Origin: Pseudogulbenkiania sp.
GTDB lineage: Bacteria; Pseudomonadota; Gammaproteobacteria; Burkholderiales; Chromobacteriaceae
Assembly (NCBI GenBank): GCA_016192025.1
Contig: JACPUY010000240.1
Location: 1 to 37,425 of the forward strand
Direction: 5' to 3'
DNA length: 37,425 bases
Below, piece by piece: positions 1 to 37,425 of this stretch (position 1 is the first letter of the stretch; every line of letters starts with the position of its first letter). The notes beneath the pieces are model-generated. The model was not told the DNA's origin. It saw only the letters and a program-made list of their open reading frames with translations, and searched no databases. The translations under genes and the position numbers were made by a program.

Positions 1-969
1 CTTGACGTCGCCGACGATGGGCACGTCGACCTGCACGCGCTTGGCGATGGAGGACGGATCCACGTCGATGGGGATGATCTTCTTCGGCTTGGACAGGAAG
101 TGCGACGGCACGCTGATCACGCGGTCGTCGAAACGCGCGCCCACGGCGAGCAGCACGTCACAGTTCTGCATCGCCATATTGGCTTCGTAGGTGCCGTGCA
201 TGCCGAGCATGCCGAGGAATTGCGGATCGCTGCCCGGATAGGCGCCCAACCCCATCAGGGTGTTGGTACACGGCAGTCCGAGCGAGCGCACCAGTTCGGT
301 GACTTCCTGCTCTGCCCCGCCCTGCACCGCGCCGCCGCCGACGTAGACGTAGGGGCGCTTGGCTTCCAGGAGCAGGTTGACCGCCTTGCGGATCTGGCCC
401 GGATGGCCGCGCAGGACCGGTACATAGGAGCGGATGCTGACGCTTTCCGGGTAATGGAACTCGGCCAGCTTCTGCGTCACGTCCTTGGGGATGTCGACGA
501 CCACCGGACCGGGACGACCGGTCTTGGCGATGTAGAACGCCTTCTTGATGGTTTCCGCCAGTTCGTTGATGTCCTTCACCAGGAAGTTGTGCTTCACGCA
601 CGGCCGGGTGATCCCGACCATGTCGACTTCCTGGAAGGCGTCCAGACCGATGGCAGGGGTCGCCACCTGGCCGGACAGCACGACCAGCGGAATCGAGTCC
701 ATATAGGCGGTAGCAATGCCGGTCACGGCATTGGTCGCGCCCGGACCCGAGGTGACTAGTGCCACGCCGACCTTGTCGCTGGAGCGCGAGTAGGCGTCGG
801 CGGCATGCACCGCTGCCTGTTCGTGCCGCACCAGGACGTGCTTGAACTGGGTCTGCTTGAAGATGGCATCATAAATTTCAAGTACCGCGCCGCCGGGGTA
901 GCCGAAAACAAATTCGACTCCTTCTTCCTGCAGGCAGCGGACTACGATCTCCGCGCCCGAAATCTGCAT
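1..969 (-). CDS. ilvB: Acetolactate synthase large subunit, 3' end cut by the window edge
   Basis: Reverse-strand translation from ATG at 969: MQISGAEIVVRCLQEEGVEFVFGYPGGAVLEIYDAIF...VRHEQAAVHAADAYSRSSDKVGVALVTSGPGATNAVTGIATAYMDSIPLVVLSGQV, a classic ThDP-dependent AHAS N-terminus. Open to the window edge, so it is absent from the ORF track. Confidence 0.93.
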   Translation of the reverse strand, partial: MQISGAEIVVRCLQEEGVEFVFGYPGGAVLEIYDAIFKQTQFKHVLVRHEQAAVHAADAYSRSSDKVGVALVTSGPGATNAVTGIATAYMDSIPLVVLSGQVATPAIGLDAFQEVDMVGITRPCVKHNFLVKDINELAETIKKAFYIAKTGRPGPVVVDIPKDVTQKLAEFHYPESVSIRSYVPVLRGHPGQIRKAVNLLLEAKRPYVYVGGGAVQGGAEQEVTELVRSLGLPCTNTLMGLGAYPGSDPQFLGMLGMHGTYEANMAMQNCDVLLAVGARFDDRVISVPSHFLSKPKKIIPIDVDPSSIAKRVQVDVPIVGDVK

Positions 970-1199
970 CGTTGCCTCTTTTATGTGATGGTTTTGTCCC
1001 GTTATAGCCTCTGACCTTAGCGTATCTTGGAAAGACCGGTCAAGGGCTTTTGTGCACGTGCAAAACCCACGCAAATCCGATGCTTAACGGCATGCGGGGC
1101 GCGGTAGGCGCCGCCGCCACGCTCTGTTACCATTGCTTCCGGCAGCGTGATGGCGACGCCCTCGCAGCCTGTCCCAGACCAACCACCCTCATTTCCGGC

Positions 1200-1715
1200 A
1201 TGACACCTTCCCTGACCACCCCCGGCTTCGCCCGTCGTTTGCTCTGCCTGTTGTACGAACTGTTGCTGATGGCCGCGGTGCTGCTGTTCGCCTCCGCCTT
1301 GTTCACCCCGCTGAAGGCCTGGCTGGGCGCTTCGTTCTGGCTCGAGCAGCTGTTCCGGCTGTTCCTGGCGGCGGTGCTGTTCGGCTATTTCGGCCTGTCG
1401 TGGGTGCGCCGCGGCCAGACCGTGGCGATGAAGACCTGGCGCATCAAGCTGGTCGCCCGCGACGGCGGGCCGATAGGCTGGCCGCAGGCGCTGGGACGCT
1501 ACCTGGTGGCGCTGGCGCTGTTTGTCGGCATGCCGCTGCTCAGCTACCTGGGCTGGGAGCGCGCCTTCGGCCACACACCGCAGGCGCTGTGGTTGTCGCT
1601 GATCTGGTGGCTGATCCCCTATCTGACCGCCTTGCACGACAAGGAACGCCAGTTCCTGCACGACCAGCTGGCCGGCACGCGCCTGATCCTGCTGCCGCCG
1701 CGGCAGAAGGCGTAG
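1200..1715 (+). CDS. RDD family membrane protein
   Basis: ORF 1050..1715; the likely start is internal at 1200 (MTPSLTTPGFARRLLCLLYELLLMAAVLLF...). Hydrophobic segments plus the pattern RRGQTVAMKTWRIKLVARDGGPIGWPQALGRYLV, typical of RDD proteins. Confidence 0.8.
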   Translation: MTPSLTTPGFARRLLCLLYELLLMAAVLLFASALFTPLKAWLGASFWLEQLFRLFLAAVLFGYFGLSWVRRGQTVAMKTWRIKLVARDGGPIGWPQALGRYLVALALFVGMPLLSYLGWERAFGHTPQALWLSLIWWLIPYLTALHDKERQFLHDQLAGTRLILLPPRQKA

Positions 1716-1783
1716 CCCCTCCTCCCGACACAGGCTTGGACCAACCCCGACCCGCTTGGCCCAAGTGCTTTCTGCCCCCTTAA

Positions 1784-3094
1784 TCAAGCCTGGCCCGGAC
1801 AATACTGCAGCTGACCCGCCACGTAGGTGGCGGCGACGGCGCGGTCGTCGCCGAGGATCATCTGCACGAACAGTGCCTCCTGGATGTCGCGCACGTAGCG
1901 CATGCGGAAGTCGATCAGCGGCGTCGAGCGCAGGTTGAGCACCACCAGGTCGGCCTCCAGCCCGACCTCGATCGAACCGACCTTGTCCGCCAGCCCCAGC
2001 GCCTCGGCACTGCCGCGCGTGGCCAGGTAGAACGCTTGCGGCGCCGATAGCGGGAAGCCGTTGAGCTGTGCCGCCTCGTAGGCCGAGCGCATGGTGTGCA
2101 ACATGGAAAAGCTGGTGCCGGCGCCCAGATCGGAGGCCAGCCCGACCGTGACCGGCCGTGGCATGGCGCGGGCGCGGCGCAGGTCGAAACAGCCGGAGCC
2201 AAGGAAGAAGTTGGAACTGGGGCAATGCGCCAGGCTGGCGCCGCTGTCGTAAAGCAGCTGCAGTTCCTCTTCCTGCAGATGGATGCCGTGGCCGTAGACG
2301 GCGCGCGGCCGCAACAGGCCGTAATGCTGATAGACGCCGGTGTAGTGCGGGCAGTCCGGGTGCAGCGACTTGGCCCAGGCGATCTCGCGGGGCGTTTCCG
2401 CCAGGTGCGACTGGATCGCCATGTCCGGGTATTCGGCCGCCAGCGCGCCCAGCGCCTCCAGCTGAGCCGACGACGAGGTCGGCGCGAAGCGCGGGGTGAT
2501 GGCGTATTCGGCCCGTCCCCGGCCGTGCCAGCGGCCGATCAGCGCCTTGGACTCGTCGTAGGCCCGCTCGGCCGTGTCGAGTAGTGCCGCCGGCGCGAAT
2601 TGGTCCATGCATACCTTGCCGGCGATGAGCCGCATCCGGCGCCGCTCGGCGGCCTCGAACAGCGCGTCGACCGAGTCGGGGAACACGGTGCAGAACACCG
2701 CCGAGCTGGTCACGCCGTGACGCAACTGCTCGGCGAGGAACACCTCGGCCACCGCTGCGGCGTGCGCCTTGTCGGCGAAGCCCTGCTCGGTGACGAAGGT
2801 GTAGTGGTTGAGCCAGTCGATCAGCTGCTCGCCGTAGGCGGCGATCATCTCGGTCTGCGGATAGTGCACGTGGCAGTCGATGAAACCGGGCAGGATCAGG
2901 CCATCGGGGTAGCTCGTCACGACGACCTCCGGCCTCAGAGTCGGCAGCAATGTCGACGCCGGCCCGACGGCGGCGATGCGCCCGTCCTCCATCACCACCA
3001 CGGCGTCGGACTCGTGACGCATGCCGGCCTCGACGCCATAGAGCAAGGGGTCGCGGCTGAAGGTGAGCAGAGCGGCTCGAATCGCTGTTTTCAT
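1784..3094 (-). CDS. guaD: Guanine deaminase (amidohydrolase family)
   Basis: ORF 1784..3244, start inferred at MKTAIRAALLTFSRDPL (3094). Motifs PGFIDCHVHYPQTEMIAAYGEQLIDWLNHYTF, SHLAETPREI, YGHGIHL, GLASDLGAGTSFSML. Confidence 0.88.
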   Translation of the reverse strand: MKTAIRAALLTFSRDPLLYGVEAGMRHESDAVVVMEDGRIAAVGPASTLLPTLRPEVVVTSYPDGLILPGFIDCHVHYPQTEMIAAYGEQLIDWLNHYTFVTEQGFADKAHAAAVAEVFLAEQLRHGVTSSAVFCTVFPDSVDALFEAAERRRMRLIAGKVCMDQFAPAALLDTAERAYDESKALIGRWHGRGRAEYAITPRFAPTSSSAQLEALGALAAEYPDMAIQSHLAETPREIAWAKSLHPDCPHYTGVYQHYGLLRPRAVYGHGIHLQEEELQLLYDSGASLAHCPSSNFFLGSGCFDLRRARAMPRPVTVGLASDLGAGTSFSMLHTMRSAYEAAQLNGFPLSAPQAFYLATRGSAEALGLADKVGSIEVGLEADLVVLNLRSTPLIDFRMRYVRDIQEALFVQMILGDDRAVAATYVAGQLQYCPGQA

Positions 3095-3156
3095 GCTTGG
3101 CCTCATTGCACAATGCCTGCCCTTCATCATGGCAGGCAAGCACCGGCTCTCCCATG

Positions 3157-3180
3157 AAAAAAGCCACCGGACGGTGGCTT
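3157..3180 (-). terminator. Rho-independent terminator after the lytic transglycosylase gene
   Basis: Minus strand: AAGCCACCGTCCGGTGGCTTTTTTCAT; GC-rich hairpin followed by a T run. Confidence 0.8.
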
Positions 3181-3183
3181 GTT

Positions 3184-3831
3184 TCAGTTCTGCGGCGCGG
3201 CGCCTTCCAGCCGGACCGTGCGCAAGGTGGCGGGCGGCTGCCACTGCCAGTGGGCGCGCAAGGCGCCCAGCACCAGGTTGGGGTAGTCCGCGCGGCCGAG
3301 GCTGCCGTTGTAGCGTCCCAGCGCGCGGAACAGGTTGCCGCGCTCGATATCGAGGTAATGGCGCAGGATGGTGCAGCCGTAGCGCAGGTTGGTGGTGAGT
3401 TCGAACAGGTTGTGCTCGTTGTTGCCGATATGGCGCACCCAGAACGGCATCACCTGCATCAGTCCGCGCGCGCCGGCGCCGGACACGGCGTACTTCTTGA
3501 AGCCGCTCTCGACCTGGATCAGCCCCAGCACCAGTTGCGGGTCGAGGCCGGCGCGCGTGGCCTCGTACTGGATGGCTGTGAGCAGGCGCTGGCGCAGCCA
3601 GGGGTCGGGGATGCGCTTTTCCAGCCGGCGCGACATCTCGACGAGCCAGACCTGGCCTTCGCGCGCGTCGTCGAACACCAGCCGCGGCGCGTTGGCGTCC
3701 GTCACCGAGCGACGCATGGCCGAGGCCACGTTAGCCGACAGCGCTTCCTCGCGCTGCGCGCCGGCCCAGGCCGGAACGGCGGCGAACAGCAACAGCGCGA
3801 ACAGTCCGGAACGCAAGTCAGGCGGCATCAC
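3184..3831 (-). CDS. Lytic transglycosylase SLT domain protein
   Basis: Signal-peptide-like N-terminus; [32 protein letters not shown] and [17 protein letters not shown] are SLT/Slt70-like catalytic motifs. ATGA overlap with the proS stop. Confidence 0.88.
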
Positions 3832-5543
3832 TTACCCAATTTGGCTAGCACATGCTCCAGAATAGCATCAACGGCCATGCCGGTGGCTTCGCTGTCGCGG
3901 CGGTGCTGGTACTCCACCTTGCCTTCCTTGAGGCCGCGGTCACCGATGGTGACGCGGTGCGGCACGCCGATCAGCTCCCAGTCGGCGAACATCGCGCCCG
4001 GGCGCTCGCCACGATCGTCGAGGATGACGTCGACGCCGTTGGCGACGAGGTCGGCGTAGAGCTTGTCGGCGGCGGCCTTGACTTCGGCCGAGCGGTCGTA
4101 GCCGACCGGGCAGACCACCACGGTGAACGGGGCGATGGCGTCCGGCCAGATGATGCCCTTGTCGTCGAAGTTCTGCTCGATGGCGGCGCCGAGGATGCGC
4201 GACACGCCGATGCCGTAGCAGCCCATTTCGAAGAACTTCGGCTTGCCGTCTTCGTCGAGGAAGGTGGCGTTCATCGCCTTGGAGTACTTGGTGCCGAGGT
4301 AGAACACGTGGCCGACCTCGATGCCGCGCTGGATCGCCAGCACACCCTTGCCGTCCGGGCTCGGGTCGCCTTCCACCACGTTGCGGATATCGGCAACGAT
4401 CGGCTCGGGGCAGTCGCGGCCGAAGTTGACGCCGGTGAAGTGCTGGTCGTCCTCGTTGGCGCCGGTGATCATGTCGGCCATCTTGGCCACGGTGCGGTCG
4501 GCGTAGACCTTGCCCGGGAAGTTGACCGGGCCCAGCGAGCCGGGGTTGGCGCCGAAGGCGATACGGATGGCATCGGGGCTGGCGAAGGTCAGCGGGCTTT
4601 TCACGCCATCCAGCTTGCCGGCCTTGACCTCGTTCAGTTCGTGGTCGCCGCGCACCAGCAGCAGCACCGGCTGGCCCTCGTCGCCGTCGCCGTCCACCAC
4701 CACGGCCTTGACGGTCTGCTTGATGTCGACCTTGAGGAAGTCCACCAGGTCGGCGATGGTCTTCACCTTCGGGGTGTACACCTTTTCCATGTCGGCGGAA
4801 GGCGCCGGACGCTCGCCAGCCGGGGCCGCCGCTTCGGCCAGCTCGATGTTGGCGGCGTAGTCGGAGTCCGGGCAGTAGACGATGGCGTCTTCGCCGGTGG
4901 CAGCGATCACCTGGAATTCGTGCGAGCGGTCGCCGCCGATGGCACCGGTGTCGGCCGCCACCGCGCGGTAGGTCAGGCCGATGCGGTCGAAGATCTGGCA
5001 GTAGGCGGCGTACATATTGTCGTAGCTGACGCCGGCGGCGTCGGCGCTGCGGTCGAAGGAGTAGGCGTCCTTCATCAGGAACTCGCGGCAGCGCATCACG
5101 CCGAAACGCGGGCGGCGCTCGTCGCGGAACTTGGTCTGGATCTGGTAGCAGTTCTTCGGCAGCGCGCGGTAGCTCTTCAGCTCGCCGCGCACCAGGTCGG
5201 TGACGACCTCTTCCGAAGTCGGCTGGATCACGAAATCGCGCTCGTGGCGGTCCTTGAAGCGCAGCATCTCCTCGCCCATGGTGTCCCAGCGCCCGGTTTC
5301 CTGCCACAGCCCGGCCGGCTGCACGATCGGCATCGACACCTCGATGGCGCCGGCACGGTTCATTTCTTCGCGCACGATGGTCTCCACCTTGCGCAGTGCC
5401 TTCAGGCCCATCGGCATCCACGAGTAGATGCCGGCAGCGGCCTTGCGGATGAAACCGGCGCGCAGCATCAGTTTCTGGCTGACGATGTCGGCGTCGGCGG
5501 GAGCTTCTTTCAGGGTGGCGATGAAAAACTGCGAGGCGCGCAT
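3828..5543 (-). CDS. proS: Prolyl-tRNA synthetase
   Basis: [86 protein letters not shown]... bacterial ProS; ORF 3828..5834 trimmed to ATG at 5543. Confidence 0.96.
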
Positions 5544-5994
5544 GGCGTGATGTCCTTGGAAATCCGGATAAATGGCGTTGATTGTAGCGGTTTGCGTGGG
5601 GCGGGGGGAAGCGTGGCACCCAAGTCGCCACGCCGGGCCGGAACGCCACGAGCGCCGGGGTGATGTAGCCGGCCGGCGGGCATCTCCCGGCTCTGGCCGT
5701 TGAATCCCGCTCAATGAATGTGGACTTCGCAGGTGGGCAGGCAGTTTTCGGCCGCACGATAATCCGTCCCGGCCGAGCTCCGGCGGCGCTAAATGGTGTA
5801 GTGAAAGTGAGGCTGACGCAGTGACCAGCGCCAAGTCCGCCTCGCCCGCCCCAGCGCCTCGTCTTCCTCCAATGCGGTGGTCCTCGCCATACTGGGAGAC
5901 GCCGCATGAAGCGGATCGACTGTCTCCCGCTCTTGGCCGAGGAAAGACTCGGGCCTTTGCCGACTGGGCCGAGTGCGCCGGAACCCGGCCCGCC

Positions 5995-6011
5995 GTTAAG
6001 CTTCGGTTAAG
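5995..6011 (+). promoter_or_regulatory. PmrA/BasR-box-like tandem repeat GTTAAG-N5-GTTAAG
   Basis: GTTAAGCTTCGGTTAAG: two TTAAG half-sites with 11-nt periodicity (YTTAAK-N5-YTTAAK architecture, first base of each half-site deviates) directly upstream of the PAP2 phosphatase gene. Confidence 0.5.
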
Positions 6012-6025
6012 CTTGGCGGACTAGC

Positions 6026-6775
6026 TTGGCGAATTACTCCGTTGACGCTCCCGTCCCGCCGCCGATGCTCCCAGACCAGACCGGATTCCTGTCGCGCCAA
6101 CTGCTGCTCCTGGGCGGGCTGGCGCTGCTGCTGTGGTTCACCTTTCGCTTTACCGCGCTCGACGCGTGGCTCGCCGGGCTGTATTTCGACTCGGCCAGCC
6201 GCAGCTTTCCGCTCAAGGACGCGCAGTGGCTGGAATGGTTCAACCACCGCCTGGCGAAATACCTGATCATCGGCTTTGCCGTGATCAGCGGTGGGCGGGC
6301 CGCGTGTCATCGCGACGGGCGGCTGGCGCGCAGCGTGGTCGCGCTGGCCGGTGCGGCGCTGACGGTGTCGCTGCTGAAGGCGCACAGCGCGCATTCCTGC
6401 CCGTGGGACCTGGCGGCCTACGGCGGTCACGCCTTGCCGTTTGAGCTATTTGCCACCAAATCGGCCACCCCCGGGCCGGGGCGCTGCTTCCCCGGCGGCC
6501 ACGCTGCCACTGGCTTCGCTCTGATGGCGATGGCCTTCACCGCCCCTACTTGGCAGCGGGCGCGGCTGTGGCTGGCCGGCGGCTTTGCCTGTGGCGTGCT
6601 GATGGGTTGGGGGCAGCTGATGCGCGGCGCACATTTCCTGTCGCACAATCTGTGGAGTGCCTGGCTGTGCTGGGCGGTGATCGTGCTGGTGATGACCTTG
6701 TGGCCGCAACGGGCAAGCGTCACACAGGCCGGACAGCGAGAGCATGCGCCGGGTCCGGCCCAATCGACAAAATGA
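6026..6775 (+). CDS. PAP2-family phosphatase (membrane phosphatase; lipid A/undecaprenyl-PP type candidate)
   Basis: LLKAHSAHSCPWDLAAYGG, GRCFPGGHAATGFALMAM and MRGAHFLSHNLWSAW correspond to the three PAP2 motifs; several TM segments. Start uncertain: TTG 6026 or ATG 6065. Confidence 0.83.
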   Translation: MANYSVDAPVPPPMLPDQTGFLSRQLLLLGGLALLLWFTFRFTALDAWLAGLYFDSASRSFPLKDAQWLEWFNHRLAKYLIIGFAVISGGRAACHRDGRLARSVVALAGAALTVSLLKAHSAHSCPWDLAAYGGHALPFELFATKSATPGPGRCFPGGHAATGFALMAMAFTAPTWQRARLWLAGGFACGVLMGWGQLMRGAHFLSHNLWSAWLCWAVIVLVMTLWPQRASVTQAGQREHAPGPAQSTK

Positions 6776-6958
6776 CGTCCCCCGGCGCTGTGGCAGGCTC
6801 CCGACAGAAATGCCGACACGCCGCGCCAATTGCCTGCCGGCCCTTTGCACTGTCCCGGCACAGGAGTAAGCTTCGCGCTCATTGACCATCTACCGCACTG
6901 CAGCAACCTTCCTGGCAACTCGGCTTGCTGCCATAAAAACGGCAAAAAACAGAACACT

Positions 6959-8824
6959 ATGCAAGCACACAGCAAGCAGGCGCTGGCCGGCATCACCCTC
7001 GCCGCGCTGGGCGTGGTGTACGGCGACATCGGCACCAGCCCGCTTTATACCCTCAAGGAATGCTTCGCCGGCCACGGCTTGCCGGTCACCCCGGGTAACG
7101 TGCTCGGCATCCTGTCGATGATTTTCTGGTCGCTGCTGTTCGTGGTGACGCTCAAGTACGTGATCTTCATCCTCAAGGCCGACAACCGCGGCGAAGGCGG
7201 CATCATGTCGCTGATGGCGCTGGCCCGGCACGCCGCCACCGAGCAGCGGCGCGGGCTGATCGTCGTGCTGGGGCTGTTCGGCGCGGCCCTGTTCTACGGC
7301 GACGCCATCATCACCCCGGCCATCTCCGTGCTGTCCGCGGCGGAGGGGCTGGAGGTAATCACGCCGGAGCTGGAGCCTTACGTACTGCCGATGTCGATCG
7401 CGGTGCTGGTGGGGCTGTTCCTGATCCAGCGCTTTGGCACCGCCAGCGTCGGCATGCTGTTCGGCCCGGTCATGCTGCTGTGGTTCGGCACGCTGGGCGG
7501 GCTCGGCCTGTATCAGATCATCAACACCCCGCAGGTGCTGGCGGCGTTGAATCCGCTGCACGCCATCGACTTCCTGGTCACACACGGCAGGGAGGCATTC
7601 CTGGCACTGGGCGCGGTGGTGCTGGCGCTGACCGGGGCCGAGGCGCTGTACGCCGACATGGGGCACTTCGGGCGCCGGCCGATCCGGTTGGCCTGGTTCG
7701 GCCTGGTGCTGCCTGCGCTGTTGCTCAACTACTTCGGCCAGGGTGCGCTGCTGATGGTGGACCCTTCCGCGATCCGCAACCCGTTCTACCTGCTGGCCCC
7801 GTCCTGGGCGCTGATGCCGCTGATCGTGCTGGCCACGCTGGCCACGGTGATCGCCTCGCAGGCGGTGATTTCCGGTGCCTACTCGCTGACCCGCCAGGCC
7901 ATCCAGCTCGGTTACTGCCCGCGCATGGACATCCTGCACACCTCGGCCAAGGAAATCGGCCAGATCTATCTGCCATTCGTGAACTGGGGGCTGCTGATCG
8001 CGGTCATGGTGGTGGTGCTGACGTTCCAGTCCTCCGGCAACCTGGCCGCCGCCTACGGCATCGCGGTAACCGGCACCATGGTGATCACCACGCTGCTCGC
8101 CTACGTGGTGGCGCGCGCCAACTGGCGCTGGCCGCTGCCGCTGGCAGTGGTCGTCGTGTCGTTCTTCCTGGTGATCGACCTGGGCTTCTTCAGTGCCAAC
8201 GCGCTCAAGCTGTTCTCCGGTGGCTGGCTGCCGCTGGTGATCGGCCTGGCCGTGTTCACACTGATGGCGACCTGGAAGCGCGGCCGCGAACTGCTGCTGG
8301 CACGGCTGAGCGAACAGGCCATCCCGCTCGACAGCTTCGTCGAAAACATGGAGTCGTTTCCGCCCAAACGGGTGCAGGGCACAGCGGTGTTCCTGACCAG
8401 CACGCTGCACGGCGTGCCGCACGCGCTGCTGCACAACCTGAAACACAACAAGGTCCTGCACGAGCGCATCGTGCTGATGACGATCCGCGGTGAGGACGTG
8501 CCCTACGTCGCGCCAGCGGAACGGGTACGCGTTACCCGCCTGTCCAACTCGTTTTGGCAGGTGGAGGCGTTCTACGGCTTCCAGGAAACGCCGAACGTGC
8601 AGGACATTCTCGACCTTTGCGGACAGCAGGGCCTGGAGTTCGAGGTGATGGATACCTCGTTCTTCCTGTCGCGCGAGACGCTGCTTTCCACCGACCGGCC
8701 CGGCATGGCGCGCTGGCGCGAGCAGATGTTCGTATGGATGAGCAAGAACGCGCTCCGGGCCACCGACTTCTTCCACATCCCGACCAACCGCGTGGTGGAA
8801 CTGGGCGCACAGATCGAGCTGTAA
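6959..8824 (+). CDS. kup: Low-affinity potassium transporter Kup
   Basis: MQAHSKQALAGITLAALGVVYGDIGTSPLYTLKECF...DNRGEGGIMSLMALARH...GDAIITPAISVLSAAEGLE; KUP signature throughout. Confidence 0.95.
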   Translation: MQAHSKQALAGITLAALGVVYGDIGTSPLYTLKECFAGHGLPVTPGNVLGILSMIFWSLLFVVTLKYVIFILKADNRGEGGIMSLMALARHAATEQRRGLIVVLGLFGAALFYGDAIITPAISVLSAAEGLEVITPELEPYVLPMSIAVLVGLFLIQRFGTASVGMLFGPVMLLWFGTLGGLGLYQIINTPQVLAALNPLHAIDFLVTHGREAFLALGAVVLALTGAEALYADMGHFGRRPIRLAWFGLVLPALLLNYFGQGALLMVDPSAIRNPFYLLAPSWALMPLIVLATLATVIASQAVISGAYSLTRQAIQLGYCPRMDILHTSAKEIGQIYLPFVNWGLLIAVMVVVLTFQSSGNLAAAYGIAVTGTMVITTLLAYVVARANWRWPLPLAVVVVSFFLVIDLGFFSANALKLFSGGWLPLVIGLAVFTLMATWKRGRELLLARLSEQAIPLDSFVENMESFPPKRVQGTAVFLTSTLHGVPHALLHNLKHNKVLHERIVLMTIRGEDVPYVAPAERVRVTRLSNSFWQVEAFYGFQETPNVQDILDLCGQQGLEFEVMDTSFFLSRETLLSTDRPGMARWREQMFVWMSKNALRATDFFHIPTNRVVELGAQIEL

Positions 8825-8848
8825 GCGCCACGCCCCTCCGGAAGCACG

Positions 8849-8876
8849 AAACGGCCGCTCAGCGGCCGTTTTGTTA
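8849..8876 (+). terminator. Rho-independent terminator after kup
   Basis: AACGGCCGCTCAGCGGCCGTTTTGTT: GC stem followed by T-rich tail. Confidence 0.75.
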
Positions 8877-8896
8877 TGCCTGGGTTGGCCAAAGGT

Positions 8897-9931
8897 TCAC
8901 TCAGCCGGCAGGTCCGCCAGCCTCCTCAGCCGCGCCCAGTCGAAGTACGGCCCCGGGTCGGTCTTGCGTCCCGGCGCGATGTGCTCGTGCCCGGTCATGC
9001 CACAGAGCCCCAACTGCTGCTTGAGCAGGCGGGCCAGCGCGATTAGCGTGCGGTACTGCGCATCGGCAAACGGCTCGAAGTCGCAGCCTTCCAGTTCCAC
9101 CCCGAGCGAGAAATCGTTGCAGCGTTCGCGTCCGCGCCAGCTCGACACGCCGGCGTGCCAGGCGCGTTCGGTCACCGGCACGAACTGCACCAGCTCGCCG
9201 TTGCGACGGATGAAGAAATGCGCCGACACGCGCAAGTGATGGATGGTGGCGTAATAGGGATGCTCGGCCGGATCGAGGGTGTTGGTGAACAGCTGCTCGA
9301 CACCCGGTCCACCGTAGCGATAGGGCGGCAGGCTGATGTTGTGCACCACCAGCAATTCCGCCGCCACGCCGTCGGCGCGCGCGTCGCGGTTGGGCGAGGG
9401 GCAGCGGCGCGCCTCGGGCACCCAGCCGGCGGCGTCGAGCGACAGCGCCGGTAGCGCCGCCTCGTCGGCCGGGCGGGCATAGGCCAGCCGCCACAGCGCG
9501 AGCCCGCCCGGCGTCTGCCAGCGCTGCTCGGGCACGAAGCCGGCCTTGGCATAGAGCCGCAACGCGGCACGGTTGGCCTCGGCGGTATCCACCGTCACCC
9601 GGGGATGCGCGGCCAGCAAGGCGTTGACCAGGCGGTAGCCCCAGCCTGCGCCGAAATATGCGGGATCGACCACGGTGCGCTGAATATGCACCGCGTCGCC
9701 CTCCTCGTCGTACACCAGCAAGCCACGCAGCGCTGTGCCCTCGAACGCGGCGAGCAGCCGGTACGGGCAAGCCGCCACCGCCGCTGGGCCGTCCCACAGC
9801 AGCGGCAGGTCGGGCGGATCGCCGAGCCAGTCCAGTTCAACCTGGTGAGCAGACTGCTGCAGATGAAAGGCCGCATCGGCCAGGCCCGGTTCGGACCAGT
9901 CCGCGCTAAGCACGACGAACGGTTCATTCAT
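8897..9931 (-). CDS. Fusion protein: N-terminal GNAT acetyltransferase domain + C-terminal AmpD (1,6-anhydro-N-acetylmuramyl-L-alanine amidase)
   Basis: Single uninterrupted 344-aa ORF. N-terminal part: VVDPAYFGAGWGYRLVNALLAAHP...NRAALRLYAKAGFVPEQ (GNAT). C-terminal part: LLVVHNISLPPYRYGGPGVEQLFTNTLDP...HLRVSAHFFIRRNGELVQFVP...RAWHAGVSSWRGRERCNDFSLGVELEG...MTGHEHIAPGRKTDPGPYFDW (AmpD with zinc ligands and catalytic residues retained). Confidence 0.88.
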   Translation of the reverse strand: MNEPFVVLSADWSEPGLADAAFHLQQSAHQVELDWLGDPPDLPLLWDGPAAVAACPYRLLAAFEGTALRGLLVYDEEGDAVHIQRTVVDPAYFGAGWGYRLVNALLAAHPRVTVDTAEANRAALRLYAKAGFVPEQRWQTPGGLALWRLAYARPADEAALPALSLDAAGWVPEARRCPSPNRDARADGVAAELLVVHNISLPPYRYGGPGVEQLFTNTLDPAEHPYYATIHHLRVSAHFFIRRNGELVQFVPVTERAWHAGVSSWRGRERCNDFSLGVELEGCDFEPFADAQYRTLIALARLLKQQLGLCGMTGHEHIAPGRKTDPGPYFDWARLRRLADLPAE

Positions 9932-10103
9932 GGCTGGACACTTTCGGCAAAAGGGGAACAGGTGGCGGCTGGACGGCGATCATTCTGTCATTGTGGAGCA
10001 GAAGCCGTCCGGCGGCCAAGCTGTCTGGCGTTTCTTGAGCGCGATCATGGTCTCGCCCGGCCGGCTCGGGCACACTGGACGCCCATGCCCCAGGAGCCCG
10101 ACC

Positions 10104-10634
10104 ATGCTGCGACTCAACGACCTCGGCCAGAGCGCCGCCCCCAGCTTCGACGCCCCACTGGAGATGCTGCTGGCCTGTCACGACAAGGTGCGCCACTTCT
10201 GTGTGCTGCTCGACAAACTGCCCGGCTACCTCGCCGAGCACGGCGTCACCCCGGCGCTGGGCAACTCGATCGACGGCATCCTGCGCTATTTCGACCTGGC
10301 CGGCCCGGCACACCATGCCGACGAGGAGGACGAGCTGTTCCCGCTGCTGCGCCAGCGGCTGCCCGATACGCTGACCCCGCTCTCGAGACTGGCTGCCGAC
10401 CACGTCCTGCTGGACCAGCGCTGGAAGGTGCTGCGGCAACAGCTCGTGGCGCTGCAGGCCGGTACGGCCGAGCGGGTCAACGCCGAGGCCATCCATACCT
10501 TCACCGCACACTACCGCATGCACGCCCAGCTGGAAGAAGACTGGCTGTTCCCGCTGGTCGCCGCCAACCTGAGCGACGAGGAACTGCGCCACGCCGGACA
10601 GCGCATGGCGGCGCGGCGGCAGCATCCGGTCTGA
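10104..10634 (+). CDS. Hemerythrin-like HHE domain protein
   Basis: LACHDKVRHFCVLLDKL...HHADEEDELFPLLRQRL...DHVLLDQRWKVLRQQL...HYRMHAQLEEDWLFPLV: spaced His/Glu ligands of hemerythrin-like domains; ATG at 10104. Confidence 0.85.
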   Translation: MLRLNDLGQSAAPSFDAPLEMLLACHDKVRHFCVLLDKLPGYLAEHGVTPALGNSIDGILRYFDLAGPAHHADEEDELFPLLRQRLPDTLTPLSRLAADHVLLDQRWKVLRQQLVALQAGTAERVNAEAIHTFTAHYRMHAQLEEDWLFPLVAANLSDEELRHAGQRMAARRQHPV

Positions 10635-10658
10635 GGCCTCGGCCAACCTTATCCAGCA

Positions 10659-10690
10659 AAAACGGGATGGCACGCCATCCCGTTCTTCTT
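10659..10690 (+). terminator. Rho-independent terminator (probably bidirectional, shared with the convergent tal gene)
   Basis: AAAAACGGGATGGCACGCCATCCCGTTCTTCTT; hairpin AACGGGATGG/CCATCCCGTT. Confidence 0.7.
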
Positions 10691-10708
10691 GTGTTCAGCG
10701 CGCCCTGC

Positions 10709-11767
10709 TCAGGCCGTTAGCTCCAGCAGCGCCTGATACGATTCGACAAACAGCTTGAGCCCGTCCTGCTGCAGTTTCTCACCGAGCGCGGCGAGGTCGA
10801 TGCCGGACGCACCGACTCGGTGCAACACCGTCATGGCGTCTTCCAGTCCGCGCGGCAGCGTCTCAAGGGCGACGCCGTGGTCGCGGAACGCCGCCAGCGT
10901 GGCGTCCGGCACGGTATTGACGGTTTCCTGGCCGATCAGGCTCTCGACGTACAGCACGTCGGAGAAGGCCGGGTTCTTGGTGCCGGTGCTGGCCCACAGC
11001 AGGTATTGCGGACGCGCACCGGCGGCCTTCAGCGCAGCGAACTCCGGACCGTGGAAGCGCTGCCGGTAGCGCGCGTAGGCCGCCTTGGCCAGCGCGATCG
11101 CCACCTTGCCGCGCAGTTCTTCCGGCAGTTGCGGATCGAGCAGGCTGTCGACGCGCGACAGGAAGAAGCTGGCCACCGCCTTGACGTGCTTCACGTCGTT
11201 GCCGTCCTCCAGGCGCTGCTGCAGGCCGGTCAGGTAGCCGTCCCACACCGCCTCGACCTGCACCAGGCTGAACAGCAGCGTGATGTTGACGTTGATGCCC
11301 TCACGGATCAGCGTGCGCAGGGCCTCCACCCCGGCGGCGGTGGCCGGAACCTTGATCATCAGGTTGGGGCGGTCCACCGCCCGCCACAGCCGGCGCGCCG
11401 CGGCCAGCGTGCCGGCAGCGTCGTTGGCGAGCTGCGGCGACACTTCCAGGCTGACGTAGCCGTCGTCGCCGCCGCTGGTGCGGTACTGCGGCGCCAGCAG
11501 GTCGCAGGCGGCGCGGATGTCGGGGATCACCAGTTCCTCGTAGCTCTGCTCGGCGTCCAGCGCGTGCAGCTTCAGCGCCGCCAGATCTTGCTGGTAACGC
11601 GGGTCGCTGGCGATGGCCTTGTGGAAGATGGTCGGGTTGGAGGTCACGCCGGCGATGCCGTCCTCCTCCACCAGGCGGGAGAGCGCGCCGGAGGCGAGCA
11701 GTTCACGCGACAGGTTGTCGAGCCACAGGCGTTGGCCGAAGGGACGGATGGCTTGCAGGCGGTTCAT
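10709..11767 (-). CDS. tal: Transaldolase
   Basis: MNRLQAIRPFGQRLWLDNLSRELLASGALSRLVEEDGIAGVTSNPTIFHKAI...NLMIKVPATAAGVEALRTLIREGINVNITLLFSLVQ. Confidence 0.94.
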   Translation of the reverse strand: MNRLQAIRPFGQRLWLDNLSRELLASGALSRLVEEDGIAGVTSNPTIFHKAIASDPRYQQDLAALKLHALDAEQSYEELVIPDIRAACDLLAPQYRTSGGDDGYVSLEVSPQLANDAAGTLAAARRLWRAVDRPNLMIKVPATAAGVEALRTLIREGINVNITLLFSLVQVEAVWDGYLTGLQQRLEDGNDVKHVKAVASFFLSRVDSLLDPQLPEELRGKVAIALAKAAYARYRQRFHGPEFAALKAAGARPQYLLWASTGTKNPAFSDVLYVESLIGQETVNTVPDATLAAFRDHGVALETLPRGLEDAMTVLHRVGASGIDLAALGEKLQQDGLKLFVESYQALLELTA

Positions 11768-11854
11768 GGCGTACTTCCCGGTTGTGTGATGGGATGGTTG
11801 ATGATGACAGGAAGATCATCTTAGCGCGCGTCACGCCCGTCGCCAAGGGCGCGC

Positions 11855-13159
11855 TCAGGCCGGCTCCGGCTCGGCCACCTGGGCCCGGTTGAACACCACG
11901 CTGAAGGTGCTGCCGCGCTCCGGCTCGCTGTGCACTTCGAGCCGCGCCTGATGGCGTGCCACCACATGCTTGACGATGGCCAGCCCAAGGCCGGTGCCGC
12001 CGTTGCCGCGCGAGCGGCCGCGGTCGACGCGGTAGAAGCGCTCGGTCAGCCGCGGAATGTGCTCGCGCGGAATGCCAATGCCGCTGTCCTTGACCGAGAA
12101 CACCAGCTTCTCGCCCTCCTCCTTCCAGCTCAGCGTGACGTCGCCACCGTCCGGTGTGTAACGCACCGCGTTGGAGACCAGGTTGCCGAAGGCCGAGTGC
12201 AGCTCCTGGACATTGCCCCACAGCCACAGCGGCGTGTCGCGCTGCAGCCGGATCTGGTGGCGCCCCTGCGACAGCCCTTCCGCTTCGACCATCAGCGTGT
12301 CGAGCAGATCGGTCATGTTGACCTTCTCGTTGGCAGCGTTCTTCGGACTGTTCTCCAGCCTCGACAAGATCAGCAGATCTTCCACCAGGCTTTGCATGCG
12401 CCGCGACTGCTCCATCATCATCGGCAGGAACTGGCGCAACAGCGCCGGGTCGTCCGGCATGTCGGACAGCGTCTCGAGGAAGCCGCCGATCACCGTCAGC
12501 GGCGTGCGCAGCTCGTGCGAGACGTTGGCGACGAAGTCGCGGTGCACCGTCTGCACCCGTTCCAGCTGGGTGATGTCGCGCGACAGGATCAGCTTGCGGG
12601 TGGAGTCGAACGGCACCAGCTGGATGCTCAGCACCCGCTCGTTGGGCTGGGTAAAGCGCAGGACCAGCGGCTGGCTGAAGCGGTCCGCCTTCATGTAGGC
12701 GTTGAACGAGGGCTGGCGGATCAGGTTGAAGATGTAGTTGCCGACATCACGCTTGCGGTCGAGTCCGAAATGCTCCACCGCCATCGGATTGAGCCATTCG
12801 ATGCGGTCGTGCTCGTCCAGCACCACCACCCCGTCCGGCATCGCCTCGCCGGCGTTGATGAAGCGCTCCACGGTTTTGGTCAGCTTGCGCTTGCTCTGGC
12901 TTTGCATCTTGCTCTGCCGGTAAAGCGTAATGAACACCGAGTGCCAGGCGCCGAAGCCGTCCGGCACGCGTTCGGCCAAAGGATGCCTGAGCCAGCGCAG
13001 CAGCAGCGCCAGGTGGTAGAGATGGAAGGCCAGCCAGCCGCCCAGGCAGATGGCCACCACCAGCAGCGCGTCCAGCGCGCTGGCCGCCCACCAGAAACCC
13101 AGCCCGACCAGCACGATGGCCAACAGCCAGAGCAGCGTACGCTGTGCAAATTCGCGCAA
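11855..13159 (-). CDS. phoR: Phosphate regulon sensor histidine kinase PhoR
   Basis: Two N-terminal TM segments, PAS (DGVVVLDEHDRIEWLNPMAVEHFGL), H-box HRDFVANVSHELRTPLTVIGGFLETL, ATPase motifs GGTGLGLAIVKHV; immediately downstream of phoB. Confidence 0.92.
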   Translation of the reverse strand: MREFAQRTLLWLLAIVLVGLGFWWAASALDALLVVAICLGGWLAFHLYHLALLLRWLRHPLAERVPDGFGAWHSVFITLYRQSKMQSQSKRKLTKTVERFINAGEAMPDGVVVLDEHDRIEWLNPMAVEHFGLDRKRDVGNYIFNLIRQPSFNAYMKADRFSQPLVLRFTQPNERVLSIQLVPFDSTRKLILSRDITQLERVQTVHRDFVANVSHELRTPLTVIGGFLETLSDMPDDPALLRQFLPMMMEQSRRMQSLVEDLLILSRLENSPKNAANEKVNMTDLLDTLMVEAEGLSQGRHQIRLQRDTPLWLWGNVQELHSAFGNLVSNAVRYTPDGGDVTLSWKEEGEKLVFSVKDSGIGIPREHIPRLTERFYRVDRGRSRGNGGTGLGLAIVKHVVARHQARLEVHSEPERGSTFSVVFNRAQVAEPEPA

Positions 13160-13170
13160 AAAAGCCTACC

Positions 13171-13860
13171 TCACTGTTGCGTGGAAAAGCGGTAACCGGT
13201 ACCGCGTACGGTCTGGATCAGGCCGTCGTGGCCGGACCCTTCCAGCGAGCTGCGCAGACGGCGGATGTGCACGTCGACGGTGCGTTCCTCAACGAACACG
13301 TGGTCGCCCCACACCTGGTCGAGCAACTGCGCCCGTGAGTGTACCCGTTCCGGATGGGTCATGAAGAAGTGCAGTAGGCGGAACTCGGTCGGGCCGAGGT
13401 CGATCGGGCGGCCGTCGGTGCTGACCCGGTGCGTGGCTGGGTCGAGCCGGAGACCCTTGACCTCGACCGCGTCGTCGGTCATCTGCGGCGCGCGGCGGCG
13501 CAGCACCGCCTTGATGCGCGCCAACAACTCGCGCGGCGAGAACGGTTTGGTGATGTAGTCGTCGGCACCGGTTTCCAGCCCGGCGATCTTGTCCTGCTCG
13601 TCGGAGCGCGCGGTCAGCATGATGATCGGCACCTGGCGCGTGCGCTCGTCGGCGCGCAGGCGCTTGGCGATGTCGATGCCGGAGCCGCCGGGCAGCATCC
13701 AGTCGAGCAGCACCAGGTCCGGCAAGGCATTCTTGACCAGCATCAGCGCGGCGTCGGCGGTGCTGGCGCGCAGCACATGGTGACCGGCCTGGGTCAGGTT
13801 GAACGCAATCAGTTCCTGAATGGCCGGTTCGTCTTCAACGAGCAGAATGTTCGCAGGCAT
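13171..13860 (-). CDS. phoB: Phosphate regulon response regulator PhoB
   Basis: MPANILLVEDEPAIQELIAFNLTQAGHHVLRA...LVLLDWMLPGGSGID...LETGADDYITKPFSPRELLARIKAVLRR...QVWGDHVFVEERTVDVHIRRLRSSLE. Confidence 0.95.
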   Translation of the reverse strand: MPANILLVEDEPAIQELIAFNLTQAGHHVLRASTADAALMLVKNALPDLVLLDWMLPGGSGIDIAKRLRADERTRQVPIIMLTARSDEQDKIAGLETGADDYITKPFSPRELLARIKAVLRRRAPQMTDDAVEVKGLRLDPATHRVSTDGRPIDLGPTEFRLLHFFMTHPERVHSRAQLLDQVWGDHVFVEERTVDVHIRRLRSSLEGSGHDGLIQTVRGTGYRFSTQQ

Positions 13861-13889
13861 GATGATCCATTGGCAGTGAGTCTGCCCAG

Positions 13890-13923
13890 AGGATAAGAAG
13901 CGGGGATTACAGAAATATGACAT
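13890..13923 (-). promoter_or_regulatory. Pho box and -10 element upstream of phoB
   Basis: Minus strand 13923->13906 ATGTCATATTTCTGTAAT versus Pho-box consensus CTGTCATAWAWCTGTCAY; followed 10 nt later by TATCCT (13895->13890) as -10. Confidence 0.75.
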
Positions 13924-13969
13924 TTCTCGGGAAATGCCAAGACCTGGTAACAAAGTGGGGGCAACCGGA

Positions 13970-14002
13970 CAAAAAAACAGGCCTGTCGCAAGACAGGCCC
14001 TG
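13970..14002 (-). terminator. Strong Rho-independent terminator, minus-strand orientation, not preceded by an annotated minus-strand gene
   Basis: Minus strand CAGGGCCTGTCTTGCGACAGGCCTGTTTTTTT: 7-bp perfect stem GCCTGTC/GACAGGC (13981-13998) then 7 T (13971-13977). Confidence 0.8.
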
Positions 14003-14225
14003 AAGGATCGTCGTCAATACTTAAAAGAGAAATGACTTGAGACCGGGGACAAAGAGATCACCAGAACAGCGACCGCTCCCGACGTATCGGGCACACCTCG
14101 GGGGGTCCACCTATCCAGTCCGAGGAGCGCGCCATCGTCACGGCGGACGGCAGCGCCCTGCCTCATCACGGAACGTATTGTACGTAGGCAAGCGGGGCGG
14201 ATTAATAGCGAAACCATCGATTTAT
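13970..14225 (-). ncRNA. Candidate small RNA (unknown family)
   Basis: Intergenic region without convincing ORF, with consecutive hairpins (14149-14162, 14096-14125, 14078-14091) and a minus-strand terminator. Confidence 0.4.
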
Positions 14226-14280
14226 CGGGTTATAATTTTCGTTTCAACACATATTGACGGCTAACGCCTTCGAATCATAA

Positions 14281-14721
14281 GTGGACAAATTCGATCACAA
14301 GATCCTCGGCGCACTGCACGAAAACGCCCGCATCAGCTTCGCCGAACTGGCACGGCGGGTGAACCTGTCGGCCCCGGCGGTGGCCGACCGCGTCGACAAG
14401 CTGGAGCGTGCCGGCATCATCACCGGCTATCACGCCGGCGTCGACCTGGCGCGGCTGGGCTTCCCGATCCAGTGCGTGATCGAGCTGACGGTGAAACACC
14501 TGGAGTTCTACGCCGTGCTGGGCCGGCTCAAGGACATGCCGGGCATCGTGTCGTGCGAGTCGATCACCGGCAGCAGCGGGCTGTTGCTGAAGGTGGCGGT
14601 CGACACCATGGGTTCGCTGCAGGCGCTGATCGCCGAATTGATGCAGTACGGCGACACCAAGACCTCGATCGTCATCGACACCCCGATCGCGCCGCGCATG
14701 CCGCCGCTGCCGGCCGACTAG
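14281..14721 (+). CDS. Lrp/AsnC family transcriptional regulator (GTG start)
   Basis: MDKFDHKILGALHENARISFAELARRVNLSAPAVADRVDKLERAGIITGYHAGVDLARLGFPIQCVIEL: HTH + RAM domain pattern. TATAAT at 14231. Confidence 0.9.
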   Translation: MDKFDHKILGALHENARISFAELARRVNLSAPAVADRVDKLERAGIITGYHAGVDLARLGFPIQCVIELTVKHLEFYAVLGRLKDMPGIVSCESITGSSGLLLKVAVDTMGSLQALIAELMQYGDTKTSIVIDTPIAPRMPPLPAD

Positions 14722-15599
14722 ACCGGGCGCGGCTCGCCCTTCTTCCAGCCAATCAGCAGCACGCCGGAGACGATCACCACCATCGCCCCCAGCTCCTGCT
14801 TGCCGACCTGCTCGCCGAGGAACAGCACACCCAACAGCACCGCGATCACCGGGTTGACGTAGGCGTAGCTGGTAGCGGTGGCCGGGCTGACGTTGGCCAG
14901 CAGGTAGAGATAGGCGCTGTAGGCGATCAGCGAGCCGAACACCACCAGGTAGCCGAGCGCCAGCCAGCCGTCGAGCGTCGGAACGCTGGTCAGCCGCTCG
15001 CCGCTGGCGGCGCTGGCCGCGAGCAGAGCCACGCCACCGGTCAGCATCATCATCGCGCTCGCCATCAGCCCGTCCGGCTGCGGCAGATGCTTGCTCCAGG
15101 CCGAGCCGAGCGCCCAGCCGGCACAGGCCAGCAACAGCAGAATGCCGCCCGTGGGGCTGAGCGACAGGCTGGCGCCCATATTGAGCAGCACGATGCCGAC
15201 GAGGCCCAGCGCCAGCCCGCCCCACTCCAGCGGATGGGTGCGCTGGCCGAACAGCCGGGCGCACAGCGTGGTGAACAGCGGCACCGTCGCCACCATCAAG
15301 GCCGCCACGCCGGACGACACGCTCTTCTGCGCCAGCGTCACCAGACCGTTGCCCATGCCCGGCATCAACACGCCGAGCAGGGTGGAGCTGCCGAGCTGGC
15401 GCCAGTTCGGCAGCGCCTGGCCACGCCACAGCAGAAACAGCGCCAACAGCCCACCGGCGATCAGGAAGCGCACCCCGGCCATCAGCAATGGCGGCCACGA
15501 GTCCACGCCGATGCGGATGGCGAAATAGGTCGAGCCCCAGATCAGGTAGAGGGCCAGCAGGGCGGCCAGAGTGGCGGGCGGCACGCGAGGCAGAGACAT
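14718..15599 (-). CDS. EamA/DMT family drug-metabolite transporter (YedA-like)
   Basis: LALYLIWGSTYFAIRIGVDSWPPLLMAGVRFLIAGGLLALFLLWRG...SYAYVNPVIAVLLGVLFLGEQ; about ten TM segments. Confidence 0.9.
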   Translation of the reverse strand: MSLPRVPPATLAALLALYLIWGSTYFAIRIGVDSWPPLLMAGVRFLIAGGLLALFLLWRGQALPNWRQLGSSTLLGVLMPGMGNGLVTLAQKSVSSGVAALMVATVPLFTTLCARLFGQRTHPLEWGGLALGLVGIVLLNMGASLSLSPTGGILLLLACAGWALGSAWSKHLPQPDGLMASAMMMLTGGVALLAASAASGERLTSVPTLDGWLALGYLVVFGSLIAYSAYLYLLANVSPATATSYAYVNPVIAVLLGVLFLGEQVGKQELGAMVVIVSGVLLIGWKKGEPRPV

Positions 15600-15697
15600 G
15601 GCAGCAGATCGCTCGGGAACAGGATGACATCATCCCACTGCCGGAACGAAATACAAGGCGGGGTGGCCGACAAGAGTGTTCGCGCTGGCGAACAGTG

Positions 15698-15730
15698 CCT
15701 TCGGCCAACCCTCGACAGGTTGGCCGAAGC
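15698..15730. repeat. Perfect 12-bp inverted repeat (hairpin), terminator-like without T tract
   Basis: CTTCGGCCAACC (15699-15710) - CTCGACA - GGTTGGCCGAAG (15718-15729). A second 7-bp hairpin TGTTCGC-GCTG-GCGAACA lies beside it (about 15677-15694). Confidence 0.75.
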
Positions 15731-15749
15731 CGGTATTGGGAGCCGGTTC

Positions 15750-16400
15750 TCAGCGCGTGGCCAGGCGCTGCAGAATGTTGGAGAACTCTTCCATGAAGGT
15801 GTCGAAGCGCGATGCCAGCCGGTCCACGTCGGCGGCGAAGCGGTTGTACGCCACCACCGCCGGAATCGCCGCGAACAGGCCGATGGCGGTCGCCACCAGC
15901 GCCTCGGCGATGCCCGGTGCCACCGTCGACAACGTGGCCTGGCCGGCGTTACCGAGCCCGATGAAGGCGTGCATGATGCCCCACACCGTGCCAAACAGGC
16001 CGATATAGGGGCTGACCGAGCCGACCGTGGCGAGGAAGGAGGTGTGGCTGTCGAGCCGGTCCAGCTCGCGCTGGGCGGCGGCGCGCATGGCGCGGCGCGC
16101 ACCGTCCATGATGTCCGACAACTCGGCGCCGCCGCGACCGCGCTGCTTGAGGAATTCGGCGAAGCCGGACTGGAAGATGCGCTCCATGCCGACGGTCTCA
16201 CCCTGTTGGCGGGCATCCTCGTACAGCCGGTTGAGGTCGGCGCCGCCCCAGAAGCTGCGCTCGAAGCTCTCGCTGTGACGACGCGCCGAGCGCAGCGTGC
16301 CGAGCTTGCTGATGATCAGTGTCCAGGACAGCACCGACAGCAGCGCCAGGCCCAGCATGACCAGTTGCACCACCAGACTCGCGTCCAGAATCAGGCTCAT
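15750..16400 (-). CDS. tolQ: TolQ (MotA/TolQ/ExbB proton channel family)
   Basis: MSLILDASLVVQLVMLGLALLSVLSWTLIISKLGTL...VGSVSPYIGLFGTVWGIMHAFIGLGNAGQATLSTVAPGIAEALVATAIGLFAAIPAVVAYNRF. Confidence 0.87.
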   Translation of the reverse strand: MSLILDASLVVQLVMLGLALLSVLSWTLIISKLGTLRSARRHSESFERSFWGGADLNRLYEDARQQGETVGMERIFQSGFAEFLKQRGRGGAELSDIMDGARRAMRAAAQRELDRLDSHTSFLATVGSVSPYIGLFGTVWGIMHAFIGLGNAGQATLSTVAPGIAEALVATAIGLFAAIPAVVAYNRFAADVDRLASRFDTFMEEFSNILQRLATR

Positions 16401-16451
16401 GAAAGAAATCGGTTGCAAAGCTATTTCCTCGGTAGAACGGCGCGTGTGGCG

Positions 16452-17051
16452 TCAGCGCAGCACGCGACCGGTTGCAAAATCGATGATGGTGGAGGGCTGG
16501 CGGCGCCTGCCGATACGCCCCGGCAGGGTCAGCACCGCCTGGCCGAAGGCGCGTCGACAGGCGCGGGCGGTTTTCAGCGCCTGCTGCCCGGCGCGGTTGG
16601 CCGAGGTCGACACCAGCGCCGTGCCCAGCGCGTGACACAGCGCTGCCGCCTCGCCGTGCGCCGTCACCCGCACCGCGATCTTGTTGTGCCGCCCGCGCAG
16701 CAGCGGTGGCACGCGGTGCGAGGCCGGCAACAGCAAGGTGTAGGGACCGGGCCAGTAGCGGGCAAGTTCCGCCTGTTGGGCTGGCGACAGCGGACGGATC
16801 AGCGGGCGCACCTGCGCCAGAGACGCGGCGATCACGATCAGCCCCTTATGCCTGGGCCGCGCCTTGAGCGCCAGCACACGCCGGATCGCCCGCACGTTGA
16901 ACGGATCGCAGCCGAGGCCGAAGCAGGATTCGGTGGGGTAAGCCAGCACGCCGCCGTGCCGCAGCGCGGCCTTGGCACGCCGCAGCAGCGCGGCGGCAGG
17001 CAAACGGCCGAAAACCTGGCGCCAGCGCGGCGGAGGAAGAGGACAACTCAT
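16452..17051 (-). CDS. tsaC: Threonylcarbamoyl-AMP synthase (Sua5/YrdC/TsaC family)
   Basis: LLRRAKAALRHGGVLAYPTESCFGLGCDPFNVRAIRRVLALKARPRHKGLIVIAASLAQV...LVSTSANRAGQ. Confidence 0.9.
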   Translation of the reverse strand: MSCPLPPPRWRQVFGRLPAAALLRRAKAALRHGGVLAYPTESCFGLGCDPFNVRAIRRVLALKARPRHKGLIVIAASLAQVRPLIRPLSPAQQAELARYWPGPYTLLLPASHRVPPLLRGRHNKIAVRVTAHGEAAALCHALGTALVSTSANRAGQQALKTARACRRAFGQAVLTLPGRIGRRRQPSTIIDFATGRVLR

Positions 17052-17156
17052 GACGATGGAGGTGTGACAGCAAAGGCGTCATTCTAGCAGAGCCGCCCCC
17101 GCCCCGGCGGCACCTCGCCGCAAAAGCCGGTGTCGAGGGCACACCGCGGCTGGTTC

Positions 17157-17338
17157 AGAACCCCCTCACGATCTGTCGCGAGCGGCCCTCAGCGGGGTGA
17201 AGAGCAGCGCAGAAACCGGAATGGACAGGTAGTCCATGAGGATCATGGCTGAGCGAATCTCCACCGGAGATTCGCACGCGCAGAGCAGCACATGAGCCCC
17301 GATCAGGGACGCGCAGCAAGATCGTGAACAGGTTCTCA
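17157..17338. repeat. Intergenic element E1: about 40-bp imperfect terminal inverted repeats (MITE-like or IS remnant)
   Basis: Left AGAACCCCCTCACGATCTGTCGCGAGCGGCCCTCAGCGGGG (17157-17197); right, reverse complement of 17297-17336, AGAACCTGTTCACGATCTTGCTGCGCGTCCCTGATCGGGG. Internal perfect hairpin GCGAATCTCC-ACC-GGAGATTCGC (17253-17275). Confidence 0.65.
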
Positions 17339-18067
17339 GTGCAGGTAGCGCTCGATGATTTTTTGCACCAGGCCCTCTTCCCGCATGCCGTTGAGGCTCG
17401 CGTTCAGCTTCTGGATCACCGGATCGCCGACCGCCTTGTTGCAGGCGAGGTAGAGCTGCACCGTCTTGAAGGTCAGCACCGGATGGATGTCACTCTGCTT
17501 CTGCTGTGCGGCCAGGTAGGCGCCCTGATACTTGCCGGTGGCCCAGAAGTCGATGCGGCCGCTGGCCAGCTTGCGCATGTTGAGCACGTCGGCCGGGACC
17601 AATTCCACCCGGTAGCCGTTGCTCATCAGGTACTGTGCGGTGGCGTCGCCGACGTAGCCGCCGAGCAGGTAGGGCCGCACATCCTCTAGCGTATGCACCG
17701 GGCGCTCGTCGTTGGCGCGGGCGTACAGCACCCAGGGGTTGTCCACCAGCGGCCCGACCCATTTGAACTGGGCCTCGCGCTCCTCGTTTCGGGTAGTGGA
17801 GTAGACGCAGGTGCCAGGATCGTCGCGGGCATTGGTGAACGCCCACACCCACTGCTGCAGTTCGATGGTGTAGGGCACCTTGGCGCGCTTCATCATCTCG
17901 CGCACGATTTCGGTCGACAGACCGACCACGGCGCCGTTTTTCGCGCTCATGTTGTACGGCGGATAGGATTCGGTCAGCACCCGCAAGGACACGCGCTCGG
18001 CGCGGGACAGGCCGGTCATGGCAAGCAGCAGGCCGAGCAGCACGGAAAAAAAGTAGCGGCGGCACAT
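17336..18067 (-). CDS. Family 3 extracellular solute-binding protein (amino-acid type)
   Basis: MCRRYFFSVLLGLLLAMTGLSRA signal peptide; LRVLTESYPPYNMSAKNGAVVGLSTEIVREMMKRAKVPYTIELQQWVWAF...RIDFWATGKYQGAYL. Confidence 0.85.
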   Translation of the reverse strand: MCRRYFFSVLLGLLLAMTGLSRAERVSLRVLTESYPPYNMSAKNGAVVGLSTEIVREMMKRAKVPYTIELQQWVWAFTNARDDPGTCVYSTTRNEEREAQFKWVGPLVDNPWVLYARANDERPVHTLEDVRPYLLGGYVGDATAQYLMSNGYRVELVPADVLNMRKLASGRIDFWATGKYQGAYLAAQQKQSDIHPVLTFKTVQLYLACNKAVGDPVIQKLNASLNGMREEGLVQKIIERYLH

Positions 18068-18123
18068 GGTAAGCCCCTGTTTTCTGACATGATTCAGTAT
18101 GGCCCATGGTGCGCCGCTGCCAA

Positions 18124-18150
18124 TGAAAAACGGCACCCGAGGGTGCCGTC
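18124..18150 (-). terminator. Rho-independent terminator after purD
   Basis: Minus strand CGGCACCCTCGGGTGCCGTTTTTC. Confidence 0.85.
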
Positions 18151-18170
18151 GTGATGGTGCTGCCCTTGCC

Positions 18171-19448
18171 TCAGCCGCGACGGTGCAGCGCCTTGCTGCC
18201 GATGTCGCGGCGCAGCTGCCTGCCGGCGAAACGGATCTGGTCGGCCACGGCGTAGGCCTTGCCCTGCGCCATGCGCACGCTGTCGCCCAGGCCGACCACG
18301 CACAGCACGCGACCGCCGTTGGTCACCACCTGCCGTTCGGCGTTGAACGCGGTACCGGCGTGGAACACCATGGCCTCGTCGGTTTCCTTCGGCAGGCCGT
18401 CGATCAGGTCGCCCTTCCTCGGGCTGTCCGGGTAGCCTTCGGCCGCCAGCACCACGCCCAGCGCCACGCGCCGGTCCCACTCGGCCTCGACGCGGTCGAG
18501 CTGGCCGTTGACGCCGGCCTCTAAGAGCACGGTGAAGTCGGACTTCAGCCGCGCCATGATCGGCTGGGTTTCCGGGTCGCCGAAGCGGCAGTTGAACTCG
18601 ATGGTGAACGGGTTGCCAGCAGCGTCGATCATCAGGCCGGCGTAGAGGAAGCCGGTGTACTCGTAGCCGTCCTTCTTCATGCCCTGCACCGTCGGCAGGA
18701 TGATCTCGCGCATCACCCGCGCGTGCACGTCCGGGGTCACCACCGGCGCCGGGCTGTAGGCGCCCATGCCGCCGGTGTTGGGGCCTTCGTCGTTGTCCTT
18801 GAGACGCTTGTGGTCCTGGCTGGTGGCCATGGCCAGCACATGCTCGCCGTCGACCATGACGATAAAGCTGGCCTCCTCGCCTTCGAGGAAGTCCTCGATC
18901 ACCACGCGCGCGCCGGCACTGCCCATCTTGTTGCCGATGAGCATGTCGTCGATGGCGGCGTGCGCTTCGGTCAGCGTCATCGCCACCACCACGCCCTTGC
19001 CAGCGGCCAGGCCGTCGGCCTTGATCACGATCGGCGCGCCCTTGCCGTCGACGTAGGCGTGGGCCGCCGCGGCGTCGGTGAAGGTCTCGTAGCCGGCGGT
19101 CGGGATGCCATGGCGCTGCATGAACGCCTTGGCGAAGTCCTTGGAGCTTTCCAGCTGCGCGGCGTACTGCGTCGGGCCGAAGATCTTCAGCCCGACGGCA
19201 CGGAAGGCGTCGACCACACCGGCGGCCAGCGGGGCTTCCGGGCCGACCACGGTCAGTTCGATCTTTTCCTGCTTGGCGAAGGCGATCAGCTCCGGAATCT
19301 CGCTGATCGCCACGTTGGTCAGGTGCGGGTCGAGTTCGGTGCCGGCGTTGCCGGGAGCGACGAATACCTTGGACACGCGCGGCGACTTGGCGATGCGCCA
19401 GGCCAGCGCGTGCTCGCGCCCGCCGCTGCCGATAACCAGTACTTTCAT
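18171..19448 (-). CDS. purD: Phosphoribosylamine-glycine ligase
   Basis: MKVLVIGSGGREHALAWRIAKSPRVSKVFVAPGNAGT...GPNTGGMGAYSPAPVV...FGDPETQPIMARLKSD; ORF 18171..19493 trimmed to ATG 19448. Confidence 0.95.
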   Translation of the reverse strand: MKVLVIGSGGREHALAWRIAKSPRVSKVFVAPGNAGTELDPHLTNVAISEIPELIAFAKQEKIELTVVGPEAPLAAGVVDAFRAVGLKIFGPTQYAAQLESSKDFAKAFMQRHGIPTAGYETFTDAAAAHAYVDGKGAPIVIKADGLAAGKGVVVAMTLTEAHAAIDDMLIGNKMGSAGARVVIEDFLEGEEASFIVMVDGEHVLAMATSQDHKRLKDNDEGPNTGGMGAYSPAPVVTPDVHARVMREIILPTVQGMKKDGYEYTGFLYAGLMIDAAGNPFTIEFNCRFGDPETQPIMARLKSDFTVLLEAGVNGQLDRVEAEWDRRVALGVVLAAEGYPDSPRKGDLIDGLPKETDEAMVFHAGTAFNAERQVVTNGGRVLCVVGLGDSVRMAQGKAYAVADQIRFAGRQLRRDIGSKALHRRG

Positions 19449-19481
19449 ACGTTTTCTTTCTGAAGCCTTTGGCCTATTTGT

Positions 19482-19590
19482 AGATTTGCTCACAAACGTT
19501 TCTGGCTAGGCGCGCGCCCCGCAGACAGTACATATCAGTACGGCAAGGGGCGCGCAACAACGCCAGAAACGATTTTGTGTGCAAATCTTA
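19482..19590. repeat. Intergenic element E2: long imperfect palindrome with Correia-like core
   Basis: Arms AGATTTGC/GCAAATCT (19482-19489 / 19581-19588), CGTTTCTGGC/GCCAGAAACG (19497-19506 / 19562-19571), GCGCGCCCC/GGGGCGCGC (19512-19520 / 19547-19555); core CCGCAGACAGTACATATCAGTACGGCAAGG (19519-19548). Confidence 0.8.
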
Positions 19591-21171
19591 GTGGCGGAAG
19601 TGGCGCACGCCGGTCAGCACCATGGCGATACCGTGCTCGTCGGCGGCGGCGAACACTTCGTCGTCGCGCATCGAACCGCCCGGCTGGATGATGGCCTTGA
19701 TGCCCTGCTCGGCGATGACGTCGATGCCGTCGCGGAACGGGAAGAAGGCGTCCGACGAGGCTACGGCACCGATCAGGCTCAGCCCGGCGTCAGCGGCCTT
19801 GCGCGCAGCGATGCGGGTGGAGTCGACGCGGCTCATCTGGCCGGCGCCGATGCCGGCGGTCTGGCCATTTTTACAGAACACGATCGCGTTGGACTTGACG
19901 TACTTGGCCACGCGCCAGGCGAACAGCAGGTCGCTCATTTCCTGCTCGGTCGGCTGGCGCTTGGTCACCACGCGCAGCTCGTCCAGGCCGACGTTCTTGA
20001 TGTCCGGGGTCTGCACCAGCACGCCGCCGCCGACGCGCTTCAGTTCGAAGCGGTTGGCGCCGGCTTCCAGCGGGATTTCCAGCACGCGCACGTTCTTCTT
20101 GGCGGCAATGACCGCCTTGGCTTCGTCGCTGAAGGCCGGGGCGATCAGCACCTCAAGGAACTGGCCGGTCACCGCTTCGACGGTTTCGGCATCCACTGGG
20201 CGGTTGAAGGCGATGATGCCGCCGAAGGCCGAGGTGGTGTCGGTGGCGAAGGCTAGGCGGTAGGCGGTCAGCGGGTCGGCCGCGACGGCCACGCCGCACG
20301 GGTTGGCGTGCTTGACGATGACGCAGGCCGGGGCGTCGAAGGTCTTCACCGCTTCCCACGCCGCATCGGCGTCGGCGATGTTGTTGTAGGACAGTTCCTT
20401 GCCCTGCAGCTGGCGATAGTTGGCGATGGAGCCGGCGGCCGGGTCGAGGTCGCGGTAGAAGGCGGCGGCCTGGTGCGGGTTCTCGCCGTAACGCATGTCC
20501 TGCACCTTGATGACCTGGGTGTTCAGGCGGTTCGGGAAGGCGGTGCGTTCCGGCACGCCGGCCAGCGAGCCGGCGGCCAGGCTGGTCAGGTAGTTGGAGA
20601 TGGCGCCGTCGTAGGCGGCGGTGTGGGTGAACGCCTTCTTGGCCAGCTCGAAGCGGGTGGCCTTGGACAGCTTGCCGTCGTTGGCCTTCAGCTCTTCGCC
20701 CAGCGTGGCGTAGTCGGCCGCGTCGGTGACGATGGCGACGTGCGCCCAGTTCTTGGCGGCGGAACGCACCATGGTCGGGCCGCCGATGTCGATGTTCTCG
20801 ATGGCGTCTTCCAGCGGGCAGTCCGGGTTGGCGATGGTGGCTTCGAACGGGTACAGGTTGACGCACACCAGGTCGATGTTGCCGATGTCGTGCTCGGCCA
20901 TCTTGGCCACGTGCTCCGGCAGGTCGCGCCGGCCGAGGATGCCGCCGTGCACTTTCGGATGCAGGGTCTTGACACGGCCGTCCAGCATTTCCGGGAAGCC
21001 GGTGTAGTCGGACACTTCGGTCACCGGCACGCCGGCCTCGGCCAGCAGCTTGGCGGTGCCGCCGGTCGACAGGATATGCACGCCGAAGCCGGCCAGGGCC
21101 TGGGCGAATTCAAGAATGCCGGTCTTGTCAGAAACGCTGATCAGCGCACGTTCGATCTTGGTCATCGTCAT
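19588..21171 (-). CDS. purH: Bifunctional AICAR transformylase/IMP cyclohydrolase
   Basis: [78 protein letters not shown]...ends [12 protein letters not shown]. Confidence 0.96.
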
Positions 21172-21201
21172 CTACCACTCTAAGGAGTTCATAAAAGCCT
21201 G

Positions 21202-21234
21202 AAAGCAGGCGGCCCTCGCGGGCGGCCTGCCTGT
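21202..21234 (-). terminator. Hairpin between fis and purH (weak terminator/attenuator candidate)
   Basis: GCAGGCGGCCC-TCGC-GGGCGGCCTGC, 11-bp stem with one mismatch; no strong U tract directly after it. Confidence 0.45.
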
Positions 21235-21241
21235 CATCATG

Positions 21242-21478
21242 CTAGATAAGGTCGTAACTCTTCATTTTCTTGCGCAGCGTGTTGCGGTTAAGCCCCAGCA
21301 ACTCCGCCGCGCGCGTCTGGTTGCCCTGGGTGTGCGACAGCACCACCTCGAGCAGCGGCCGTTCCACGCAGGCGAGCACCATGTCGTAGATGGCCGAGGG
21401 CGCCTCGCCGTCCAGATCGCGGAAGTACTGCTCCATGGCCAGCCGTACCGACTGGGAAATGTGATCGTTGTTCTGCAT
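21242..21478 (-). CDS. fis: Fis family DNA-binding protein
   Basis: MQNNDHISQSVRLAMEQYFRDLDGEAPSAIYDMVLACVERPLLEVVLSHTQGNQTRAAELLGLNRNTLRKKMKSYDLI; adjacent to dusB as expected. Confidence 0.96.
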   Translation of the reverse strand: MQNNDHISQSVRLAMEQYFRDLDGEAPSAIYDMVLACVERPLLEVVLSHTQGNQTRAAELLGLNRNTLRKKMKSYDLI

Positions 21479-21514
21479 GGTTGTTGTTCTGTCGTCAGTT
21501 GACTGAGTACGGCC

Positions 21515-22543
21515 TCAGCCCGCCAGGGTCTCGTCCCCATCCGCGGCCGCTTCGACGTACTCGAGGCGCTCGGACTCGCCGGCCAGCATGTCGAAATAGC
21601 CCGCCACCGCCGTCCGCTGCTGCGCGGTGTCTTCCAGCCGGTACATCGCCTGACGGAACTCGTTGGAGCCGCGCAGGCCGCGGGTGTACCAGGCGATGTG
21701 CTTGCGGGCGATGCGGCAGCCGGAGTACTCGCCGTAGAAGCCGTAGAGCTCGTCCAGATGCTCCAGCAGCAACTGGCGGATTTCCGCCACCGCCGGCGGC
21801 GGCAGCGTCGCGCCGGTGTCAAGGTAATACTGGATCTCGCGGAAGATCCACGGCCGCCCCTGCGCGGCGCGGCCGATCATGATGGCGTCGGCGCCGGTGT
21901 GCGCAAGCACGTGGCGCGCCCGCTCGGGCGAGTCGATGTCGCCGTTGGCGATCAGCGGGATCGAGATCGCCTGCCTCACCGCGCGGATGGTGTCGTACTC
22001 CGCCGCGCCCCGGTACATGTCCTCGCGCGTGCGGCCATGCAGCGCCAGCGCGGCGATGCCGCAGTCCTCGGCCAGCCGCGCCACCCTGAGCGCGGTCTTG
22101 TGCTCGCGGCTCCAGCCGGTGCGGGTCTTCAGCGTCACCGGCACGTCCACCGCCTTGACCACCGCCTCGAGGATGCGCCTGACCAGCGCCTCGTCGCGCA
22201 GCAGCGCCGAACCGGCGGCGACGTTGCACACCTTCTTGGCCGGGCAGCCCATGTTGATGTCGATGATCTGCGCACCCTGCTCGACGTTGAGGCGCGCGGC
22301 CTCTGCCATCTGCACCGGGTCGGCGCCGGCGATCTGCACCGAAATCGGCTCGACCTCGCCGTCGTGGTTGGCGCGCCGCAGCGTCTTGGCGGTGGTCCAC
22401 AGCGCCTTGTTGGAGGTGATCATCTCCGACACCGCCATGCCCGCGCCCAGCCGCTTGCACAGCATGCGAAACGGGCGATCCGTCACCCCGGCCATGGGCG
22501 CGACTATGAGCCGGTTCTTCAGGGTGTACGGTCCGATGCGCAT
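21515..22543 (-). CDS. dusB: tRNA-dihydrouridine synthase B
   Basis: MRIGPYTLKNRLIVAPMAGVTDRPFRMLCKRLGAGMAVSEMITSN...INMGCPAKKVCNVAAGSALLRD...IANGDIDSPERA; possible upstream start at 22555. Confidence 0.94.
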   Translation of the reverse strand: MRIGPYTLKNRLIVAPMAGVTDRPFRMLCKRLGAGMAVSEMITSNKALWTTAKTLRRANHDGEVEPISVQIAGADPVQMAEAARLNVEQGAQIIDINMGCPAKKVCNVAAGSALLRDEALVRRILEAVVKAVDVPVTLKTRTGWSREHKTALRVARLAEDCGIAALALHGRTREDMYRGAAEYDTIRAVRQAISIPLIANGDIDSPERARHVLAHTGADAIMIGRAAQGRPWIFREIQYYLDTGATLPPPAVAEIRQLLLEHLDELYGFYGEYSGCRIARKHIAWYTRGLRGSNEFRQAMYRLEDTAQQRTAVAGYFDMLAGESERLEYVEAAADGDETLAG

Positions 22544-22819
22544 GTTTTTTATCAAGGATTTAGCGGCGAGAGGGCGGCATTGTAATGCTTTTTGCGCGGC
22601 GGGTAAAAAACATTTTGCCTACTTTTTGAGCAGGTCTGATAGCGGCAGGATAAGAGTCGGTATCGCCAGGCGGTCGGGCGGGGTCCAGTGGTGCGGCGGC
22701 GGGATGGCCGCAAAACACAGGGGAATTGCGCCACACTCAGCATCGCCGAGCGGCACCCCCGGCACGAGGCGCTCAGCAGGCCCAGGTGCGCGGCCTGATG
22801 ATGAAACGGGAATGAGGGT

Positions 22820-23280
22820 GGGGAGTCAGCCGGTAAGCCGGGTTCTGTCGTGGACAGTCATTCCTCTAGGCCGGCCATTGCTGGCAAGCTCAAGCAACCT
22901 ACCCGGGGACAACGCGAGCCACGTTAGCGCCCCCCTATTTGGTCTTGCTCCGGATGGGGTTTAGCCTGCCGTCACGTGTTGCCACGGACGCGGTGCGCTC
23001 TTACCGCAGGCAGGTTTCCCTGCCCGTCCGGCTCGGCTCACGCCTTGCCGATACACCTTTTCACCCTTGCCTGATCCGTTTTGCAGCGCCAGCAAGCTGG
23101 TTCTACAAAAACGACTTTGTCGCCCTTGCGGGCGACAAGTCCGGCCATCGGCGGTTCAGCTCTCTGTTCCACTTTCCATCGCCTCGCGGCGTCCGGTCGT
23201 TAACCGGCATCCTCCTCTACGGAGCCCGGACTTTCCTCCCCGTGCCTGACGGCACGCGGCGACTGTCTGGCTGACTCCCC
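22820..23280 (-). ncRNA. rnpB: RNase P RNA (bacterial type A)
   Basis: P1 ends pair perfectly (GGGGAGTCAGCC / GGCTGACTCCCC). Minus strand contains GAGGAAAGTCCGGGCTCC, CAGAGAGCTGAACCGCCGATGGCC, GGTAAGAGCGCACCGCG, CCGGAGCAAGACCAAATAGG, GGGTAGGTTGCTTGAGC and GAATGACTGTCCACGACAGAACCCGGCTTA. Confidence 0.96.
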
Positions 23281-23381
23281 GGAGCCATTTTAGCGCAGAA
23301 CCCGTTCAAGCCCGAGGGATATTTTCGGAGCGCACCGATGAAGACGGTATAATCCCGTTCCTCTTCAATGGGTTTCACCAC

Positions 23382-26300
23382 ATGCAGCTTACTCAGGAGC
23401 GGCTGGCGCGCTTGCAGCTGACCGGAACACTGCTCATCGTCTTCCTGCTATCCGGCAGCCTGGCCGGCTACTTCCTGTACAGCCACGGCCAGGACTACCA
23501 GCGCCACCAGGCCGCCCTCGATCGGGAGAGCGCCGAGGACACCCGGGGTCATTTGCAGTCCTACAACAAGCACGCGACCGAACTGCTGGAATCGCTGCGA
23601 CAGCAAGCCCACAGCACGCTGCAGCGCCAGTTGCAGCAGCAGGTCGAGCAGGCTTACCGCGTCGCCGACACCCTCTGGCGACGCGAACGCCAGCACCTGC
23701 CGCCGGAGCAGATACGCGCACTGATCCGCGAAACGCTGCGCCCGCTGCGCTTCTTCGACGGCCGCGGCTATTTCTTCATCGACACGCTGGACGGCCGTTG
23801 TGTGCTACTGCCGACCGCACCGGAACGCGAAGGCCGCTCGCTACTGGACCTCCGCGACGACCGCGGCAGCTACATCATGCAGAACCTGATCCGCTCAGTG
23901 GACAACCCGCAGGGTGCGGGTTTCACCCGTTACCGCTGGCAGCTGCCGGGCAGCACGCAGATGGCCGACAAGATCGCCTACGCCCGCCGCTTCGAACCGT
24001 TCGGCTGGCTGATCGGGGCCGGCGAGTACGTCGCCAACGTCGAGCGGGATCTGCAGCAACAGGGGCTGCTGCTGCTCGGCAACGCCTCGCCCGAGCAAGT
24101 GGGGCAGATGATCATCATCGACGCCGACAGTCGAATCCGCCTGGCGCCCGGCGCACCGCAGTGGCAGGGCCAGGATTATCACCACCTGCCTGCCGCCGCG
24201 GCCGCTGCCTTTTCCCGCCTCCTGGCGGTGGCGCCGCAGCACGGTTTCAGCACCGTCACCCTGCCCTGGCCCGGCCAGATGCCGGCTAGGCCGCAGCTGG
24301 CTCACGTCCACCGCCTGCCGGCCTGGGGCTGGACGCTGATCAGCGCCGCGCCGCTGGGCAGCCAGAGCCAGGAAGCCGGCCAGGCCCGGCACGAAGAATT
24401 GCGCCAGGGCCTGGTGTCGCGCGTGAACGCCACGCTGCTGATCACGCTGCTGGCGCTGCTCAGCGCCACGCTGTTCTCATGGTGGTTGAGCCGCTGGATG
24501 AAGGGCCTGATCGGGCGCTACCAGCACGACCTGCACACCAGCATGACGGCCTTGCGCGAGAGCTCGCGCGACCTGTTGCTGTCGCGCTTCATGGTGGACC
24601 ATGCCAGCGACATGGTGGTACTGCTCGACAGCCAGGACCGGCCGCGCTATCTGAACGACAAGGCGCGCACCTTGCTCGGCCCGGAAGACGGCCAAGCCCG
24701 AGCGATCGCCGCGCTGCTGCCTGCCCCCGGGCAGGCCTTGCCGCTGACCTATGAAACCGAATTGGACGGGCTGCCGCTGGAAATCAACCTGACCAGCATG
24801 GACTACGAGGGCACGGCTTACCGCTCGCTGCGCGCGCGCGACATCAGCCGCCGGCAACAGGCGGAAAAACAGCAGCGGCTGGCGGCCAAGGTGTTCGAGA
24901 CCAGCACCCAGGCCATCGTGATCAGCGATGCCGACAACCGCATCGTGGCGGTGAACCAGGCCTTCAGCGCGATCACCGGCTACAGCGAGCGGGAAGTGCT
25001 GGGCCAGACTCCGGCCATGCTGTCCTCGGGCCAGCATGACCGGGGCTTCTACCAGCAGCTGTGGCAGATGCTGAACGAGCGCGGCCGCTGGGCCGGTGAA
25101 ATCTGGAACCGGCGCAAGGATGGCTCGGTCTTCCCGGAATGGCTGAGCATTTCGCTGCTGAAGGACGAACAGGGCCGGGTCAGCCATCACATCGCGCTGT
25201 TCTCCGACATCAGCGAGCACAAGGAACAGGAGGCCTACATCCGGCACATGGCGGAATACGACTTCCTCACCGACCTGCCCAACCGCGCGCTGATCCACGA
25301 CCGGCTGACCCAGGCGATCCACGCCGCCGAACGCCAGCGCCAGCAATTGGCGGTGCTGTTCCTCGACCTGGACCATTTCAAGAACATCAACGACACCCTC
25401 GGCCACGCCTGCGGCGACGAGCTGCTGCAACAGGTGGCCCGGCGCCTGCAGGGCGCGGTACGCAGCGCCGACACGGTGGGGCGCAACGGCGGCGACGAGT
25501 TCGTGCTGATCCTGCCCGAACTGACCACTCCGGCTGAAGCCGCCCAGCTGGCGCAACGCCTGCTCGACGAATTGCAGCAGCCGTTCCGGATCGCCGGCCT
25601 GCCGCTGTCGATCACCACCAGCATCGGCATCAGCCTCTACCCCGACAACGGCCGCGAGTTGCAGGACCTGCTGATGAGCGCCGACCTGGCGATGTACCAC
25701 GCCAAGGCGCAGGGACGGAACCGCTACCAGTTCTTCACACCGGAGCTGAACGCCCAGGTGGCCGAGCGGCTGGCGCTAGAAAACCACCTGCGCCTGGCGC
25801 TGGAGCAGCAGCAATTGCACCTAGTCTACCAGCCGCAGTTCGACATCGGCGGGCAGAACATTATCGGCTGCGAGGCGCTGCTGCGCTGGCAGCACCCCGA
25901 GGAAGGCCTGATTTCGCCGGCGCGTTTCGTGCCGCTGGCCGAAGAAACCGGCCTGATCGTGACCATCGGGCGCTGGGTACTGGACGAAGCCTGCCGCCAG
26001 GCGGCGGTGTGGCTGGCGGCCGGCACCCCGCTCAGGGTGGCGGTCAACGTGTCGGCCAAACAGCTGGGACAATCCGACTTCGTCGCCGAGGTACAGGCGG
26101 CACTGGCGCGCCACCAGCTGCCGAGCCGTCTGCTGGAACTGGAGGTCACCGAAAGCACGCTGATGGAAGACGCCGAGCAAGCTGCGCGCCGCCTGCAGGA
26201 GCTCAAGGCGCTGGGCATCCATCTGGCGGTGGATGACTTCGGCACCGGCTACTCCAGCCTGGCCTACCTCAAGCGTTTCACCCCGGACCTGATCAAGATC

Positions 26301-26543
26301 GACCGCGCCTTCGTGACGCACCTGCCGGAGAATGCCGACGACGCCGCGATCGTGACGGCCATCATCGAACTGGCCGAAGCGCTCGGCATGAGCACCCTGG
26401 CCGAAGGCGTGGAAAACGAGGCGCAGCGGGCCTATCTGGCCGAAATCGGCTGCGACGGCGTGCAGGGCTACCTGACCGGCCGGCCGCAGAGCGCCGCGGA
26501 ACTGGCGGCGCGGCTGACGGCGCCGGGCTCAGTCGAAGCGTAG
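23382..26543 (+). CDS. Membrane-anchored Cache - PAS - GGDEF - EAL bifunctional c-di-GMP protein
   Basis: N-terminal TM, Cache-like [38 protein letters not shown], second TM, PAS ([38 protein letters not shown]), intact GGDEF ([11 protein letters not shown]) and EAL ([29 protein letters not shown]). Confidence 0.92.
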
Positions 26544-29500
26544 CGTGTAGCGCGTCTCGAGCGAGGCGGTGCTGCCGGCACGCAGCACCAGCGACCAGCC
26601 CTTGGACAGCTGATAGGCCAGCTTGACCGCCTGGTTGGCACTGGCGATGCCGTATTCATAGCCAAGGTACAGCTCGCGCGTCAGCTGCCGTCCCACCGTC
26701 ACCACCTGCTCGGCCGGGCTGACCGTGCCGTCCGGCCGGGTCTTCTGCTGCTGGCTGACCAGGCCGAGGTCGTCGAACAGGCCGAGGCGGTCGTTGATGG
26801 TGCCGGCCAGCAGCGCGCCGGCGGCGGCGGCCAGCGCCGCGTCGTCGCGGGTGCCGCCGGCCGAGGCCCGCCCCAACACCAGCCAGGACAGTTTGTCGCG
26901 TTCGGACAGCGCCTCGTCGGCGATCAGCCGGATCGACGGCGCCGCGACGCTGCCGCCGACCTCCACCCCGGCCCCGACCGGCGACAGCCGCCGCTTGGCG
27001 CGCACGTTGAGCGCCGGATTGTCGAGCGCGCCGGTGAAGGTGATGGTGCCGTACTCGATGTCGAGATCCTGGCCGTAGGCCTTGTAGCGTCCCTTCACCA
27101 CCCGCACCTGGCCGCGTGCCGCCGGCGCCTCGCCCGGCGCGGCGCTGACCCGCACCACCCCGCTCAATTCCACGTCCAGCCCCTGGCCGGTGAAGCGGAA
27201 ACGCTCGCCCAGGTCGAGGTCGAGCCGCACCGTCACCGGCAGGGTGGCCAGCGCCGACGGCGGCGCCGACTCGCGTCCAGCGACATGCACGTCGTCCGAC
27301 AGCTGTGGCGTGCCGAGCTTGGGCAGCTCCACCCGCCCCTGATCGGCGCGCACGCGCCCGGTCAGCGTGAGTTTCCGCTCGGCGAAGGCGACGTCGCCGT
27401 CGCCGGAGATCACCAGCCGGCGAGTGGGGCGGTCGAACACGCTGAAACGCTTGAAGCTGACCCGCACCGTGGCGTCGGGACCGCTATCCCTAAGGTCCAG
27501 CGTGCCGCTCGCCAGCGCCTCGCCCTCGCCGCTGGCGAAGCGCAGCCGGTCGAGCAGCAGGCGGCGCCCGTCCAGCCGGGCTTCCAGCACGCCGTCGGCC
27601 AGCCTCAGGCCGGTCTTGCGATCGGCGAACAGCAGTCCCTTGCCGTCGAGGCGGCCCTGCGCCAGCGGCGCCGCCAGCGGCCCGCTCAAGGCGACGTTGG
27701 CGGCCAGCTGCCCGCCCAGTTCCAGCCCGGGACCGGCCAGCCCGGCCAGGGCTTTCAGCGTCGGCACCTCGAGCTGCAGCGTGGCGGCGAGCGGCGTGCG
27801 TCCGTCGATGCCGCCATTCAACGGCATCGAGCCGCTGCCGCTGGCGTTCAGGTAGCGGCTCTGCAGCTGCAGGTCGAACAGCGCCCGGCTGCCGTCCAGG
27901 CGCAGGCCGGCCCGGCTGGTACCCAGCTCCAGCGCCAGTTGGCGACCATTGCTGCCGGGCAGCCAGACGTCGCCGCCGGCACGCTGCAGGTTGATCTGCC
28001 CCTGCAGCGTGCGGCTGCCGGAGAGCGCCCAGTCGCCGGATACCACCAGCGTCTGCCGCACCGGCAGCGCGACGAAGGGCGCCAGTTCGGCCAGGTGGAT
28101 GCCGGCCGCCCGGCCGCGCGTATCCAGCCTGCCGCTGCCGTCGCGGCGCAATTGCTGCAGTTCGAGCGTGCCGCCCAGCGCCGCCAGCCGGGTCGCGCCC
28201 AGTTCCAGCCACTGCGGCCCCACGCTTAAGCTGGCCGGGGCGAGCAGCGTCAGCCCGGGTTTGCCGGCGAGCTGCAGCTGTTCAAGCGTGCCCTGCCACT
28301 GCGTGCTGCCCGCCGCCAGGCCTCCGCTGGCGCGCAGCGCCAGGGTGTAGGGCTGTTGCTTGACGCTCAGCCGGCCGTCGAGCTCGATGCGGTGACGGTT
28401 GCGCTGGCCGGCGGCGTTGAGGCGCAGCGTGCTGGCGCCGACGTCGGCCAGCCGCAGTCGCTGGGCATCCAGTTGCAGGCGGAACGGACTGGCCGCGTCG
28501 GCCTGCAAATCGCCCACCAGCGTCAGCGCCTCGACGCCGACCCCGCCGCCCGGCAGCGCCAGCCGCTCGGCCTTGAGATTGGCCGACAGCAGCGGCAGCT
28601 TGGGCGTGCCGGCCAGATCGAGCTGGCCGCCGACACGGCCGGCGAAACCAGGTCCGAGCAGACGCAGGTTGGGCGCGTCGATCAGCAGCTTGAGCCGGTC
28701 GCCCGCTGCGCCGTAGCTGCCGCCGGCCTGCAGGCGGTTGTCGGCCAGCCGCAGATCGGCGTCGAGACGCTTGAGCCGGCCGGGCTGCAGGTCCAGCTCG
28801 GCGCGGCCGGTGAGCGGCGCTCCGGACAGCCGGCTGGGGGAAAACTGCAGCCGGACGGTGGCAGCCAGCGGACTCGCCAACTGGCCGCGCGCGGTCAGCC
28901 GGGCGTTGAGGTCACCCGCCGGCCAGCCCTTGATGAAACGCGCCGGGTCGGCCCGCTCCAGCGCGCCGGACAGCTCGAAACGGCGCGCCTGCTGCAGCTC
29001 GACGCGGCCAGCGAGCGCCAGCCGGCCGCCGGCGGCGGACAACTGCACTTGCTCCAGCCGCAGCGCCTGGGCGCCTCCCTGCTCCAGCGCCACGCGCGCG
29101 TCCAGCGCCAGCTGCCGGCTCTTCAGCGCCGCGCCCAAGCGCGGCTGCGTCGGCGTACCCGTCAGCGTCAGCGTGCCGGCGACGGTCTCGTCCGGCGCGG
29201 CGGAATGCAGAGCGCGCAGTGCCACGTCCTGCAAGCGCGCACTGAGCGCCAGCGTGCGGGCGTCCAGCGTGCCGGCCAGCGCCACCCGGCCGCCACCGGC
29301 CAGTTGCGCCTCCAGCCCGCTCAACGTCAGGCGTTCGTCACGGACGCGGAACTCGCCGGCCAGGAAGGCCAGCGGCAAACGTCCGGCCGACAAGGCACCG
29401 GCCTCGCTGTTGACCAGCGACAGCCCGCCCACCACCGTCGCACCGGCCGCCGGCTCGGCATAGACGGCAAAGTTGAGCCGCGCCTTGGGCCAGGACGGCT

Positions 29501-30350
29501 GGAGCGCTTGGGGATTGATGCCGCCGACGCGCAGATCGAGGCGGCGGAAACGGTTCAGCGCCGACTTGGCGAACGGGTCGAAGCGGCCGGACACCTCGGC
29601 CAGCAGCCCGCGCCCGGCGACGGTGCCGCGCGCCTGCAGCTCGGCAAGGCTGCCCGCCAGGCCGAGGTCGGCCTTGATCGCCACCTCCTCCAGTACGCCG
29701 CGCGCCGCCAGCGAGCCGGAGAGCGCGAACGGGCGCGCGTCGGCCAGCGTCAGCGCCGCCGTACCGCCACCCCACGGCGAGTTCAGCCGCGCCAATCGCA
29801 CACGGTGCTGCCCGCCCTCGTAACGGTAGGCACCGGCGACGTCGTACAGGCGCACATCGCCCGGCAGCAGTGTCAGGCTAGCCAGCGCGAAACGGTCCAG
29901 CGCCACCGTCAGCGGCAGGGCCAGCGACTCCGGCAGCCGCGGCGGTGCCGCCGGTGCGGCGGCCTTGCTGGTAAAACGCACGTGGCCCAGTTCCAGCCGC
30001 GTCAGATGCAGCGTGCCCCGCCACAGCGCCGCCGGCAGCCAGTCGAGGCGCAGCCGCTCCACCTCGAGCACGCGGGCCGGGTCTTGCCAGCGCAGCCGCT
30101 GCAGTTCGAACCCCTGCCACAGCGTGCCGCGCACCGTGCCCACGCCGAGCCGCCCGTGGCTCAGCGCCGCCGCGCTGCGCCAGGCCCAGGCGAAGCCCTG
30201 CTCGCTGGACGTGGCCCAGCCGGCGAGCGCCGCCAGCGTCAGCAGCAGCGCCAGCACGCTTACGCCCAGCCAGCGCAGCGGCCGCCAGCCGCGGCGCGGC
30301 GGCTTGGCCGAAGCCGGGGAGGCGTCAGGAGAAGGTACGGGATGCGTCAT
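26529..30350 (-). CDS. tamB: Translocation and assembly module subunit TamB
   Basis: 1273-aa AsmA/TamB-like protein with N-terminal TM anchor; C-terminus ...[44 protein letters not shown] is typical of TamB; adjacent to tamA. Confidence 0.9.
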
Positions 30351-30359
30351 GTCGTTCCG

Positions 30360-32132
30360 TCAGAAGGCCAGCCCCAAGCTCAGATACCAGCGTATCTTGC
30401 CGTCGTCCTGCGCCTTGGCGATGTCCAGCGCCAAGGGCGCCACCGGGCTCATCCAGCGCAGGCCGACGCCATTGCTGTGCGCCAGCGAGAAATCCTGCCA
30501 GCTGTCGGCGGCGTTGCCGGCGTCGTGGAACAGCGCCAGCGACCAGTTGCGGCTGACCGGAATCTGGTACTCCAGGCTGCCCACCGCCAGCACGCGCCCG
30601 CCCAGCACCGAGTCGTCCGGCCCGGGCAGGCCGAGGCCGAGGTACTCGTAGCCGCGCACGCTGGTGGCGCCGCCGGTGCGGAACAGCCGCGAGGTCGGCA
30701 CGCGGTCGGCGTTGTTGGTGAAGACCTCGCCCAGTTCGATCCGGCTGACCAGCGTGCCCCAGTTCTTCCGCGGGCTCCAGTAATGCACCAGCTTGCCGTA
30801 GCCGCGCACGAAGGCGGCGCTCGACAGCGTGTCGCCCAGCGTGGTGGAGAGTTGCAGGTCGATCAGCGTACCGGCGCGCGGCCGGCGCAGGTCGTCCAGC
30901 TGGCGCCGCGTCCAACCGTAGCTCAACAGCAGCGCACTATTATCCTGACTCAGGGTATCGGCCACAGTTTCCTGTTCCAGCAGGTATTCCAGGCCGATGC
31001 GCGATTCGATGGTGCCAGAGCTGCGGATGCGCCACAGCCCGCCTTCCAGCGCGTCGGTCTCGACCCCCTGCACGTCGCTGTGCTTGAAGGCGGCGTTGAG
31101 GCTGTGCGAGTAACCGTCGGACTGACGCGGAAAACTCAGGCCAAACTTCAGCGCCTGCTCACTCGGCTTGTGCTCGAGCAGGATCGAGCCGATGTAGCCG
31201 CGCTTGAACAGGTTGTAGTGGTCGTAGCCGATACGGGTGCCGAGCCCCTCGCCGGCCTCGTAGGTCAGGCCCAGCGCCAGCTTCTGGCGCGGCAACTCCT
31301 CGACCGCCACGTCCACCGGCACGCGGCCGTCGCTGATCTTCGCCATGTCGGCGCTGACCACCACGCTGGAAAAGTACGGCGACTGCTCCAGCGCCGACTG
31401 GTAATCCAGCAGCCGCTGCAAGGTATAAGGCGCACCGGGGCGGAAACGCGCCATGCCGATCACCACGTCCTCGGGATAGCGCTTGAGGCCGCTGATGCTG
31501 ATCGGACCGAAGGCCACCGGGTCGGCGCTGTCCAGCTCCACCGTCAGCGTGGCGCGCCGGGTCGCCGGGTCGATGTCGGCGCGGCTGGCGGCAATCCGTG
31601 CCCGCGGGTAGCCATCGACCTGCAGCTGGCGCAGGGCCACGCGCTTGCCGCTGTCCCACTCGACCTGGCGGAAGCGCGCCCCGGTCGGCAGCGGCCACAG
31701 CTCCAGCGCGCGCGCCAGCCGCGGCTGGTAGTCTTCGGCCAGCCTCACCGGGCCGGCCAGCCGCAGCGTAACGTCGTCGATCAGCACCGGCTCGCCCGGC
31801 TCCACCGCCAGGCGGTAGCGGCGCGGCGCGCGGCTTTCCTCGTCCAGCCGGATCTTGGCGGCGAAATAGCCCTCGGTTTCCAGTAGGGTCTGCGCCTGTC
31901 CCGGCGCCTCGCGCAGCAGCGCCTCGAGCTGCATCTCGTCCATGTCTGGATCGTTCTGGCTGGCGACCAGTTCGAGGCTGCCGGCCAGCAGCTCGCCCAG
32001 ATCGCCCGGCGCCGCGATCTCTACCGTGTACGGCAGCGCGGCCCAGGCGTTGCCGACTGGCAGCGATAGCGCGGCCGCCAGCAGGGCGCGGCAGGAGAGA
32101 GAGGCCATGCGGCCGAATGCGGAAGGCGTCAT
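30360..32132 (-). CDS. tamA: Translocation and assembly module subunit TamA (Omp85 family)
   Basis: POTRA-like N-terminus and surface-antigen barrel (FRTGGATSVRGYEYLGLGLPGPDDSVLGGRVLAVGSLEYQIPVSRNWSLALFHDAGNA...YLSLGLAF). Start at 32132 or 32108. Confidence 0.92.
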   Translation of the reverse strand: MTPSAFGRMASLSCRALLAAALSLPVGNAWAALPYTVEIAAPGDLGELLAGSLELVASQNDPDMDEMQLEALLREAPGQAQTLLETEGYFAAKIRLDEESRAPRRYRLAVEPGEPVLIDDVTLRLAGPVRLAEDYQPRLARALELWPLPTGARFRQVEWDSGKRVALRQLQVDGYPRARIAASRADIDPATRRATLTVELDSADPVAFGPISISGLKRYPEDVVIGMARFRPGAPYTLQRLLDYQSALEQSPYFSSVVVSADMAKISDGRVPVDVAVEELPRQKLALGLTYEAGEGLGTRIGYDHYNLFKRGYIGSILLEHKPSEQALKFGLSFPRQSDGYSHSLNAAFKHSDVQGVETDALEGGLWRIRSSGTIESRIGLEYLLEQETVADTLSQDNSALLLSYGWTRRQLDDLRRPRAGTLIDLQLSTTLGDTLSSAAFVRGYGKLVHYWSPRKNWGTLVSRIELGEVFTNNADRVPTSRLFRTGGATSVRGYEYLGLGLPGPDDSVLGGRVLAVGSLEYQIPVSRNWSLALFHDAGNAADSWQDFSLAHSNGVGLRWMSPVAPLALDIAKAQDDGKIRWYLSLGLAF

Positions 32133-32395
32133 GATCCTAATGGTAAATAAAGCCTGCCGGAGGAGCGAGCAGAAACGGCGCGGCAACCGGCGGGGGCGAG
32201 CACACGACACGGCGGTCCTCCAGGATCGGGAGCGGGACGACCAACAACGACGCGGGAACGAGCACTCGCCGACGCACATGGGCGCGGTGGGACGTTTTTA
32301 ATGCCCCAGGTCAAGGCTTGATCGGATCGCGAGGAGAGAAAATGTGCCATAGGGGCCATCCAACGGCGGCCGACCCCTTGTCTAGGTACCTCGAA

Positions 32396-32614
32396 ATGGC
32401 AAAAAAGTTTCCCCTGCTTCCCAAGCACCCTGAGCGCATCTGCTGGGGCTGCGACAAGTACTGCTCGGTCGACGAACTGCGCTGCGGCAACGGTTCCGAC
32501 CGCACGCAACACCCGATGGAGCTGTTCGGCGAAGACTGGGCCGAGCTGGAAAACGACACGACGGAGGAAGCGGAGGCAAACGGCGAGCGGCCGCAGGCTG
32601 AGCCTCCGCGCTAA
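32396..32614 (+). CDS. Small Cys-rich DUF3079 family protein
   Basis: MAKKFPLLPKHPERICWGCDKYCSVDELRCGNGSDRTQHPMELFGEDWAELEND; ATG 32396 inside ORF 32318..32614. Confidence 0.8.
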   Translation: MAKKFPLLPKHPERICWGCDKYCSVDELRCGNGSDRTQHPMELFGEDWAELENDTTEEAEANGERPQAEPPR

Positions 32615-32624
32615 GCCCCGGACA

Positions 32625-32656
32625 ACAAAAAAGCGGCGGGATGATCCCGCCGCTGT
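32625..32656 (-). terminator. Rho-independent terminator after lpdA
   Basis: Minus strand AGCGGCGGGATCATCCCGCCGCTTTTTTGTTG. Confidence 0.85.
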
Positions 32657-32677
32657 CTCAGCCTGCTGCCGCTACGC

Positions 32678-34456
32678 TTACTTCTTGCGCTGCGGCGGCA
32701 GATCAGTACACGTGCCGTGCGCCACTTCGGCCGCCATGCCGATGCTCTCGCCCAGCGTCGGGTGAGCGTGGATGGTCTTGCCGATGTCGGTGGCGTCGCA
32801 GCCCATTTCGATCGCCAGGCAGATTTCGCCCAGCATGTCGCCGGCGTGGGTGCCGACGATGGCGCCGCCGATGACCTGGTGCGTTTCGGCATCGAAAATC
32901 AGCTTGGTGAAGCCTTCGTCGCGGCCGTTGGCGATGGCGCGGCCGGAAGCGGCCCACGGGAACACCGATTTCTCGATCTTGATGCCGTCACGCTTGGCGA
33001 TTTCTTCGGTCATGCCGACCCAGGCCACTTCCGGATCGGTGTAGGCCACGCCCGGAATCACGCGGGCGTCGAAGAAGGCCTTGCCGCCGGCGCAGTTCTC
33101 GGCCGCCACGTGCGCTTCATGGACGGCTTTATGCGCGAGCATCGGCTGGCCGACGATGTCGCCGATGGCGTAGATGTGCGGCACATTGGTACGCTGCTGC
33201 TTGTCGACCTCGATGAAACCACGGTCGGTCACCGCCACGCCGGCGTTTTCGGCGGCGATCAGCTTGCCGTTCGGCGCGCGGCCGGCGGCCACCAGCACCA
33301 GGTCGTAGCACTGCGGTTCGACCGGGGCCTTGGTGCCTTCGAACGTCACCCAGATACCTTCGGGCCGGGCTTCGACCGCCACGGTCTTGGTGCTGGTCAT
33401 GATGTTGTCGAAGCGGTGGGCGTTCATCTTTTCCCACACCTTGACCAGGTCGCGGTCGGCGCCCTGCATCAGGCCGTCCAGCATCTCGACCACGTCGAGG
33501 CGCGCGCCCAGCGTCGAGTACACTGTGCCCATTTCCAGGCCGATGATGCCGCCGCCGATAATCAGCATCTTCTTCGGCACGGCCTTCAGTTCCAGCGCGC
33601 CGGTGGAATCCACAATGCGCGGGTCCTGCGGGATGAACGGCAGGTTCACCACGCGGCTGCCGGCGGCGATGATGGCGTTCTTGAACTTGATGGTCTGCTT
33701 GGCACCGGTCTTGTCCTGGCCGCTGCCTTCGGTGGTTTCCACCTGCAGGTGATGCGGGTCGAGGAAGGAGCCGACGCCGCGCACCACGTCCACCTTGCGC
33801 GCCTTGGCCATGCCGGCGAGACCGCCGGTCAGCTTGCCGATGACCTTTTCCTTGTAGCCGCGCAGCATGTCGATGTCGATTTCCGGCGCGGCGAACTTGA
33901 TGCCGTTGGCGGCCAGATGCTTCACCTCGTCGATCACCGCCGCGTTGTGCAGCAGCGCCTTGGACGGGATGCAGCCGACGTTCAGGCACACGCCACCTAG
34001 GGTGGCATAGCGCTCGACCAGTACCACATTCAGGCCCAGGTCGGCGGCGCGGAAGGCGGCGGAGTAGCCGCCGGGGCCGGCGCCCAGCACCAGCACGTCA
34101 CATTCGATGTCGGCAGCGCCGGTGTGGCTGGCAGCCTGCGGAGCCGGAGTCGGGGCGGCTTTCGGCGCTTCCACGGCGGCAGCCGGCGCCGCCTTCGGCG
34201 CTTCGGCCGCGGCACCCACGGCCTCGACGATGGCGATCACGTCGCCTTCGCTGATCTTGCCGCCGACGGCGACCTTCAGCTCGACGATCTTGCCGGCGTG
34301 GCTGGCCGGCACTTCCATCGTGGCCTTGTCGGTTTCCAGCGTGATCAGCGAGTCTTCCACGGCGACCACGTCGCCGGCTTTGACGAACACTTCGATGATG
34401 TCCACATTGCTGTGGCCGCCGATGTCCGGCACTTTCAGTTCGATCAGATTGCTCAT
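32678..34456 (-). CDS. lpdA: Dihydrolipoyl dehydrogenase with N-terminal lipoyl domain
   Basis: Lipoyl domain [25 protein letters not shown] followed by [48 protein letters not shown] and the pyridine nucleotide dimerisation domain. Confidence 0.96.
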
Positions 34457-34537
34457 GGAGTTTCTATCCCTAAGCGTGGAATGAGGGGGGTTGGATGAGA
34501 CCTCCTGTGCGGCGTCCCATTGTCATTTGAACCATTG

Positions 34538-34682
34538 GAGCTGGCGAAGAAATCGTCCCACAGGGACTCCCTGCGGTCATCACCGCAGCCCAAGGCGGGT
34601 TCGAGACGCCCGGCCGTACACGTGTACGGCGAGCATCACAGGACCAGGATTGGGCTGCGCAGTCGATTTATTCGCGAGCTCA
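34538..34682. repeat. Intergenic element E3: inverted-repeat element with perfect 18-bp central palindrome
   Basis: Ends GAGCTGGCGAAGAAATCG (34538-34555) and CGATTTATTCGCGAGCTC (34664-34681); inner 10-bp repeat CGCAGCCCAA/TTGGGCTGCG (34584-34593 / 34650-34659); GCCGTACACGTGTACGGC (34613-34630). Confidence 0.75.
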
Positions 34683-36299
34683 GAGGATCAGGCGACGCAC
34701 GTCGGACAACAGCTTGCCCAGATGCACGGTGAACCTGCCGGCGGCGGCACCGTCGATCACGCGGTGATCGAACGACAGCGACAGCGGGCACATCAGGCGC
34801 GGCGCGAATTCCTTGCCGTTCCATACCGGCTTGATCTGCGACTTGCACACGCCGAGGATGGCCACTTCCGGTGCGTTGACGATCGGGGTGAAGCTGCTGC
34901 CGCCGATGCCGCCGAGCGAGGAAATGGTGAAGGTCGCGCCTTGCATGTCGGTCGGCTTGAGCTTGCCGTCACGCGCCAGCGCGGACAAATCGGTCAGCTC
35001 CTTGGCGATCTGCTTGATGCCCTTCTGGTCGACGTCCTTGATCACCGGTACCACCAGGCCGTTCGGCGTGTCGGCGGCAAAGCCGATGTGGTAGTACTGC
35101 TTGAGCACCAGGTTGTCGCCGTCAAGCGAGCTGTTGAAGTTCGGGAACGCCTTCAGCGCCTCGGCGGCGGCCTTGATGATGAAGGCCAGCGGGCTGATCT
35201 TCAGGCCGGACTTTTCCCACTCCTTGCCGATCTGCTTGCGGAAGTCTTCCAGCTCGGTGATGTCGCACTCGTCGTTGAACGTCACGTGCGGGATCATCAC
35301 CCAGTTGCGATGCAGGTTGGCACCCGACAGCTTCTGGATGCGGGTCAGCGGCTTGGTTTCGATCGGGCCGAACTTGGCGAAATCGACCTTCGGCCACGGC
35401 AGCAGGTCGAGACCCACGCCGGAACCGGCCGGGGCGGCGGCCGGCGGCGCGCTCAGCACGCCCTTGACGTAGGACTTGATGTCGGCCTCGATGATGCGGC
35501 CCTTGCGGCCGGAACCCTTGACCTTGCCCAGGTCGACACCCAGTTCACGGGCGAAGCGGCGTGCCGACGGGCCGGCGTGCGCCTTGCTGAAGGCGGCTTC
35601 GTCGATCGCGGCGCTGGCGGCCGGGACAACCGCGGCGGCGGCTGCGGCGGCGACCGGGGCCGGCGCGGGAGCCGCCACCGGAGCGGCGGCAGGAGCCGGA
35701 GCAGCGGCAGCCGGAGCGGCCGAAGCGGCGCCCTCGACCACCACGATCAGGTCGCCCTGACTGACCTTGTCGCCGACCTTGACCTTCACTTCCAGCACCT
35801 TGCCGGCGGCGGTGGCCGGCACTTCCATGGTGGCCTTGTCGGTTTCCAGCGTGATCAGCGAATCGTCGATGGCGATCACGTCGCCGGGCTTGACCGTCAC
35901 CTCGATCACGTCGACGCCGTTATGGCCGCCGATGTCCGGCACGGCGATCTCGACGCGACCGGTGGCTACCGGAGCGGCAGCAGGGGCGGCAGCCGGAGCC
36001 GGCGCAGCGGCTGGGGCCGAAGCAGCGGCGGCGGCCACGGCCGTTGCAGCGGCGACGCCGGCGGCTTCTACCAGCGCGATCACGCTGCCTTCGCTGACCT
36101 TGTCGCCGATCTTGACCAGCACGTTCTTAATCACGCCGGCGGCGCTGGCCGGTACTTCCATGGTGGCCTTGTCGGTTTCCAGCGTGAGCAGCGAGTCGTC
36201 CAGTGCCACGGCGGCGCCGGGCTGGATGAACAGTTCGATGACGTCGACGTTCTCGTGACCGCCGATGTCGGGTACTTTCAGTTCGATGAGATTGCTCAT
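34680..36299 (-). CDS. aceF: Dihydrolipoyllysine acetyltransferase (PDH E2) with two lipoyl domains
   Basis: Two [11 protein letters not shown] lipoyl motifs, Ala/Pro-rich linkers, E3-binding segment ([28 protein letters not shown]), catalytic C-terminus ([18 protein letters not shown]). Confidence 0.96.
35590..36060. repeat. Low-complexity Ala/Pro linker-coding tracts in aceF
   Basis: Repeated GCC/GCG/CCG-type codons ([32 protein letters not shown]) at about 35590-35740 and 35960-36060. Confidence 0.85.
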
Positions 36300-36318
36300 G
36301 GTTGCTTTCTCAATTGCA

Positions 36319-36386
36319 GCGGGACGTCAGCAGGACGCCCCGCGTCGATACGGTACGCGGAGCAGGGGGAGAGCACGGCCCTCCCC
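36319..36386. repeat. Cluster of inverted repeats in the aceE-aceF intergenic region
   Basis: GCGGGACGTC-AGCAG-GACGCCCCGC (one mismatch, 36319-36343); CCGCGT-N9-ACGCGG (36340-36360); GGGGAG...CTCCCC about 36365-36386. Confidence 0.6.
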
Positions 36387-36400
36387 GCGCATTCCCCCGG

Positions 36401-37425
36401 TTACACCTTCCAGGAAGGCTGCTTGTCGGCTTTCAGGCCGTACTTGGCGATCGCCTCGGCCACCTTCTCGGCGCCGATCTTGCCGTCGTCGGCCAGCGCC
36501 TTGAGCGCGGCGACGACGACGTAGTAGCGGTTCACCTCGAAGAACTCGCGCAGCTTCTGGCGGCTGTCGGAACGGCCGAAACCGTCGGTGCCCAGCACCA
36601 CGTAGCGGCCCGGCACGTATTCACGCACCTGGTCGGCGTAGTTGCGGATGTAGTCGGTGGCGGCGATGGTCGGGCCGTCGAAACCTTCCAGCACTTCGGT
36701 CACGTACGGCGTCCGAGCCGCTTCGGTCGGGTGCAGCAGGTTCCAGCGGGCGGCTTCCATGCCGTCGCGGCGCAACTGATTGAACGAGGTGGCGCTGAAG
36801 ATGTCCGAGGCCACGTCGAAGTCGTGGGCCAAGAGATCCGCCGCTGCGATCACTTCGTTGAAGATCGTGCCCGAGCCCATCAGCTTGACGCGCAGCTTGC
36901 CTCCGCCCACAGACTTGAGCTTGTACAGGCCCTTGATGATGCCTTGCTCGACGCCAGCCGGCATGTCCGGATGCGCGTAGTTCTCGTTCATCACGGTCAG
37001 GTAGTAGAACACGTCCTGCTGCTCGACATACATGCGACGCATGCCATCCTGCACGATCACCGCCACTTCGTAGGCGAAGGTCGGGTCGTAGGTCACGCAG
37101 TTCGGGATCAGGCCGGCCTGGATGTGGCTGTGGCCGTCTTCGTGCTGCAGGCCCTCGCCGTTCAGCGTGGTACGGCCGGCGGTGCCGCCGAGCAGGAAGC
37201 CGCGGGCGCGCAGGTCACCGGCAGCCCAGGCCAGGTCGCCGACGCGCTGGAAGCCGAACATCGAGTAGTAAATGTAGAACGGGATCATCGGCACGCCGTG
37301 GTTGGCGTACGAGGTGGCGGCCGCGATCCAGGAGCTCATCGCGCCCGGCTCGTTGATGCCTTCCTGCAGGATCTGGCCTTCTTTCGATTCCTTGTAGAAC
37401 ATCAGCTGGTCGTGGTCCTGCGGCA
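36401..37425 (-). CDS. aceE: Pyruvate dehydrogenase E1 component, C-terminal part (5' end beyond window)
   Basis: MFYKESKEGQILQEGINEPGAMSSWIAAATSYANHGVPMIPFYIYYSMFGFQRVGDLAWAAGDLRARGFLLGGTAGRTTLNGEGLQHEDGHSH... homodimeric E1. Confidence 0.96.
   Translation of the reverse strand, partial: PQDHDQLMFYKESKEGQILQEGINEPGAMSSWIAAATSYANHGVPMIPFYIYYSMFGFQRVGDLAWAAGDLRARGFLLGGTAGRTTLNGEGLQHEDGHSHIQAGLIPNCVTYDPTFAYEVAVIVQDGMRRMYVEQQDVFYYLTVMNENYAHPDMPAGVEQGIIKGLYKLKSVGGGKLRVKLMGSGTIFNEVIAAADLLAHDFDVASDIFSATSFNQLRRDGMEAARWNLLHPTEAARTPYVTEVLEGFDGPTIAATDYIRNYADQVREYVPGRYVVLGTDGFGRSDSRQKLREFFEVNRYYVVVAALKALADDGKIGAEKVAEAIAKYGLKADKQPSWKV

Follow-up and report, generated by a model that had tools for sequence, protein, structure and literature searches.

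A long palindrome fills most of the gap between purH and purD in a 37,425-nt stretch of Pseudogulbenkiania sp. DNA (the window). Its centre resembles the core of the Correia repeat enclosed elements (CREE or NEMIS) of Neisseria, raising the question of whether the two are genuinely related and, if so, what kind of element has come to lie between these two genes. The 107-bp palindrome of the preliminary description (minus strand, 19588-19482), hereinafter E2, is confirmed in sequence, position and fold. The element proper comprises 105 bp (19483-19587), or 107 bp with the outermost A-T pair included, and thus takes up 105-107 nt of the 139 nt that separate the purH stop codon from the purD start. 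The minimum free energy of its minus strand is -63.8 kcal/mol compared with -36.2 +/- 3.7 kcal/mol for dinucleotide shuffles (z -7.5; 0 of 200 shuffles as good). Neither a terminator-like nor a promoter-like (sigma-70) site was detected at the E2 locus. As for an Rfam identity, no model matches E2 at gathering score, and the low-threshold matches to a microRNA model and to drum RNA look chance-like. A bacterial RNase P class A RNA gene was identified in the window at 22818-23278 on the minus strand (Rfam RF00010, 266.9 bits).

Features of the purH-purD locus, in window coordinates; the minus strand is the sense strand of both genes
Feature	Position	Strand	Description	Evidence
purH	19588..21171	-	gene upstream of E2; stop TAA 19590-19588	TIGR00355 743 bits, NF002049
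purD	18171..19448	-	gene downstream of E2; ATG 19448-19446, 139 nt past purH stop	TIGR00877 561 bits
E2	19483..19587	-	105-bp MITE-like element with Correia core	
E2 5' arm	19548..19587	-	GATTTGCACACAAAATCG..., diverged terminal inverted repeat and inner helix	arm pairing, alignment to relatives
Correia core of E2 (29 nt)	19519..19547	-	CTTGCCGTACT-GATAT-GTACTGTCTGCGG	
E2 3' arm	19483..19518	-	ends GCAAATC; without the ~10-nt bulge of most relatives	arm pairing, alignment
TAA	19588..19590	-	purH stop and likely one target-duplication copy (3-bp TNA)	
TAC	19480..19482	-	likely second target-duplication copy, decayed	

Evidence of homology was obtained in both directions. A hidden Markov model built exclusively from six Neisseria-type CREEs (all from one genome; their ends read TATAGTGGATTAA and their loci contain DNA uptake sequences) recognizes E2 as the sole significant match in the window (19.7 bits, E 1.7e-5), whereas the best score of the same model on 50 simulated 37-kb windows was 6.1 bits. 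Reciprocally, a Chromobacteriaceae-type consensus matches a named N. gonorrhoeae record (84.9% over half of the query, E 3e-6), which at the matched place contains a typical CREE. Given that the Neisseria-only profile matches E2 and that the Chromobacteriaceae-type consensus matches a gonococcal CREE, the homology of E2 to the Correia core, originally proposed from sequence resemblance, is real. The extended core common to the copies, those from Neisseria included, consists of GTTG on the left, the apex CTTGCCGTACT-n-GTACTGTCTGCGGC, and CGCCTnG on the right.

Moreover, E2 is not unique to its locus. The genome from which the window derives contains further Correia-core copies, with the exact core present in three, E2 among them, and the exact core pattern is found in 21 of the 61 genomes of the bacterial family compared with none for a reversed control pattern. 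A covariance model of the core region yields matches in 46 of these 61 genomes, with up to at least ~87 copies per genome as counted among the best 90 candidates of each. Since E2 is one of the 28 sequences from which this model was built, its own score is no evidence, unlike its match to the Neisseria-only profile. Under stricter filters, matches were also obtained in six other genomes among 274 drawn from the class. Among the matches listed are Pseudogulbenkiania, Aquitalea, Chromobacterium, Crenobacter, Cupriavidus (including 13 matching places on the megaplasmid of Cupriavidus metallidurans CH34), Ralstonia, Janthinobacterium, Comamonas, Acidovorax, Thiobacillus, Nitrosovibrio, Methylobacillus and Uliginosibacterium, together with a few Gammaproteobacteria (Cardiobacterium, Pseudomonas and Avibacterium). 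Neither of the two outcomes previously named as refuting, namely a core similarity short of significance and a sequence confined to this locus, was observed. The element also occurs in tandem arrays of two or three copies at three loci. Searches of phage records for the element produced no match; the exact core is present in ten viral contigs.

The copies combine this constant core with changing arms. The left arm is ~39 nt long and the right arm 36 or 47 nt, the longer right form containing a ~10-nt bulge. Within a copy the two arms are complementary (88% Watson-Crick pairs), yet they differ between copies, with GAGCCGCTAACAAAACCC in many Chromobacteriaceae copies, GAGGCCGTTTCAAAATGATT and GAGACGCTATCAAAATGATT in Cupriavidus copies, GATTCCAATTCC in Nitrosovibrio and TATAGTGGATTAA in Neisseria; in the inner part, both pairing and covariation exceed those of shuffles. 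Because most copies were detected via the core, copies were also collected in two genomes by their termini alone: a core that is, on our reading, recognizable is present in 15 of the 17 full-length copies of this sample and absent in the other two, and two short copies (54 and 77 bp) have lost it. In one genome, a dozen copies have a drifted core and a small hairpin (CGCAAACCTTCGGTTTGC) in place of the 3' bulge. With respect to the outer arms of E2, the initial assessment that they are not Correia termini stands: E2 ends in GATTTGC...GCAAATC, and its ends are identical to the canonical ones (GAGCCGCTAAC / GTTAGCGGCTC) at 11 of 18 positions. The bulge is missing from E2, and its two arms share one replacement, GCC to TTT on one side and GGC to AAA on the other; independent mutations would account less easily for three adjacent compensated positions than would arm-to-arm copying or selection for matching ends. 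Six Pseudogulbenkiania copies contain, just left of the core, a second palindrome of ~60 bp (GCAAATC...GATTTGC type) that recurs elsewhere in the genus and resembles the outer GATTTGC arms of E2, possibly by chance.

Multiple features of the flanks and termini suggest how such copies might have spread. The flanking 3-mers are identical in 23 of the 112 non-orthologous copies with well-defined ends, compared with 6.4 in shuffles (maximum 19 of 2000), and among the 23 copies in which both flanks have the form TNA, the two flanks agree in 22 (13 TTA/TTA and 9 TAA/TAA); the ends of the copies are mostly GAG...CTC. The IS1031 subgroup of the IS5 family is characterized by a TNA target, a 3-bp repeat, 17-bp terminal repeats, a length of ~857 bp and two overlapping ORFs (PMC12016507). 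Judged from sequence, the TNA duplications and GAG...CTC ends of the copies are thus IS1031-subgroup traits. Furthermore, the canonical terminus, when searched in two genomes, occurs in pairs 864 bp apart that delimit a transposon with the ends GAGCCGCTAACAAAACC(G/T). The 17-18-bp ends of the canonical copies are the ends of this 864-bp IS5-family transposon of a related genome, the two overlapping ORFs of which match the IS5 transposase model NF033580 (over 9-107 and 107-258) as well as Pfam DUF4096 and DDE_Tnp_1. The copies themselves are short, multicopy and devoid of a transposase gene, and their conserved core is absent from the transposon. From the shared ends and target, we infer that the canonical copies are mobilized by the partner transposase, that is, they would be moved in trans by IS5-family (IS1031-like) enzymes. 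The ends of E2, in contrast, have diverged from those of the transposon, and some other copies have ends for which no partner was found here: no transposon with the ends of E2 was detected in the genus, the Cupriavidus-type ends were recovered only as element-sized pairs, and none of the IS5-type elements in nine genomes of the Neisseria-type genus has TATAGTGGATTAA ends. One further copy is missing from the orthologous gap of another genome of the same genus, although this gap is too diverged for an exact empty site.

At the E2 locus, the minus strand reads TAA-GATTTGC...GCAAATC-TAC, with the purH stop codon as the left flank. The canonical relatives carry 3-bp TTA or TAA duplications, and E2 itself, with TAA/TAC, departs from a 3-bp TNA repeat by one mismatch, so that its flanks are better read as a likely decayed TNA duplication than as the TA duplication suggested in the preliminary description. 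TA is the target duplication of CREEs, and in this respect the relatives of E2 differ from CREEs. The element could have arrived at the purH TAA in the same way as the canonical copies, its two ends subsequently changing together. Taken with the dispersed family, these features make it highly probable that E2 belongs, as a decayed copy, to a betaproteobacterial family of small non-autonomous transposable elements (MITEs) that shares the Correia core, even though the imperfect flanking repeat and the match of its ends to the canonical termini at only 11 of 18 positions weaken this reading. The family as a whole has the defining features of IS5-type MITEs and E2 has part of them; E2 is not a CREE in the strict sense, on account of its termini. 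Accordingly, among the alternatives originally offered, a relative of the Correia element and a chimeric MITE both hold, because the core is homologous, lies outside Neisseria, is dispersed and is joined to different termini in different copies; an ancestor of the Correia element is not borne out.

All 29 relatives examined, two of the genus included, lack E2 in the purH-purD gap; their purH genes stop at the corresponding position, with either TAA or TGA. A conserved purH-purD element was rejected as an explanation, given that the exact purH arrangement occurs only in the window's own genome among 399 genomes of the order. The gap is hypervariable in the bacterial family, being occupied in relatives by different strong hairpins (GGTTGGCCGCAGCCTGCGGCCAACC, for example) or by an additional gene. 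In a Rhodocyclaceae metagenome-assembled genome (JAKLLG010000005.1), that is, in another family, a Correia-core copy likewise begins at a purH-like stop, which would apparently represent an independent event at the same site.

The positions of the copies relative to genes, with contexts taken from a simple codon-based gene caller rather than from curated annotation, reveal a pronounced asymmetry. Within tandem gene pairs, 87 copies are core-sense and 37 antisense (p 8e-6), and this bias resides entirely in the stop-adjacent copies (57 versus 9, compared with 30 versus 28 away from stops). Of 131 core-sense copies, 76 start between -4 and +6 nt of the upstream stop, where uniform placement in the same gaps predicts 26, whereas antisense copies show no excess (13 of 81 versus 18 expected). 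The adjacent stop codons are TAA in 37 cases, TGA in 22 and TAG in 20, so the adjacency is not only a preference for TAA; nor would target preference alone yield an obvious orientation bias, the two ends of a copy being nearly alike. We weakly favor the reading that sense-oriented copies are retained as 3'-end hairpins. At the E2 locus, the element would be transcribed together with purH and purD and would fold into a long hairpin immediately downstream of the purH stop, a structure that may shield the transcript or make it accessible to RNase III; an effect of E2 on purH and purD, such as the setting of the purH:purD ratio through RNase III suggested in the preliminary description, is possible.

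These observations invite the stronger view that E2 and its relatives act chiefly at the RNA level, as post-stop hairpins kept by selection in the role of RNase III substrates or mRNA 3'-end structures, with mobility being secondary. Consistent with this view, RNase III acts on CREE hairpins in Neisseria (PMC2649163), the excess at upstream stops is confined to the sense orientation, the stop-adjacent sense copies fold slightly more stably, and two wobble pairs of the apex are nearly invariant on the core strand. The last two findings make an RNA role of the core possible. Selection for an RNA fold of the core strand, however, should leave more G-U pairs than A-C mismatches, and this is not observed: in the clean helices (arms of 206 copies) there are 22 G-U and 59 A-C contexts, and in the inner helix the two are about equal (18 and 23). 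Because related copies share positions, the A-C excess, which possibly reflects shared ancestry, is read only as a lack of support for selection of the arms at the RNA level; the arms are better accounted for as transposon ends, in keeping with the target duplications. Given also the lack of an orientation bias away from stops, a primarily RNA-based identity appears unlikely.

Oriented adjacency to stop codons is also a property of integron cassettes, and both REP elements with RAYT and integron attC sites are extragenic palindromes that often lie directly after genes. By analogy, the strand complementary to the core could fold as single-stranded DNA that is recognized by the mobilizing enzyme, as in attC or IS200/IS605 hairpins. 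The predominance of A-C over G-T on the core strand whatever the gene direction (31 to 8 in ++ and 15 to 1 in --) fits such a mechanism, but these counts come from copies related by descent, and in the inner helix the two kinds of mismatch are in balance. Furthermore, in contrast to REP elements and attC sites, the Correia-core family has terminal inverted repeats and a 3-bp target duplication; the TNA duplications and IS5 ends indicate an ordinary DDE transposase. An attC site has its consensus boxes (RYYYAAC / GTTRRRY) at the base of the stem, and no such boxes were seen by eye in the GATTTGC ends of E2 or in the canonical ends. The family displays a conserved apex and a variable stem base, the reverse of attC. 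This mechanism is accordingly very improbable.

As for acquisition of a true Correia element from Neisseria, the Correia repeat has been described as restricted to Neisseria, with an unknown mobilizing mechanism, a size class of 104-108 bp, and an IHF binding site reported only for the 153-157-bp forms (PMC2649163). E2 fits this size class and, like CREE/NEMIS, it is palindromic, intergenic and multicopy, with the same core (CTTGCCGTACT-n-GTACTGTCTGCGG) and the GTTG and CGCCTTG flanks. However, it lacks the TATAGTGGATTAA termini and the 26-bp TATAGYGGATTAA terminal repeats. When aligned end to end, E2 is closer to the compared copies from outside Neisseria (57-69%) than to N. gonorrhoeae (52%), its closest full-length relatives being found in Chromobacteriaceae and other Burkholderiales. 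The Correia-core family, moreover, is widespread in hosts far beyond Neisseria, with termini that vary from copy to copy. A Neisseria origin is already contradicted by these data and is exceedingly improbable. The least credible reading, in which the palindrome arose by chance or is just an intrinsic terminator, could appeal to the other hairpins frequent in the purH-purD gap of relatives, but it is refuted by significant homology to a dispersed family and is at odds with the lack of a terminator-like site.

Thus, E2 is a decayed representative of a MITE family that carries the Correia core and reaches far beyond Neisseria. No relevant paper was retrieved when full texts were searched for the core string; within the literature so consulted we found no description of this family outside Neisseria, although an earlier one is possible in the subscription literature, most of which lay outside the reach of the search. 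More tentatively, we propose that the Correia core might be an old mobile module of Betaproteobacteria that takes on the ends of one IS5-type transposon or another and the copies of which are inserted or retained, in sense orientation, immediately downstream of stop codons; it would then be a transcript-oriented mobile 3'-end module whose core has a function of its own. The dependence of stop-codon adjacency on orientation is a strong quantitative pattern. Furthermore, the relatives that combine the same core with clean target duplications and a matching transposon offer tractable systems for studying both the mobilizer and the role of the core; C. metallidurans CH34 alone offers 13 matching places on its megaplasmid.
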